This document shows, piece by piece, positions 1 through 64,000 of a DNA stretch of 64,000 nucleotides. Source of the stretch: Acinetobacter harbinensis (GTDB lineage Bacteria > Pseudomonadota > Gammaproteobacteria > Pseudomonadales > Moraxellaceae); NCBI RefSeq assembly GCF_000816495.1, contig NZ_JXBK01000001.1, positions 2,422,512 through 2,486,511 of the forward strand, in the 5' to 3' direction. Both the position numbers and the translations under genes were made by a program. Within the stretch, counting starts at the first letter, position 1, and every line of letters begins with the position of its first letter. The notes beneath the pieces are model-generated. The model was given only the letters and a program-made list of their open reading frames with translations. It did not search any database and had not been told where the DNA came from.

Positions 1-359
1 AAAAAGACCATTTATATGCGGATCAATAAAAAACAGTAAATGACTCTAATTTTTTTGTTTTTATTTGTTTATCCTTCCACCAAATTTAAGCTTTAAAGCA
101 TACATTCATACAAACCATCACAGCAAAAACCTTAATCTGTCTATTAAAAACACAACGCTCTGTATTGCAGTGGATGTCAATGAAAAAGTGACATTTAACT
201 GAATTGACAGCGTATTGAACTCTTTTTCAATACGATCGAAGATAGAGCGAATATAGTCTTTTTCTCAGTTAAGCAGGATCGGTTTAATTCAATAAAATGC
301 TGCTAAAAAGAAAAATCTTATTTAGCAGCATTTCATGTGAGCAAAACAAAATTGCTGAC
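1..359. other. Intergenic region downstream of dut
   Basis: This AT-rich stretch lies downstream of dut. I see no credible coding frame in it. Its only clear structure is the inverted repeat at 295-333, listed separately as the dut terminator. The first 290 bases hold no motif that I recognise; they may be the upstream or downstream flank of a gene beyond the window edge. Confidence 0.6.
295..333 (-). terminator. Terminator of the rep-dut unit
   Basis: A 13-bp perfect inverted repeat (AAATGCTGCTAAA at 295-307 with TTTAGCAGCATTT at 321-333) has a 13-nt loop. On the minus strand it is followed by TTTTATT. It sits 26 bp after the dut stop codon, so it most likely ends the rep-dut transcript. 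Confidence 0.7.
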
Positions 360-812
360 TTAGTTTTGACCCGTATGCCCGAAACCGCCCGCACCACGTT
401 CAGTGGCAACAAACTCTTCTACCTGTTCAAATTCAGCTTGTAGCACTGGAACCAACACATATTGAGCCAAACGCTCGCCCGGCTCTAAGGTAAATGCAGT
501 TTGGCTACGGTTCCAAACAGATACCATCAGCTCACCTTGATAATCAGAATCAATTAATCCCACCAAGTTACCCAGTACGATGCCATGTTTATGCCCCAAA
601 CCTGAACGTGGCAAAATTAAACCGGCAAACTGAGGATCTTCGACATAAATGGCAAGACCAGTTTTAACCAATACTGTTTGACCCGCTTCAATCACAGTGG
701 CTTGCTCAACGCACGCGCGTAAGTCTAATCCTGCTGAACCTGCTGTTGCATAACTTGGCATCGGCCATTCTTTGCCTAAACGGCTGTCGATTACTTTGAC
801 TTGAACTTTCAT
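360..812 (-). CDS. dut: dUTP diphosphatase (dUTPase)
   Basis: The enzyme hydrolyses dUTP to dUMP and pyrophosphate. This keeps uracil out of DNA and supplies dUMP for thymidylate synthesis. At 150 aa it has the normal length of a trimeric dUTPase. The family motifs appear in order: [10 protein letters not shown] (24-33), PRSGLG (68-73), [11 protein letters not shown] (85-95, including the conserved catalytic-site Asp at 90) and the glycine-rich C-terminal arm [10 protein letters not shown] (139-148) that closes over the substrate. The gene lies 35 bp downstream of the helicase gene on the same strand, so the two are probably co-transcribed, and a strong terminator follows. Nothing is unusual. 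Confidence 0.97.
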
Positions 813-847
813 GTGTTCTGTCCTTGGGAGTGAGTTTAAATAAAATT

Positions 848-2887
848 TTAACGCTTGATCAGCGCACGTAAATTTTCCAAATAATGCTGTGCTTGCAACT
901 TTGGATCAATATTACCGGCGAGTTTTTTCTTACGCCCCAGCCAATCTAAATCGTCTTGAGGTAATTCATCCAGAAAACGACTTGGCGTCATTTGCTTCAT
1001 CTGTCCGCCATTCTTGCGCTGCTCAGCCAGCGTTAAGGTCAGACCTTGGCGCGCACGCGTAATGCCCACATACATTAACCGACGTTCTTCCTCAATCGTT
1101 TCGGCTGCAATCGAGTTTTTATGGGGCAGTAACTCTTCTTCTAAACCAATCATATAGACATAAGGAAATTCCAATCCTTTGGCGGCGTGCAGCGTCAGCA
1201 GATTGACTTTATCGGTATCCTCTTCTTCTTGTTGCTGCTCTAACATATCCAGCAGCACCATTTTACGAATCACACTTTCAATATTTTTATCATCAACATC
1301 TTCAGCGCGATTAATCAAGCTTTGAATACTGCTATACAGCACTTCAATATTATCCAGCTTGGTTTTTTCCTGCGCAGGACTGGCGGCTTGCTCTTTGATA
1401 TAGTCGATATAGCCGGCTTCATGCATCATTTGACGAATAATCGGCACGGGCTCATCATCTTCAAGCAAATTACGGGTAAAGGTGCCAATAAAATCAGCAA
1501 ATTCTGCCAACTGCGTGGTGGCCTTTTTCGGAATCACCATGGTGAGGCGCTGATCGCCTGCGGCACTTAATAAAGACAAATGATTTTCTTGCGCAAATAA
1601 GCCTAATTTTTCCAGTGTAACTGGGCCGATAGCACGCTTAGGGGTATTAATGATGCGTAAAAAAGCACTGTCATCTTCAGGATTAATAATCATCCTTAAA
1701 TAACTCATCAAGTCTTTAATTTCAGCACGACCAAAGAACGACTGCCCACCCGATAATTTATAAGGAATTTGCATCTGACGCAGATAGGTTTCTAAGATTC
1801 GTGCTTGAAAATTACCCCGATATAACACTGCATAATCTTTCCAGCTTTTACCATTCATCAGCTTATGCGTAATCACATCTTTAACCACGCGTTCGGCTTC
1901 ATCATCATCATTGCGGCAGGTAATCACACGAATGATTTCACCATGGCCTTTGTCTGACCAAAGCTTTTTCTCAAACAAATGCGGATTATTACCAATCACA
2001 GTATTGGCTGCCTTTAAAATACGGCTGGTCGAACGGTAGTTTTGTTCTAGTTTAATCACATTTAAATTGGGAAAATCTTCTTTTAACAAGGCCATATTTT
2101 CAGGCTTTGCACCGCGCCATGCATAAATCGATTGATCGTCATCGCCTACAGCAGTGAACTGCCCCATCACACCCACCAACAGCTTCACCAACATATACTG
2201 CGCAGTATTGGTATCTTGATATTCATCGACCAACAAATAACGCACACGATTCTGCCATTTATCGCGCACTTCAGCATTTTCTTGCAATAACCGTGTTGGC
2301 ATAACAATTAAATCATCAAAATCCACAGCGTTATAAGCCCGTAGATTACGCTCATATAGTTGATACAAATGGGCAAACTGCACATCTTCTGTAGTTTCAC
2401 AAGTGGTGTGTGCTTGCTCGGGTGCGATCAGATCATTTTTCCAATCCGAAATCATACGCATGGCTTTGGCAATCAATTCTTTGCTTTCTGCACCAGACAA
2501 ATTATCGCGATGCATTAAATCCATTAAAATGCGCTTACAGTCATCGGCATCTAAAATAGAAAAGTTATTTTTAAGCGGTGTGTGTTTTAATTCTAAACGC
2601 AGTAAATTTAAACCAAAGGTATGGAAGGTAGAGACTGAAAGCCCTTTGGATTCTTCACGAGACAATAACTTAGAGACCCGCTCTTTCATCTCACGCGCAG
2701 CTTTATTGGTAAAGGTCATGGCGGTAATACGGTAAGCTGGAATACCGCAATTTTGTACTAAATGCGCTACTTTTCGCGTGATTACCGACGTTTTACCTGA
2801 ACCTGCCCCCGCAAGTACTAACAAGGGCCCTTGAGTATATTTCATGGCTTCAAGTTGCTTGTCATTGAGTTGACTTGCCGACGACAT
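848..2887 (-). CDS. rep: ATP-dependent DNA helicase Rep (UvrD/Rep superfamily 1)
   Basis: A superfamily 1A 3'-5' helicase of 679 aa that helps replication forks past obstacles. Visible motifs are Walker A AGAGSGKT (about 26-33), Walker B VDEYQDTN, motif [16 protein letters not shown], motif [10 protein letters not shown], motif [15 protein letters not shown] and motif [12 protein letters not shown]. The reading frame is open for 40 codons further upstream. I place the start at 2887 because [15 protein letters not shown] matches the usual Rep/PcrA N-terminus and GAGGAAATACT lies just before it. The length fits Rep (about 670 aa) better than UvrD (about 720). UvrD or PcrA remains possible from sequence reading alone. 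dut follows 35 bp downstream. Confidence 0.9.
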
Positions 2888-2970
2888 AGTATTTCCTCGT
2901 TTTAATTCGAGCTCGATTATAGTCATCTTGCTCAAGCTTGCATAACCTGAAATACAAATTTGACATTCGT

Positions 2971-2999
2971 AAAAAAACCACCGTGACGGTGGTTTTTTT
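2971..2999 (-). terminator. Terminator of the OmpA-like lipoprotein gene
   Basis: The stem CCACCG/CGGTGG (2978-2992) has a TGA loop and is flanked by seven A and seven T residues. It could work in both directions but lies directly after the minus-strand lipoprotein gene, ahead of rep. Confidence 0.85.
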
Positions 3000-3013
3000 A
3001 TATTCAATCGACT

Positions 3014-3664
3014 TTATTGAATCGCGTAGATGCTAATTTCTACACGACGGTTTTGTTCACGACCCGCCGCAGTTGCATTGCTTGCAATTGGGTTGGCTGA
3101 ACCTTGACCTTGTGCATTAATACGTGAAGTAGAAACACCTTGAGATGCGAGGTAGCTTGCTACAGATTGTGCACGTGCTTGAGACAATGGAATATTGATC
3201 GAATCATTACCAGTACTATCGGTATAACCCGTTACCAAGATACCGCTCTTGTTATCTTCAGTTAAGGTTTGAGCAACTTTATTCAAAGTCGCATAAAAGT
3301 TTGGTTTGATATTTGATTTGTTGGTATCAAAAGTAATGCTACCTGGCATAACCAGACCTACCGAACCATCTGGATTACGGTTTACATCTACACCAGTACC
3401 TTGCAATTGTTGACGAAGTTTTTTCTCTTTATTATCGAGATAGACACCCGTTGCACCACCCAATACAGCACCAAGTGCTGCTGCGCGGTTGTTTTGTGCG
3501 CTGCTATTTGCACTGCCTTTAGAAATACCATAACCCGCAGCAGCACCTACAAGTGCGCCAATGGCAGTTTTGTCGTATTCTACGCCGCCTAAGTTATTAC
3601 CTGTGGTTGAACAACCTGATAATACCATTGCCCCGACTACTGCTGAAATTGCTAGTGCACGCAT
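3014..3664 (-). CDS. OmpA-family outer-membrane lipoprotein with glycine zipper (YiaD-like)
   Basis: The 216-aa protein starts with a lipoprotein signal peptide ending in the lipobox LSGC (Cys about 19). A glycine-zipper segment follows, IGALVGAAAGYGISKG (about 35-50), then a C-terminal OmpA peptidoglycan-binding domain (about 105-215) with [20 protein letters not shown] and REQNRRVEI. It should be anchored in the outer membrane and bind peptidoglycan through the OmpA domain. The frame is open 51 codons upstream. The start at 3664 is chosen for its signal peptide and the AAGGAG site 8 nt before it. The architecture matches YiaD-type proteins. It is distinct from the major porin OmpA at 57781. 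Confidence 0.9.
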   Translation of the reverse strand: MRALAISAVVGAMVLSGCSTTGNNLGGVEYDKTAIGALVGAAAGYGISKGSANSSAQNNRAAALGAVLGGATGVYLDNKEKKLRQQLQGTGVDVNRNPDGSVGLVMPGSITFDTNKSNIKPNFYATLNKVAQTLTEDNKSGILVTGYTDSTGNDSINIPLSQARAQSVASYLASQGVSTSRINAQGQGSANPIASNATAAGREQNRRVEISIYAIQ

Positions 3665-3908
3665 TGCATGACTCCTTTTTGTGTTTTGTTGTATGTTCGA
3701 ATCATGAAGTAAAGAACGCAGGCATACCATTGATTTTTTGTAAATAATATAAACATATTTGACATTTTGTAATAGTTTTTGTATGTGTAACTCAGCAGTT
3801 CCGCATAATTCCTTCACAGTTAAAGGAATTACTTTTTTATTTCAACCGATAGACTTATATTAACAGACAAGAAAAAATTAGACGACTTCATCTCAGGACC
3901 GTTTTTAT

Positions 3909-4862
3909 ATGTCATCGCAATCTAAGAAACAGCCGCTATTAAAAAAAATATCTCGAGCACTCGCTGTTGGTTCAGTCATTACAGGAAGTACTTTTTTTCA
4001 CGGTCCACCGGTTTTGGCACTTGGCCTGACTAAACTGATTAAAAAATCACGTAAAGTTGATGAAACCAATATTCACATTACCAACAGTTGGTTGGGAGTG
4101 AACAATTGGTTGATTGATCATGTTTTACCTGAGCTAAAATGGCAGATCAGTATTGATGAACATTTAGATCTAAGCATGCAAGGGCGTTATTTGATGATGT
4201 GTAATCATCAAAGCTGGGTCGATACCACGGTGAATCAATATTTCGGTTTAACGCGTATGCCGCTGACACGCTTCTTTACCAAATGGGAACTGATCTTTAT
4301 TCCATTTGTTGGGCAAGCCTTTAAAATTTTAGGCTTCCCTATGATGAAGCGACATACAAAACAACAAATAGCCGCCAATCCAATGCTTAAAAAACGTGAT
4401 TTAGAAGAATCACGTAAAGCCTGTGAGCAATTGCTAAGTCAGCCGTTTACTTTACTGAATTATTTGGAGGGCACACGTTTTAGCCCAGAAAAACATGCCA
4501 AGCAAAACTCCCCTTATCAACACTTATTAAAGCCAAAAGCCGGTGGTTTGGCATTAGCCTTAAATATTCTAGGCGATAAAATTGACGCTTTGGTGGACAT
4601 GACCATTGTCTATCCTGATGGCGCGCCCGATTATGATGATTTTTGGTTAGGCAATGTACAGCGCATTGCCATCGATGTGCGTAAAATTGAGATCCCCGAT
4701 TGGGTCTTAGGCGGCAATTATGAAGAAGACCCTGAATACCGTGAGCGTTTTCAACAGTGGGTCGATGCATTGTGGACTGAAAAAGATCAACTGATTCAGC
4801 GCATGAAACAAAATTTTGCCGAAAATGGACCAATAGCTAAGGAAGACAATGAAGCAAGATGA
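3909..4862 (+). CDS. Lysophospholipid acyltransferase family protein (YihG/PlsC-like)
   Basis: The 317-aa protein carries the acyltransferase signature NHQSWVDT (HX4D, about 99-106) and the substrate-site motif EGTRFSPE (about 187-194). A hydrophobic segment near residues 20-40 probably anchors it to the inner membrane. By family it would transfer an acyl chain from acyl-ACP or acyl-CoA to a lysophospholipid, as in phosphatidic acid synthesis. The length and the NHQSWVD context resemble YihG rather than the shorter PlsC. Its last 14 bases overlap the start of the next gene, which suggests translational coupling. Substrate specificity cannot be read from sequence. Confidence 0.85.
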   Translation: MSSQSKKQPLLKKISRALAVGSVITGSTFFHGPPVLALGLTKLIKKSRKVDETNIHITNSWLGVNNWLIDHVLPELKWQISIDEHLDLSMQGRYLMMCNHQSWVDTTVNQYFGLTRMPLTRFFTKWELIFIPFVGQAFKILGFPMMKRHTKQQIAANPMLKKRDLEESRKACEQLLSQPFTLLNYLEGTRFSPEKHAKQNSPYQHLLKPKAGGLALALNILGDKIDALVDMTIVYPDGAPDYDDFWLGNVQRIAIDVRKIEIPDWVLGGNYEEDPEYRERFQQWVDALWTEKDQLIQRMKQNFAENGPIAKEDNEAR

Positions 4863-5922
4863 AAAAATAAATCAATTTCGCTTTGGTTTTTTAACAAAAG
4901 GCTCGTGGGGCTGGAAAGTTGGACTGGGTTATGACATTTTTATGATGGTCTTAATCGTCATCAACTTGTTTTGCTTAAGTGCCAATGCCGTATTAATGAG
5001 TGATTTTGGCGGTTGGTTATTTGACTTTATTCATCTGCCTGAGCTATTACAGTTTTATCGTACTGCATTGCGTCCATGGGTGATTATTACAGAAAGTTGG
5101 TTCACCAGTTTTCTAATTATTGAATTAATCCTGCGCTGGATTATTGCCATTTTGGGACAGCATCATCGGCGTTGGTTTTTCTTTCCCTTTATTCATTGGT
5201 ATGAAATTTTATCCGTCATTCCGCAGCTACGTTTTTTACGGCTTTTACGTGCTGGCTCTATTGCCTATAAACTGTATCAACATGGCTATAAAGTCATTCC
5301 AGATTTATGGTATCAACGTGCCAATTTTTACTATCACATGGTGCTGGAAGAACTGACCAGCCGTATTGTGATTACCGTTTTAGATGGCGTAAAACGTGAA
5401 TTATTAACCAGTAACACGCATCGAAAACTCATTGAGGATTTGGTGGATCATCACCGTGAAATGTTTGCTCGCGCTTTGGCAGATATTTTACAAGAATCTT
5501 TGGGCAAAGAATTACAGGCACAACGCATCAATATTGCTAAAAATGTCGGTAATATTGTCAATCAAGCCATTGAAGACACACCGGAGCTGACGCAATTGTT
5601 ACGCCTAATTCCCTTGGTCGGCGCACGTATAGAACAGCAAATTCAGAGTATTGGGCAGCGCTTGGGAGAAAATATTACCCAAGGTTTAATTCAGCCCTTT
5701 GCTCAAAATAATACTGCAGCTAAAAATCCGCTTTACAGTGAAATTGCACAGAAGGTCAGCCAAATTGCGATTGAGAAAAATCCACATGTGGAAAAATTAG
5801 TGGTGTCTGCGGTATTTGATAGTCTTGAGGCCGTGCGCCAACAGGTGAAAGTGAAACAATGGCAGCAGCTCCTCGATCAGCATGATCAGGTGGAATCCAC
5901 CCTATTGACGAAAAATAGTTAA
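4849..5922 (+). CDS. Voltage-sensor-like membrane protein of unknown function
   Basis: This 357-aa protein has hydrophobic segments at about 26-50, 80-107 and 112-130, then an arginine-patterned helix RFLRLLRAGSIAYKLYQ (about 131-147). The order resembles the S1-S4 voltage-sensor domain of ion channels. No pore helix or selectivity filter such as TVGYG follows. Instead the remaining 200 residues look soluble and helical, with the glycine- and glutamine-rich stretch IEQQIQSIGQRLGENITQG. It overlaps the acyltransferase gene by 14 bp, so the two are probably translated together. I do not know its function. A role in membrane physiology with its partner is only inferred. Confidence 0.75.
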   Translation: MKQDEKINQFRFGFLTKGSWGWKVGLGYDIFMMVLIVINLFCLSANAVLMSDFGGWLFDFIHLPELLQFYRTALRPWVIITESWFTSFLIIELILRWIIAILGQHHRRWFFFPFIHWYEILSVIPQLRFLRLLRAGSIAYKLYQHGYKVIPDLWYQRANFYYHMVLEELTSRIVITVLDGVKRELLTSNTHRKLIEDLVDHHREMFARALADILQESLGKELQAQRINIAKNVGNIVNQAIEDTPELTQLLRLIPLVGARIEQQIQSIGQRLGENITQGLIQPFAQNNTAAKNPLYSEIAQKVSQIAIEKNPHVEKLVVSAVFDSLEAVRQQVKVKQWQQLLDQHDQVESTLLTKNS

Positions 5923-6041
5923 AGCAGCGCTAGAGAAAAGCTGCAATTTGTTCTAGCATTTGTTTTATTTAAAATTTTACTTCGATTTACACCACGACTT
6001 CGATCTGACTGAAAAGAGCACAGAAGTTTTAAGGAATAATT

Positions 6042-6773
6042 ATGGCAGATATACGGATTACGGGCAGAATGTTTAATTTAACCCGCTTAACATTAGACAC
6101 CAATGACCAGCACGCAATCCGCCAAAAATTGACTCAAATGCTTCAAGGTACAGCCGCTTACGGCACCTTAGTCATTATTGATAGTATGGTAGAGCAAGAG
6201 TTAATTGCACTGATTCAATTGCTGGCCAGTCTTGATTTACAGCCCGTTGGCGTAATTGACGGCATTCTGAGCAATCAAGCACGTGCCATTCAATTCCCTA
6301 TTTTCCCAACAGATAAGCAACCTTTACAGCGCATTAAAGCCACGCATGAACAAGTGCTGGAATTACCTGCAGAATCTACTGAGGACACAGCGAAAAATGC
6401 TACGCCAGATGAGGCAAAACCGAGCCGAACCATCAGTCATGTGACCTCTTATCACAATGAAATTTTACGTACGGGTCAATGCTTAGTGCAAGATCACGGC
6501 GACATCATTTTAAATGCCGGAATCAATAGCGGCTCAGAAGTAATTGCTTCAGGAAATATACATATTTATGGTAGCGTCCGTGGTAGAGTCATTGCCGGTT
6601 TAGGTGGGGACAATGCAGCACGCATTTTCTGTCATTCTTTAGAAGCTGAACTGGTCTCTATTGCCGGCACTTATTGTGTCGCAGATGATATTCCACCACA
6701 TGTACTGAAAAAGTCTGTACACATTTACTTGAATAATCAGCAAGAACTGGTCTTTGAAGTTCTCGAATTTTGA
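6042..6773 (+). CDS. minC: Septum site-determining protein MinC
   Basis: MinC inhibits FtsZ ring formation away from midcell. The 243-aa sequence has an N-terminal FtsZ-inhibiting domain (about 1-110), a linker of low conservation (about 112-135) and a C-terminal beta-helix domain with [33 protein letters not shown] and [17 protein letters not shown]. The beta-helix domain dimerises and binds MinD. It is the first gene of a minC-minD-minE operon and has AAGGA before the ATG. The gap to minD is 66 bp. Confidence 0.96.
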
Positions 6774-6839
6774 TGTATAAATAAACACCAAAAGCCCCAT
6801 ATCTAATAGGGGATTTAAACCATAACAGGAGCGGAATCG

Positions 6840-7652
6840 GTGGCGAAAATTGTTGTCGTAACATCAGGCAAAGGCGGCGTAGGTAAAACGACCACAAGCG
6901 CATCTTTTGCAACAGGTTTAGCCCTTCGCGGCCACAAAACTGTTGTGATCGATTTTGACGTAGGCTTACGTAACCTTGATTTAATTATGGGTTGTGAACG
7001 TCGCGTTGTTTATGATTTTGTAAATGTACTCAATAATGAAGCTCGACTTCAACAAGCGCTTATTCGCGATAAAGATATTGAAAATTTATACATTTTACCT
7101 GCATCGCAAACCCGTGATAAAGACGCCTTGACTGATGAAGGCGTTGCTCGGATTATGGATGAACTATCACAAGAGTTCGATTACATTATTTGTGATTCAC
7201 CTGCCGGTATTGAGCGCGGTGCGATCCTTGCGATGTATCATGCGGATGAAGCGATTATTGTCACCAATCCTGAAATCTCTTCAGTACGTGACTCCGATCG
7301 TATTATTGGGATGTTAGACAGCAAAACTAAAAAAGTAGAACAAAACGAAGGTCGTATCCGTAAGCATTTATGCATTACACGCTTCAATCCTGAACGCGCG
7401 GATAAGCAAGAAATGCTGACCATCGACGATATTTCGAAAGATATTTTACGTGTTCCTACTTTGGGTGTGATTCCTGAATGTGAAATTGTGTTGCAAGCAT
7501 CGAATGAAGGTAAGCCGGTGATTCTTTTTCAAGACACTGCCGCAGGTCAAGCCTACGATGATTTAGTGGCACGTTTCTTAGGCGAAGATCGCCCTTACCG
7601 TCATATTACGGTAAAACCTAAAGGTTGGTTAGCACGATTATTTGGAGCGTAA
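6840..7652 (+). CDS. minD: Septum site-determining ATPase MinD
   Basis: A 270-aa deviant-Walker ATPase that binds the membrane as an ATP dimer, recruits MinC and is displaced by MinE. It has the deviant Walker A SGKGGVGKTT (about 10-19), the switch regions VIDFDVGLRNLD and ICDSPAGIE, and the C-terminal amphipathic membrane-targeting helix KGWLARLFG. The start is GTG at 6840, preceded by CAGGAGCGG. minE begins two bases after its stop, so coupled translation is likely. Confidence 0.97.
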   Translation: MAKIVVVTSGKGGVGKTTTSASFATGLALRGHKTVVIDFDVGLRNLDLIMGCERRVVYDFVNVLNNEARLQQALIRDKDIENLYILPASQTRDKDALTDEGVARIMDELSQEFDYIICDSPAGIERGAILAMYHADEAIIVTNPEISSVRDSDRIIGMLDSKTKKVEQNEGRIRKHLCITRFNPERADKQEMLTIDDISKDILRVPTLGVIPECEIVLQASNEGKPVILFQDTAAGQAYDDLVARFLGEDRPYRHITVKPKGWLARLFGA

Positions 7653-7654
7653 AC

Positions 7655-7927
7655 ATGGCAGGATTTTGGAGTAAAATATTCAGCAATGATGAAAAACCGA
7701 CAAGCGCTCAGACAGCCAAAGATCGCTTAAAAGTTATTGTTGCCTCAGAACAAGGTTTAGGTAAACGCCTGAGCCAAGATAAGATTGATCAAATGAAGCT
7801 AGAGATCATGCAAGTGGTCAATCGCTATGTTCGCGGCGTAGATGAGCAACACATTCAAATGTCCGTGCGTTCTGAAGCCAATCTTGAAATGTTAGAAATG
7901 AATATCAATTTACCTGAAGAGCGATAA
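7655..7927 (+). CDS. minE: Cell division topological specificity factor MinE
   Basis: The 90-aa MinE stimulates the MinD ATPase and so drives pole-to-pole oscillation. The N-terminal membrane-targeting sequence MAGFWSKIF is followed by the anti-MinCD helix region (about 13-30) and the topological specificity domain containing LEMLEMNINLPE. The frame is open 10 codons upstream, inside minD. The ATG at 7655 gives the conserved N-terminus. GGAG of the minD end (TTTGGAGCG) serves as its ribosome binding site. A good terminator at 7962 closes the operon. Confidence 0.96.
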   Translation: MAGFWSKIFSNDEKPTSAQTAKDRLKVIVASEQGLGKRLSQDKIDQMKLEIMQVVNRYVRGVDEQHIQMSVRSEANLEMLEMNINLPEER

Positions 7928-7961
7928 TCTGAATTCTGATTAGTTAAGTAAATTGATTCAA

Positions 7962-7993
7962 GGCAAAATAGCGGCAGTTATTTTGCCTTTTTT
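7962..7993 (+). terminator. Terminator of the minCDE operon
   Basis: The stem GGCAAAATA/TATTTTGCC (7962-7970 and 7979-7987) has an 8-nt loop and is followed by a T-rich tail. It lies 34 bp after minE and just before the ribosome binding site of the next gene. Confidence 0.8.
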
Positions 7994-8019
7994 ATTTATT
8001 GATTATTAAGGAGATTGCG

Positions 8020-8307
8020 ATGGCATTATCTCAGCCAGCCACATTCAATGAAGAATGGTCCGATGCACGTGTATTTGCCTATTTAACCCAACTACCGCCT
8101 GCAGGAGTCAATGCAGACTTTCATGTGTTGTATCATGCATTTAAACATATGCGTCCGACTGACTATGAACGTCTACTGAGCCAATTCGTTGCTGATGGCC
8201 GTGATCTAAACGCCACCAATACACAAGGTCAGCGGATTCACGATATTATTGCTGAGTATCCACGCCAAAGTGAAGGCTTTTTAGCAATTTTGGCTAAATT
8301 TGCTTAA
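8020..8307 (+). CDS. PA4642-family small protein
   Basis: A 95-aa soluble protein of unknown function. Its pattern of ERLLSQFVADGRDLNATNTQGQ followed by a short C-terminal helix resembles the Pseudomonas PA4642 family. No catalytic motif is visible. The ATG at 8020 is chosen over an in-frame start seven codons earlier because AAGGAG lies 7 nt before it. It stands alone between the min terminator and the bidirectional terminator shared with ftsK. Confidence 0.8.
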   Translation: MALSQPATFNEEWSDARVFAYLTQLPPAGVNADFHVLYHAFKHMRPTDYERLLSQFVADGRDLNATNTQGQRIHDIIAEYPRQSEGFLAILAKFA

Positions 8308-8451
8308 TACTGAGCCTAAAAAGCCGGCCAATTGATATCAACATCCGGTTTCTTACGCTTCAACAGCATCTAGATGACTGGGTTTACTATTATTTTGTAT
8401 GATCTCATCTGCTTTGAGTGCGTTCAAATAAGTCTATTAAAATTCAGTCAT

Positions 8452-8480
8452 AAAAAAACCTGCACAGTGCAGGTTTTTTT
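8452..8480. terminator. Bidirectional terminator between the PA4642-like gene and ftsK
   Basis: CCTGCACAGTGCAGG (8459-8473) is flanked by seven A and seven T residues, so it can end transcripts from both converging genes. It lies 14 bp from the ftsK stop codon. Confidence 0.85.
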
Positions 8481-8493
8481 ATGACTTTAAAAT

Positions 8494-11400
8494 TTAAACC
8501 AGAATTTCGCGTTTACCATTACCGCCCATGGCACTGACAATCCCATTTTCTTCCATTTGATCAATAATCCGTGCAGCACGGTTATAGCCCAAACTGAATT
8601 TGCGTTGTAACGATGAAGTAGACGCTTTGCGTGTTTCTAGAACAAACGATACACATTGATCATATAAGGCATCTCGCTCAGAAGCAGCATCACCATCTTC
8701 AAAGCCACGCGAAGTCGGTTCTTCATCATACGGCGTTAAAATCTCATCGACGTAGTTCGGCGCAGCGCGTTCACGCCATGCATCACAAATATTGTTCACT
8801 TCATCATCTGAAATAAATGCACCATGCACACGTTCTGGCTCAATTTTACCTGGGCCTAAAAATAGCATATCGCCATGACCCAACAGATCTTCTGCACCAC
8901 TGGCATCTAAAATAGTCCGTGAGTCAATTTTACTGTTGACACGTAAGGCCACACGGGTCGGAATATTGGCTTTAATCAACCCAGTAATCACATCCACCGA
9001 TGGACGCTGAGTCGCCAATAATAAGTGAATACCGGCAGCACGTGATTTTTGTGCCAAACGGGTAATCATCTCTTCAGCTTTTTTACCCACCTGCATGATC
9101 ATATCGGCAAATTCATCCGCGACAATCACAATTGAAGGCAATGCGGTTAAACGTGGTGCACGCTCTTGGGTGGCGGAATCACTCGGTTTCCACGTCGGAT
9201 CAATCAGATCTTCCCCATTGGCAATGGCTTCATCCACCTTGCGGTTATAATCGCTCAGCTTACGAATTTTTAAGTAGGACATCAGCTTATAACGACGTTC
9301 CATCTCATTCACACACCAATTGAGCGCATTCACGGCATCTTTCATGTCCGTGACTACAGGTGTTAACAAATGCGGAATATCGTTGTAGTTGGCCAATTCA
9401 AGCTGTTTGGGGTCAATCAAAATTAAACGTAGTTGATTTGGGGTATATTTTAACAGCATTGATAAAATCATGGCGTTAACCGCCACCGACTTACCCGATC
9501 CGGTGGTGCCTGCAACCAACATATGCGGCGCTTTTGCCAAATCGGTCAACACGGGATTACCCGAAATATCTTTACCCATTGCCATGGTGATCAGACCATT
9601 TGGATCGCGATACGTTGGCGTTTCAAGAAGCTCAATCAGACGAACCATTTCACGCGCAGTGTTCGGTACTTCAATCCCGATATAGGGTTTACCCGGAATT
9701 ACTTCCACCACACGTACTGACGCCATGGACATCGAACGTGCTAAATCGCGTGAAATATTGGTGACTTTAGAGGCTTTAACTCCTGGGGCTAAATCTAATT
9801 CAAAACGCGTCACCACTGGCCCCGGCTGTGCTTCTATCACTTTGGCTTTTACATTAAATTCTTGTAGTTTAATTTCCAGCAATTCAGACAGACGCGACAA
9901 TTGCTCTTCGGTGAAGTTGACTTTTTTATTCAAATCGACGGCATCGAGTAACTCAAGCCCAGGTAAGGTAGACAGATCACGACGTTTTTGCGCCACTTGC
10001 ATAGCCAGTGACATTGGACGCCCCATAGCATCCGTCAATGGTGCATCTAAATCAAAATCATCATCTTCGTCTTTTTGCTCTTCCACGGGCTTGCCAGCCG
10101 TTTCTTGCCACACTTCACGAAACACATCTTTATTGGAGGAAATGAGCGCTTTTTCATCAGCTGAGATTATAGTCGGCTGAAGATGGGTTTGAATATCGCG
10201 GTTCACTAAAGCTGAGGACTGTGCATAACTGCTGGTGGTGCGCGCAACTACAGGCTCGGGTGCGACCACATCATCCACATCGACCAACAAATCTTCCAGT
10301 TGATCCAGCTCATCGGCTAAGTCATTATTTTGAATAGTGTGATTTAACGGTGTTGAAATTATTGGTGCAGCCGGTGCAATTACTACTTTTTCTAGCACGG
10401 CAGTCGGTACAGGTTCAATCGACTGTGGATTAAACGGCGTATGAATATCGGTCGCTGTTTTGCTATTGGGAACCGCGGCAAGTAACTCATCAAAAATTTG
10501 ATCATCATCCCAATCCACAGAGTGCTGATGAGCAAGCACCTCAGTCGGAGGTTGCTCATGCACAAAGTGTTTAAGATGCTCAGTGGGCGTTTGCGGTGTA
10601 GACTCTTCTGCTGCTTTTAATAAAGCCTCAATATCTTGTTTATGATTTTGCTCAGGATCTGAATGCAATGCGCGCCACACTTCACCGGTGGTCACAGCAT
10701 TTTGGGTGTTTTTTTCTAAGCGATGGGCTTTTTCTAACACCTGCTCAAATTCAACTTCATCTTCAGTATCCATTTGCTGCACTGCTTCATATTCTGGTTC
10801 GGCATATTGCTCTTTTTCCAGCATATCGTTAAATAAGCGCTCTGCGGCTTGATCTTGAGCCACGCTAGAACGGATTGGCGCTTCATGCTGTGCTATTGCT
10901 GCAACAGGCTCTGATACTATTTTCTGCACAGGAGTTAGTGGTTTTTTTACTTCAGGACTGCTGCGATCAAATGCCGACTCGGTCTCTGGTACATTCTTAT
11001 AAAATAAATCTTGTAAATAGGCAGGTGTCGCTTTAAGCGTGGCCCACGTTTTGTTCCATTTTATTCCAAACGCCAAGGTAAACAGTATCCACCAGAACAC
11101 CACCAAAAATAGTGTTGCGCCATAAATGGTCAAAATCTGCGATAAACTTTCACCTAGCTCATAGCCAATAATACCGCCAGAGGCATTGTCTAAGGTATCT
11201 GCTGGCACTTGCCAGAACAAATACAATAGGCTGGCTGTGGCCAATAAAATAAAAAATTGCGCCGCATAGCGAAAGGGTTTATTCAAAAAACTATACGGCC
11301 ACCAGACCTGAATAGCTTCAACGAATAAAAAAATTGGAATGAGCAAGCTTGCCCAGCCTAAGAAACCGAATAATAAGTCTGCTATCCAAGCGCCTGCTAC

Positions 11401-11562
11401 CCCGCTGGCATTTGATACCTGTTGGGTATCACTGGAAATATGCATCCAGCCCGGATCAAAAGGGGTATAAGTCACTGTTGCTAGGAATAAATATATTCCA
11501 AATGAGACTAAAAATAATGTCATTATTAAGCGCTGTGCATAAGCACTCGACACCGCAGTCAT
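8494..11562 (-). CDS. ftsK: DNA translocase FtsK
   Basis: FtsK pumps chromosome termini across the closing septum and activates XerCD at dif. The 1022-aa protein has an N-terminal four- or five-helix membrane domain (about 10-175), a long acidic, Gln/Glu-rich linker (about 180-530), the RecA-like motor with Walker A GTTGSGKS and Walker B IVIVADEFADM, and a C-terminal winged-helix gamma domain (about 955-1020) that reads KOPS. The frame extends 10 codons further, to an ATG at 11592 with no clear ribosome binding site. I prefer 11562, which has CAGGACAGTAT just before it. The longer start remains possible. It is transcribed divergently from trxB. Confidence 0.95.
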   Translation of the reverse strand: MTAVSSAYAQRLIMTLFLVSFGIYLFLATVTYTPFDPGWMHISSDTQQVSNASGVAGAWIADLLFGFLGWASLLIPIFLFVEAIQVWWPYSFLNKPFRYAAQFFILLATASLLYLFWQVPADTLDNASGGIIGYELGESLSQILTIYGATLFLVVFWWILFTLAFGIKWNKTWATLKATPAYLQDLFYKNVPETESAFDRSSPEVKKPLTPVQKIVSEPVAAIAQHEAPIRSSVAQDQAAERLFNDMLEKEQYAEPEYEAVQQMDTEDEVEFEQVLEKAHRLEKNTQNAVTTGEVWRALHSDPEQNHKQDIEALLKAAEESTPQTPTEHLKHFVHEQPPTEVLAHQHSVDWDDDQIFDELLAAVPNSKTATDIHTPFNPQSIEPVPTAVLEKVVIAPAAPIISTPLNHTIQNNDLADELDQLEDLLVDVDDVVAPEPVVARTTSSYAQSSALVNRDIQTHLQPTIISADEKALISSNKDVFREVWQETAGKPVEEQKDEDDDFDLDAPLTDAMGRPMSLAMQVAQKRRDLSTLPGLELLDAVDLNKKVNFTEEQLSRLSELLEIKLQEFNVKAKVIEAQPGPVVTRFELDLAPGVKASKVTNISRDLARSMSMASVRVVEVIPGKPYIGIEVPNTAREMVRLIELLETPTYRDPNGLITMAMGKDISGNPVLTDLAKAPHMLVAGTTGSGKSVAVNAMILSMLLKYTPNQLRLILIDPKQLELANYNDIPHLLTPVVTDMKDAVNALNWCVNEMERRYKLMSYLKIRKLSDYNRKVDEAIANGEDLIDPTWKPSDSATQERAPRLTALPSIVIVADEFADMIMQVGKKAEEMITRLAQKSRAAGIHLLLATQRPSVDVITGLIKANIPTRVALRVNSKIDSRTILDASGAEDLLGHGDMLFLGPGKIEPERVHGAFISDDEVNNICDAWRERAAPNYVDEILTPYDEEPTSRGFEDGDAASERDALYDQCVSFVLETRKASTSSLQRKFSLGYNRAARIIDQMEENGIVSAMGGNGKREILV

Positions 11563-11833
11563 ATACTGTCCTGTAGCTAATTTTTCATTCATGTTTTTGT
11601 AAGAAACTAAGACAAAATAGTTTCACAATTAAACGCGATATTATGCACCTGTTGAAAGAAAAAAGATGCAATATTATGTATAGGCGGCTAACAGCAGCCT
11701 GAAGCAATTGAGTATCGCGTACAGCCGCTTTATTGTATATAGCGTAAAACGATGTTCATGATCAATAATATCGACATCGAAGCCACACAACTGTGAACAA
11801 GTTTCACGTATAATTTGATAAATTTCTAAATAA

Positions 11834-12802
<969 letters not shown>

Positions 12803-12833
12803 AAGTATCTGATCAGAGTATTACCTCAAAAAA

Positions 12834-12859
12834 CCGTCCTTGCTTAGGGCGGTTTTTTT
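12834..12859 (+). terminator. trxB terminator
   Basis: The stem CCGTCCT/AGGGCGG (12834-12852, one G-T pair) has a TGCTT loop and is followed by seven T residues. It separates trxB from aat. Confidence 0.8.
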
Positions 12860-12916
12860 GTATGATAAAAACCATAAACCCCATTATTTTGTACTTTTTT
12901 ATTCAGGTCGAATCTT

Positions 12917-13648
12917 ATGCATAGTCTCCCGCCTTCTGAATTTATTTTCCCTCATCCCATCGATGCCGATCCGGACGAACAAGGACTGATTTGCATTGGT
13001 GCGGATCTCTCTCCTGCTACACTTTTTGAAGCCTATACCCACGGTTTATTTCCTTGGTTCTCAGAAGGCGAACCGATTTGTTGGTGGAGCCCTGAACCAC
13101 GCTGCATTATCCGCCCGCACGATTATCACCCCAGTAAATCCTTAGTGCGTAATATGAAAAAATTTGATTATAAAATTACGATCAATCATGCTTTTGAGCA
13201 CGTCATACGCTGCTGCTCACTGCCGCGAAGTTATGCAGAAGACACGTGGATTTCTGAAGAGATTATTGATGGATATTGCCAATTATTTGCAGCCGGCTAT
13301 GGCTATAGTGTAGAAGTATGGGATGAAGATCGAATTGTTGGCGGTTTATACGGAGTGACGATTGGCAAAGGTTGTTTTGGTGAATCGATGTTTAGCACCC
13401 AAACTGATGTATCAAAAATGGCATTTTATACCCTGATGTTACTGGGACAAGAAAATAACTTACCGTGGATTGACTGCCAATTGGTCAATGAGCATCTATT
13501 AAGTTTGGGGGCTTGTACAGTTTCTCGGCAAGCGTATCTTAATTCGTTACAAGATATGATTAAACAGCCTGTTATCGATTGGAAAAAATATCAGGACAGT
13601 GTATTTTCAAGTAAAACAATAGCGCAACACGCGCGACTAATTGAATGA
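12917..13648 (+). CDS. aat: Leucyl/phenylalanyl-tRNA--protein transferase
   Basis: Aat attaches Leu or Phe from aminoacyl-tRNA to proteins starting with Arg or Lys, marking them for ClpAP through ClpS. The 243-aa sequence shows the family features [28 protein letters not shown] with the PRCII continuation, [18 protein letters not shown] and [13 protein letters not shown]. The length is normal. Only 21 bp separate it from bpt, so the two N-degron transferases form an operon. Its transcript begins after the trxB terminator. Confidence 0.95.
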
Positions 13649-13669
13649 CAATAAAACAGGGAGCTAGTT

Positions 13670-14488
13670 ATGAACTCATATCACCCAACGTCCCTATTGA
13701 ACGATTTACAGTATTATATTACGCCGCCGCACAGTTGCAGCTATCTTGAAAATAAATCTGCACGTATGGTCTTTTTAGATCCTGCACATCGCATTGATGT
13801 ATTAAGCTTATCAGAGCTGTCACGAGTGGGCTTTCGTCGCAGTGGCGATTTTGTCTATCGGCCTGAATGTCATTTATGCCGTCAATGCTTATCCTGCCGT
13901 GTTCCGGTGGCTGAATTTCAAATGAACAGCGTGCAAAAAAAGGCATGGAAACGCAATCAAGACTTAAGCATTAAAATCACCCGTACCCAAGATGCGTTAG
14001 AAAGTGTGCATTATGCACTATACGAACGCTATATCTCTGAACGTCATGCCGATGGCGATATGTTTCCACCCAGTTTAGATCAATTTGAAAAATTTTTAGT
14101 GCATAGCTGTACAGAGAGTTTTTTTCTCGAGTTTTGGAAAGACGATAAACTGATTTGTGTCTCCAGTTGTGACCCCTTAGATGATGGTGTCTCTGCGGTG
14201 TATACTTTTTTTGATCCAGATGAAAGTCGACGCTCACTAGGCATCTTTGCCGTACTGAAACAAATTGAACATGCCCAAAGTCTTGGCTTGCCATACGTCT
14301 ATTTGGGGTATTGGGTACCGCATTCGCCTAAAATGAACTATAAGTCGCAATATGTTCCGTTAGAGTTACTGATTGATGGGCAATGGCGACGCTTAAACAG
14401 AATGTTAAACGCAGAAGAAATTCAACAATTGGGAAACTCACTGATGAGCACCTTGCCCTCTGGATGGAATAACCCAATTATTAAATGA
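13670..14488 (+). CDS. bpt: Aspartate/glutamate leucyltransferase (ATE/Bpt family)
   Basis: The 272-aa protein belongs to the arginyltransferase family. In Gammaproteobacteria its Bpt branch adds Leu to proteins with N-terminal Asp or Glu. The N-terminal cysteine cluster CHLCRQCLSCRVPV (about 67-80), the GFRRSGDFVYRPEC context before it, and the C-terminal YLGYWVPHSPKMNYKSQY (about 217-234) are diagnostic. It follows aat directly, so both leucylating branches of the bacterial N-degron pathway are encoded together. It converges on rimI with an 8-bp gap and no visible terminator. Confidence 0.93.
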   Translation: MNSYHPTSLLNDLQYYITPPHSCSYLENKSARMVFLDPAHRIDVLSLSELSRVGFRRSGDFVYRPECHLCRQCLSCRVPVAEFQMNSVQKKAWKRNQDLSIKITRTQDALESVHYALYERYISERHADGDMFPPSLDQFEKFLVHSCTESFFLEFWKDDKLICVSSCDPLDDGVSAVYTFFDPDESRRSLGIFAVLKQIEHAQSLGLPYVYLGYWVPHSPKMNYKSQYVPLELLIDGQWRRLNRMLNAEEIQQLGNSLMSTLPSGWNNPIIK

Positions 14489-14496
14489 TGCGGTGC

Positions 14497-14958
14497 TTAT
14501 GCTTTAAACAGTAAGGAAAAATCATCACTACAGGATTTCACCATAATAATGGCATGCTCACGAGAACCATCCGGCTTAGGATAGTAATTTTTGCGTAAAT
14601 CAATTTGATGGAAGCCTGATTTTTCATATAAGGCGATGGCGGCTTGATTACTTTCTCGGACTTCTAAAAAAATTTGCAGTGGATTATTTTTTAATAAAGC
14701 AATCGAGCTTTCAAGCAATTGATAGCCCAGTCCCTTACCTTGTTGACTCGGATGAATCGCCATTAACAATAAATTGGCTTCATCGAGTACCGGCTGCAAG
14801 ATACAAAAGCCCACCACCTGCCCTTGCTGCTCCACCACTGTAGCCACATAAGAAGCTATCGATTCTTCAAACTGTTTGGCTGTCCACGGATGGCTTTGTA
14901 CCAATTGCTCAATTTGCGTGATGGAATTCACATCCGCTTTTTGCATCAAACGAATCAT
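14497..14958 (-). CDS. rimI: Ribosomal protein S18 alanine N-acetyltransferase RimI (GNAT)
   Basis: A 153-aa GNAT acetyltransferase. The acetyl-CoA binding loop HPSQQGKGLGYQLL (about 93-106) and the LEVRESNQAAIALYEKSGF region (about 118-136) match RimI, which acetylates the N-terminal Ala of S18. C-terminal YYPKPDGSREHAIIM also fits. The short C-terminal extension SDDFSLLFKA is less conserved. It could be another GNAT, but the LEVRxSN motif makes RimI the best call. Confidence 0.85.
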   Translation of the reverse strand: MIRLMQKADVNSITQIEQLVQSHPWTAKQFEESIASYVATVVEQQGQVVGFCILQPVLDEANLLLMAIHPSQQGKGLGYQLLESSIALLKNNPLQIFLEVRESNQAAIALYEKSGFHQIDLRKNYYPKPDGSREHAIIMVKSCSDDFSLLFKA

Positions 14959-15229
14959 CTTCGTTCATCTTTTAAATAACAGAAAGATGGCATTATAGGA
15001 ACTTTAGATAAAAAATCGAGTAAAAAAGCAGACAATATTGATGTTCTTTGCTTATAGCTGATTTAAAAAATAAATCTTGGTTCTATGCAATTAATAGATA
15101 TGACGCCAAGAGGATAAAAATCGAACATAACGATTAAACAAAAGTAGAAATATGTTAAATGTATTGGCTTAAACTCTAGGGGTAATGAATAGCTCAGAAA
15201 ACAACGAAGTGATTGATTGACATAAAAAA
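14959..15229. other. Intergenic region between rimI and tuf
   Basis: About 270 bp of AT-rich DNA lies between the start of rimI and the tuf terminator. It should contain the rimI promoter. I see no ORF, RNA gene or repeat in it. Confidence 0.5.
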
Positions 15230-15255
15230 AGCGCTCCTAAAGGAGCGCTTTTTTT
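15230..15255 (-). terminator. Terminator of the str operon (after tuf)
   Basis: A 9-bp inverted repeat AGCGCTCCT/AGGAGCGCT (15230-15249) with a two-base gap is flanked by A and T runs. It lies 12 bp after the tuf stop codon. Confidence 0.88.
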
Positions 15256-15267
15256 ATACAGAACGGA

Positions 15268-16458
15268 TTATAGTGTTACTTTAGCAACAACACCAGCACC
15301 AACTGTACGGCCGCCTTCACGGATCGCAAAACGTAGACCTGGGTCCATTGCGATTGGGTGAATAAGCTCAACTGACATCTCAACGTTGTCACCAGGCATA
15401 ACCATTTCAGTACCTTCTTGTAATTGGATTGCGCCAGTTACGTCAGTGGTACGGAAATAGAATTGTGGACGATAGCCGTTAAGGAATGGTGTATGACGAC
15501 CACCCTCTTCTTTTGAAAGTACATATACTTCAGCATCGAATTTAGTATGCGGTTTGATTGTACCTGGTTTAGCAAGTACTTGACCACGTTGAACGTCTTC
15601 ACGTTTAGTACCACGTAGTAAAACACCACAGTTCTCGCCAGCACGACCTTCGTCAAGCAATTTACGGAACATTTCTACGCCAGTTACAGTTGTTACAACT
15701 GTATCTTTAATACCAACGATTTCAACTGATTCGCCAACTTTAACGATACCAGATTCAACACGACCTGTTACAACCGTACCACGACCAGAGATAGAGAATA
15801 CATCTTCGATTGGCATTAGGAATGCTTTATCGATTGCACGTTCTGGTTGTGGAATGTAAGTATCTAGCGCTTCAACAAGAGCAAGAACTGCAGGAACGCC
15901 ATATTGACCTTCGTCACCGTTAAGTGCAGCAAGCGCTGAACCACGGATGATTGGAGTATCATCACCAGGGAAGTCATAAGTAGAAAGAAGTTCACGAACT
16001 TCCATTTCTACCAATTCAAGCAATTCTTCGTCATCAACAAGGTCGCATTTGTTTAAGAATACGATGATGTAAGGTACACCAACCTGACGAGACAACAGGA
16101 TGTGTTCACGAGTTTGTGGCATAGGACCATCGGTCGCTGCACATACAAGGATTGCACCATCCATTTGCGCCGCACCAGTGATCATGTTTTTAACATAATC
16201 GGCGTGACCTGGGCAGTCGACGTGCGCGTAGTGACGAGCTGGAGAGTCGTATTCTACGTGTGAAGTATTAATGGTAATACCACGTGCTTTTTCTTCTGGT
16301 GCAGAGTCAATTGCCGCGTAGTCTTTCGCTTCGCCGCCGAATTGTTTTGCACATACAGTTGCAATTGCAGCTGTTAAAGTTGTTTTACCATGGTCGACGT
16401 GACCAATTGTACCCACGTTTACGTGTGGCTTATTACGTTCAAACTTAGCCTTAGCCAT
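15268..16458 (-). CDS. tuf: Elongation factor Tu
   Basis: The 396-aa translational GTPase delivers aminoacyl-tRNA to the ribosome. G1 GHVDHGKT (about 19-26), switch [14 protein letters not shown]3 [11 protein letters not shown]4 NKCD and the C-terminal [15 protein letters not shown] are all present. It is the last gene of the str operon, with AAGGAAGCTCTC before the ATG. Many gammaproteobacteria carry a second tuf elsewhere, which cannot be judged here. Confidence 0.99.
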
Positions 16459-16479
16459 GAGAGCTTCCTTTTTAAACTA

Positions 16480-16499
16480 CTCATGGGTCTCCCCATGAG
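16480..16499 (-). promoter_or_regulatory. Hairpin in the fusA-tuf spacer
   Basis: CTCATGGG/CCCATGAG (16480-16487 and 16492-16499) forms an 8-bp stem with a 4-nt loop in the 90-bp fusA-tuf gap. No T run follows. It is more likely an RNA-processing or stabilising hairpin than a terminator. Confidence 0.5.
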
Positions 16500-16548
16500 C
16501 ACTTGGTTTTTAACTATGAATTAGTTTGGACTAATAGTAATCGAAAGA

Positions 16549-18687
16549 TTACTCGTCGTCACCTCTTTTACCACCAGTTTGGAACTTAGAAATGATGCCT
16601 TCAGCCACGTTACGTGGAGTTTCAGCATACTTCGCAAATTCCATAGAGTAGGTCGCACGACCTTGAGACATAGAACGCATAGAAGTTGCGTAACCAAACA
16701 TCTCTGCCAATGGAACTTCAGCTTTAATCGCTTTAGTACCACCAGGTAAGTCTTCCATACCCTGAACCATACCACGACGACGACTTAAATCGCCCATGAT
16801 ATCACCCATGTAATCTTCTGGAGTTTCAACTTCAACTTTCATGATTGGTTCAAGCAAGATTGGATCTGCTTTCATGAAACCATCACGGAATGCATACGAA
16901 CCAGCCATTTTGAACGACAATTCATCAGAATCCACGTCATGGTAAGAACCATCAAATAATGTCGCTTTAATACCCACGATTGGGTAACCAGCCAAGACAC
17001 CATTTTTCATACGTTCTTGAATACCTTTATCAACCGCACCGAAGAATTCTTTAGGTACAACACCACCTACAACTTCTTCAACGAATAGATATTCTTTACC
17101 AGCTTCTTCAACATCCATAGGCTCTAAACGAACATATACATGACCGAATTTACCTTTACCACCGGTTTGACGTACGAATTTGCCTTCTTGCTCAACAGTC
17201 TTTTTGATTGTTTCGCGGTAAGCAACCATTGGTTTACCAATGTTTGCTTCAACGCCAAACTCACGTTTCATACGGTCAACAAGAATATCAAGGTGAAGCT
17301 CACCCATACCCGCAATAATAGTCTGACCAGATTCTTCGTCTGTGCGAACACGGAACGATGGATCTTCTTTTGCCAAACGACCAAGCGCGATAGACATTTT
17401 TTCTTGGTCAGCTTTTGTCTTAGGCTCTACAGCTAAAGAAATTACTGGCTCTGGGAATTCCATACGCTCTAGTGTAATGATGTTTTTCTCATCACACAGT
17501 GTATCACCAGTTGAAACGTCTTTAAGACCTACACATGCCGCGATATCACCAGCGCGAATTTCTTCAACGTCTTGGCGATCATTGGCGTGCATTTGTACGA
17601 TACGACCAATACGTTCACGTTTAGACTTAACTGGGTTATATACTGGATCGCCTTGTTTAAGGACACCAGAATAAACACGTACGAAAGTCAAGTTACCTAC
17701 AAATTTGTCATTCATAATTTTGAATGCAAGTGCAGAGAACGGAGCTTCGTCAGATGCTTCACGAATCGCGCGAGTTTCAGCTTTATCGTCAAGAATACCT
17801 TCGATTGCTTTAACTTCAGTAGGCGATGGCAAGAATTCAATTACAGCATCCAACATACGTTGAACACCTTTATTTTTGAACGCTGTACCACATAACATTG
17901 GCTGAATATCACAAGCCAATGTACGTGCACGAATACCAGCAACGATTTGTTCTTTCGACAATTCGCCAGTATTTAGGTATTCATCCATCAACTCTTCATT
18001 AGCTTCAGCCGCAGCTTCAACCATGTTGGTACGCCATTCTTCAGCAAGCTCTTGAAGATCTGCAGGAATATCTTGATATTCAAATTCCATACCTTGAGAC
18101 GCTTCATCCCAAATGATTGCTTTCATTTCAACAAGGTCAACAACACCTTGGAAATTATCTTCAGCACCAATTGGTATAACAATTGGTACAGGACTTGCAC
18201 CAAGACGTGTCTTCATTTGCTCAACAACACGGAAGAAGTTGGCACCAGTACGGTCCATCTTGTTCACGAATGCTAAACGAGGCACTTTATATTTATTTGC
18301 TTGACGCCATACAGTTTCTGACTGCGGTTGAACACCACCTACAGCACAGTAAACCATGCACGCACCGTCAAGAACACGCATAGAACGCTCAACTTCAATC
18401 GTGAAGTCAACGTGTCCTGGGGTGTCAATTACGTTAATACGGTGTTCTGGGAATTGTTTACCCATACCAGACCAGAAACAAGTGGTAGCAGCAGAAGTAA
18501 TGGTAATACCACGTTCTTGCTCTTGTTCCATCCAGTCCATTGTCGCTGCACCATCATGTACTTCACCAATTTTGTGAGATACACCTGTGTAGAACAATAT
18601 GCGTTCTGAAGTGGTGGTTTTACCAGCATCGATGTGAGCAGAAATACCAATATTGCGATAACGAGAAATTGGGGTTTTACGAGCCAT
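16549..18687 (-). CDS. fusA: Elongation factor G
   Basis: The 712-aa GTPase drives translocation of tRNA and mRNA. G1 AHIDAGKTT (about 17-25), G3 DTPGHVDF, G4 NKMD and the domain IV and V signatures ([31 protein letters not shown]) are complete. The frame is open 18 codons upstream. [12 protein letters not shown] at 18687 is the conserved EF-G N-terminus. The ribosome binding site before it is weak (CAAGAAATC), which fits translational coupling to rpsG in this operon. Confidence 0.98.
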
Positions 18688-18726
18688 GATTTCTTGCATT
18701 CCTAAATTTTGTTGTTTAAAACAGGA

Positions 18727-18755
18727 CGCTTTAAGCCGCAAAGCAGCTTAAAGCG
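18727..18755 (-). promoter_or_regulatory. Hairpin in the rpsG-fusA spacer
   Basis: A 10-bp perfect inverted repeat CGCTTTAAGC/GCTTAAAGCG (18727-18736 and 18746-18755) has a 9-nt loop in the 131-bp gap. There is no T tract. It is probably an RNA structure between S7 and EF-G, of unknown role. Confidence 0.5.
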
Positions 18756-18818
18756 CTTTGACGATAGTTCAGTAAAACCTGACCTATCATCGTCCTGATT
18801 AAGGCCTGTTTTAGTCGA

Positions 18819-19289
18819 TTAGAAACGGTAGTGAGAGAACGCTTTGTTGGCTTCAGCCATACGATGCACATCTTCACGTTTCTTGATCGCTGAACCTTTA
18901 CCTTCAGCTGCATCAAGCAACTCACCAGCAAGACGTAAAGCCATTGTTTTTTCAGAACGCTTAGCAGCAGCGTCTACTAACCAACGCATAGCTAGGGCAG
19001 TACGACGGGATGGGCGCACTTCCATAGGTACCTGATAAGTAGCACCACCAACACGGCGTGCTTTTACTTCGACCATAGGACGAACTTTTTCAAGAGTAGT
19101 CTCGAAAAATTCAACTGGGTCTACTTTCGATTTTTCTTGAACGCGGTCTAAAGCACCGTAAACGATACTTTCAGCAATAGATTTTTTACCATCTTGCATT
19201 ACGTGGTTCATGAATTTAGCGATTGTTTGGCTGCCGAACTTAGGATCCGGAAGGATTTCACGGGCAGCGACTACGCGACGTCTTGGCAT
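18819..19289 (-). CDS. rpsG: 30S ribosomal protein S7
   Basis: The 156-aa protein initiates assembly of the 30S head domain by binding the 3' major domain of 16S r[19 protein letters not shown], the [15 protein letters not shown] segment and [13 protein letters not shown] are family hallmarks. The frame is open 17 codons upstream, but MPRRR at 19289 is the conserved start, with TAGGTG before it. In E. coli, S7 represses the str operon by binding the rpsL-rpsG spacer. A structured spacer is also present here. Confidence 0.98.
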
Positions 19290-19307
19290 TTTAATACACC
19301 TATAAAT

Positions 19308-19362
19308 ATGACACTTCAGGTTTATCCAGCATGAGTACAAAGTGTCATGTACTGTTGGCTGG
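19308..19362 (-). promoter_or_regulatory. Structured rpsL-rpsG spacer with possible pseudoknot
   Basis: On the minus strand a two-part hairpin forms: outer stem CCAGC/GCTGG (19358-19362 with 19326-19330) and inner stem AGTACA/TGTACT (19348-19353 with 19334-19339). Its 8-nt loop is TGACACTT. The perfect complement AAGTGTCA lies at 19309-19316, about 20 nt before the rpsG ATG. The loop could pair with it as a pseudoknot, or an alternative helix could form. The position equals that of the S7 repressor site in the E. coli str mRNA. Function here is inferred. Confidence 0.5.
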
Positions 19363-19468
19363 CCTTACTACACGTCGCTTGAATTTTCACAAAATTAATG
19401 CAGAAATCGAGCAAGCGAGACGATAAAGGATTGCGGTTCTACGTGCTTAAGATTTAATTCTTAACGAA

Positions 19469-19843
19469 TTATTTCTTAGGACGTTTAGTACCGTATTTAG
19501 AACGTGACTGGTTACGATCTTTAACACCAGCGCAGTCTAAAGAACCACGAACGGTATGGTAGCGTACACCCGGTAAATCTTTAACACGACCACCACGGAT
19601 AAGAACAACACTGTGCTCTTGTAGGTTATGGCCTTCACCACCGATATAGCTTGATACTTCAAAACCTGAAGTTAAGCGAACACGGCAAACTTTACGCATT
19701 GCTGAGTTAGGTTTTTTAGGTGTAGTTGTGTAAACACGTGTACAAACACCACGACGTTGTGGACAAGCCTTCAACGCAGGAACTTTTGATTTTTCAACCA
19801 AAGTCGTACGACCCTTACGGATCAACTGATTTGTTGTTGCCAT
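19469..19843 (-). CDS. rpsL: 30S ribosomal protein S12
   Basis: The 124-aa protein of the decoding centre is the first gene of the str operon. Both loops in which streptomycin-resistance changes occur have the wild-type lysines: [12 protein letters not shown] (about 41-52) and [13 protein letters not shown] (about 84-96). GGGAGA lies 9 nt before the ATG. A near-consensus promoter lies 61-89 bp upstream, and a leader hairpin sits between the two. Confidence 0.98.
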
Positions 19844-19869
19844 TTGGCAAATCTCCCGTTAATAAAAAT

Positions 19870-19896
19870 CCTCAAAAAAATACTACTTTTTCGAGG
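19870..19896 (-). promoter_or_regulatory. Leader hairpin of the str operon
   Basis: The predicted 5' leader can fold CCTC and an A-run against a T-run and GAGG (19893-19896 with 19870-19873). It would form at the very 5' end of the transcript, 26 nt before rpsL, and may stabilise the mRNA. Confidence 0.4.
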
Positions 19897-19903
19897 GCAC
19901 ACA

Positions 19904-19932
19904 ATTGTAAGCGAAGATAGAAAAATGGTCAA
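19904..19932 (-). promoter_or_regulatory. Sigma70 promoter of the str operon
   Basis: The -35 TTGACC (19927-19932) and -10 TACAAT (19904-19909) are separated by exactly 17 bp. Each matches the consensus in five of six positions. Transcription should start near 19896, giving a leader of about 53 nt before rpsL. Confidence 0.8.
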
Positions 19933-20013
19933 TATTCGATGCGCTATCAAATAGTGACCATTTCCTTGTGTTTAGCCAGTTTGAAGCGTTTTAGATCACT
20001 TCAGACTGTATTT

Positions 20014-21450
20014 TTAAGACTTCTTTTTTGTAACTTTTTTAGTGACCGCGGTAGATTCATCCTTTTGTACGGCTTTAACTGCGGCCGGTTCAGATTTTTC
20101 TGTCTCAATTTCTTCAAATTCCGGATCATCCTCGGCTAAAAATTCCGGCTCTTCAGTACTCAAAGCGGGCTGTTGTGGCTCAACCTGTTCATGCTCTTCA
20201 ACCATTTTTTCAGCCAACTTTTCTAAACCTTGCTGAACCTGTTCGCCTTTTTCCGTGTCATCGGGTTTTGCTTCCTCTGTTTTCTTTTTAATGACCACCT
20301 TGGAGATGGTTTGATGATTGGCCACTTCAATATCTTGATCTAACTTAAGCGCCTCTACCGGTGCTTTGACCGCGACTTGCTCTGCCAAGAGTTTTGGCGA
20401 TGCATCATCTAACAAGGCGATAGATTTTTCATAGGCGGCAATGGCCGACAACTCAGCACCCTCATTTTGCTGTAAATAGCTACGTGCATGAGAGAAGATC
20501 TGTTGCGCTTTTTGGTTCACATCTTCAACCAACTTCCAACTGTATACTGCGCCAATACTGGCTCCTGCCACAGGGGTAAGTTTACTGATCAGGGAGAGTT
20601 TAGGAATGTGGTTTAACCATGACCATTTAACCGCGCCATCTTCATCCGAAAGCCATTTTTTCACGGCTTCAATATCACTACTTGAACCCAACATTTGCTG
20701 CAATTGAGAAATATCTTGGGTTTGTAGCATATTGGACAGTGCTTTTAATGCCATCAACACACTTTGTTTTTCAGCAATTACACCTAAATCGATTTGTTTA
20801 AACACAAATTGGACAATTTCTTGTTCTGTTTCTTTATTTAACTCAAAACCATAAGAACGGCCAACTTGATAAATCATTCTTAATGACATCACCAAAGATA
20901 ATGGTACATCAACTGCAGAACCAATCACGCCTGTAGCACCGCTAATTGCGCCTTGCACCGATGCAATCCATTTGTTCTGCTCAGCCAAAGCTTGGCTAAT
21001 ACGCTGTGAACGATTCACATCTTGGGTCAGTTCTTGTAAATTTTTTGCACCCGCTTGATCGAGTACAGTATCGACCGAGCTAATATTTGAGGTAAATTGA
21101 TTCAATTGCTCAAAAAAGTAGTCCGATACTTTGTCAGAAAATTGTGGTGAGACAAAATTGGCGACACGATTAATTTGGCTATAACGGCGACCCAACAATT
21201 GTTTTGATACGTTGGGCAAATAGTCACGCAGCATATGCTGTGGATTGTCATATTTTTGGCTATTTACCGTGCCTGACGCACGGGCACTTCCTTCAATGAC
21301 TTTATTGTTTTCAGCAGGCTGTGTGATCTTGCTTACGCTGTCTGCAGTACTGTTATTGAGCACCTGCATTCCAGCGACGCTGATCTTTTTAGCCACTCCA
21401 AAGGCATTGGATAAAAAGCCATGCGAATGTTTATTATTACTATTTGTCAT
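20014..21450 (-). CDS. EcsC-family protein
   Basis: The 478-aa protein contains an EcsC-like domain (about 130-345) with alternating amphipathic and Gly/Ala-rich helices, for example GAISGATGVIGSAVDVPLSL and SLRMIYQVGRSYGF. The N-terminal 100 residues are low-complexity. The C-terminal 90 residues are highly charged, rich in Glu, Lys and Ala, and end in TKKVTKKKS. There is no signal peptide. EcsC domains are widespread but of uncertain function and are sometimes linked to membrane or transporter processes. It lies upstream of the str promoter on the same strand, with no clear terminator between them. Confidence 0.8.
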   Translation of the reverse strand: MTNSNNKHSHGFLSNAFGVAKKISVAGMQVLNNSTADSVSKITQPAENNKVIEGSARASGTVNSQKYDNPQHMLRDYLPNVSKQLLGRRYSQINRVANFVSPQFSDKVSDYFFEQLNQFTSNISSVDTVLDQAGAKNLQELTQDVNRSQRISQALAEQNKWIASVQGAISGATGVIGSAVDVPLSLVMSLRMIYQVGRSYGFELNKETEQEIVQFVFKQIDLGVIAEKQSVLMALKALSNMLQTQDISQLQQMLGSSSDIEAVKKWLSDEDGAVKWSWLNHIPKLSLISKLTPVAGASIGAVYSWKLVEDVNQKAQQIFSHARSYLQQNEGAELSAIAAYEKSIALLDDASPKLLAEQVAVKAPVEALKLDQDIEVANHQTISKVVIKKKTEEAKPDDTEKGEQVQQGLEKLAEKMVEEHEQVEPQQPALSTEEPEFLAEDDPEFEEIETEKSEPAAVKAVQKDESTAVTKKVTKKKS

Positions 21451-21727
21451 TATTTATCCTCATTTTCAATTCTTACAATTATTGATAAATACTAGATATA
21501 GTCTAAGTTTATCTCAATATTAATGTGTATCTTTTGGTTAATTAACTGCGGTAATTTTCACAAATGGAAACAAAGCGTAATAGGTATAACCTTTGCCATA
21601 AGAATTCAAAAGTCTTTCTGCTATGATGAATGCCATTGAAACGCATGAGTGATGGGCGGGTTTTTGCTTGAAGTAAAAACATTTTTTAACGCCATTTGCT
21701 CAAAAACTATCATAAAGGGATCTGTAG

Positions 21728-22957
21728 ATGAAACGTGTTGTTATCACTGGCATGGGGATTAACTCATGTATCGGTAATTCTTTAGAAGAAGTGACCAATT
21801 CTTTGCAAAACGGGATTTCTGGGACACGTTTTAACCCCACTTATGCTGACATGAATTTCAAAAGCCACGTTAGCGCAGCAGCTGAGCAAGACTTTGACCA
21901 TATTGACCGCAAACTCAAGCGCTTTATGGGCGTCTGTGCCATGTATGCTTATAATTCAGCACTTGCCGCAGTACAACATGCAGGCTTACAACCTGAAGAT
22001 ATCGGCGGGAATCCGCGTTACGGTATTGCTGGTGGCTCAGGTGGCGGTTCAACTGCATCTGTCATTGAAATGAAAGAGCTGTTAGACACCAAAGGCGCCC
22101 GTAAAGTCGGCCCGTTTTTTGTACCACGCAACATGAGTAACACCATTACCGCAAACGTCGGTGTCGCATTTAAATTACAAGGTGTTGCTCACACCATTAC
22201 CAGCGCCTGTGCCACCTCTGCCGATGCAATTGGCTACGCTTACAATTTAATTCAATTGGGCAAACAAGATTTAATGTTGGCCGGTGGCGGTGAAGAAGAT
22301 CACTGGTCACAAAGCTTACTCTTTGATGCGATGGGCGCACTGTGCTCTAAATACAATGACACGCCTGAAACCGCATCGCGTCCCTATTCTGCTGACCGCG
22401 ACGGTTTCGTGATTGCCGGTGGTGGTGGTTTTGTGGTGCTTGAATCACTTGAGCATGCACAAGCACGTGGCGCGACAATTCTGGCTGAAGTGGTGGGTTA
22501 TGCTGCCAACAGTGATGGCGCAGATATGGTTGCACCCTCAGGTGAAGGCGCAACACGCTGTGTGATCATGGCTTTAGATGAAGCCAAACAGCATGGTGTA
22601 GATAAAATTGACTATGTCAACACGCATGGTACGTCAACCCCTGCCGGTGATGTGACAGAACTAAAAGCCATGGAACGTGCATTTGGTGAAGGACAAGTCC
22701 CTGCACTAAGCTCCACCAAATCGATGACCGGTCACAGTTTAGGTGCCGCCGGTGTACAAGAAGCTATTTACTGTATCTTAATGATGCAAAATGACTTTAT
22801 TGCGCCAAATATCAATGTCACTGAACTTGATCAAGATGCAAAAGGGTTTGATATCGTACTTGAAAAACGCGACGCAAAACTGAATACTGTCATGAGTAAC
22901 AGTTTCGGCTTTGGCGGTGTAAACGCCTGCCTCGTTTTCAAGAAGTGGGATGCATAA
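21728..22957 (+). CDS. fabB: Beta-ketoacyl-ACP synthase I (FabB type)
   Basis: The 409-aa condensing enzyme elongates acyl-ACP with malonyl-ACP in fatty acid synthesis. The nucleophile Cys161 lies in TSACATSADAIG. The two catalytic histidines lie in NTHGTSTPAGD (about 298) and TGHSLGAAG (about 335), and FGFGGVNACLVF closes the C-terminus. The N-terminus KRVVITGMGINSCIGN is closer to FabB than FabF. The gene is not next to fabA. A FabF-type role in unsaturated chain elongation cannot be excluded. hemJ starts 18 bp downstream. Confidence 0.88.
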   Translation: MKRVVITGMGINSCIGNSLEEVTNSLQNGISGTRFNPTYADMNFKSHVSAAAEQDFDHIDRKLKRFMGVCAMYAYNSALAAVQHAGLQPEDIGGNPRYGIAGGSGGGSTASVIEMKELLDTKGARKVGPFFVPRNMSNTITANVGVAFKLQGVAHTITSACATSADAIGYAYNLIQLGKQDLMLAGGGEEDHWSQSLLFDAMGALCSKYNDTPETASRPYSADRDGFVIAGGGGFVVLESLEHAQARGATILAEVVGYAANSDGADMVAPSGEGATRCVIMALDEAKQHGVDKIDYVNTHGTSTPAGDVTELKAMERAFGEGQVPALSSTKSMTGHSLGAAGVQEAIYCILMMQNDFIAPNINVTELDQDAKGFDIVLEKRDAKLNTVMSNSFGFGGVNACLVFKKWDA

Positions 22958-22975
22958 TCCCCAATAGGATATTCG

Positions 22976-23428
22976 ATGGATGTACCTTCTGATGCTTTCT
23001 TGTGGGTAAAAGCATTCCATATTATTTCGATCGTGTGTTGGTTTGCCGCGTTGTTCTACTTACCGCGCTTATATGTGTACCATGCGATGAGTAATGATGC
23101 GGTCAGTCATCAGCGTTTTCAGGTGATGGAACGCAAGTTATATCGCGGCATTATGTGGCCATCGATGATTGCCACGCTAATTACCGCACACTTTCTGGTG
23201 GATTGGGGTGACGCCACACAGCACTATCATGAAGCGCTGTGGTTTTACTTAAAATTAGGCTTGGTCGGATTATTGGTCATCTATCATTTATTCTGTGGTT
23301 ATTACCGACAAAAACTTATATTAGATGCACACTATAAATCGCATAAATTTTGGCGTTTCTTTAATGAAATGCCCACGTTTATCTTGGTTGCAGTGATCAT
23401 TTTGGTGGTGGTTAAACCGCACTTTTAA
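22976..23428 (+). CDS. hemJ: Protoporphyrinogen IX oxidase HemJ
   Basis: A 150-aa membrane protein with four predicted helices. It carries the HemJ signature WVKAFHIISIVCWFAALFYLPR (in part at about 9-30, with the conserved His) and Y(H)AMSND after it. HemJ oxidises protoporphyrinogen IX in heme synthesis and replaces HemG/HemY in Acinetobacter and many proteobacteria. It is 18 bp downstream of fabB and is followed by a terminator, so the two probably share a transcript. Confidence 0.9.
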   Translation: MDVPSDAFLWVKAFHIISIVCWFAALFYLPRLYVYHAMSNDAVSHQRFQVMERKLYRGIMWPSMIATLITAHFLVDWGDATQHYHEALWFYLKLGLVGLLVIYHLFCGYYRQKLILDAHYKSHKFWRFFNEMPTFILVAVIILVVVKPHF

Positions 23429-23447
23429 ACTATATATTGTATAAAAA

Positions 23448-23471
23448 CCTCAGCTTAGTCTGGGGTTTTTT
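23448..23471 (+). terminator. fabB-hemJ terminator
   Basis: CCTCAG/CTGGGG (23448-23465, one T-G pair) has a CTTAGT loop and is followed by six T residues. It lies 20 bp after the hemJ stop. Confidence 0.8.
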
Positions 23472-23827
23472 CTATTTAAGAGACTCCATCTTCTTTCAAG
23501 CGCTCGCTGTGATATGTGCAATCTACTCTTAGCATCTTCATAACTGATTCGTAGCACTTATAGCCCTACATACTTAGAAATTTATCCAGACATGCAAACA
23601 GTACATGACCCTAAATCAATCTAACTGCAATCGTTATGACGGCGTTTTAAGCTTAAAGACTGCCCTGTTTCAAGCTGATTTGAATCTAAATGAAAGCACC
23701 TTTTAAGTTTGATCTACAGACTGCGCAATAAAAGCGTTGCTAGATACTTTTTTCATGGTTGATTCATATTGTAGATATGGAAGTTAAAGCCACTCAAAAG
23801 CTTAAATAAAGCACATTACTATAAAGA

Positions 23828-23833
23828 TAAATA
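23828..23833. repeat. Target-site duplication, left copy
   Basis: TAAATA immediately left of the IS end is repeated exactly at 24813-24818 on the right side, as expected from transposition. Confidence 0.7.
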
Positions 23834-23846
23834 ACCTGAGTTCGAC
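23834..23846 (+). repeat. IS left inverted repeat
   Basis: ACCTGAGTTCGAC. It pairs with the right end with 12 of 13 positions identical. Confidence 0.85.
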
Positions 23847-23855
23847 GAAATATTT

Positions 23856-24788
23856 TTAGCTTTTTAGCATATTTTGGAAAGTTGGCTTATTGGGATTTAA
23901 GCAATAAGCCACTATCGCAGCCATAATATTCACCATAAAGTTATTGACCGAACGATGACGTGAATGTTCAATTTGATGCAAGTTTTTTAACTGATCATTC
24001 ACTGTTTCGATCAATCCTCTTCTGCAAAGTAATTGCTTTTCTTCTTCAGTGTAGATGGGTTTATTTTTCATATTCTTACGTGACGGGGTCAATAATTTTA
24101 GTCCCCTTGCTGCTAAAGCTTCAGTTTTTACTTTACTCAAATACCCCTTATCGCCCAGTAAAATGCCTTTTAACTCTTTGGTTAAAGATTCAAGTACAGC
24201 AACATCATGAACATTCCCTGATGTAATCTTGAGATTAATAATTTCACCTAAGTTATTGATAATAAGATGGACTTTAAACCCATAAAACCAACCTGTACTA
24301 CTTTTACCGCGACCGGCAAAGCCTTTAAACACACGATTTCTTTTAATTCTAAGATTATGACAAACGACCAATTTAGTCGAATCAATAATACAAATTCCGG
24401 TATCTTGTCCTTTAACTTGATGGAAGAAACTACTCAAAGCTTGTAAACAACGCGGCATAATTTCAATAAAACGATTGTAACTAAGAAGCTTGGGAAAAGC
24501 TGATTTCCAAAATGGGATGATCATATGACAATAAAAATATTTGAAAAATCTAAACCCGGATTTATGAAATAAAATGACAATGGTCATGACTTCAGACAAG
24601 CTTAAAGCTGACTTTTTCATTGTTGTTTTTTGATCAGAAATTAGAGCTTTCTCTAAAGATTCATTAAATTTTTTGCAGAAATCATCCAAAATACAAAATA
24701 ATTCGGTAATATAGTCCATGAAAAAGCCTTGCTCTGAAATGTTTTGTCTTCGTAACCAAGATATTACAGATGCTAAGGCTTTTTTCAT
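23856..24788 (-). CDS. IS982-family transposase
   Basis: The 310-aa protein has the DDE catalytic layout of IS982 transposases: first Asp in CIIDSTKLVVC, second in ILLGDKGYLS, Glu in RRGLIETVND. The conserved KLLSYNRFIEIMP and HSRHRSVNNFMVNI segments are present. The frame is full length with no stops, so it is probably functional. It fills almost the whole element and starts 11 bp inside the right inverted repeat. An internal ATG (MDYITELFCILDDF, codon 24) is an alternative start. Confidence 0.93.
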   Translation of the reverse strand: MKKALASVISWLRRQNISEQGFFMDYITELFCILDDFCKKFNESLEKALISDQKTTMKKSALSLSEVMTIVILFHKSGFRFFKYFYCHMIIPFWKSAFPKLLSYNRFIEIMPRCLQALSSFFHQVKGQDTGICIIDSTKLVVCHNLRIKRNRVFKGFAGRGKSSTGWFYGFKVHLIINNLGEIINLKITSGNVHDVAVLESLTKELKGILLGDKGYLSKVKTEALAARGLKLLTPSRKNMKNKPIYTEEEKQLLCRRGLIETVNDQLKNLHQIEHSRHRSVNNFMVNIMAAIVAYCLNPNKPTFQNMLKS

Positions 24789-24799
24789 TTATTTTTTAT

Positions 24800-24812
24800 G
24801 TCGAACTCAAGT
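24800..24812 (-). repeat. IS right inverted repeat
   Basis: On the minus strand this reads ACTTGAGTTCGAC, matching the left end except at position 3. Confidence 0.85.
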
Positions 24813-24818
24813 TAAATA
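24813..24818. repeat. Target-site duplication, right copy
   Basis: TAAATA adjoining the right IS end, identical to 23828-23833. Confidence 0.7.
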
Positions 24819-24830
24819 GATATTCCATAA

Positions 24831-24856
24831 AAAAGAACGATCTAAATCGTTCTTTT
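24831..24856 (-). terminator. Terminator of the dad-cycA locus
   Basis: An 11-bp perfect repeat AAAAGAACGAT/ATCGTTCTTTT has a CTAA loop, 28 bp after the cycA stop. The A/T ends of the stem supply the U tract on the minus strand. Confidence 0.85.
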
Positions 24857-24884
24857 GAAGTGGATAATTGAATGCCTTTACGCT

Positions 24885-26312
24885 TTATGCATGCGGACCA
24901 TGCTTTTTCATGCGTGGTTTATACAGCACACGATAAGTCACCGCTAAAATCACCAACCACAATGGGCTAATCATTAACGCTTTTAAGGTATCTGGCTCTA
25001 AACTTAGAATAATTAACGCAAACAACATGAATGCCAAAATAACATAAGACATCCAGATGCCGCCCGGCATTTTAAAAGTAGATTTAGCATGCAGTTCAGG
25101 GCTACGTTTACGATAGCGAATGTAGCACACCATGATCAAGCTCCAAATACTGATAAACAAAATTACACAGAGCGAACTGGCCAAGGTAAATGCTTCCAGT
25201 GTATTCGGGACGAAATACTGCAATGCCGCACCGGCCATAATAAAGAAGCAGGAGAAAATCAGTCCTTTTGCAGGTACAGCGCGCTTAGATAACTTACTTA
25301 AAGCTTGCGGTGCTTGTCCATCTTTGGCCAAACCAAACAACATACGACTGGTGGAGAAAACGCCACTGTTCATCGATGACATCACCGATGACAACACCAC
25401 CAAATTCATAATAATGGCCGAAGTCGGAATACCGGCATGCAAGAACAAAGTGACAAATGGACTTTGATCGGCAGGAATTTGATTCCACGGCGTTACAGAC
25501 ATCACGATAAACAATGACACCACATAAAATAAAATGATTCGGGTGGGAATGGCATTTACCGCTTTGGGTAAATTCTTTTCTGGATCTTTGGTTTCAGCCG
25601 CCATGGTACCAATTAATTCGACCCCAACAAATGCAAACAAAGCAATTTGGAAACCGGCCAAGAAGCCACTGGCACCTTTGGGGAACATGCCGCCATGCGA
25701 CCATACATTGCTAAAGCTGGCAATTGGACCTTCAGGTGGCTGGAACTGCATAAACACCATATAGCCGCCAATGAAAATCAGCCCCATGATGGCCAAAATT
25801 TTAACCAAAGCAAACCAAAACTCAATTTCACCAAATAGTTTTACCGTTAACAGGTTAATCCCCAGCACCAACAACACACAGCCGGCACTAATCAGCGCTT
25901 GTCCCATCGGGGTAAAGGCTTCTCCGGGCGGTAGCCAAAAGCCAAGATAATTAATAATGGCGGCTAAATCGGCAATACCGACCAAAACCCAGCCCAACCA
26001 ATACGACCAACCAATATAATAGCCAGCAGCAGGACCAATCAGGTCATGTGCCATGTCGATGAAAGATTTGTAATGCAAATTTGACAGCAAGATTTCACCC
26101 AATGCACGCATCAGGAAGAAAAACATGGCACCAATAATCATGTAAATAATCAGAATAGACGGGCCGGCCAAGGAAATGGTTTTCCCTGAACCCATAAATA
26201 ATCCGGTACCAATCGCGCCGCCAATGGCGATTAATTGTAAATGACGATTGGACAGTTTTCTTTGCAACTCATGTGGAGAGGATGATTCATCCACTTGGTT
26301 TGTTGTTGTCAT
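24885..26312 (-). CDS. cycA: D-serine/D-alanine/glycine:H+ symporter (CycA-like)
   Basis: A 475-aa APC-superfamily amino acid permease with about 12 transmembrane segments. The N-terminal LSNRHLQLIAIGGAIGTGLF, GSGKTISLAGPS and MRALGEILLSNL are very close to E. coli CycA as I remember it. By homology it imports D-Ala, D-Ser and Gly with protons. It lies downstream of ridA-like, dadX and dadA on the same strand, which supports D-alanine as substrate. The 169-bp gap before it contains a long hairpin, so it may be partly uncoupled from the upstream genes. Confidence 0.88.
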   Translation of the reverse strand: MTTTNQVDESSSPHELQRKLSNRHLQLIAIGGAIGTGLFMGSGKTISLAGPSILIIYMIIGAMFFFLMRALGEILLSNLHYKSFIDMAHDLIGPAAGYYIGWSYWLGWVLVGIADLAAIINYLGFWLPPGEAFTPMGQALISAGCVLLVLGINLLTVKLFGEIEFWFALVKILAIMGLIFIGGYMVFMQFQPPEGPIASFSNVWSHGGMFPKGASGFLAGFQIALFAFVGVELIGTMAAETKDPEKNLPKAVNAIPTRIILFYVVSLFIVMSVTPWNQIPADQSPFVTLFLHAGIPTSAIIMNLVVLSSVMSSMNSGVFSTSRMLFGLAKDGQAPQALSKLSKRAVPAKGLIFSCFFIMAGAALQYFVPNTLEAFTLASSLCVILFISIWSLIMVCYIRYRKRSPELHAKSTFKMPGGIWMSYVILAFMLFALIILSLEPDTLKALMISPLWLVILAVTYRVLYKPRMKKHGPHA

Positions 26313-26349
26313 CTTGGAATATCCTTATATAACCGTTTACAGGTATAAA

Positions 26350-26384
26350 GTATTGCGCTGAGTTTTCCTCACCGCGCGCAATAC
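26350..26384 (-). repeat. Long hairpin between ridA-like gene and cycA
   Basis: A 9-bp perfect stem GTATTGCGC/GCGCAATAC (26350-26358 with 26376-26384) encloses a second 4-bp stem TGAG/CTCA. There is no T run on the minus strand. It could be an attenuator, a processing site, or a stabilising 3' end of the upstream mRNA. Confidence 0.55.
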
Positions 26385-26481
26385 CACCTTTTGAACTGGA
26401 TCAATGCGCACATCCATCCAGTTCGTTGAACGATTTCTAACTTAAATTTTGGGAGATGATGAAAATATTCTAACTAGCGGA

Positions 26482-26841
26482 TTACTTTTGTGCAGCAGTC
26501 ACGGCAATTTCGATCAACCAATTTGGATTGACCAAATCTGCTTGAATGGTGGCGCGTGATGGCGTGACACAACCTTTTAACCACTCAATCCAGATAGCGT
26601 TGACTGCTGGAAAATCTTCAAGATTTTTCACATACAACTGTGCAGACAACAAACGTGATTTGTCGCTGTTGGCCTGAGCCAATAAGGCATCAATGGTCGC
26701 TAAGATATCTTTGGTTTGTAGTTCAATGTCGGGCGCTGTGATTTTCGGCACTTGGCCGGACAAATACACCACTTGATTAAAAATGGTTGCGGCACTCATC
26801 ACTTCGGTGCTGTTAATTTTTTGTATATCTGCATGTGACAT
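26482..26841 (-). CDS. RidA-family enamine/imine deaminase
   Basis: A 119-aa YjgF/YER057c/UK114 protein. RidA enzymes hydrolyse reactive 2-aminoacrylate or 2-imino acids to keto acids and ammonia. The active-site arginine is in TPSRATIQADL (Arg96), and the C-terminal NPNWLIEIAVTA fits the family. It lies 53 bp after dadX in the D-alanine catabolic cluster. It could hydrolyse the 2-iminopropanoate made by DadA to pyruvate. That specific role is inferred from position. Confidence 0.88.
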   Translation of the reverse strand: MSHADIQKINSTEVMSAATIFNQVVYLSGQVPKITAPDIELQTKDILATIDALLAQANSDKSRLLSAQLYVKNLEDFPAVNAIWIEWLKGCVTPSRATIQADLVNPNWLIEIAVTAAQK

Positions 26842-26894
26842 ATCAATTTACCTCTGTTGAGTAAAGAAGGAGAAAATAGAGTAATACGGTAATC

Positions 26895-27998
26895 TTAAGA
26901 TTCAATTTCAAACGGGACGCGTAAAGTCACGGCGCACATCAGCTCATAACCCACGGTGTCTGAACTGGCCGCAACCTCATCAATGGGCAATACCACACCT
27001 TGTGAGGATTTACCCCACAACACCACTTCACTGCCGACATCGGCATCGGGGATGTTGGATAAATCCACTGCCAACATATCCATGCTGACGCGACCCACAA
27101 TTTGTGTACGGACCGAATCGACTAAAACCGGCGTACCGGTTGGAGAAATTCGTTGATAGCCATCGGCATAACCACAGGCCACAATACCAATTTTTAGCGG
27201 TTGTTCAGCAATGAAGCGCGAACCATAGCCGACACTTTGTGTCGCTTGTACCTGTTGTACCGCAATAATTTGACTGCGTAACGACATGCTCGGCTCAAGC
27301 TGCCAATCTTGGATGTTGTGGGTTGGATAATCGGGAGAACTGCCGTAGAGCATGATGCCACTACGAATATAATCAGAATGTAATTGCGCTGAATAACGCA
27401 AAATCGCGGCGCTATTACTGATAGAGCGCTGACCCGGCAAGTCTTTAACCGTCGCTTCAAAGACTTCCTGTTGATAGCGAATGCCCTGCTCACCAAAGCG
27501 CTCGCCATCAGCATCAGAAAAATGCGTCATATGGGTGATGGATTGCACACAGGCTAAATGATTAATACTGTGCCAAGCAGCGCCATAGCTGTCTGGAGTA
27601 AACCCCAAACGATTCATGCCACTGTTCATTTTTAAGAACACATCGAATTGAGCATTACCTTGAAACTGTTTTAACCAATCAATTTGATACTGACTATGGA
27701 TGGTAAAGCTTAAATCCAGTGCCGCACAATCTTTTAAATCTGTCGCGCTAAACAGCCCTTCTAGCAGTAAAATTTTACCTTGCCAACCCAAAGCACGAAT
27801 TCGCTTGGCTTCTGCAATATCTAACAAGGCAAAACCATCGGCTTGCTTAAACGCATCATAGACCCGTTCAATCCCATGACCATAGGCATTGGCTTTGACC
27901 ACTGCCAACAGCTGACTGTCCGGCATCATGTTGCGGGCAACCGCTAAATTATGACGCAATGCCGACAGATGGATAACCGCGCGAATAGGACGTGACAT
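26895..27998 (-). CDS. dadX: Catabolic alanine racemase
   Basis: A 367-aa PLP enzyme interconverting L- and D-alanine. The PLP lysine is Lys35 in AVVKANAYGHG. The second catalytic base Tyr lies in SVGYGSRF (about 268). MNSGMNRLGF and GRVSMDMLAVDL are family signatures. Its position 33 bp after dadA identifies it as the catabolic DadX rather than the biosynthetic Alr, which would be expected elsewhere. Confidence 0.95.
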   Translation of the reverse strand: MSRPIRAVIHLSALRHNLAVARNMMPDSQLLAVVKANAYGHGIERVYDAFKQADGFALLDIAEAKRIRALGWQGKILLLEGLFSATDLKDCAALDLSFTIHSQYQIDWLKQFQGNAQFDVFLKMNSGMNRLGFTPDSYGAAWHSINHLACVQSITHMTHFSDADGERFGEQGIRYQQEVFEATVKDLPGQRSISNSAAILRYSAQLHSDYIRSGIMLYGSSPDYPTHNIQDWQLEPSMSLRSQIIAVQQVQATQSVGYGSRFIAEQPLKIGIVACGYADGYQRISPTGTPVLVDSVRTQIVGRVSMDMLAVDLSNIPDADVGSEVVLWGKSSQGVVLPIDEVAASSDTVGYELMCAVTLRVPFEIES

Positions 27999-28031
27999 AT
28001 ATTCATCCTTGAATATTAAAAGAAATTTGAA

Positions 28032-29291
28032 TTAGCCAATATTGGGATAGCGTTTAATCGATAAGCCTTCGGTGTTGATATCAGGAGTATGATTAAGTAC
28101 CAAATCGCTGATTAACTTGCCTGAACCACAAGCCATGGTCCAACCCAAGGTGCCATGTCCGGTGTTTAAGAATAAATTCTTAAAGCGCGTTGCACCAATA
28201 ATTGGCGTACTGTCTGGGGTCATCGGACGTAAACCGGTCCAGAATGACGCCTGCGCCATATCACCACCAGGGAATAAATCCTGCGTGACCATTTGCAAGG
28301 TTGCACGGCGATTCTCATTTAAAGCATGGCTAAAACCACTTAGCTCGGCCATTCCGCCCACACGAATACGCTCATCAAAACGGGTAATGGCAATTTTATA
28401 GGTTTCATCGAGTACGGTGGATTGCGGTGCAAAAGCAGGATCGACAATAGGAATGGTCAGTGAATAGCCTTTCACCGGATAAACCGGTAAATCCAAATGA
28501 AGCGGTTTCAGTAAATCGCGCGAATAGCTACCAAATGCCAACACATAACGGTCTGCGGTTAAGACTTGACCATCCACCACCACACCTTTAATTTCATCGC
28601 CTTCAACCACCAGTTTTTCAACTTTTTGATTGAATTTAAAATCGACACCCAATCCTTTAGCCAAATCAGCTAAGGCATTGGTAAATAAGTAACAATCGCC
28701 TGTTTCATCATTGGGTAAATGCAGACCACCGACCAATTTATCTTGTGCATAGGCCAAGGCCGGTTCAACTTTCGCCAAGTCTTCTTTAAGCAATAATTCG
28801 TAGTCAACACCACATTCTTTCAACACTTGAATGTCGCGCTGTACTGCTTCGAGTTGCGCTTCATTACGAAAAACTTGTAAAGTACCTTTAGCGCGGTTTT
28901 CATAGTGAATACCGGTGTCTTTACGCAGCTCTCTTAAGCAGTCACGGCTATATTCAGCCACGCGTGTCATCCGTTCTTTGTTGATGGCATAACTCTGTGG
29001 ATTACAGTTTTTAAGCATTTGTGCCATCCACTGTAACTGCCACATGCTGCCATCCATATTAATGGCTAAAGGTGCATGGTGTTGGAACATCCATTTGACG
29101 GCTTTAAAGGGAATACCAGGCGCCGCCCAAGGGGTGGAATAACCGGGAGAGATTTGACCTGCATTACCGAAACTGGTTTCTTCTGCTGGACCGGGTTGAC
29201 GGTCTAATACAGTTACGGTTGCTCCTTGCTTCGCGAGGTAATACGCGCTTGCTACGCCAATGACACCACTACCTAAGACAATTACGCGCAT
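28032..29291 (-). CDS. dadA: D-amino acid dehydrogenase small subunit
   Basis: A 419-aa FAD-dependent membrane-associated oxidoreductase that converts D-alanine to pyruvate and ammonia and passes electrons to the respiratory chain. The N-terminal dinucleotide-binding motif [16 protein letters not shown] (about 4-19) is followed by [20 protein letters not shown]. The C-terminal [15 protein letters not shown] is typical. The frame is open six codons upstream. The ATG at 29291 has GAGGG 8 nt before it. The gene is divergent from an Lrp-type regulator. Confidence 0.95.
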
Positions 29292-29429
29292 TTCAAATCC
29301 CTCGAGCACCTTTAGTTTATTTACCTAGTATATTTTTGGTTCAATAGTTTTTTTCACTGTTTTACAGCCTATAATCTAGGCAATTGAATGGATTTATCAT
29401 GAAAAAAATTCAAAAAAAGGAAAATATTG
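29292..29429. promoter_or_regulatory. Divergent dadA / Lrp-regulator promoter region
   Basis: A 138-bp AT-rich intergenic region between dadA and the divergent Lrp-type gene. A TATAAT hexamer at 29370-29375 is a plausible -10 for the regulator. TATACT on the minus strand near 29325 is a plausible -10 for dadA. Lrp-family regulators commonly bind their own divergent promoter, so this is the likely operator. No specific operator repeat could be defined by eye. Confidence 0.5.
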
Positions 29430-29894
29430 ATGCGTAAATTAGACCGTATCGATCATCAGATTTTAGAGATTCTACAAAAGGATGGACGCATTGCCATCAG
29501 TGAGTTGGCATCTCGGGTGAATTTGTCCACCACACCCTGCTCTGAACGGGTCAAACGCTTAGAACGCGATGGCATTATCATGGGCTATTACGCGCGTTTA
29601 AATCCGCAGTTGGTGGACCGAAATTTATTGGTATTTTTAGAAATTAAGTTATCGGCAAAATCCGGTGATGTGTTTGATCAAGTGGCGCGTGATTTGGTGG
29701 AAATTCCCGAAGTTCTAGAGTGTCATTTAATTTCAGGAGAGTTTGATTATTTGGTCAAAGCACGGCTGAAAGAGATGACCGCCTATAGACGCTTATTGGG
29801 CGACTTATTAAAAAAACTGCCATCTTCGGCCTCATCACACAGTTACATTGTGATGGAAGAAGTCAAAGAAACCTTATATTTGGATATCGGCTAA
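29430..29894 (+). CDS. Lrp/AsnC-family transcriptional regulator (DadR-like)
   Basis: A 154-aa regulator with an N-terminal winged helix-turn-helix (DRIDHQILEILQKDGRIAIS and ELASRVNLSTTPCSERVKRL, about 5-45) and a C-terminal RAM ligand-binding domain (about 70-150, including CHLISGEFDYLVKA). In Pseudomonas and E. coli an Lrp-type protein controls dadAX in response to alanine. The divergent position makes the same role likely here. A TTG codon precedes the ATG. The ATG at 29430 is chosen for AAGGA at the right distance. Confidence 0.88.
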   Translation: MRKLDRIDHQILEILQKDGRIAISELASRVNLSTTPCSERVKRLERDGIIMGYYARLNPQLVDRNLLVFLEIKLSAKSGDVFDQVARDLVEIPEVLECHLISGEFDYLVKARLKEMTAYRRLLGDLLKKLPSSASSHSYIVMEEVKETLYLDIG

Positions 29895-29919
29895 GCCCAA
29901 ACATTGAATCTTTAAGCTT

Positions 29920-29948
29920 AAAAAAGGATCCTTCAGATCCTTTTTTTT
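29920..29948. terminator. Bidirectional terminator between the Lrp gene and the HAD phosphatase
   Basis: An 11-bp repeat AAAAAAGGATC/GATCCTTTTTT around a CTTCA loop serves both convergent genes. Confidence 0.85.
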
Positions 29949-29971
29949 ATCATTGTTTAAAGTACAGCTAT

Positions 29972-31500
<1,529 letters not shown>

Positions 31501-31572
31501 GTATATGGGGTTAGCGCCTCAGTCTTGATGGCACTGAGTCATCAAGCATCAGCTCAAACACAGCTAACAAAC

Positions 31573-31610
31573 CTGCCGTTGCTGCTTAAAAAACTTAAGC
31601 ACAGCGGCAG
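31573..31610. repeat. Inverted repeat downstream of thiD
   Basis: CTGCCGTTGCTGCTTAA pairs with TTAAGCACAGCGGCAG with one bulged position, around a 5-nt loop. It lies 73 bp after thiD and has no T run. It may protect the thiD mRNA 3' end or act as an imperfect terminator. Confidence 0.45.
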
Positions 31611-31664
31611 CCATACCGCATAAAAACACACTGCTTTAAAATAAGATTACAGGTGAAGCGGCAT

Positions 31665-31693
31665 AAAAAAAGCCCCAGCATAAGGCTGGAGCT
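31665..31693 (-). terminator. Terminator of the yjdM-like gene
   Basis: AGCCCCAGC/GCTGGAGCT (31671-31693, one mismatch) has a loop of about 5 nt. On the minus strand it is followed by six T residues, 25 bp after the stop codon. Confidence 0.75.
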
Positions 31694-31717
31694 GATTAAA
31701 GCTGAATCAAATTAAAA

Positions 31718-32059
31718 TTAAGCTTTTTTCACAAATTCAGATTTCAATTTCATGGCGCCAAAACCTTCAATTTTACAATCGATATCGTGGCCATCACTTG
31801 AGTCAGGTAATAATCGAATATTTTTTACTTTGGTTCCGACTTTAATTGCGGAAGATGACCCTTTCACTTTTAGCTCTTTAATCAAGGTCACGCTATCGCC
31901 ATCGCTTAAGGCATTGCCGTTAGCATCTTTAATTACTGCAGCTTGTTCCGCTGAGTTTTCACCATCTTTCCACTCATGTGAACATTCTGGGCAAATCAGT
32001 AAATCGCCATCTTGATAGGTATATTCTGAATGACATTTCGGGCAATTGGGTAAAGACAT
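31718..32059 (-). CDS. yjdM: YjdM (PhnA-type) zinc-ribbon protein
   Basis: A 113-aa protein with an N-terminal zinc ribbon [21 protein letters not shown] (in part; cysteines about 6, 9, 24, 27) and a C-terminal SH3-like domain ([39 protein letters not shown]). The family was named PhnA for alkylphosphonate uptake but is not needed for phosphonate use in E. coli, and its function is unknown. The ATG at 32059 is chosen over one four codons earlier because MSLPNCPKC is the conserved start. Confidence 0.88.
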
Positions 32060-32152
32060 AAAAAACCTCAAAAAGTCTACTATAGCATTTTATAAATCAA
32101 TCGCTGAATAAAGGCCTATTTATTTTATGGAATAATGCTTAGTTCGGGATGC

Positions 32153-32509
32153 TCATTCTTGTTCTAACAGCTGTTTCAGCACAAGGGCATGGTTATAATC
32201 TGCACTTTTAGTGGCGGTAATGAAAGTCACTTTTTCCTGTTGTGCCAACTGACGGATTTCCTCAAGTTGCTTAGCTTGCGCATTTAAACTCAGTTCCGCT
32301 GTGTAGCGCTGCTGAAACTCAAGCCAACGCTGTGGATCATGTGCATACCATTTTCTTAATTCTGCGGATGGACTGATCTCTTTCGGCCATAGATCAATTT
32401 TTGCCTCTTGCTTTTTAATGCCTCGCGGCCACAGCCGGTCCACCAAAATACGCTTGCCATCTGAAGCCAACACTTCAGCATAGGCTCGTTTGATTTGGAT
32501 CTGCATCAT
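32153..32509 (-). CDS. DUF488-family protein (YeaO-like)
   Basis: A 118-aa protein with the family signature ILVDRLWPRGIKKQEAKIDL (about 21-40), EISPSAELRKWYAHD and VTFITATKSADYNHA. The function is unknown. The fold is small alpha/beta, with conserved Arg, Trp and Asp residues that suggest a binding pocket. GGAGG lies 6-9 nt before two adjacent ATG codons, and either could be used. Confidence 0.82.
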   Translation of the reverse strand: MMQIQIKRAYAEVLASDGKRILVDRLWPRGIKKQEAKIDLWPKEISPSAELRKWYAHDPQRWLEFQQRYTAELSLNAQAKQLEEIRQLAQQEKVTFITATKSADYNHALVLKQLLEQE

Positions 32510-32663
32510 AGCTCACCTCCACGAATTTTCAGCATTTCGCACTAACGCTATCTGCGCGTATCGTATGCTATATCCCTAAACACGTTAATGATTCTAAACT
32601 AATGACTTGCTACGGTTTAAATAAAAAATATGCTGCTGATACGCGTTAATTGCTATGGATTCA

Positions 32664-32685
32664 GCTTAGTCAGATTATACTAAGC
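32664..32685. repeat. Inverted repeat after the AI-2E/GAF gene
   Basis: GCTTAGT/ACTAAGC with an 8-nt loop, three bases beyond the stop codon of the AI-2E/GAF gene. No T run follows, so terminator activity is uncertain. Confidence 0.4.
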
Positions 32686-32688
32686 CAC

Positions 32689-35088
32689 TCAATCATCTTT
32701 CGCTTCTGCTTTGTGTAATTTAGCAATTTCTTCCAACTTTTGTCTGTGGACTTTGTCATCACTTAAGGTTTCAATTAAGTCGGCGGCCAACTCATTTAAC
32801 AAGACCAAATCATCTTCACTGACATGGCGCACCTGTTTGTCTAAAATACACAAACTGCCCAAGACTAAGCCTTGTTTACTGCGCAACGGCACGCCGGCAT
32901 AAAATTTAATTTTATGTCGTTTTAATTCTCGATTGTGATTAAAACGCGGATCACGCTCGATATCCTCAATAATCAAAGCTTCATTTTGATAGACCAAATG
33001 AGTACAGATAGAGTCTTCACGCGGAATTTTCGCTTCAATTGGATTTTGATTTTCAGCCGCCAATGGACTGGCCGGCGTATTAACCCAAGCGGCATCCACC
33101 AAGGAGATTTGTGCATAATCGACATTAAAGGCTTGGCAGGCTTCTTCAATATATTGCTGATAAATCGGTAGGCTCTCTGGCGCCAGTAAATGTAACTCAT
33201 GCAAAGCCGCTAAACGTGCTGGTTCATTTTCTGCCATCAGTTCACGCGCAGGATTCTGCCCCTGTTGTAGCATAAGAGCATCAATACTGAGCATCAATTC
33301 ATTGACAGTAGACACCACCGCATCGGGCTGAAAACGCTGCTGAATTTTATCGCGTAGCACATCACTGGTATTGCCCCATGTGGCAAAAATAATTTTTAGA
33401 TGCGGCAACTGCGCACGAATACGATGATTCAGTAGACGAATCTGTGCCAACGGCTGCGGATGAAACATTGAAATACAGATGATTTCGGCGCTTTGCGGTA
33501 AAGAATCGAGCACGTTACTTTTGCTTTGAATCAGCACCTCGTTGTAACTTTTGGCAGCAATTTTTCTTAAATTTAAACCATGTGCCACCATGGATGCGGT
33601 CAATACCCCAATTTCCCAGCGCGCCCCTACAGAGATGACTTTAATCGCCTCATCCTTTGCTGAAATGGCATATTTTTTTTGAAAATCATGATTAAATAAC
33701 TTTAAACCTTGATGCATTCTTAAGCGGTGTTCGGCACTGGCTTCAGTACTGTGACCTTCAGAAAATAGACGAATAGCCGGAATGGCCACATCATCATAAA
33801 AACTATTGACCTTACGCACCAACATTTCTTCACTGGGTTTTTTCGGTAATTTTTGTTCGATATATTGCTGCGCCACTTTCAGGGCATCATCAACATCATC
33901 TGCCACCAAACGCTGATAAAAGCGCTCGGGTGGAGTAAGCACGGGTTCACTGCCAATCAAAATTTTAATAAAACTCAAAGCCGGAATGTAATTGGCCAAC
34001 ACCAATAAACACGCGGTCAGCGGTGTAGAGAGAATCAGCCCCACCGGCCCCCATAGCGTGGTCCAAAAAGTCGCGGCAATAATAATGGCCAAGGTCGATA
34101 AACCGGTACTTTCACCATATAACCACGGTTCAATAATATTATTACTGATCAGTTCGAGCAGTAAAATTAGCCCCATACTCCACAACACCATATTCCAACC
34201 GGGATCGACCGCAAAGGCCAAGGTCAGCGGAAATAATGCCGAAATCATCGGTCCGACATAGGGTACAAAACGCATGACGATGGCGACCATACCCCACATC
34301 AGCGCAGCCGGTACACCAATGAGCCATAAGCCCAGCGCCATCGGAATACCATAGGTGACATTCACCAACAACTGCATCCGCAAATAGGTACCTATTCGAT
34401 CCGCGGCTTCATCTAAAGCGTCGGTACCAACATTTAAATTGCCTCCGAGCAACTTCAGCAAACGGTCATGCAAGTCTTTTCGACTCAGCAGAATCAGCAC
34501 CACAAATAAAAAAACAATCCCCACCGTGACCAACGGACTCAAAATGGTGATGCCCCACTGCTTGGCTGTTTCAGTTGCACTGGGCGATTTTCCCACCACC
34601 TCAACCTGTGTGACATTAGCCTTGGCTGGCATTGGCGCAAGATCACGCATCGAGTTTTCTACCGTGTCGATGGTGCTGATTGCACCATCCCAAACGCTTG
34701 GGCCTTTGGTCAGATTTTTAACTGAATCTAGTTTGTGTTTGATGGTGTCCTGATACTGCGGCAACTCCTGACTTAAGCTACCTAATTGATAGCCCAAATA
34801 GGTGGCTGCACCGCCCAATAGGCTTAAGGTAAATAGCACGACCAAGGCAATGGAAGGCAATTGCGGTAAACCCCATTTTTTTAAGCGTGACACCAACGGT
34901 TCAAGTAAAAAAGCCAGCAACACCGACAGTGCCAAAGGAATTAAAATATCTTGACCAAAATACAGCGCTAAAATAATTACGGTGGCAATAACAAAGCCTG
35001 CCATCATGCGTAACAGCTGCAAAGTATCGGATTTTGGCTTGACGTGTGCAGCTGAAAATTCTGAATGCGGTCGTTTTTCATTCTTCAC
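32689..35088 (-). CDS. AI-2E/PerM-type membrane protein fused to a cytoplasmic GAF domain
   Basis: At 799 aa this is about twice the usual AI-2E transporter family length (about 350). Residues 25-375 are a PerM/AI-2E exporter-like domain with about 8 membrane helices (ILIPLALSVLLAFLLEPLVS, VPYVGPMISALFPL, GPVGLILSTPLTACLLVL). Residues about 460-600 form an alpha/beta domain (ISVGARWEIGVLTASMVAHG, EIICISMFHP) resembling a B12-binding-type Rossmann fold without an obvious DXHXXG motif. Residues about 625-785 are a GAF domain (EDSICTHLVYQNEALIIED, FYAGVPLRSKQGLVLGSLCI). It looks like a sensor-regulated transporter. The start is GTG with AAGG before it. The substrate is unknown. Confidence 0.82.
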   Translation of the reverse strand: MKNEKRPHSEFSAAHVKPKSDTLQLLRMMAGFVIATVIILALYFGQDILIPLALSVLLAFLLEPLVSRLKKWGLPQLPSIALVVLFTLSLLGGAATYLGYQLGSLSQELPQYQDTIKHKLDSVKNLTKGPSVWDGAISTIDTVENSMRDLAPMPAKANVTQVEVVGKSPSATETAKQWGITILSPLVTVGIVFLFVVLILLSRKDLHDRLLKLLGGNLNVGTDALDEAADRIGTYLRMQLLVNVTYGIPMALGLWLIGVPAALMWGMVAIVMRFVPYVGPMISALFPLTLAFAVDPGWNMVLWSMGLILLLELISNNIIEPWLYGESTGLSTLAIIIAATFWTTLWGPVGLILSTPLTACLLVLANYIPALSFIKILIGSEPVLTPPERFYQRLVADDVDDALKVAQQYIEQKLPKKPSEEMLVRKVNSFYDDVAIPAIRLFSEGHSTEASAEHRLRMHQGLKLFNHDFQKKYAISAKDEAIKVISVGARWEIGVLTASMVAHGLNLRKIAAKSYNEVLIQSKSNVLDSLPQSAEIICISMFHPQPLAQIRLLNHRIRAQLPHLKIIFATWGNTSDVLRDKIQQRFQPDAVVSTVNELMLSIDALMLQQGQNPARELMAENEPARLAALHELHLLAPESLPIYQQYIEEACQAFNVDYAQISLVDAAWVNTPASPLAAENQNPIEAKIPREDSICTHLVYQNEALIIEDIERDPRFNHNRELKRHKIKFYAGVPLRSKQGLVLGSLCILDKQVRHVSEDDLVLLNELAADLIETLSDDKVHRQKLEEIAKLHKAEAKDD

Positions 35089-35493
35089 GTTAAAGGCCTT
35101 CTTGTTTTTATCTCTCTGTGTATATTTAAAATTTTAAGCGACAAAACTCTACAGCCTTAATGTAAATACCATCCTTTTTTAGTTCATCGTGTTGACCGTA
35201 CTGATCTATTTTTAGAGGCTGCTTTTAAGCAAGACTTTTTAAAATATCTAGAAAATAATGATGCCTTTTTAATGATGCTTTATTTATGCCAAATATATTT
35301 CAAGCTATTGAGGTTAAAAACAGATGATCAGGCTATTTGCTAAGCACTTTACCGCTCATCCCCAATTCATTTACCCAATAGATAAACCCCCAAGCGCTTA
35401 CACGTTTGGGGGTTATTGAAGTCAGCACGCACTGCGTTAATTTAATAGTCAGCCCAGTGCATTACAGCACATCTTAAACGGATAGCACAAACC
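35089..35493. other. Intergenic region between rraB and the AI-2E/GAF gene
   Basis: About 400 bp. The terminator at 35385 is the main structure. An open stretch at 35161-35343 (plus strand, 60 codons) has no start codon or ribosome binding site near its left end and may be decayed coding sequence. Nothing else is recognised. Confidence 0.45.
35385..35414 (-). terminator. rraB terminator
   Basis: A 12-bp stem AACCCCCAAGCG/CGTTTGGGGGTT with a 6-nt loop lies 79 bp after the rraB stop. It is followed on the minus strand by TTTATC. The U tract is short but the stem is very stable. Confidence 0.6.
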
Positions 35494-35877
35494 TTATGAG
35501 GTTTGAATCTCATCGTCTAAGTCTTCATCATCGTAAACATAGGCCATGCAGCCCCAACCATCATATTCACCGCTGTGTTGTTCAGCAATTTTAGTAAACC
35601 ATTCTTCAAGGTCGACGATGTCTGAATATTCAGGTTCCATATACACATAAACCGTGATAATCCACTCTGAAGTATCGCTTTCTTCATCTTCAAACAGGCT
35701 GATTTTTTGTTCTTCTTTGAGCAAATAAAGCGCACATTTTTCAGCTAATTCTTGGCTTTGAAAGGCAATTGAATACTCAATTTCATGCGCTTCAATTAAA
35801 TCATCGCCATCTTCAGCCATTTGCCAAAGTACATTACCGTTTTCATCATCAGGAAATTTATCAAAATCGCGGCTCAT
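35494..35877 (-). CDS. rraB: Ribonuclease E inhibitor RraB family protein
   Basis: A very acidic 127-aa protein. RraB binds RNase E and limits its activity on some mRNAs. The FPDDENGNVLWQMAEDGDDL opening (about 7-26), IEYSIAFQSQELAEKCALYL and the C-terminal EYDGWGCMAYVYDDE are typical of the family. AAGGA precedes the ATG. It stands alone, with a hairpin terminator downstream. Confidence 0.87.
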   Translation of the reverse strand: MSRDFDKFPDDENGNVLWQMAEDGDDLIEAHEIEYSIAFQSQELAEKCALYLLKEEQKISLFEDEESDTSEWIITVYVYMEPEYSDIVDLEEWFTKIAEQHSGEYDGWGCMAYVYDDEDLDDEIQTS

Positions 35878-36083
35878 GGAGTATTCCTTATCATCATTTT
35901 AGGCTTCACTATTGTACGCAGATTAGCGCGGCTTTGTTTTAATTTACAGACGATTTACCCAGACCGGCCGCTTTTTGTGCTTTTGAGCGAACACAGACCA
36001 TGTAAAGGTCATGTTTGAGCTATCATCTTGCTAAATGCATCGTTACTACATTTAAGCCAACTTTAAAAGTATATCCTTCAAAA

Positions 36084-36785
36084 TTAGTGCTTCTTGCTCA
36101 TCTCTGAGAGCAAATCCAATTGAATTTCCTGCATCTCCGCCAAGCGTTGCCATTGATGCGATAACAGATGATCTAATTTGTCATGTAAATGTCGAATTTC
36201 CAGTTCAGCTTTTAAATTAATTTGATAATCATTTTGTGAGCGTAAACGGTCTTTGGCTTCTTGTCGGTTTTGGCTCATCATAATCACCGGCGCTTGGATG
36301 GCGGCCAAACAGGACAAAACCAAATTGAGTAAAATAAACGGATAAGGGTCGGCAGGACGTGCCACCAATAACGTGGTGTTAAGCACAATCCAAATCACCA
36401 AAAAAATGGCAAAACAAATCAGAAAGGGCCAACTGCCACCAAAAGTGGCAATTTTATCAGCCAAGCGTTCGCCAAAAGACCACTGCTGCTCTAACTCATC
36501 TTCGGTATTTTTGGTGATTAATTCTTGCTGCTGCATACTGCGAATTACTTCCAATTCCAGTGCAGTCACTTCCCCCTTTTCCGACTTTAATAAAGAATGC
36601 ACATATTGAACACGGTACAGGGTTAAATCGGCATGACAAATATAGCTGTCTGTCGACCACTGCGGAAAATCTTGTAAAATTTCTTGATTGATCGCGTCGC
36701 GTATCACACCGCGCGGGGTCAGTTTTTGTAGCGGAAATTTTTTACCACAGACAGCGCAGGCATGACATTCATTTTTTTCGTGCAT
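36084..36785 (-). CDS. DUF1003-family membrane protein
   Basis: The 233-aa protein starts with a zinc-ribbon-like pair CHACAVCGKKF (about 8-18). Its DUF1003 core (about 100-200) has two membrane helices: FLICFAIFLVIWIVLNTTLL and YPFILLNLVLSCLAAIQAPV. After the second come the conserved MMSQNRQEAKDRLRSQNDYQ and a cytoplasmic coiled segment. The function is unknown. AGGGGAA precedes the ATG. It is separated from its neighbours by about 200 bp on one side and 64 bp on the other. Confidence 0.85.
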   Translation of the reverse strand: MHEKNECHACAVCGKKFPLQKLTPRGVIRDAINQEILQDFPQWSTDSYICHADLTLYRVQYVHSLLKSEKGEVTALELEVIRSMQQQELITKNTEDELEQQWSFGERLADKIATFGGSWPFLICFAIFLVIWIVLNTTLLVARPADPYPFILLNLVLSCLAAIQAPVIMMSQNRQEAKDRLRSQNDYQINLKAELEIRHLHDKLDHLLSHQWQRLAEMQEIQLDLLSEMSKKH

Positions 36786-36849
36786 GAGGTTCCCCTTTAT
36801 TGGCCTATTTAGCGCGTTTTACTCAATTATTTATATGTCGAGGTGTGGC

Positions 36850-37098
36850 TTAACTTTTTTCTATCCAGTAAAGCACGATAAGCGGAATTAAATTAAAGAA
36901 AATAATCATGATTTTATACAGCGTCAGCGCTGCGTAATGAAGGGTATCAAAACTTTCATCACTGAGCTTAAAGCATTTACGCTGTAGGCGATTGATTGCC
37001 TCTCACGCGTAAATCAAACCCCAGAACCAGAGCAATAAAACGGTAATATTTAGGATAAGCGCATAAAGAAGAAAGTGAGTAATAACGGTGATATTCAT
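36850..37098 (-). pseudogene. Small two-helix membrane protein (DUF6868-like), interrupted by one TGA
   Basis: From the ATG at 37098 the frame reads MNITVITHFLLYALILNITV then LLLWFWGLIYA, and stops at TGA (37003-37005). Without this stop it continues in the same frame for 50 codons (EAINRLQRKCFKLSDES, then IMIIFFNLIPLIVLYWIE) to TAA at 36850. Total length, two hydrophobic halves and the central RLQRKCFKLSDE resemble a small DUF6868-type membrane protein as I remember the family. The stop falls where relatives have Arg, so a CGA to TGA change is likely. No frameshift is needed, so the decay is recent or the stop is a sequencing error. Confidence 0.6.
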
Positions 37099-37553
37099 AT
37101 TTTTATAGGCTATATGTTTTGTTTATTTTAGCCTTATTTTTATACTATCAAGAATTTTTTAAGGGGTGAGGGAAAACATATTTTGTTTACTTCAACAACC
37201 ATGACTGGATAAGTCATAACTCTGTGCCTATAAATTTGTAATCTATAGCGTCCTAAGCCGAATCGAGACCTTGTGGGCGAGTACTACACTCACGTTGTAC
37301 GCAACTGGTAGCATCTACTCTCTTCGATCCCCATCACACCCTTGAGATATAATTTAACAAGATCACCTCGGAATTAATTCCCGAAGATTCGCTATTTTTT
37401 GATTATTTTGGCATTTTTTATCGCATAAAATAAAAATAACCGAATTATTTACTATTAAGGTTAAAATAGTGATTTTTTATTGCGAAAATAAGATATTTAT
37501 TGATAATTTTGTTCACTTAACCTGTAGATTTCTGGAATAAAAAAAACTGAGCA
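37099..37553. other. Intergenic region with several short inverted repeats
   Basis: About 450 bp between the broken small gene and the zinc-ribbon gene. The right half (37390-37540) is extremely AT-rich. The middle (37250-37390) is less so and contains consecutive short hairpins: GAGT/ACTC, GTTG/CAAC and GTAG/CTAC inside ATCGA/TCGAT, plus TCGG/CCGA around AATTAATT. I recognise no known RNA family. No ORF is supported. Confidence 0.4.
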
Positions 37554-37581
37554 AAAAGCCCTATCGGGTAATAGGGCTTTT
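37554..37581 (-). terminator. Terminator of the zinc-ribbon gene
   Basis: An 11-bp perfect stem AAAAGCCCTAT/ATAGGGCTTTT with a 6-nt loop, 45 bp after the stop codon. The A/T ends allow use in either direction. Confidence 0.85.
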
Positions 37582-37625
37582 GTTTAAAACAGGATAGCTG
37601 TTTTATGAACGTTGCTTAGGCAAAT

Positions 37626-37760
37626 TTATTTTTTAAATTGATTGCCATGGCATTTGGTACACGGGGGTAAACGATCTGTACCAATTTCTAAGTAAGCGCG
37701 GTATCCGCACTGAATACAAAAATAGAAGCCTGTTCCGGGTTTTTCGCCAGCAGTAACCAT
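37626..37760 (-). CDS. Small zinc-ribbon protein (44 aa)
   Basis: This short ORF encodes MVTAGEKPGTGFYFCIQCGY followed by a basic-polar linker and LPPCTKCHGNQFKK. The cysteine pairs C15-x2-C18 and C34-x2-C37 should bind one zinc as a rubredoxin-like ribbon. GEKPGTG plus LPPCxKC is a pattern I associate with small 'zinc ribbon-containing proteins' in many gammaproteobacteria. GGAGAACAAAA before the ATG and a strong terminator after the stop support a real gene. The function is unknown. Confidence 0.75.
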   Translation of the reverse strand: MVTAGEKPGTGFYFCIQCGYRAYLEIGTDRLPPCTKCHGNQFKK

Positions 37761-37947
37761 TTTTGTTCTCCATGGGTTTTAGAAATGGTAGATTTAGTAT
37801 ATAACCCTAATGTGATGATTGTCTATTGTCCATTTCGATAAATGATAGTGGCGTTTGGGCGAAGGAATTTTATTGTAAATAAAAACTTTATATTCTTTCA
37901 GAATACTCTATTAACTTTTCCAAAGCGACTTCACTTTCAATATAACA

Positions 37948-38293
37948 TTAATAAATTCCACAAAATTTATGTACTGCAACACGATCAATTGCCGTTGAAT
38001 AATCAGTTAATTTTTTCATATCTGAGATGCCTATAATATTTACAAGTATAGAATAATCAAATTTAAAGCTACATTTTTTGATAGTTTTAGCATCAAAGAA
38101 AATTCGAACTTTATTTGAAGAATTTTCTATTTGATAACAACGCATTTTATCTGTGTTATCCACCTGATAAGATTTTTTAATGCGTCCTATCAGACTTTCT
38201 AAATATTTTGATGCATTCTGACCATTTAACACTCTGTTATCCAAAGAAACCTTTATAGGGCACAATACTATAAAAAATCATATAAACCTTCAT
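37948..38293 (-). pseudogene. Frameshifted ORF overlapping the HNH gene by ATGA
   Basis: An ATG at 38293 overlaps the TGA stop of the HNH gene by four bases, the usual sign of translational coupling. That frame reads MKVYMIFYSIVPYKGFFG and ends at TAA (38237-38239). The +1 frame is open from 38265 to 37948 and encodes about 105 residues (NGQNASKYLESLIGRIKKSY, NKVRIFFDAKTIKKCSFKFD). The simplest reading is one gene of about 115 codons broken by a single-base change near 38240-38265. Base composition matches the HNH gene. I do not recognise the product. A programmed +1 shift at CCC-T is possible but unsupported. Confidence 0.45.
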
Positions 38294-39189
38294 CTTATAC
38301 TTCCTATTATTTTTTTTAGCTCTTCAATTTTTAACAATGGTTTTCCTTTATGCAACATTCTATGACAGTTTGAACAAACAATTGCTAAATCATCTAATTT
38401 TGTCTCAACAAGACCATCCGCCTGATTTAATGGAATTAAATGATGAACTTCACAGAAATTATTACCTATCTCACCGTAAATAGCTTTAAAATTAAAAGTA
38501 CAAACTTCACATTCTAACTTTCCAGCTTGAGCTAATATTGTTTTCTTTTTCTGTTGAACTATTTCCCTGTTTCTTTCTCTAACTAAATGTGTTCTAAATC
38601 TTGGATTCCCTTCTACACCTATTATCTCATGATCAACATCAACCATATCCTCAAAGACTGTTTTATTACTAATATATTTTTGTACTCTTTGGACAAGATT
38701 CTGTGCCTCAGGTGATTGCGCATACCAAACGTTACTTTGCCCTATACCTCCTTTGACAGCTCTAGGAATTAATAAGTTTCTTTTCTGAAGAGGAACAAGA
38801 TATGCATCTGAAAAATTAGCCTCTATAAGATAAAAATCTAGTTTATTTTTTTCATGAAAACCAGATGCTTTTAATAATTTTTGAGGCTCTTTATAAACTT
38901 TTGCATTTTCATACCATCCAATAACTACCGTCCCACCACTATCAGGCCCTGCTGTCCATACGACAGTTACCTCATCTACAAACTCATCATCTTTATTAGC
39001 TCCTAATTTCTGGATATCAATTTTTCCGGAGGAACGGACATATCCAAATACTTTTTCATTTAGGTTAGTAAAATTACATACTTCATGACCAATTGAATGA
39101 TCATTGAAAGCACCCCCTCTACTCAAAATATCTCCATCTATTCCATTATAACTTTCCATCCAACCAACATTACAAAATAATATTGTCAT
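38290..39189 (-). CDS. HNH endonuclease with N-terminal putative sensor domain
   Basis: The 299-aa protein ends in a zinc-type HNH nuclease domain (about 225-295): CEVC, then CEVHHLIPLNQ (metal and catalytic His), and CSNCHRMLH with the Asn and final His. The N-terminal 150 residues contain GGAFNDHSIGHEVCNF, VVWTAGPDSGGTVVIGWYEN and AKVY. This pattern is reminiscent of EVE/PUA-like base-sensing domains, but I cannot confirm the family. The layout suggests a modification-dependent (type IV-like) restriction enzyme. The gene is much more AT-rich than its neighbours, starts 36 bp after the acnD terminator and overlaps a second, frameshifted ORF. Confidence 0.8.
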   Translation of the reverse strand: MTILFCNVGWMESYNGIDGDILSRGGAFNDHSIGHEVCNFTNLNEKVFGYVRSSGKIDIQKLGANKDDEFVDEVTVVWTAGPDSGGTVVIGWYENAKVYKEPQKLLKASGFHEKNKLDFYLIEANFSDAYLVPLQKRNLLIPRAVKGGIGQSNVWYAQSPEAQNLVQRVQKYISNKTVFEDMVDVDHEIIGVEGNPRFRTHLVRERNREIVQQKKKTILAQAGKLECEVCTFNFKAIYGEIGNNFCEVHHLIPLNQADGLVETKLDDLAIVCSNCHRMLHKGKPLLKIEELKKIIGSIR

Positions 39190-39220
39190 AACTAATCCTT
39201 AATTTTATTTTTCAATATAT

Positions 39221-39245
39221 AAAAAACCCCACTTCACAGTAGGGT
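39221..39245 (-). terminator. acnD terminator
   Basis: On the minus strand ACCCTACT/AGTGGGGT forms an 8-bp stem (with one U-G pair) around a 4-nt loop, followed by six T residues. It is 38 bp beyond the acnD stop. Confidence 0.82.
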
Positions 39246-39283
39246 CTTTTTATAACAATATCAATTACTTTTAAAACAAAATA

Positions 39284-41890
39284 TTAAGCCATATTCCCTT
39301 CTAAAAAGTCCTGTGCAAAACGCTGTAATACACCGCCTGCTTCATACACATGCACTTCTTCTTCAGTATCTAAACGGCAAGTCACTGCAACTTCAACCAC
39401 TTGATTTTTACCGTCTTCAGTCGCGCGCTCAATCACCAAAGTTAAGTCAGAACGTGGCGCAATATTACCCAGTACGCTATATAGCTCTGTACCATCTAGC
39501 GCTAACGTTTTACGGTCAATACCGGCTTTAAACTCAAGCGGTAATACCCCCATACCCACCAAATTGGTGCGGTGAATCCGCTCAAACCCTTCTGCCACAA
39601 TCACTTCTACACCCGCAAGACGAACACCTTTAGCAGCCCAATCACGGCTTGAACCCTGACCATAATCTTTACCGGCAATAATAATCAGCGGTTGTTTACG
39701 GTTCATATACACTTCAATGGCTTCCCACATCCGCATTACTTCGCCTTCTGGTTCCACCCGTGCTTTTGAGCCTTGTTTTATGCTGCCATCGGAACGGCGC
39801 ACCATTTCATTAAACAATTTCGGATTGGCAAAAGTGGCGCGCTGCGTAGTCAGATGGTCACCGCGATGAGTCGCATACGAGTTAAAGTCTTCTTCTGGCA
39901 CGCCCATTTTGGCCAAATATTCACCCGAGGCACTGTCTAACACAATCGCATTGGAAGGCGATAAATGATCGGTGGTGATGTTGTCACCTAAAATGGCCAA
40001 TGGACGCATATTGCTTAAAGTGCGCGGTGCAGCCAATGCGCCTTCCCAATATGGCGGACGACGAATGTAGGTACTTTGCGGACGCCAATCATACAGTGGA
40101 CTTGCTGCTTTAACCGCCTCGCCCAAATCAAACATTGGAATATAAACTTTACGGAACTGTTCCGGCTTAACCGATTTGGCCACCAAAGCATCAATTTCTG
40201 CATCACTTGGCCAAATGTCTTTTAGGTAAATCGGTTGACCGTTTTGATCATTGCCTAAACTGTCCTTTTCAATATCAAAACGAATGGTTCCGGCAATGGC
40301 ATAGGCCACAACCAACGGTGGTGATGCCAAAAAGGCTTGTTTGGCATAAGGATGAATACGACCGTCAAAATTACGATTGCCCGAAAGCACTGCGGTTGAG
40401 TACAAATCACGTTCGATAATTTCTTGCTGAATTTGTGGATCAAGCGCGCCCGACATCCCATTACAGGTGGTGCAAGCATAGGCCACAATCCCAAAGCCCA
40501 TTTTTTCTAAATCGTGCAACACGCCCGCTTCTTCTAAATATAACGCCGCCGCTTTAGAACCGGGTGCAAAAGAGGATTTTACCCAAGGTTTACGCGTTAA
40601 GCCCAACTCATTGGCTTTACGTGCCAGTAAACCTGCCGCCACCGTATTACGGGGGTTGGAAGTATTGGTACATGAGGTAATCGCAGCAATAATAATGGCA
40701 CCATCGGGCATTAAACCATCGGTACGGTGTTCCACCACGCCAGCAATACCTTTGGCTTTTAAATCGGCTGTTGATACACGCGCATGTGGATTAGAGGGTC
40801 CGGCAATATTGCGTGTTACTGTGGATAAATCAAAACGTAAGATACGGGGATACTGCGCCTCTTTCATCTGAGCGCCCCACAAGCCAATTTCTTTGGCGTA
40901 GGTTTCAACTAATTTAATTTGTTCAGCTTCACGGCCGGTTAAGGTCAAATAATCCAGCGTATTTTGGTCGATATAGAACATGGCTGCGGTTGCGCCATAT
41001 TCTGGGGTCATATTGGAAATTGTGGCGCGATCGCCCACCGACATGCTGTCTGCACCTTCGCCAAAGAACTCTAAATAAGCGCCCACTACGCGCTCTTGAC
41101 GTAAAAATTCTGTCAAAGCCAAGACAATATCGGTGGCGGTAATACCGGCTTGACGCTGCCCGACAAATTCAACCCCAATAATATCTGGTACACGCATCCA
41201 AGAAGCACGACCGAGCATGACATTTTCTGCTTCTAAACCGCCCACTCCAATCGAGATCACGCCCAACGCATCGGTATGCGGCGTATGTGAGTCCGTACCG
41301 ACGCAGGTATCAGGGAATGCCACACCGTCGCGATTTTGAATCACAGGTGACATTTTTTCTAAGTTAATTTGATGCATGATGCCGTTACCGGCAGGAATCA
41401 CATCAACATTTTCAAAGGCCGTTTTGGTCCATTCAATAAAATGAAAACGATCTTCATTACGACGATCTTCAATGGCACGGTTTTTCGCAAACGCGTCTGG
41501 ATCGGAACCACCAAATTCCACCGCCAAAGAATGATCGACAATCAACTGGGTCGGAACCACGGGATTAACTTTAGATGGATCGCCACCTTGTTCCGCAATC
41601 GCATCACGCAAACCGGCCAAATCCACCAAAGCCGTTTGACCCAAAATATCATGGCAGACCACGCGTGCTGGATACCACGGAAAGTCCTGTTCTTGTTTAT
41701 GCTTAATCAGCTGCGTTAAAGACTGGGTTAAAATGGCCGGATCGCAGCGGCGCACCAATTGTTCAGCCAGCACTTTTGAGGTATAGGGAAGTTTGTTGTA
41801 CGCACCTGACTGAATATCTTCTACGGCTTGGCGCACGTCAAAATATTCAAGCTGGGTATTTTGCAGGGGTTTACGGTAGTTGTTATTCAT
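39284..41890 (-). CDS. acnD: AcnD-type Fe/S aconitate / 2-methylisocitrate dehydratase
   Basis: An 868-aa aconitase-family enzyme. The [4Fe-4S] cysteines lie in TSCTNTSNP and CTTCNGMSG, and the substrate and swivel domain signatures GTDSHTPHTDALGVI, MTPEYGA, YGQGSSRDWAAKG and GDNITTDHLSP are present. The opening (RKPLQNTQLEYFDVRQAVE, LVRRCDPA) and the length match AcnD, which with PrpF dehydrates 2-methylcitrate in propionate breakdown. No prp gene is adjacent, so it could instead serve as a housekeeping aconitase. AcnA is the main alternative name. Confidence 0.85.
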   Translation of the reverse strand: MNNNYRKPLQNTQLEYFDVRQAVEDIQSGAYNKLPYTSKVLAEQLVRRCDPAILTQSLTQLIKHKQEQDFPWYPARVVCHDILGQTALVDLAGLRDAIAEQGGDPSKVNPVVPTQLIVDHSLAVEFGGSDPDAFAKNRAIEDRRNEDRFHFIEWTKTAFENVDVIPAGNGIMHQINLEKMSPVIQNRDGVAFPDTCVGTDSHTPHTDALGVISIGVGGLEAENVMLGRASWMRVPDIIGVEFVGQRQAGITATDIVLALTEFLRQERVVGAYLEFFGEGADSMSVGDRATISNMTPEYGATAAMFYIDQNTLDYLTLTGREAEQIKLVETYAKEIGLWGAQMKEAQYPRILRFDLSTVTRNIAGPSNPHARVSTADLKAKGIAGVVEHRTDGLMPDGAIIIAAITSCTNTSNPRNTVAAGLLARKANELGLTRKPWVKSSFAPGSKAAALYLEEAGVLHDLEKMGFGIVAYACTTCNGMSGALDPQIQQEIIERDLYSTAVLSGNRNFDGRIHPYAKQAFLASPPLVVAYAIAGTIRFDIEKDSLGNDQNGQPIYLKDIWPSDAEIDALVAKSVKPEQFRKVYIPMFDLGEAVKAASPLYDWRPQSTYIRRPPYWEGALAAPRTLSNMRPLAILGDNITTDHLSPSNAIVLDSASGEYLAKMGVPEEDFNSYATHRGDHLTTQRATFANPKLFNEMVRRSDGSIKQGSKARVEPEGEVMRMWEAIEVYMNRKQPLIIIAGKDYGQGSSRDWAAKGVRLAGVEVIVAEGFERIHRTNLVGMGVLPLEFKAGIDRKTLALDGTELYSVLGNIAPRSDLTLVIERATEDGKNQVVEVAVTCRLDTEEEVHVYEAGGVLQRFAQDFLEGNMA

Positions 41891-42150
41891 AGCGTAGCGG
41901 CCTCTAGAGCGTTTTTTCTTGCTGTGTATTGTTGTAGATTGCGAACAATCGGTTCACAGGCATTGTACGCTTGGCAAAAGCCATTTCCCAAATCTTATAT
42001 ATTTCATATATTTAGCTATAAAAATATGGGTTTTTGAAATATTTCATTACATATGATTTTGAATATCTGCACTAAATGTGCTTTTTTCGGCAAAATAGTG
42101 GAAAATTGAGCTAATTCTTTAGTATTAGATACAGCATACGAGCGTAATAA

Positions 42151-42873
42151 ATGAACAATTTAGCTTTCTCTGCCTTCACCTTAAACGGTGTAGATGCACA
42201 AAAATTCCTGCAAGGACAAGTCACCCTAAATGTTGAGGCTTTGGCTGAAAACGTGACACGCTATACTGCCATCTGTAATTTAAAAGGTCGTATTCAGTTT
42301 GGACTGTGGTTAAAAAAATGTACTGCAGAAAGTTTTGAGCTGGTGACCACAGCAGATCAAAGTGAAGAATTTGCCACGCATATTAAAAAATTTGGTGCAT
42401 TTGCCAAGATGAAATTGGAGCAAATCGCACCGGTATTTCCAATTTTAAATGGGGATCACACAGACTTTTCTAGCACTGAAAGCGATATAAATTTATGGCA
42501 ACGTCAAGCCATTGAAAGCGGTCAAGCGTGGATTTCTGCACACACCACAGGACTGTTTCAACCGCAAGAATTGCGCCTGCACCAACGTGAAGGCGTGCAC
42601 TATGACAAAGGTTGTTATATTGGTCAGGAAATTATTGCGCGCTTGTGGTTTAAAGCCAAACCGAAACATTGGTTGCATTTGGTACAAGGCACAGGTGATG
42701 CACCAGACGTGGCCAGCAAGCTGCATAATGATGTGGAAGTAGTGAATAGCATTGCCATTGCTGGCGGTTATCAAGCTTTGGTGGTGGCAAAACCGGCTGC
42801 GCTAGAAGCGTTGGGTTTACAGGTTTTAGAGTTGCCGGAAAGTTTACGTGGTGATGTGGCACGTGATCAGTAA
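42151..42873 (+). CDS. ygfZ: Folate-binding Fe/S maturation protein YgfZ
   Basis: A 240-aa member of the GcvT-like folate-binding family that supports repair or assembly of some Fe/S enzymes such as MiaB. The diagnostic motif KGCYIGQE (about 155-162) contains the essential Cys. The N-terminal ALNGVDAQKFLQGQVTLN-like stretch matches the YgfZ opening. E. coli YgfZ is longer (about 326 aa); shorter forms occur in Acinetobacter-type species, so this need not be a truncation. It is divergent from acnD, an Fe/S enzyme. Confidence 0.88.
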   Translation: MNNLAFSAFTLNGVDAQKFLQGQVTLNVEALAENVTRYTAICNLKGRIQFGLWLKKCTAESFELVTTADQSEEFATHIKKFGAFAKMKLEQIAPVFPILNGDHTDFSSTESDINLWQRQAIESGQAWISAHTTGLFQPQELRLHQREGVHYDKGCYIGQEIIARLWFKAKPKHWLHLVQGTGDAPDVASKLHNDVEVVNSIAIAGGYQALVVAKPAALEALGLQVLELPESLRGDVARDQ

Positions 42874-42934
42874 CGACATCAAGTAAAAGTCTGAAGCATT
42901 TAGCTTTCAGTGGCGCGCTCGTTAAGGAAATGGT

Positions 42935-43333
42935 ATGAGAACAATCGATTTTATAATCATGATGGCTCTGACTGTATTCTGCGCGAGCGCTGCTTTTGCG
43001 TGTGAGCCAATAGCACTCAATTGGGATCAATTTTATGCGCTCAATGATCAAAATAAGGATAAAAAAATTCAGCGCAGTGAATGGCAAAATTTAAATTTTA
43101 ACGGTTCAAACTATGATGCAGGCTTTGAGTCTTCTTTGCCGCGCGCACAAATTTTTCAGCAAATGGATAAAAATAAAAATGGCACTCTTGAGGAGCAGGA
43201 AGTTTACGATCTGTATCTATATCTACCCAATCCCTGTGCGGACTTTGATATGAGAAAGAATATGCCGGATCAAAAGGCAGATTGGTTTTCACTGCAAAAA
43301 ATCAGCGCATTTTTTAATGAATTATTTGATTAA
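42935..43333 (+). CDS. Secreted EF-hand calcium-binding protein
   Basis: A 132-aa protein with a signal peptide (about 1-22, hydrophobic IIMMALTVFCASAAFA, cleavage likely before CEPI). If Cys23 is lipidated it would be a lipoprotein, but the box SAAFAC is not ideal. Two EF-hand loops are visible: DQNKDKKIQRSEW (about 35-47) and DKNKNGTLEEQEV (about 77-89), with Asp/Asn ligands at positions 1, 3, 5 and Glu at 12. It probably binds Ca2+ in the periplasm. AAGGA lies 6 nt before the ATG. Confidence 0.82.
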   Translation: MRTIDFIIMMALTVFCASAAFACEPIALNWDQFYALNDQNKDKKIQRSEWQNLNFNGSNYDAGFESSLPRAQIFQQMDKNKNGTLEEQEVYDLYLYLPNPCADFDMRKNMPDQKADWFSLQKISAFFNELFD

Positions 43334-43362
43334 GAACTTATTCTGCAGTAGTCATAAGTTTA

Positions 43363-43390
43363 AAAAAGCCTCCCTATGCGGAGGCTTTTT
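43363..43390. terminator. Bidirectional terminator between EF-hand gene and 83-aa gene
   Basis: An 11-bp perfect stem AAAAAGCCTCC/GGAGGCTTTTT with a CTATGC loop serves both convergent genes. Confidence 0.9.
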
Positions 43391-43397
43391 AGATGAC

Positions 43398-43649
43398 TTA
43401 CAAATTAAAATCGTGAAAAAGTTTATTCATATCTTTAATGACATAATCTTTAAAATGATAGGCACGTGCATGTTTTGCATCAATACGCGCGGTATGACCT
43501 TCATATTCAAAGATATAAACGCGGTCTTCTTTGCTCACCAAAAAGTTTTTGCCTAATCTCATCAACAATGCATCAAATTTGTCTTCATCTGGAATCGTGT
43601 CATCCAAATTAATTTGTTCATATGCCCGTTTAATACCTTTGATGAACAT
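43398..43649 (-). CDS. Hypothetical protein, 83 aa
   Basis: A soluble, charged protein (PDEDKFDALLMRLGKNFLVS, DRVYIFEYEGHTARIDAKHA). I do not recognise a family. It has no signal peptide or membrane helix. It ends 8 bp before a strong bidirectional terminator, its codon use resembles its neighbours, and no longer ORF overlaps it, so it is probably real. The ribosome binding site (GAGTAG) is weak. Confidence 0.65.
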   Translation of the reverse strand: MFIKGIKRAYEQINLDDTIPDEDKFDALLMRLGKNFLVSKEDRVYIFEYEGHTARIDAKHARAYHFKDYVIKDMNKLFHDFNL

Positions 43650-43997
43650 TCAACTACTCGCAATTTTATTAAGCGCTGATTTAACCAAACATTGAGGCAA
43701 AAGCAAAGTGAAGTTCGCAGCTCGTCACCTTTTTATCTGTCGTGAAGCAATTTTAGTTAGAATTTTAAAGGTTAAAAAGCGCATGCTTTCATGATTTAAA
43801 ATTGCTGTGCTGGATATCAAGCTTCTTAGGCTTAAATTAAATACAGATAAGCAAGCGATTGATCAAAACTTATAGCAATACACAAATCATATATTTACAT
43901 TTATGCAATAAAACTTATCATGTGGTACTGAGTTTTCTACTGACATTCCTAAACACATAAATGGAATTATGTGCCTGTTTATAAAAGGTTTAAAAAT
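43650..43997. other. Intergenic region upstream of the SEL1 gene
   Basis: About 350 bp of AT-rich DNA between two divergently oriented genes. It must hold both promoters. I could not define a convincing -35/-10 pair, and I see no ORF or RNA gene. Confidence 0.45.
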
Positions 43998-44804
43998 ATG
44001 AAAAAAATTATACTTGCAAGCATTTTAGCCTTATCTTCACATCTTGCACTTGCAGAGATGACCAGCAATTCTGTCGATCCTGCCTTTGCTAAAATTGAAA
44101 GCTTGGTGAAAACCAATGATATGACAGGCGCGTATCAAGAATTGGAAAAACTGGCCAAAAGCGGCAATCCACAAGCGATTTATAACTTGGGTTATTTAAC
44201 TCAAACTGGTCAAGGCACCCCTCAAAATGAGAAAAAGGCCATCGAGCTTTATGAGGCTTCGGCCAAAAAAGACTATCCGGTGGCCAACTATGTGTTGGGT
44301 AAAAGCTATATGGCCGGCACCTTAGGCCTAAAACAAGACACGAAAAAAGCCAAACAATATTTAGAAAAAGCCTCTAATCAAGGCTTTGCCGATGCCAGTA
44401 TTGATTTAGCGATTTTATTATTTGCAGAAAACACCCCTGCTTCTGAAAAATTAGCCTTACAAAAATTGGAGCCTTTAATTCAAAAAGGCAACTATCAAGC
44501 AATTCATGCCAAAGCCTTATATGACATTAGTTTAGGCTTTAAAAATAAAAATGAAGCGCCCATTAAACAGGGCTTAAAAAGCATTCAGGATTTGGCACAA
44601 AAAGGCTATATCCCTGCGCTGATGGCTGTGGGCAATATGTTTGCCAATGGCAAAATTGTTCCGCAGAACCTACCCGAAGCGCAGAAAATATTCTCAGCCT
44701 TGGCCAAAGAAAATATCCCACAAGCCAAAGAATCCTTGGCTGTGGTGGATAAAATGATGGCCGAACAAGCCAAAGCACCCGCGAAAGCCATAAAGAAAAG
44801 CTAA
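43998..44804 (+). CDS. Secreted SEL1-like tetratricopeptide repeat protein
   Basis: A 268-aa protein with a signal peptide (KKIILASILALSSHLALA, cleavage about residue 20) followed by SEL1-type repeats of about 36 residues. Clear repeats are AIYNLGYLTQTGQGTPQNEK, ANYVLGKSYMAGTLGLKQDT and the C-terminal ALMAVGNMFANGKIVPQN. Such proteins usually scaffold protein contacts in the periplasm. The frame is open nine codons upstream from a GTG. The ATG at 43998 is chosen for its signal peptide and the AAAAGG before it. Confidence 0.85.
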   Translation: MKKIILASILALSSHLALAEMTSNSVDPAFAKIESLVKTNDMTGAYQELEKLAKSGNPQAIYNLGYLTQTGQGTPQNEKKAIELYEASAKKDYPVANYVLGKSYMAGTLGLKQDTKKAKQYLEKASNQGFADASIDLAILLFAENTPASEKLALQKLEPLIQKGNYQAIHAKALYDISLGFKNKNEAPIKQGLKSIQDLAQKGYIPALMAVGNMFANGKIVPQNLPEAQKIFSALAKENIPQAKESLAVVDKMMAEQAKAPAKAIKKS

Positions 44805-44827
44805 TTTTATGATGAAATTTTAAGTTA

Positions 44828-44857
44828 AAAAAAGCCGCAGCTGATGCGGCTTTTTTT
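44828..44857. terminator. Bidirectional terminator between SEL1 gene and AEC transporter
   Basis: AGCCGCA/TGCGGCT with a 5-nt loop is flanked by seven A and seven T residues. It lies 24 bp after the SEL1 stop and 14 bp from the AEC stop. Confidence 0.88.
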
Positions 44858-44870
44858 AACATTAAAATAT

Positions 44871-45797
44871 TTACCACCACACAGTAATTAAGCCACTAAT
44901 CAACATAAAGCCCAACAGCGTACTAAGCATTAATGCACTTAAAGCTTTATCGCTTAAGCCGTAATTCTGCCCAAAAATACCAAAGATAATCGGCATTGGT
45001 AAAGCGGCCAACAGCGTACCAGCATAACGCATCTCTTGCGTTACATTGGGTAAAACACTTAAGAGAATAAAAATTGTGAGCGGCATTAGCACCAGTTTCA
45101 GCAGTACCAAAATTATGCTTTGTAGGTCGATGGCTTTTAAGCTCATTCCTACCAAGCTGCCGCCAATCACAAATAAAGCCACCGGTGATGCCGTTTTACC
45201 CAACATAGCTAATACCTGTATCAGGGATAATGGCAGTTGCAGCTTAAACAGCACACACAACATGCCAAATACAATAGACAAAATAATGGGGTTTTTAGCG
45301 ACATTTTTCAGTGTTTGCTGAACCACGGCAGCAGTGCTTTGATGTTGATGAATCCCCGCTTCGGCCAGAATTAAAGTTAATGCCACAATCAATAAATTTT
45401 CAATGATTAGGGTTAAAGACAAATAAACTGCCGCTTGTTGCCCAATGAGTAGCGTCAGGATGGCCGTACCGATAAAACCGGTATTCGACATCGACGCGCC
45501 CATCGACAGCACGGCTGATTCACTTAAACGGCAACGAAAGTATTGATGATACAACGCAAAAGCCACGGCAAAAACCAGCAGTGAACCACCGGCATAACCG
45601 ATAAAATAACTGCTGTTCCAAATTTCATCAAAACGTCGACTGGCCAAAGCCAAGAATAAAAATGCCGGTAACGAAATTTTAAAGACAAACTGGCTTAGGC
45701 CTTGAATATGCTCGGGTAAAATAAATTTAAATTTTACACAAACAAAACCCAACAGCAGCAGCAAGCAGATGGGTAAAATCACTGTTAAAACCACCAC
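44871..45797 (-). CDS. AEC-family (auxin efflux carrier-like) transporter
   Basis: A 308-aa integral membrane protein with about 10 helices in two inverted five-helix halves. GFVCVKFKFILPEHIQGLSQFVF and the cross-over AVLSMGASMSNTGFIGTAIL, with the conserved NxGF motif, are typical of the AEC/MdcF family. Members export or import small organic acids such as malate or malonate. The substrate cannot be predicted. It lies 49 bp after the Old Yellow Enzyme gene and may share its transcript. Confidence 0.86.
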   Translation of the reverse strand: MVVLTVILPICLLLLLGFVCVKFKFILPEHIQGLSQFVFKISLPAFLFLALASRRFDEIWNSSYFIGYAGGSLLVFAVAFALYHQYFRCRLSESAVLSMGASMSNTGFIGTAILTLLIGQQAAVYLSLTLIIENLLIVALTLILAEAGIHQHQSTAAVVQQTLKNVAKNPIILSIVFGMLCVLFKLQLPLSLIQVLAMLGKTASPVALFVIGGSLVGMSLKAIDLQSIILVLLKLVLMPLTIFILLSVLPNVTQEMRYAGTLLAALPMPIIFGIFGQNYGLSDKALSALMLSTLLGFMLISGLITVWW

Positions 45798-45846
45798 TGC
45801 TCCTTAGATTTGAATAGGCCGTCATCGTCTGTAGCGATTAAATTAC

Positions 45847-46974
45847 TTAGTCTGCAATTTGCGTCGCAAAAGGCTGAAATAAAGATTTCACTTCATGCGG
45901 CTGACAGCGTAAATACTGCGGTGCAATCGCAATTTTTGCCCCTAATTTTGCCGCAGCATGCCACGGCCAGCGTGGGTCATAGAGCATGGCGCGCGCCAAG
46001 CCAATGGCATCGGCATCGCCATTTTGTAAAATGCTCTCCGCCTGTGTCGCTTCGGTAATCATGCCCACAGCAATCACTGGAATATGTACCACCTGCTTCA
46101 CGGCATGGGCAAAAGGCACTTGATAGTTAGCCCCAATGGCAATGTCTTGCTTGACATGCAAACCACCGCTTGAGACATGAATATACACTGCCCCCAGTTG
46201 TTCTAGCGCTTTAGACAGTCCCACGGCCGATTCAACATCCCAGCTGTCTTGCCCCTCCATCCAATCGGTTGCCGAAATACGAATGCCGACTGGATAATGT
46301 GCAGGAACCGCATTTTTTATGGCTTGCAGCACTTCTAGGGTTAAACGAATACGGTTCTCAAAACTGCCACCATATTCATCCTGTCGTTGATTGGACAAAG
46401 GCGACATGAATTGATGCAACAGATAACCATGTGCAGCATGCAGTTCAATCAAATCAAAACCGGCATCCACGGCGCGTACAGCAGCAGCGGCAAAGTCAGC
46501 AATAACTTTTTGAATTTCGTCATGGCTTAAGGCATGTGGGGCATGTTCATGGGCTTGAAATGGAATGTCGCTGGCCGAAACAGTTTGCCAACCGTGTGCA
46601 TCTTCGGGTTTAAACTGAGCTTTACCGCCCCACGGTTTATCGGTTGAGGCTTTGCGACCCGCATGCGCCAACTGAATGGCAAAAGGCATCGGCGATAAAG
46701 ATTTTACTTTCACCAATAACGCTTTGATTTGTGCGCGCTGTAAATCATTCCACAGGCCTAAATCGGCATAACTGATACGCCCTTCTGGCTGCACAGCCGT
46801 GGCTTCAACAATACACAGCCCTGCACCAGACAAGGCATAATTGGCCCATTGCTGCTCGTGCCAATACGTCACTTCACCGCTGTCTGTGGCGGAGTACTGA
46901 CACATCGGTGCAATCACAATTTTATTGTTTAGCTTTAACGTTCCAAACTGAATGGGTTCAAATAATAAAGACAC
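45847..46974 (-). CDS. NADH:flavin oxidoreductase, Old Yellow Enzyme family (YqjM-like)
   Basis: A 375-aa FMN-dependent TIM-barrel ene-reductase. NKIVIAPMCQYSA (about 17-29) carries the Cys of the thermophilic-like (YqjM) class. QLAHAGRKA contains the substrate-binding His. FDLIELHAAHGYLLHQFMSP, NQRQDEYGGSFENR and the phosphate-binding region DADAIGLARAML are conserved. It would reduce activated C=C bonds using NAD(P)H. The gene is 11 bp downstream of a TonB-dependent receptor. The physiological substrate is unknown. Confidence 0.88.
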   Translation of the reverse strand: MSLLFEPIQFGTLKLNNKIVIAPMCQYSATDSGEVTYWHEQQWANYALSGAGLCIVEATAVQPEGRISYADLGLWNDLQRAQIKALLVKVKSLSPMPFAIQLAHAGRKASTDKPWGGKAQFKPEDAHGWQTVSASDIPFQAHEHAPHALSHDEIQKVIADFAAAAVRAVDAGFDLIELHAAHGYLLHQFMSPLSNQRQDEYGGSFENRIRLTLEVLQAIKNAVPAHYPVGIRISATDWMEGQDSWDVESAVGLSKALEQLGAVYIHVSSGGLHVKQDIAIGANYQVPFAHAVKQVVHIPVIAVGMITEATQAESILQNGDADAIGLARAMLYDPRWPWHAAAKLGAKIAIAPQYLRCQPHEVKSLFQPFATQIAD

Positions 46975-46985
46975 GCTGATTCTCC

Positions 46986-49154
46986 TTAAAATGCTTTAGT
47001 GACGCTTAAACCTGCGCTCCAATTTCGACCATCGGCCGGTTCAAAGAATCGTGAATTGCCATCATTGACAATCACTGAGCCGACATAGTTTTTATCAAAC
47101 AGGTTATCTACACGTGCATAACCACGTAATTTCCAGTCATTGTTTTTCCACACATACCCCACATTTGCTGAGGTCACACTGTAGTTAGGTGCTGTATCGG
47201 AATTGAGATCATCCACATAGATTTTATCCATATAGCGCACATCGACTCCGGCATTCAAGCCTGTTTCTGGTTGCCAACCCAAAGCCACATAGGCCTGATT
47301 TTTAGCGACACCGGGAATATAATTACCCTTAGCTATCGCATTGGCTTTTGGCTTACTTGGATCAACTAAATTCACAATTTCAGGTACAAAGGCATCAAAG
47401 GTTGCATCCAAATAGCTATAACTGGCTTGCGCCGTTAAATCACGCCATACGTTTTTATGCCAAGACAGCTCTACACCTTTACGCAACGTTTTATCCGCAT
47501 TTCGGAAAGTACTACGCCCACCCTCTGTTCCTGCTGAAACGATATCATTCTGCGTTTGGCTTTGGAAAAGAGCCGCAGTGAAATTGCCAAAGTCATTTTC
47601 AGACTTGATGCCCAATTCATAGTTATCGCTGCTTGCAGGTTTTAAATCGAAGTTAATCCCTGATTCACCTGTGACCGGATAAGCCATTTCGGTAAAGGTT
47701 GGGGTTTCAAAACCTTTGGCATAACTGAAATAGCTGCTGAGTTGCGGGCGAATCTGCCACGTCAATGCAGCAGAAGGTAACAGTTTTTGATACGCTTTTT
47801 CACCACTGTCATCGCCATTATTTTTACTAGGGTCAATATTGAATCGAATGTAATGATCTTTGGATTTATAATGCACATTACTATAGCGTAGGCCACTGTC
47901 TAGTCGCCACGTCGGTAAAAATTGCCAAGCAGCTTGTAGATAAGGGTCTAAATTCCATAGGGTATTATTCTCATCACGGCGCAAATTTCCTTTTACGCCA
48001 TACTTGCCATCGCTATCAAAATTTTCATAGCCTTGACGGTCTTCATCCATAAAATCGAGCGCTAAACCCGCTGTGAATCGGGTATTCGGGAGTAAATCTT
48101 TACCTGTCCAGCGCAGATCCGTTCCGTAGAAATTACGACTAAAATCAATCACGCCACCGGCCTGTCGAGGATTAGCTTGAGTCGTTTTGGGAATCGATTG
48201 ATATTGAGTCACTTCACGATGTCCGGCATACACCATGCTGTACAATTCATGCTGATCATTAATCGGTTTTAACCACGTTAGTCCGGTTTGGGTCTGACTA
48301 ATTTCTTTACGTACATCATAAATATTTTTTGCATCATTGACTTGTTTTGGATTGTCTTTCCACTGCTGACGATTCAAACCTTGCGGATCATCGGCATTAA
48401 TATCCACGTGATTGACAATCCAATTCACTTTAGCGCCGTCATCTAAATCCCAAGTCAGTTTGGCATTACTCAACACTTTTTGTGCGGCGCTGTGTTCACG
48501 ATAGCCACCGGTATCAAAATAAGATGAACTGACCACATAACTGGGTTCATTCGCGCTTGATGCACCGCCTTGCAGAATCATATCCGCACGGCCTTTGTGA
48601 TGACTACCGCCAGCATAGCCCAACTCGACAGAATCCCGCCCCTCACCTTGTTTGGTGGTGGTTAAAATCGTGCCGCCTGAAGAGTTACCATACAGCGAGG
48701 AAAATGGCCCACCCAAGACTTCAATATGGTCCAAGCTGCTTAGATCAATATTGGAGGTTTGACCCTGACCATCTGGCATGGTCGCCGGAATACCATCCAC
48801 ATATAAACGAATACCGCGCACGCCAAAGGTCGAGCGCGCACCAAAACCACGCATCGAAATTTGTAAATCTTGTGCGTAATTTTCACGATTATTCAGTTGT
48901 AATCCCGGCACGCCTTTTAAGGTTTCCGAAAGATTAACACCTAAATTATTGTCGTTGTTGTTTTGTTCAACCCGATAGGCCGAAGCTGGCGTTTGCAACC
49001 AATCAGTATCCGTACGTGTGGCTTCAACTTTTAAAGTGGGCAATAAAACGGCTTGTTTTTGTAATTCAGTTGCTGCATATAGATTTTGGCAAATGCATGT
49101 CGTTAAGCACAGTAAGGTCAGATTGACATTTTTGTTGTAATATTTACCTTGCAT
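46986..49154 (-). CDS. TonB-dependent outer-membrane receptor
   Basis: A 722-aa receptor with a signal peptide (about 1-28, CQNLYAA). A TonB-box-like stretch LPTLKVEATR (about 38-47) is followed by a plug domain (about 55-165) with RGFGARSTFGVRGIRLYVDG and SSLYGNSSGG. The 22-strand barrel ends in the terminal Phe of SAGLSVTKAF. PATMPDGQGQTSN suggests the FecA/siderophore branch, but the ligand cannot be named. I found no convincing Fur box upstream. It is followed at 11 bp by an Old Yellow Enzyme gene. Confidence 0.88.
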   Translation of the reverse strand: MQGKYYNKNVNLTLLCLTTCICQNLYAATELQKQAVLLPTLKVEATRTDTDWLQTPASAYRVEQNNNDNNLGVNLSETLKGVPGLQLNNRENYAQDLQISMRGFGARSTFGVRGIRLYVDGIPATMPDGQGQTSNIDLSSLDHIEVLGGPFSSLYGNSSGGTILTTTKQGEGRDSVELGYAGGSHHKGRADMILQGGASSANEPSYVVSSSYFDTGGYREHSAAQKVLSNAKLTWDLDDGAKVNWIVNHVDINADDPQGLNRQQWKDNPKQVNDAKNIYDVRKEISQTQTGLTWLKPINDQHELYSMVYAGHREVTQYQSIPKTTQANPRQAGGVIDFSRNFYGTDLRWTGKDLLPNTRFTAGLALDFMDEDRQGYENFDSDGKYGVKGNLRRDENNTLWNLDPYLQAAWQFLPTWRLDSGLRYSNVHYKSKDHYIRFNIDPSKNNGDDSGEKAYQKLLPSAALTWQIRPQLSSYFSYAKGFETPTFTEMAYPVTGESGINFDLKPASSDNYELGIKSENDFGNFTAALFQSQTQNDIVSAGTEGGRSTFRNADKTLRKGVELSWHKNVWRDLTAQASYSYLDATFDAFVPEIVNLVDPSKPKANAIAKGNYIPGVAKNQAYVALGWQPETGLNAGVDVRYMDKIYVDDLNSDTAPNYSVTSANVGYVWKNNDWKLRGYARVDNLFDKNYVGSVIVNDGNSRFFEPADGRNWSAGLSVTKAF

Positions 49155-49482
49155 AGACTACTCTCTAGGTCATTGTTAAATCCCACTTGGCAGCTTAAAC
49201 CAACTGTTTAGACATCGTCTAGGCCATGACCGCTCATCTATCGGCTCTGCAGCATTTATACAACAAATCAATTAAATAGCGGTTCACTTTTAAAGCACCA
49301 TCCATTTTAATCACCGCGCACAAACTTTTATTTATGCCGCTATCTTCGACGGCTCAAAATCATTTAGATTTAATGATATCTCTGCATCTATAGCCTGTTG
49401 ATTTTTGATTCTGCGCAATAAAACTTGCATTCAGCGCGTGATAACCCAATATTGGTTTTATCTTTGGAGATTACCCCGCCCT
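49155..49482. other. Divergent intergenic region of the TonB receptor and mutM
   Basis: About 330 bp with both promoters. No GATAATGATAATCATTATC-like Fur site, no ORF and no strong hairpin were seen. Confidence 0.45.
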
Positions 49483-50337
49483 ATGCCTGAATTACCTGAA
49501 GTTGAAACCACCAAAAATAGTTTGCTGCCGCTCATTGAACAAAAAGTACTTTCGGTGCAGGTGCATCAAGCCAGTTTACGTTGGCCTATTCCTGCCGATA
49601 TCCAAAAACTGATTGGGCAAAAACTGATTCAATTAACTCGGCGCTCTAAATATATTGTGGCGCAGTTTGAGCAGGACAGTATGTTGTGGCATTTGGGAAT
49701 GTCGGGCAGTTTTAGACTCTGTGACAGCAACACCGAACTGCGTAAACATGATCATTTGATCATTCAGTTTGAGGATGTGCAACTGCGTTATCACGATCCG
49801 CGTCGTTTTGGCTGTATTTTGTGGTTAGACCCACACAGCCAAAGCAAACTGATTGATACGCTTGGCCCCGAACCGCTGACAGAGCTCTTTAATGCCAACT
49901 ATTTATTCGATAAATTTAAAAAGAAAAATGTCGCGGTCAAAGTCGCGCTGATGGACAATCACATGGTGGTTGGGGTCGGCAATATCTATGCCACCGAAAG
50001 CTTATTCAATTTAGGCATTCATCCTGCGCAGCCGGCATCGAGTCTCAGTTTTAAGCACATTGAAAAACTGGTGCTCGAAGTCAAACGGATCTTAAAACAA
50101 GCCATTGACTTGGGCGGCTCGACCTTACGCGACTACACCAATGCCGCCGGTGAAAATGGTTATTTCCAACAAACCTTATTGGCTTATGGCCGCGCGGGTG
50201 AAATGTGTGTGAACTGTGAAACCACGTTAGAAAATTTAAAGCTTGGACAACGTGCCAGTGTGTTTTGTCCGCAGTGTCAGCCATTAAAAAACGTTAAAAT
50301 AGCCAGCAAGACTCCCTCTACAGAGAACAAAGCATGA
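49483..50337 (+). CDS. mutM: Formamidopyrimidine-DNA glycosylase
   Basis: A 284-aa base-excision repair enzyme that removes 8-oxoguanine and Fapy lesions. The start at 49483 gives MPELPEVETTK, exposing the catalytic Pro (after Met removal) and Glu. A further 26 open codons upstream are not used. The helix-two-turn-helix region VGVGNIYATESLF (about 166-178) and the C-terminal zinc finger CVNCE...CPQC (about 244-266) are intact, although the zinc finger is followed by a tail of about 15 residues. GGAG lies 13 nt before the ATG. ppiC overlaps the stop by four bases. Confidence 0.95.
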   Translation: MPELPEVETTKNSLLPLIEQKVLSVQVHQASLRWPIPADIQKLIGQKLIQLTRRSKYIVAQFEQDSMLWHLGMSGSFRLCDSNTELRKHDHLIIQFEDVQLRYHDPRRFGCILWLDPHSQSKLIDTLGPEPLTELFNANYLFDKFKKKNVAVKVALMDNHMVVGVGNIYATESLFNLGIHPAQPASSLSFKHIEKLVLEVKRILKQAIDLGGSTLRDYTNAAGENGYFQQTLLAYGRAGEMCVNCETTLENLKLGQRASVFCPQCQPLKNVKIASKTPSTENKA

Positions 50338-50615
50338 AATCGGCCATTGTGCGTCATATTTTAGTGAAAGATAAAGAGTTGGCTGAACAGCTGAAAAAGA
50401 AAATTAAAGCTGGGGCAGATTTTGCCAAACTGGCCAAACAGCATTCCACCTGCCCTTCAGGTAAAAAAGGGGGTGAATTAGGGGATATTAAAAAAGGTCA
50501 ATTGGTCGGCCCGATTGATAAAGCCGTATTTACCTTGGCAGAACGTGAATTGCACGGCCCGATTAAAAGTCAATTTGGTTGGCATTTACTGGAAATTAAA
50601 TTCCGTATGGATTAA
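50334..50615 (+). CDS. ppiC: Parvulin-type peptidyl-prolyl isomerase PpiC
   Basis: A single-domain 93-aa parvulin without signal peptide, so cytoplasmic. VRHILVKDKELAEQL, FAKLAKQHSTCPSGKKGGEL, the hydrophobic GDIKKGQLVGPIDKAVF and the C-terminal SQFGWHLLEI are the usual active-site elements. It accelerates cis-trans isomerisation of X-Pro bonds. The ATG overlaps the mutM stop (ATGA), so translation is coupled. Confidence 0.93.
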   Translation: MKSAIVRHILVKDKELAEQLKKKIKAGADFAKLAKQHSTCPSGKKGGELGDIKKGQLVGPIDKAVFTLAERELHGPIKSQFGWHLLEIKFRMD

Positions 50616-50663
50616 AAAACTTCTGCTGGTTTTTATCGTGTTTGATCAGAAATTTCATTCATA

Positions 50664-50691
50664 AAAAACGGCGCACACAGCGCCATTTTTT
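50664..50691. terminator. Bidirectional terminator between ppiC and mscL
   Basis: GGCGC/GCGCC (50670-50684) with an ACACA loop is flanked by six A and six T residues. Confidence 0.8.
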
Positions 50692-50703
50692 GATTTTTAA
50701 ACG

Positions 50704-51141
50704 TTAAATCCGTGGACGATTTTTCAATTCATCACGAATTTCACGCAGCAACTCAATATCTGCGGGTGTGGCTAAAGGCTCTACCACAGGCTCTTCTTTT
50801 TTACGTAAACGATTCATAAATTTAACCAGCAGAAAAACCACCCATGCCAGAATCAGGAAATTTAAGAACACTGTTAAAAAGTTACCGTAGGTTAAAACAT
50901 TCACGCCTGCTTTTTGTAAAGCATCTAAAGATTGTAAGTTTTCAGGATTACGTCCTAAGATAAAAAATTTCTGGGTAAAATCGACGCCACCACCGGTAAT
51001 CACCGAAATTAACGGCATAATAATATCTTTAACCAATGAATCAATGATTTTACTAAAAGCACCACCAATGATGACACCAATGGCCAAATCCATCATATTG
51101 CCTTTAATGGCAAATTCTCTAAATTCTTGCGCAATACTCAT
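50704..51141 (-). CDS. mscL: Large-conductance mechanosensitive channel MscL
   Basis: A 145-aa homopentameric channel that releases solutes during hypo-osmotic shock. [20 protein letters not shown] (1-20) is the conserved N-terminal helix, TM1 is [20 protein letters not shown]2 is [19 protein letters not shown], and the charged C-terminal bundle follows. The frame is open eight codons upstream. The ATG at 51141 has GGAGAAACAG before it. Confidence 0.96.
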
Positions 51142-51296
51142 CTGTTTCTCCAGTTTGAGGTTCAATATTTTTTTATTTAAGTCAGATTTAAATCACCACT
51201 CATCTTGAACGCCAAAATGAGAACTGGTGCAAACTTATGCCTACTTTACTGATAATTATTGTATTTGAATATATCGAGCTGCCAATCTTCAACAAA

Positions 51297-51330
51297 AAAA
51301 AGTGCCATCAATTAATTGATGGCACTTTTT
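51297..51330 (-). terminator. typA terminator
   Basis: A 13-bp perfect inverted repeat AGTGCCATCAATT/AATTGATGGCACT is flanked by A and T runs, 35 bp after the typA stop. Confidence 0.88.
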
Positions 51331-51364
51331 GAATCAATATCGTCGGGATTAATAATTTTTTAAA

Positions 51365-53200
51365 TTATTTACCACGGTTACGTTTACGATCAGTTTCAGT
51401 CAACCAACGTTTACGAATACGAATCGATTTAGGGGTAACTTCAACCAATTCATCATCTTCAACAAACTCAAGCGCTTGTTCAAGGGTAAATTTAATGGCT
51501 GGCGTTAAAGTTAAAGCTTCATCCGTACCAGATGCACGCATGTTGGTTAACTGTTTCGCTTTTGTTGGGTTCACAGTCATGTCGTCAGAACGTGAGTTCA
51601 TACCCACAATCATACCTTCATACACTTCTAACTGTGGTTCAGCAAATAGACGACCACGGTCTTGTAAAGTGAACAATGCAAACGCTAAGCAAGTACCGTT
51701 AACCATTGAAACCAATACACCGTTTTGACGTTTCGCAACAGTACCGGCTTTAGCAGGACCATAATGCGAGAAGCTTGAAGTCATAATACCAGTACCAGAG
51801 GTAATGGTTAAGAATTCAGAACGGAAACCGATTAGACCACGTGAAGGAACAGTTGCTTCAATACGGATGCGGCCTTTGCCGTCTAATTCCATATTGGTCA
51901 TCTCGCCTTTACGGAAACCCATTTGTTCCATGATTGAACCTTGATGTTGTTCTTCAACGTCAAAGTTTACAATTTCATATGGCTCTTGTTTTTCGCCATC
52001 AATTTCTTTCATGATTACTTCAGGACGAGATACACCCATCTCGAAGCCTTCACGGCGCATGTTCTCAATCAGAACAGACAAATGAAGCTCACCACGACCA
52101 GATACTTTGAAACGATCAGGAGATTCAGTGTCTTCAACGCGTAAAGCCACGTTATGAATTAATTCACGATCTAAACGTTCACGAATGTTACGTGAAGTTA
52201 CAAATTTACCTTCGCGACCAGCAAATGGCGAGTTGTTGACTTGGAAAGTCATCGACACTGTTGGCTCATCTACAGATAAAGGTTCCATTGCTTCAACATT
52301 TTTCGGATCACAAATGGTGTCTGAAATGTTCAGTGCATCAAGACCTGTAATACAGATGATGTCACCTGCAGAAGCATCTTCAATATCTACACGTTCAAGA
52401 CCATGGTAACCCATGATTTTTAAGATACGGCCATTACGTGTTTTGCCATCTTTATCGATAACAGTTACTGGCGTATTGGTTTTAACTGAACCACGTTGAA
52501 TACGACCAATACCAATAACACCGACGAAATTATTATAATCAAGTGATGAAATTTGCATTTGGAAAGGACCGTCAACGTCAACCTTTGGCGGTTCAACAAT
52601 ATCAACAATCGTTTCAAACAATGGCGTCATATCTGGCGCTAAGTTATCAACTGAAAGACCCGCAATACCGTTTAAGCCTGAAGCATAAACCACTGGGAAA
52701 TCTAACTGTTCGTCAGTTGCACCAAGATTATCAAACAAATCAAATACTTGATCCATAACCCAATCAGGACGTGCGCCCGGACGGTCAACTTTGTTCAATA
52801 CAACGATTGGCTTTAAACCGCGTGCAAACGCTTTAGACGTTACAAAGCGAGTTTGTGGCATTGGACCGTCTTGTGAGTCTACAAGAAGTAATACACAGTC
52901 AACCATCGACATTACACGTTCAACTTCACCACCGAAGTCAGCATGTCCCGGGGTGTCGACGATGTTAATGCGGTATTCAGTGTCGGTACGTTTATCTAAC
53001 CATTTAATTGCAGTATTTTTTGCAAGGATAGTAATACCGCGCTCTGACTCTAGCGCATTCGAATCCATGACACGCTCAATCTCGCCCGCACGATCACCGA
53101 GAGCACCTGATTGTTGCAAAAGTTTATCTACAAGAGTGGTTTTACCATGGTCAACGTGCGCAATAATGGCAATATTGCGGAGTGTTTTAATATCTGACAT
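51365..53200 (-). CDS. typA: Ribosome-associated translational GTPase TypA/BipA
   Basis: A 611-aa EF-G-related GTPase that helps 50S assembly and growth at low temperature or under stress. G1 AHVDHGKTT (about 14-22), switch I RGITILAKNTAI, G3 DTPGHADFGGEVERV, G4 NKVDRPGARP and the TypA-specific C-terminal domain (VTPKSIRIRKRWL) are complete. The length is normal. It is divergent from the purine permease gene. Confidence 0.97.
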   Translation of the reverse strand: MSDIKTLRNIAIIAHVDHGKTTLVDKLLQQSGALGDRAGEIERVMDSNALESERGITILAKNTAIKWLDKRTDTEYRINIVDTPGHADFGGEVERVMSMVDCVLLLVDSQDGPMPQTRFVTSKAFARGLKPIVVLNKVDRPGARPDWVMDQVFDLFDNLGATDEQLDFPVVYASGLNGIAGLSVDNLAPDMTPLFETIVDIVEPPKVDVDGPFQMQISSLDYNNFVGVIGIGRIQRGSVKTNTPVTVIDKDGKTRNGRILKIMGYHGLERVDIEDASAGDIICITGLDALNISDTICDPKNVEAMEPLSVDEPTVSMTFQVNNSPFAGREGKFVTSRNIRERLDRELIHNVALRVEDTESPDRFKVSGRGELHLSVLIENMRREGFEMGVSRPEVIMKEIDGEKQEPYEIVNFDVEEQHQGSIMEQMGFRKGEMTNMELDGKGRIRIEATVPSRGLIGFRSEFLTITSGTGIMTSSFSHYGPAKAGTVAKRQNGVLVSMVNGTCLAFALFTLQDRGRLFAEPQLEVYEGMIVGMNSRSDDMTVNPTKAKQLTNMRASGTDEALTLTPAIKFTLEQALEFVEDDELVEVTPKSIRIRKRWLTETDRKRNRGK

Positions 53201-53373
53201 GTAAATTCGATACGCTATAAATTTGAAGCCAAATTATACAGAAAATTAGAAACTTTTAGTAGTCACTGTTCATCCTCAGTTACAAGTTTTTTTAACAATT
53301 GCATGGTTTTTTCGTTTGTAATGTCCTGTAACTCGATTAGAATAACCGCAAATTGCTGCTGTACCTGTCTTAC

Positions 53374-54744
53374 ATGTCTGATTTAAAGAATTCTCCAGAG
53401 CATCAAGATCGCCTCGATTTAGTCTACGGATTAAACGATCGTCCTCAACCATTCATCGCTTTTTTAGCTGCCTTGCAACATTTGCTTGCCATTATTGTGC
53501 CGATTGTCACACCCGGCCTCCTGATTTGTTTAGCGCTGGGCGTGTCAAAACAAGACACCAACATGATTTTATCCATGTCTTTGGTGATCTCCGGTATTGC
53601 TACTTTTCTGCAATGTAAAAAGGTTGGCCCTTTTGGTGCCGGCTTACTCATTGTACAAGGCACCAGTTTTAACTTTATTGGCCCGATCATTGGTATTGGC
53701 TCGGCGATGGTCGCGGCCGGTACACCAGTTGAAGCGGTAATGGCCTCTATTTTTGGGGTGGTGATTGCCGGTTCATTTATTGAAATGGGCGTATCGCGTA
53801 TTTTGCCTTGGGTAAAAAAGCTGATTACGCCATTGGTCACCGGCATTGTGGTGCTGCTGATTGGTCTAACCTTAATTAAGGAAGGCCTGATTAGTATGGG
53901 CGGTGGTTATCAAGCCATGGGCGATAAAACCTTTGCCAGTACCGATAACCTGATCATGTCCTGTACGGTTTTGGCCATTATTGTGCTGCTCAATCGTGCA
54001 CGCGTAACGTGGATTAAAAGCTCAGCGATTTTGATTGCCTTAATTATTGGCTATACCTTGGCCGGTTTTATGGGTTATCTGGATTTTTCTGGCTTAAAAG
54101 ATGCCCCAATTGTTCAAATTCCAACGCCGATGCATTTTGGTCTGAGCTTCTCTTGGAGTTTATTTATCCCAATGGCCTTTATTTATCTGGTGACCTCACT
54201 TGAGGCCATTGGTGATATTACCGCCACATCAAAACTGTCGAATCAAGCGGTTGATGGACCACAATGGATGGAACGTATTAAAGGTGGTGTATTGGTCAAT
54301 GGTGCTAATTCGTTCTTGGCGGGTATTTTTAATACTTTTCCCAGCTCCGTCTTTGCCCAAAACAATGGCGTGATTCAATTGACCGGTGTGGCAAGTCGTT
54401 ACGTCGGCATTTGGATTGCAGCATTACTGGTGATTTTAGGTTTATTTCCTGCTGTGGCAGGTGTAATTCAAGCCGTGCCTCAAGCGGTGCTGGGCGGTGC
54501 AGTTATGGTGATGTTTGGTGCAGTGGCCGCCTCTGGTATTAATATCCTTTCTGGTGTACAACTAGACCGCCGCGCTTTACTGATTATTGCAATTTCCCTA
54601 GGCTTGGGCTTAGGCGTTGCGCAAGTACCGCAAATACTTGAACATCTCCCTGAATTATTCCGTAATATTTTCAGTTCAGGTGTGGCAACAGGTGGTATTG
54701 CAGCATTGTTATTAAATATTATTCTTCCAGAGTCGAAGAAATAA
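53374..54744 (+). CDS. NCS2-family purine/xanthine permease
   Basis: A 456-aa nucleobase:cation symporter with about 14 membrane segments. The NCS2 hallmarks are FLAALQHLLAIIVPIVTPGL (about 28-47), the substrate motif QGTSFNFIGPIIGIGSAM and the PSSVFAQNNGVIQLTGVASR region before the late helices. The pattern is closer to XanP-type xanthine/uric acid carriers than to UraA. The frame is open seven codons upstream from a TTG. MSDLKN at 53374 is the likely start, although its ribosome binding site is weak. Confidence 0.85.
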   Translation: MSDLKNSPEHQDRLDLVYGLNDRPQPFIAFLAALQHLLAIIVPIVTPGLLICLALGVSKQDTNMILSMSLVISGIATFLQCKKVGPFGAGLLIVQGTSFNFIGPIIGIGSAMVAAGTPVEAVMASIFGVVIAGSFIEMGVSRILPWVKKLITPLVTGIVVLLIGLTLIKEGLISMGGGYQAMGDKTFASTDNLIMSCTVLAIIVLLNRARVTWIKSSAILIALIIGYTLAGFMGYLDFSGLKDAPIVQIPTPMHFGLSFSWSLFIPMAFIYLVTSLEAIGDITATSKLSNQAVDGPQWMERIKGGVLVNGANSFLAGIFNTFPSSVFAQNNGVIQLTGVASRYVGIWIAALLVILGLFPAVAGVIQAVPQAVLGGAVMVMFGAVAASGINILSGVQLDRRALLIIAISLGLGLGVAQVPQILEHLPELFRNIFSSGVATGGIAALLLNIILPESKK

Positions 54745-54809
54745 TTTCATTTCAGCACCAATTCTGCCCAGCATTGTCTGGGCAGAATTGTTCAATGACG
54801 AGATAAAAA

Positions 54810-55844
54810 ATGGATCCGAGAAGTGAAGTTGTCATTCGACAGCACGAATATTTATCTGGACGCGTACTGTTGGTGAATGCACCGACAGATGACTTAGTCG
54901 CCAATTTAGCCGCCAACATCACGCCATCATTATGGACATGGGATTATAATGAGCTGCAATATTTTCAAACGCAGCAAGCCAATGTACATTTTGGAGTCGA
55001 TCTACCTGAAGGTGATTTTGACCAAGCCATTATTTTTGTCCCCAAGTCCAAAGAACTACTCAACTACTTACTGCACAATGTGGTCAGTCGCTTAAGCGTA
55101 GGTGCATCTGTTTTCTTGGTCGGTGAGAAAAAAGCCGGGGTAGAACGTGCAGCTAAACAACTATTGCCGTTTGGTAAAGCCTGTAAATTAGATAGCGCGC
55201 GTCACTGTCAAATGTGGCAAATGAGCATTGCAGCCAATGTAAACGCCAAACCTTTGGCCGATTGGGCACAGCACTACACCGTTGCCACGCCAGAAGGTGA
55301 ATTAACCATTTGCGCCCTACCGGGTGTCTTTAGTCAAAATCGCTTAGATATAGGTACTGCGGTATTGCTGCCTTTTTTATCACAAGTGACCTCCGGTAAA
55401 ATTGCTGACTTTGGCTGTGGCGCAGGGGTTATCAGTGCCTATTTAGCCAAATTAAATCCGCAAAACCGAATTTTCGCGATGGATGTCGATGCCTTTGCTT
55501 TGGCTTCTACCCATCTGACTTTTGAAAAAAATAATCTCTCCCCTGAGCAACTGGAAATTTCTGCGGTTACGGGTATTGAAGATGCACCACTGTTCTTACA
55601 TGCCATTGTCAGTAATCCACCTTTTCATCAAGGGATTCACACCAATTACAACGCCAGTGAAAATTTATGTAAAACCTCACGCCGTCATTTAAAATCGGGT
55701 GGTGAATTGTGGATGGTTTCAAATCGCTTTTTAAATTATCCATTATTAATTGAGCAGAATTTTGGTCAATGTAGCGTTAAAGCAGATCAACAAGGCTTTA
55801 AGGTACTGTTTGCCAAGACGCAAAAAAAACTTAAGGAACAATGA
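54810..55844 (+). CDS. rsmC: 16S rRNA (guanine1207-N2)-methyltransferase RsmC
   Basis: A 344-aa SAM-dependent methyltransferase. Residues about 1-160 form the RsmC N-terminal domain. The catalytic Rossmann domain has motif [16 protein letters not shown] (about 195-209), [11 protein letters not shown] and the amino-methylase motif NPPFHQG (about 270-276). The DIGTAVLLP segment just before motif I also fits. Its stop codon overlaps the start of the lysP-like gene by one base. Confidence 0.92.
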
Positions 55845-57313
55845 TGAGCGAAGCAAATCAACCAATGCATCTCCAGCGTAAGCTGGGTGCACGCCATCTA
55901 AATATGATTGCCATTGGTGGCTCGATTGGGACAGGTTTATTTTTGGCATCCGGTGCAACCATTGCCAATGCAGGTCCAGGCGGTGCATTATTGGCCTATG
56001 CGTTAATTGGCTTAATGATTTATTTCTTAATGACCAGCTTAGGCGAATTGGCTACACACAACCCTACTTCTGGTGCATTTTTCACCTATGGTACCAAATA
56101 TGTAGAAAGTGGTTTTGGCTTTGCTTTAGGCTGGAACTATTGGTACAACTGGGCCATTACCGTGGCCTTTGAGTTGGTTGCGGTACAGTTCATTATGAAA
56201 TTCTGGTTTCCCGATATTCCGGGATTCTACTGGAGCGCCCTCTTCCTTGGCATTATCTTTGCGATTAACTCACTGACGGTCAAAGGCTTCGGGGAAACTG
56301 AATTCCTATTTTCGCTGGTAAAAGTCATTGCCATTATTATCTTTATTATTATTGGTATCGCCATGATTGGGAAAATCATGCTGACACCGAATATGGTGAC
56401 TTTTTCTAACTGGACCAAAGGTGATGCACCTTTTGTTGGTGGTTTACAGGCCATGATTGGTGTGGCGATGATTGCCGGATTCTCTTTTCAAGGCACCGAG
56501 ATGGTGGGCGTTGCTGCAGGTGAATCAAAAAATCCCAAGAAAACTATTCCGGTTGCAATTAAGCAAATTTTCTGGCGAATCTTACTGTTCTATATTGTTT
56601 GTATCTTCATTATTGGCACCTTGGTGGCCTATGATGATCCGCGCCTACTACAAGCTGCGGCAAGTGACAATATCACCCTTTCGCCTTTTACCTTGCTGTA
56701 TGAAAAAGCCGGTTTTGCTTTTGCGGCCAGTTTAATGAACGCGGTGATCTTAACGGCTATTTTATCTGCCGGTAACTCAGGGATGTATTCATCCACCCGA
56801 ATGCTGTTTGATATGGCGCGTGAAGGACGGGCACCAAAATGGTTTGCCAAACTTGATCCACGCGGTGTACCGATGAACGCACTGTATGCCACCACTGCTG
56901 TTGCTGCACTCTGCTTTTTAACCACTTTTATTGGTGAACAGCAAGTGTTTAACTGGCTACTGAATATGTCGGGTATGTGCGGTTTTATTGTGTGGCTCGG
57001 CATTGCCATTTCACACTATCGCTTCCGTAAAGGTTATTTAGCGCAAGGCTATAAATTAAAAGACTTGGCGTATACGGCAAAATTCTTCCCCTTCGCCCCA
57101 TGGTTTGCCTTTATTTTATGTTCGGTGATTATTTTAGGACAGAATTATGAAGCGCTGATTGGCGGTCGAATTGATTGGTTAGGCTTACTCTCAACCTATA
57201 TCAGCATTCCCTTGTTCTTGGTAATTTGGTTGGGTTATAAATGGAAACATAAATCCAAACTGATTCCTTATGCAGAGATGGATGTACAACCGGTCAACGT
57301 CGAACGGGATTGA
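55844..57313 (+). CDS. lysP: LysP-like lysine/amino acid:H+ permease
   Basis: A 489-aa APC-superfamily transporter with 12 membrane helices. LGARHLNMIAIGGSIGTGLF, NAGPGGALLAYALIGL and GFGFALGWNYWYNWA match the E. coli LysP pattern closely, so lysine is the likely substrate. Two ATG codons are adjacent. I use the second (55844) because AAGGA is 6 nt away rather than 3. It overlaps the rsmC stop (TGATG), so the genes are translationally linked although functionally unrelated. Confidence 0.85.
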   Translation: MSEANQPMHLQRKLGARHLNMIAIGGSIGTGLFLASGATIANAGPGGALLAYALIGLMIYFLMTSLGELATHNPTSGAFFTYGTKYVESGFGFALGWNYWYNWAITVAFELVAVQFIMKFWFPDIPGFYWSALFLGIIFAINSLTVKGFGETEFLFSLVKVIAIIIFIIIGIAMIGKIMLTPNMVTFSNWTKGDAPFVGGLQAMIGVAMIAGFSFQGTEMVGVAAGESKNPKKTIPVAIKQIFWRILLFYIVCIFIIGTLVAYDDPRLLQAAASDNITLSPFTLLYEKAGFAFAASLMNAVILTAILSAGNSGMYSSTRMLFDMAREGRAPKWFAKLDPRGVPMNALYATTAVAALCFLTTFIGEQQVFNWLLNMSGMCGFIVWLGIAISHYRFRKGYLAQGYKLKDLAYTAKFFPFAPWFAFILCSVIILGQNYEALIGGRIDWLGLLSTYISIPLFLVIWLGYKWKHKSKLIPYAEMDVQPVNVERD

Positions 57314-57330
57314 TTATTCAGTTTCATAAA

Positions 57331-57355
57331 AAAACAGCTTTCGGGCTGTTTTTTT
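57331..57355 (+). terminator. rsmC-lysP terminator
   Basis: ACAGCT/GGCTGT encloses a TTCG tetraloop (57334-57349) and is flanked by A and T runs, 20 bp after the lysP stop. Confidence 0.85.
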
Positions 57356-57359
57356 ATGG

Positions 57360-57730
57360 CTCAAGATAAAAAATTGGCGTAGGTAATAAAATCACACCTC
57401 TCATACAGTGCGATGAAATTTGTATTTCCATACACTAAAAAATCACCACTTAAAGATAAGAGTCATAAATTTTATAGCATGATCAGGCGCTATATGAGCA
57501 GCAAGCTAAAAAACACCACCTCAAATAGAACTTTAAAGATTACCGTATTTTTCATATCTTAAAAGAAAGATAGCCAAAGTGTACACTCAGCGAATTAATT
57601 AAAGTGTAGAGAATATTTACCATGAATAGGCGTCCGAGCTATTTCATGTTCTTGCTGCTTTTATTTTTTATTGTCCAGCCTTATTTTATAAACGATTAAT
57701 AGATATGTAAAACATATTGTATCGAGATAA
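57360..57730. other. AT-rich intergenic region between lysP and ompA
   Basis: About 370 bp between two converging genes. It contains one candidate mini-ORF (57622-57699, listed separately). Otherwise no repeat or RNA gene is recognised. Confidence 0.45.
57622..57699 (+). CDS. Candidate 25-aa hydrophobic membrane peptide
   Basis: A short frame encodes MNRRPSYFMFLLLLFFIVQP followed by YFIND and a stop. It has a basic N-terminus and a single hydrophobic helix of about 15 residues, the usual layout of bacterial one-pass small membrane proteins. GTAGAGAATATTTACC precedes the ATG, but the Shine-Dalgarno match is weak. It is not overlapped by other genes. I do not recognise a family, and only conservation or expression data could show that it is translated. 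Confidence 0.35.
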   Translation: MNRRPSYFMFLLLLFFIVQPYFIND

Positions 57731-57757
57731 AAAAAGCAGCCTGACGGCTGCTTCTTC
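57731..57757 (-). terminator. ompA terminator
   Basis: GCAGCC/GGCTGC (57736-57751) with a TGAC loop is flanked by A residues and a CTTCTTCTTT tail, 24 bp after the ompA stop on the minus strand. Confidence 0.8.
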
Positions 57758-57780
57758 TTTTGCATTAGTTCAATAATAAA

Positions 57781-58809
57781 TTATTGAGCTTGTTCTGCAA
57801 CAACTGTACGGCTACCAGAAATAGTCGCGAATACACGACGGTTCATAGCACGGCCTTCTTTAGTGTTGTTGTCAGCAATTGGTTGGTCCCAAGCAAAACC
57901 TTGAGTAGCCAAACGAGCTGGATCTACATTGTATTCATTTACAAGTGAAGATTTAACAGAGTTAGCACGAGCCAAAGACAAACGTTCGTTTAACGCACGT
58001 GGACCTGTGTTATCTGTATGACCTTCGATGCGAGCAGTAGCGTTTGGATATTCAACTAACTTCTCAGCAACTTTAGCGATTTCTGGCTTGTATTGATCTT
58101 TGATGTTTGATTTGTTGGTATCAAAGAACACACGAAGTTCCATGTTGAGATCTTCAGTCAACTCTTGTGGAGCTGGTTGAACTGGAGCAACAGGTTCAAC
58201 TGGCATAACTTCAACAACAGCAGCAGCTGGTTTCAAGTGACCGCCAAGAACTACGTTAAGACCAGCCAAAGCTGTGTAGTTCCAGAATTTATCGTCAAAG
58301 TTATAAGTACCACGAGCTTCAGTACGTAAAGATAAAGCATCGTTTAAGCGCCAAAAAGCACCTAGACCTGCGTTACCCAAAGTACCTTCTTTCTCTTCAG
58401 CAATACCGTCGATGTCATATTTATAGTGACCAGCACCTAATAAAACATAAGGTTTGATTTTGCTGTCATAGTTTTTAGTGATCAAATCAGAAGTAGCATA
58501 GAAGTTACCATTGATTTGAGTTTGTTTGTATTCGGCATCTGCAGCTAAACCGTTTACATCACCTTTAACTTGGTTATATTCAGCTTCAAAACCCAACCAA
58601 GGAGTTAATTCAACACCCAGTGCAGCGCCAACGAATAAATCGTCCTGTAGCTCAGGACCATTAGTTAATTCGCCATCACTACCATTATTGTTGTGCTGAG
58701 TGTCTTGGAAAGTATAACCAAGCATTAATGGAGTAACAGTTACGCCTGCGTTTGCAGCCGCTAAAGGGGCAGCTACAAGCATTGCCAATGCAATACGACT
58801 CATTTTCAT
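57781..58809 (-). CDS. ompA: Major outer-membrane porin OmpA
   Basis: A 342-aa protein with signal peptide ([19 protein letters not shown], cleaved about residue 22), an eight-stranded barrel (about 23-200) and an OmpA-like peptidoglycan-binding domain (about 220-335). The latter has [32 protein letters not shown] and [12 protein letters not shown] with the Asp and Arg that bind diaminopimelate. The sequence follows Acinetobacter OmpA closely. The Ala/Pro-rich tail seen in A. baumannii is reduced to VVAEQAQ. The start at 58809 has GGAGG 8 nt away. The frame is open eight codons upstream. Confidence 0.97.
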
Positions 58810-59181
58810 GGATTTATCCTCCAGAGATAACATTATTGTTCAAGCTCAAGCCTAAAATTCGGCCATCCTGAGATAGGCTTTTTAATACCCCAGTTTTATG
58901 ATTAAGCTATTCACACTGAATCATACAAACACTTTATTTCTTTTCCAAGTGCTTGATAATTTTAATCAAGTAAATTATTGACAAAATTACTTACAATTTC
59001 CGTTGTAATTCGGTAACTTTTTACTCAATTTATTGTTCTGAATAGCTTATTGTCAGTTGCGAATTATTTTAACAGCTTTCGCAAAACTTAAGTAATATAT
59101 ATTACTTACAAAAAAAACGATTAGAAACAAAACACTAACAACATAACCAATTAAAAGAAAATATTCAACTGGATTAATTCA
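58810..59181. other. Divergent region upstream of ompA and the pseudopilin gene
   Basis: About 370 bp and very AT-rich. It contains the candidate ompA promoter at 58956-58984 and a long predicted ompA leader (about 140 nt). I could not define the pseudopilin promoter. No ORF is supported. Confidence 0.5.
58956..58984 (-). promoter_or_regulatory. Candidate ompA promoter
   Basis: TTGTCA (58979-58984) and AATTAT (58956-58961) are 17 bp apart on the minus strand, matching consensus at five and four of six positions. The transcript would start near 58949, giving a leader of about 140 nt, as long leaders are common for porin mRNAs. Confidence 0.4.
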
Positions 59182-59703
59182 ATGCTTTTTCATATCAAAA
59201 ACGGCTTTACGCTGTTCGAACTGATTGTCAGCTGCGCTATTTTGGCTATTTTAGTCAGCATAAGTCTGCCCTATTTTTATGACAGTATGGCGCGACAAGA
59301 AATCAAAAATAGTTCGCATCAAATTATCTCAAGTATTCAATTGGCAAAATCGCATGCGGCCATTCAGCACAATAACGTGGTGATTTGCCCCTCTCAAAAC
59401 CGAACCAGCTGTCAGGCAGACCAGTGGCACTCCGCTTTTATTATTTTTATTGATCGTAATAAAAATCGGCAAGTGGATGCAGATGAGCGCATTATTTCAA
59501 CACAATCCACCAATTTAAAGTATGGCCTTTTAAATTGGAAAGGTGCTCTTAGAATTCCCAGCCTAACGTTTCAATCGACCAATGGTCTGCCGATTGGCTC
59601 TAATGGCAGTTTTTATTACTGCTCGACCTCCAATCAACCGCATTATAAAATTTTGCTCAGTACTATGGGCAATACTCGCATTGAGCAACCACCCGCTTGC
59701 TAA
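59182..59703 (+). CDS. Type IV pseudopilin, FimT/GspH family
   Basis: A 173-aa minor pilin-like protein. The prepilin peptidase site is KNG|FTLFEL (cleavage after Gly8, then Phe1 and Glu5), followed by the hydrophobic helix IVSCAILAILVSISLPYFY. The C-terminal part has the GspH/FimT cysteine pattern (CPSQNRTSCQAD and later CSTS...C at the end). Such proteins initiate type IV pilus or type II secretion pseudopilus assembly. No other pil/fim gene is adjacent, so it is an orphan copy. Confidence 0.85.
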   Translation: MLFHIKNGFTLFELIVSCAILAILVSISLPYFYDSMARQEIKNSSHQIISSIQLAKSHAAIQHNNVVICPSQNRTSCQADQWHSAFIIFIDRNKNRQVDADERIISTQSTNLKYGLLNWKGALRIPSLTFQSTNGLPIGSNGSFYYCSTSNQPHYKILLSTMGNTRIEQPPAC

Positions 59704-59816
59704 AAACTTATCAGTCTAAAAGTGCAGAGCTATCAGGCTTTATTCCTGTGTATTTTTCAATATACTGTTGAGCATCTAAAATAATTTACTCAAAATCCAT
59801 GACTGGAGAGAACACA

Positions 59817-60992
59817 ATGACTGACATCGTAATTGTCAATGGTGCACGTACCGCAATGGGCGGCTTCCAAGGCAGTCTATCTGCTGCAACTGCACCAGAG
59901 CTGGGTGCAGCTGCCATCAAACAGGCCATTGCACGTGCAAATTTACAAGCAAGCGATGTTGAAGAAGTCATTATGGGCTGTGTTTTGCCTGCGGGTTTAA
60001 AACAAGGTCCTGCGCGTCAAGCCATGCGTCAAGCCGGTCTGCCAGATTCAACCGGTGCAGTGACCATTAATAAGCTCTGCGGCTCAGGGATGAAAGCTGT
60101 CATGCAAGCTGCAGATATGATTAAAGCCGGTTCTGCTCACATTGTCGTAGCCGGTGGTATGGAGTCGATGAGTAATGCACCATACATCCTCACCAAAGCC
60201 CGTGCCGGTTATCGGATGGGACATGGCGATGTGAAAGATCATATGTTTTTAGATGGTTTAGAGGACGCCGAAACCGGTCGCCTGATGGGTTCTTTTGCCC
60301 AAGATATGGCCAACAGCCGTGGTTATACGCGTGAACAAATGGATGACTTTGCAATTCGTTCATTAAAACGTGCGCAAACTGCGGTTAATGAAGGTTACTT
60401 TGCCGATGAGATTGTGCCCGTCACCATTTCAACTCGTCAAGGCGATGTTGTGGTCGATAAAGACGAACAACCCTTCAATGCCAATATTGCTAAAATCCCC
60501 ACTTTACGTCCTGCTTTTGCCAAAGATGGTACCATTACAGCCGCCAATGCCAGCTCGATTTCAGATGGTGCCTCTGCACTGGTGTTAACCTCAAGTGAGC
60601 ATGCAGCAGCCAAAGGCTTAAAACCTCTGGCTAAAATTATGGCTTACGCATCTAACTCACAACATCCTTCAGAATTTACCATTGCACCTGTGGGCGCCAT
60701 TGAAAAAGTGCTAAAACAAACCGGTTGGAATGCTGCTGATGTTGATCTGTGGGAAATCAATGAAGCGTTTGCCATGGTGACCATGTGTCCAATTGATGAC
60801 TTTAAACTGGATGCCGAAAAAGTGAATATTAACGGTGGTGCATGTGCGCTGGGTCATCCTGTCGGTTCAACCGGTTCACGTATTATTTTAACGCTGATTC
60901 ACGCTTTAAAACGTACTGGTGGCAAGAAAGGGATTGCAGCATTATGTATTGGCGGCGGTGAAGCCACAGCCATTGCCATTGAACTGCTTTAA
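59817..60992 (+). CDS. Acetyl-CoA C-acetyltransferase (thiolase)
   Basis: A 391-aa thiolase II. The acyl-accepting Cys88 lies in INKLCGSGMKA, the catalytic His in CALGHPVGSTGSR (about 347) and the general-base Cys in LCIGGGEA (about 377). It condenses or cleaves acetoacetyl-CoA and belongs to the AtoB/PhaA type. GGAGAG lies 7 nt before the ATG at 59817; the frame is open six codons further upstream. No polyhydroxybutyrate or ato genes are adjacent, so the pathway is undecided. Confidence 0.92.
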   Translation: MTDIVIVNGARTAMGGFQGSLSAATAPELGAAAIKQAIARANLQASDVEEVIMGCVLPAGLKQGPARQAMRQAGLPDSTGAVTINKLCGSGMKAVMQAADMIKAGSAHIVVAGGMESMSNAPYILTKARAGYRMGHGDVKDHMFLDGLEDAETGRLMGSFAQDMANSRGYTREQMDDFAIRSLKRAQTAVNEGYFADEIVPVTISTRQGDVVVDKDEQPFNANIAKIPTLRPAFAKDGTITAANASSISDGASALVLTSSEHAAAKGLKPLAKIMAYASNSQHPSEFTIAPVGAIEKVLKQTGWNAADVDLWEINEAFAMVTMCPIDDFKLDAEKVNINGGACALGHPVGSTGSRIILTLIHALKRTGGKKGIAALCIGGGEATAIAIELL

Positions 60993-61024
60993 TTGGGCAG
61001 TGAGCTAAAATTTAGCTTGTAAGC

Positions 61025-61057
61025 AAAAAAAATCCTGCATCAGCAGGATTTTTTTAT
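61025..61057. terminator. Bidirectional terminator between thiolase and DUF934 genes
   Basis: An 8-bp stem AATCCTGC/GCAGGATT with an ATCA loop is flanked by A and T runs. Confidence 0.88.
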
Positions 61058-61085
61058 GGTGGGCAGAATAATCTAAACCACTCTC

Positions 61086-61571
61086 TTAAGCACCAGTTTG
61101 ATAATGTGCTTGAGCAACCGCAGTGGAGGCCTGATAGGGATTTTTAAAATCATTTAAGCCCGCCGCTGCTTCAATCAGATCTTTACCGGCTTTCACCACA
61201 AAACTATCAAAACCGGCACGTTTTAAATAATTTAACACGTCTTTAAAGATATCCCCCGTGGCACGCAGTTCACCTTGGTAGCCTTGACGACGCAGTAAAG
61301 CGGCAAAGGAATAACCACGACCATCGTTAAATCCTGCAAACTCAATAAAAATCGCATCGAGTTGATCCAGCGGAAAGGCATGCACTTCAGGCGAATCTTC
61401 CACCGTGATATACAGCGCTTTTTTACCTTGAATATTCGGCAATTGATCCAGTTGTGCGCAGGTCAGCAGTACATCACCGTGTGGCAATAGGCCATCTTCA
61501 TCAATCACTTGATAGGTATTGTCACGAATATCCGCATTTTTATACAGCACTGGCAGTTCAGTATTAAGCAT
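61086..61571 (-). CDS. DUF934-family protein, sulfite-reductase partner
   Basis: A 161-aa protein of the DUF934 family, which is nearly always encoded directly after the ferredoxin-type sulfite reductase. FIEFAGFNDGRGYSFAALLRR (in part, about 85-104) and YQGELRATGDIFKD are the family core. The function is unproven; a role in CysI electron supply or assembly is inferred from the association. The ATG at 61571 overlaps the end of cysI by 8 bp, so the two are translationally coupled. A longer frame upstream inside cysI is not used. Confidence 0.9.
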   Translation of the reverse strand: MLNTELPVLYKNADIRDNTYQVIDEDGLLPHGDVLLTCAQLDQLPNIQGKKALYITVEDSPEVHAFPLDQLDAIFIEFAGFNDGRGYSFAALLRRQGYQGELRATGDIFKDVLNYLKRAGFDSFVVKAGKDLIEAAAGLNDFKNPYQASTAVAQAHYQTGA

Positions 61572-63207
61572 ATGCGCGCTCCTTAAAGGCTTGAATCCCC
61601 ACACGGCGATAGGTATCAATAAAGTCTTCACCTTCAGTGCGCAGATCTAAATAAGTATTGAGGATTTCTTCCACCACATCAGGTACACGATCAGCGGCAA
61701 ATGAAGGCCCCAAAATAGCGCCAATAGAGGCATCATGATCGGCATGTCCGCCCAAGGTAATTTGGTAGAACTCCGCACCTTTTTTATCGACGCCCAAAAT
61801 ACCAATATTACCAGCATGATGGTGACCACAAGCATTCATACAACCAGAGATATTCAGATCTAATTTACCTAAATTATAAACGGTATCCAGATCATCAAAA
61901 CGGCGAGAAATCGCTTCAGAGATCGGGATGGATTTGGCATTGGCCAATGAACAAAAATCGCCCCCCGGACAGCAGATAATATCAGTGATAAAACCAATAT
62001 GCGCGCGAGCCAAGTTATGCGCATCGAGCGTTTGCCATAGGGTAAATAAATCCTGTTGTGGCACATCGACCAAGGAAATATTTTGTTCGTGCGTGGTGCG
62101 CAGCTCACCAAAAGTATATTGATCGGCTAGATCGGCAATTAAATTCATCTCATCGGTGGTCATATCACCTGGCGCTAAACCAGCGCGTTTCAGTGAAATG
62201 GTCACAATACGATAGCCTTGCACTTTATGCGCATTGGTATTGATGTTAAACCAATGTTTAAATTTCGGATATTGTGCAAACAACTCAGTGAAGTCTTCAT
62301 CAGCGCGCTGTTGATAAGCAAATGGCGTGAATTCTTCATCTAATTTTTGCAAAATGTCTGGCTGAATTTTTAAGCTCTGTACCGTATGTGCAAATTCCGC
62401 TTCTACTTTTTCTGCAAAAACTGCGGGAGTTAAAGCTTTAACCAAAATTTTAATTCGCGCTTTGTATTTATTGTCACGGCGACCATGCAAGTTATACACG
62501 CGTAGAATCGCTTCTAAATAAGCAATTAAATCTTCACGTGGTAAAAAGTCACGAATAAAACTGCCAATGACCGGCGTACGCCCTAAACCACCACCGACTT
62601 TAATTTTATAACCAATTTCACCGGCGTCATTTTTAACGATATACACCCCAATATCATGAAACGATACCGCAGCGCGATCAATCTCTGACAATGCCGAGAC
62701 CGCAATCTTAAATTTACGTGGTAAAAAAGCGAATTCTGGATGAAAAGTCGACCACTGACGGATCAATTCACAGGTCGGACGTGGATCAGCAATTTCACCT
62801 GCCACCACGCCTGCATATTGGTCTGTGGTGGTGTTACGAATACAGTTGCCCGAAGTTTGAATGGCATGCATTTGTACGGTGGCAAGCTCTGCCAACATAT
62901 CTGGTATATTTTCTAATGCCGACCAGTTAAATTGAATATTTTGGCGCGTGGTGACATGTGCGTAGCCACGATCATAGGCTGTAGCCAACTCGGCAATTTT
63001 ACGCAATTGCTTGGAGTTCATGAGACCATACGGCACAGCAATACGCAGCATCGGCGCATAACGCTGAATATATAAACCATTTTGTAAGCGTAACGGACGA
63101 TATTCATCTTCGGTTAATTTTCCGGCTAAATAACGTTCCGTTTGGTCACGAAATTGTGCAACCCGTTCATTGACCAATTGTTGATCGAAATCAGTATATA
63201 AATACAT
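61564..63207 (-). CDS. cysI: Assimilatory nitrite/sulfite reductase hemoprotein (CysI type)
   Basis: A 547-aa siroheme- and [4Fe-4S]-containing reductase that converts sulfite to sulfide. The cluster ligands lie in CCPGGDFCSLA and SGCMNACGHHHAG. Siroheme-binding Arg/Lys residues lie in HVTTRQNIQFNW and TSGNCIRNTT. The two halves show the usual pseudo-twofold repeat. No flavoprotein CysJ is adjacent; the DUF934 partner suggests a ferredoxin- or other-coupled system. An assimilatory nitrite role cannot be excluded by reading, but the DUF934 neighbour favours sulfite. Confidence 0.92.
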   Translation of the reverse strand: MYLYTDFDQQLVNERVAQFRDQTERYLAGKLTEDEYRPLRLQNGLYIQRYAPMLRIAVPYGLMNSKQLRKIAELATAYDRGYAHVTTRQNIQFNWSALENIPDMLAELATVQMHAIQTSGNCIRNTTTDQYAGVVAGEIADPRPTCELIRQWSTFHPEFAFLPRKFKIAVSALSEIDRAAVSFHDIGVYIVKNDAGEIGYKIKVGGGLGRTPVIGSFIRDFLPREDLIAYLEAILRVYNLHGRRDNKYKARIKILVKALTPAVFAEKVEAEFAHTVQSLKIQPDILQKLDEEFTPFAYQQRADEDFTELFAQYPKFKHWFNINTNAHKVQGYRIVTISLKRAGLAPGDMTTDEMNLIADLADQYTFGELRTTHEQNISLVDVPQQDLFTLWQTLDAHNLARAHIGFITDIICCPGGDFCSLANAKSIPISEAISRRFDDLDTVYNLGKLDLNISGCMNACGHHHAGNIGILGVDKKGAEFYQITLGGHADHDASIGAILGPSFAADRVPDVVEEILNTYLDLRTEGEDFIDTYRRVGIQAFKERAYA

Positions 63208-63532
63208 GGCGTACAGCTAGTAGTTTCATTATAACGACGCACAGCATAACCAGATTTGACCTATCAGCGAAATGTGTTTTCTACATATTTAATAGCTGTT
63301 TTATTGATAAGCAGCGCCAGAATGCCGACACTGCCTGCAATACACGCCATTGCGCGGCTTTTGAAGCCGATTGGATGTATTTCTGACTTATTTATCTTTA
63401 TTTTTCATATACAAAAGTCTCAATGCTCATTTGATGCTAAATTTACACCGCAATAAACATCTTTTATCAATATTTGGCCCTCTTTATGGTGCTTCGCGAG
63501 AAAGGAATAACAAGGCTTATTATGGTGAATAA
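63208..63532. other. Intergenic region upstream of cysI
   Basis: About 320 bp, AT-rich, expected to hold the cysI promoter. I did not find a clear CysB site, ORF or RNA gene. Confidence 0.45.
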
Positions 63533-63558
63533 AAAAAGCCTGACGAATCAGGCTTTTT
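63533..63558 (-). terminator. gcd terminator
   Basis: An 11-bp stem AAAAAGCCTGA/TCAGGCTTTTT with a CGAA loop, 22 bp after the gcd stop codon. Confidence 0.9.
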
Positions 63559-63579
63559 AAACAATATATTTAAGACTGC

Positions 63580-64000
63580 TTATTTTTGATCAGGTAAGGC
63601 ATAGGCCACCAAGGAATCACCCATTTTGGTGCCAAAGGAGCCATGACCACCGGCCATGATGACCACGTATTGTTTACCGTTTATTTCATAGGTCATAGGT
63701 GTGGCTTGACCGCCTGCAGGCAGACGCCCTTTCCACAGTTCATCTCCGTTATTGACGTTAATGGCACGGATGTAATCGTCTTGTGTTGCCCCGACAAACA
63801 TCACATTACCAGCAGTCGAGATGACACCACCCAACATTGGCACACCCATTTTAAAGGGTGGCAATGGAATGCCCGGCATACTGTCACGAATGGTTCCGAT
63901 ACGACGTTTCCACGCCACTTGATGAGTATCTAAGTCGACACCTGCCACATAACCCCATGCCGGTTGTTTACACGGCAAACCAAAAGGTGAAAGGAAAGCA
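63580..64000 (-). CDS. gcd: Membrane-bound PQQ-dependent glucose dehydrogenase, C-terminal part
   Basis: Only the last 140 codons lie in the window; the 5' part runs off the right edge. The reading frame is open to the end (AFLSPFGLPCKQPAWGYVAG and onward). The beta-propeller signatures PMLGGVISTAGNVMFVGATQ, INVNNGDELWKGRLPAGGQA and the terminal VIMAGGHGSFGTKMGDSLVA are those of the Acinetobacter membrane glucose dehydrogenase. It oxidises glucose to gluconolactone in the periplasm and passes electrons to ubiquinone. Confidence 0.93.
   Translation of the reverse strand, partial: AFLSPFGLPCKQPAWGYVAGVDLDTHQVAWKRRIGTIRDSMPGIPLPPFKMGVPMLGGVISTAGNVMFVGATQDDYIRAINVNNGDELWKGRLPAGGQATPMTYEINGKQYVVIMAGGHGSFGTKMGDSLVAYALPDQK

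Follow-up and report, generated by a model that had tools for sequence, protein, structure and literature searches.

A candidate stand-alone, modification-dependent HNH endonuclease with a predicted PUA-superfamily-like sensor domain downstream of acnD in Acinetobacter harbinensis

The window investigated here, a stretch of 64,000 nucleotides from the 2.9 Mb, 6-contig genome of Acinetobacter harbinensis (G000), contains an HNH endonuclease gene whose product is probably a type IV restriction endonuclease that acts alone, depends on DNA modification and has a PUA-superfamily-like sensor (Table 1). The protein shows a two-domain anatomy with an intact HNH motif, its N-terminal domain is found with different nuclease types and its gene is located at a site holding defence-like genes. 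An earlier note on this DNA had proposed a modification-dependent defence system of two genes, of which the first part is sustained by the predicted sensor-type fold on a McrA-like HNH nuclease, whereas the second gene component is not. In the proposed mechanism, the N-terminal domain would bind DNA containing a modified base, which would probably be flipped into a pocket of the domain, and the C-terminal HNH, with its beta-beta-alpha metal fold and Cys4 zinc site, would cut the bound DNA, presumably in dimeric form, like VcaM4I. With the mark presumed absent from host DNA, modified phage DNA would be restricted without need for a cognate methyltransferase. The protein would in this way act against phages, and the mark would more likely be a cytosine modification than 6mA.

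Table 1. Features of the region downstream of acnD, with coordinates in the window, and nuclease partners of the N-terminal domain in the proteins scanned with Pfam.
Feature	Position	Strand	Basis or members
HNH endonuclease gene	38290-39189	(-)	intact ORF, 299 aa
Predicted N-terminal PUA-superfamily-like sensor domain, residues 1-175	38665-39189	(-)	AlphaFold models, fold matches, family alignments
HNH nuclease domain, residues 227-281	38347-38511	(-)	Pfam PF01844; EcoKMcrA 6ghc; motif residues
105-codon ORF, orphan or decayed gene	37948-38265	(-)	frame differs from the ATGA-started one
acnD terminator hairpin and T-tract, left border of variable site	39210-39260	(-)	folding of 39210-39290
Small conserved Zn-ribbon-like gene, right border of variable site	37626-37760	(-)	44 aa, two CxxC pairs
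acnD (presumed)	39284-41890	(-)	868-aa aconitase-type protein
N-domain + HNH (8)			window, L029, L030, L086, L087, L098, L114, L123
N-domain + NOV_C (15)			L005, L007, L031, L032, L033, L089, L097, L100, L102, L109, L110, L113, L118, L120, L121
N-domain + nothing recognised by Pfam (6)			L088, L105, L111, L112, L122, L124

The gene is under purifying selection, as reflected in a dN of 0.29 and a dS of 1.41, the latter near saturation, in comparison with its orthologue from A. nosocomialis (L029), corresponding to a dN/dS of about 0.2. No methyltransferase was found beside it in the ORF lists covering 28000-41890 of the window, whose translations were read by eye (ORFs of at least 100 aa over 28000-38400 and of at least 50 aa over 36500-41500). 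Equally, none was seen beside the A. nosocomialis orthologue among the ORF translations of L029 3000-10000, again read by eye, nor in the annotated flanks of a homologue on a Pseudoalteromonas plasmid (L086), for which the gene table is incomplete.

The C-terminal half is recognized as an HNH nuclease in several comparisons. Its match to Pfam PF01844 has an E of 5.9e-8, residues 215-285 match the PADLOC model mREase_IV (E 6.5e-9) and EcoKMcrA (6ghc) is the only good match among PDB sequences (E 8.2e-7, residues 219-290 aligned), with a fold alignment of Z 6.8 over residues 195-295. The motif CEVC...EVHH...CSNCHRMLH, comprising the conserved zinc cysteines and the His/Asn motif, is complete in the window protein and retained with small changes in the aligned full-length homologues L029, L030, L098 and L114. 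Window-type HNH domains are also found behind several other N-termini (17 read). A common N-terminal module of the RNPKWHRDEIILALDLYF type precedes such a domain in L035, L039, L041, L043, L046 and L047, and the carriers of this combination are Bacteroidota and one SAR202 MAG.

Family libraries offered no assignment for the N-terminal domain. Residues 1-155 are not covered by any Pfam, NCBIfam, PHROGs or PADLOC model (E<=1), the sole library match starting at residue 156, DUF3825, is at chance level (E 0.16), a profile of the domain found no PDB sequence at E<=10 and no description of it was encountered in the literature searched. AlphaFold predicted the whole protein with a pLDDT of 80.5 and residues 1-184 alone with a pLDDT of 85.8 and a pTM of 0.86. 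In Foldseek, the top match of the whole model is the EVE-HNH enzyme VcaM4I (6yex, E 1.8e-3, prob 0.80), while the domain alone retrieves TgMcrB (6p0f/6p0g) at ranks 1-2 and VcaM4I at rank 3 (E 0.07-0.27), with nothing for the N-domain at E<=0.001 in either case. All 50 matches listed by VIA for the domain alone are YTH, EVE or McrB-N proteins (Z 5.4-7.2), the best being the YTH protein Mmi1 (Z 7.2, rmsd 3.5, 126 aligned), with values of 6.1 for VcaM4I (EVE) and 6.0 for both McrB-N and THYN1. Since each Z is below 8, where the tool warns of possibly just a common arrangement of elements, our fold assignment rests on the agreement among matches and not on one score. Four further entries in these rows, 1wmm, 2hd9, 2ar1 and 2g2x, are presumably of the EVE type, and 2eve is called EVE in passages of PMC7897488 and PMC11037411. 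A search of BFVD gave no row at E<=0.001; its best match is a phage protein labelled RelA/SpoT (E 5.4e-3, prob 0.93), followed at rank 2 by an ASCH protein. SRA and NEco structures do not appear among the matches listed for the domain, which describes an absence from these matches only. Judged from the models, the domain looks like a member of the PUA-superfamily modified-base readers that include YTH, EVE and the N-terminus of McrB. The earlier view of the N-terminus as a base- or ligand-sensing domain thus holds at the level of the predicted fold, and the comparison with EVE, PUA and SRA folds that had been suggested led to PUA/YTH/EVE-like proteins and not to an unrelated fold devoid of any association with defence.

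We have also considered the domain as a member of the EVE family at sequence level, which was rejected. The Pfam EVE model (PF01878) matches neither the window protein at E<=1 nor any of 12 members of the N-domain family at E<=10, in searches where the HMMER filters drop most weak matches, and a PF01878 search of the protein's own genome gave no match anywhere. Profile comparisons revealed no similarity to canonical EVE represented by three sequences (prob 0.2) and none to the EVE-like module of L068, L069, L084 and L104.

The nature of the mark bears on the most serious alternative, in which the N-terminal domain would be a YTH-like 6mA reader and the enzyme an adenine-methylation-dependent restriction enzyme. 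YTH structures lead the VIA list, TgMcrB-N, a 6mA-sensing YTH domain according to parts of PMC7897488, comes first among the Foldseek rows and sections of PMC11037411 announce YTH-HNH fusions as 6mA candidates for future work. However, the YTH and EVE rows differ by just 1-2 Z units. Moreover, both Acinetobacter genomes with the HNH form carry D12-type methyltransferases (PF02086), which are expected from their family to make 6mA, and a general 6mA nuclease would be toxic to its host unless restricted to a certain sequence context. We thus regard this alternative as unlikely. Neither of the two genomes contains a match to PF00145 (C5-cytosine methyltransferase) or PF01555. A PF00145 match is missing in 85 of the 175 genus genomes, the window's included, and among the six with a strong N-domain protein it is missing in G000, G008, G060 and G095 and present in G122 and G143; as such absence is common and two carriers have the enzyme, it provides weak evidence on the mark. 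At this same low strength, a cytosine mark would be more compatible with the host methyltransferases than general 6mA, with no enrichment. Elsewhere in the window genome, a D12 methyltransferase directly follows an AAA/OLD-type ATPase-like gene (L251:145-2337, by eye), and the two possibly constitute a second defence locus.

Residues 1-175, the putative sensor of the proposed modification-dependent endonuclease, define a recurrent and coherent family in alignments of relatives gathered from GTDB contigs, plasmids, phages, IMG/VR and sampled genomes, with near-invariant residues including M11, Y14, G16, E36, N39, F40, G91, W92, Y93, A96 and R137. A Pfam scan of 29 of these proteins assigned an HNH domain to 8 and NOV_C to 15, with no recognised nuclease in 6. 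The scan was confined to these 29 and left aside L004, L099, L103, L104, L106-L108 and L115-L117 (by eye copies or close relatives of scanned proteins), the weak matches L129 and L130, L101, whose frame stops after 15 codons, and the remaining plasmid and phage matches, including the annotation-only L245-L247. The N-domains of the NOV_C relatives are about 28-46% identical to that of the window protein, and NOV_C itself is, we assume, PD-(D/E)XK-like. The 518-aa Acinetobacter protein L005, which has a copy on a viral contig (L104) and no sensible match among PDB sequences (best E 0.3), consists of another N-terminal module followed by the N-domain and NOV_C. In L084, a relative of its first module (37% identity) is fused straight to an HNH of the window type. 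The latter is 37% identical to the HNH of the window protein over 134 columns, and L084 matched only the HNH of 6ghc in a phmmer search of the PDB. Since N-domain and window-type HNH each recur with varied partners, sensor and cutter appear to be exchangeable parts, as is likewise found in known modification-dependent enzymes.

Several further arrangements were observed in the course of this survey. L068, L069 and L084 combine a window-type HNH with a 'TYLYTWxPxRWxW' N-terminal module that corresponds to domain 1 of the three-part L104 and that we take to be a VcaM4I-type EVE; its similarity to canonical EVE is weak in a single profile comparison (prob 25, E 7.5e-4), with a prob of 7 in a second one. 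E-[IV]-K motifs give the C-terminal halves of L105-L108, L088 and L124 the look of PD-(D/E)XK nucleases on visual inspection, and the halves of L105, L088 and L124 match no Pfam family. Fusions of EVE domains to PD-(D/E)XK, HNH, PLDc and GIY-YIG nucleases are described in portions of PMC7641849, and as many of the defence EVE domains mentioned there were found by HHpred only, its census may include the N-domain. A broader proposal, by which the N-domain is a distinct PUA-superfamily sensor family that serves HNH, NOV_C and other nucleases interchangeably and reads a phage DNA modification outside the known SRA, EVE, YTH and NEco sensors, is put forward tentatively and would appear improbable to us at this stage.

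N-domains without a recognised nuclease are encoded on their own in L111:612-1238, L112:2992-3618 and L122:1459-2052, with two of the three coming from viral contigs of IMG/VR, and might possibly be regulators, decoys or parts of split systems. The HNH and NOV_C partners of the domain are DNA-nuclease types and the nearest nuclease of solved structure restricts DNA, both of which speak against an RNA- or tRNA-directed toxin-like nuclease, whose PUA-type domain would read modified RNA and whose HNH would function in abortive infection. Although the existence of stand-alone N-domain proteins and the long-standing link of YTH and EVE domains mostly to modified RNA (parts of PMC7897488) would favour such a protein, we consider it very unlikely.

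The distribution of the putative restriction enzyme is sparse. Its N-domain is detected at E<=0.001 in 7 of 175 Acinetobacter species genomes, six of them with strong matches, and in 6 of 398 sampled genomes of the phylum, the window's own included. Full-length matches within the genus are confined to the window genome and A. nosocomialis (G060), whose orthologue is 61% identical and located at the same chromosomal site, and the homologue on the Pseudoalteromonas plasmid is 54% identical. The latter plasmid encodes an AriA/AriB (PARIS)-like pair 1.7 kb upstream of the HNH homologue (L086:1018-3332). A Ruminococcus phage protein (L245:3965-4942), encoded on the opposite strand between tail genes, is 25% identical over residues 1-282, and a second phage contains a similar match.

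The site shared by the two Acinetobacter species, between acnD and the Zn-ribbon-like gene (37626-39283 in the window; loci L161-L241), is a variable cargo hotspot across the genus. An acnD 3' probe matched 166 of 175 genus genomes, from which 80 loci were fetched down the listing, with omissions (many short contigs, some without stated reason) and stopping short of its end, resulting in 81 loci with the window. Both borders were identified in 73 of them, with matches to the Zn-ribbon marker resting mainly on residues 1-39, and the remaining 8, where one marker is missing, were not counted. The interval spans 173-4312 bp (median 1762, 73 loci) with a mean GC of 0.315 in the 68 intervals above 500 bp. 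A gene that we believe to be DUF4126-like comes next in 47 of the 73 loci, that of the window not being among them. The earlier description of the locus as AT-rich and placed directly after the acnD terminator is confirmed by GC contents of 0.322 for the HNH gene and 0.277 for the 105-codon ORF versus 0.472 for acnD, and by a hairpin with T-tract (-19.8 kcal/mol, z -3.56, 39210-39290 folded), a position for which a simple scan listed no terminator between the two genes. Given the mean composition of the intervals, the AT-richness of the HNH gene is typical of this site. Two of the 73 loci, those of the window and of A. nosocomialis, have a window-type HNH ORF there, and as the orthologues share the site, the gene has either been resident for a long time or entered on two occasions through exchange at the hotspot.

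The remaining cargo is mixed. Pfam matches for 101 cargo ORFs of at least 130 aa, taken from 25 of 48 families listed, include the defence-like PIN (11), AAA_21 (3) and GmrSD_N (2), single matches to AbiTii, AbiJ_NTD4, SIR2_2, a reverse transcriptase and NADAR-DarT1, and other genes such as DDE_Tnp_1 transposases (3), MFS transporters (2), AdeT and dehydrogenases. In PADLOC, 245 families (not proteins) match these ORFs, 25 of which were listed, and 8 of 10 cargo proteins picked by hand, hence non-randomly, have a match at E<=1e-5, with none for the other two; examples are RT-Toprim_I-C (E 2.6e-174), AriAB (2.3e-197) and PDC-M12A/AbiLi. The hotspot thus carries Abi-type RT, PARIS-like, GmrSD-like, SIR2, PIN and unassigned genes. 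The cargo of L161 has neither a Pfam nor a PADLOC match at E<=1e-5 and those of L166 and L210 have none in PADLOC; these are candidates for new defence genes. For the HNH gene, a link to defence hence receives partial support from context, in a site where other defence-like genes are found amid mixed cargo. Hotspots in Acinetobacter are the topic of a previous paper cited in a section of PMC12421847.

The second gene of the system envisaged earlier deserves separate consideration. The stop codon of the HNH gene does overlap a downstream ATG as ATGA, as had been claimed for a translated pair, but the frame started there ends after 18 codons and the long ORF, with a TTG start as listed, is in another frame. 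In 5000 Markov-simulated sequences, a stop-free run of its length arose at a rate of 0.26% when only the same strand was counted and of 0.6% when both strands were; the region had been selected with the ORF already in view. The three codon positions of the ORF have GC contents of 0.34, 0.30 and 0.19. Being longer than expected by chance and with this codon-position trend, the ORF may be a real or former gene, but none of the results links it in function to the HNH gene. Searches with it gave no match in plasmids and phages (E<=1), in IMG/VR viral contigs or, at E<=0.01, in the 273 further genomes of a 274-genome sample of the class. Within the genus, 6 other genomes match at E<=0.1, five at E 0.018-0.089 and only one passing E 0.001, a 61-aa ORF that resembles the middle of the query (37%, E 5.6e-4) in a 3.2-kb locus where no HNH ORF was seen. 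Loci around HNH homologues, among the 156 loci fetched, yielded no alignment better than chance (E at least 0.75), and in A. nosocomialis the HNH gene is followed by what by eye is a terminator-like stretch and no such ORF. We therefore take the ORF for hotspot cargo, either an orphan gene or one that has decayed. As a system component it was rejected, since it accompanies none of the HNH homologues examined, not even the orthologue that A. nosocomialis has at this site, and no conserved adjacent partner was found in the genomes, plasmids, phages and viral contigs searched. A two-gene defence system, whose second component is now out of frame or produced by frameshifting, could draw on the ATGA overlap, the improbable length, the gene-like codon-position trend and the weak similarity to the ORF of another species, yet with a partner missing throughout these searches it must be viewed as highly improbable. 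Finally, the HNH protein could belong to a mobile element, as a homing or free-standing endonuclease with no role in defence. Matches of phage HNH families and the phage relatives might point to this, but it is the reading we find least credible of all, as the PHROG matches begin only at residue 197, the N-domain is shared with NOV_C nucleases and the gene resides at the same chromosomal site in two species.

For the preferred interpretation as a stand-alone modification-dependent enzyme, these results have practical consequences. An unmodelled sensor preceding at least two nuclease types provides a ready set of candidate modification-dependent enzymes, which could help to establish the phage DNA marks that bacteria are able to sense and could serve as reagents in mapping modified bases, the site downstream of acnD is a defined place in Acinetobacter genomes to seek further small defence genes and the out-of-frame partner, on which the apparent new two-gene system was based, can be set aside.

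Among known systems, the protein is closest in build to the EVE-HNH modification-dependent endonucleases VcaM4I, TspA15I and CmeDI (parts of PMC7897488), of which VcaM4I combines a PUA sensor, linker helices and a dimerising HNH. It shares with them a predicted N-terminal PUA-superfamily-like sensor, a linker helix and a C-terminal HNH within about 300 aa, the lack of a methyltransferase seen beside its gene and VcaM4I as top whole-model match, and it differs in its N-domain, which is not related to EVE by the Pfam model or by profile comparison with the three canonical sequences. The nearest solved relative of its HNH domain by sequence is EcoKMcrA, with similarity also in fold, although the matches cover only residues 195 onward and the N-domain finds no NEco structure among the matches listed. 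The fold of the N-domain resembles the YTH-type sensor of McrB from T. gammatolerans, whereas the McrB GTPase of the archaeal protein is not part of the window protein and the N-domain matches no PDB sequence. With the N-domain-NOV_C (DUF3883) nucleases it has the N-terminal domain in common, with an HNH in place of their NOV_C, and its architecture may correspond to that of the YTH-HNH fusions already named in print in sections of PMC11037411, which does not imply membership of the same family. The known element is thus probably an EVE-HNH-like build, and the new one, as judged from the models, a distinct sensor that has no counterpart in the family libraries searched.
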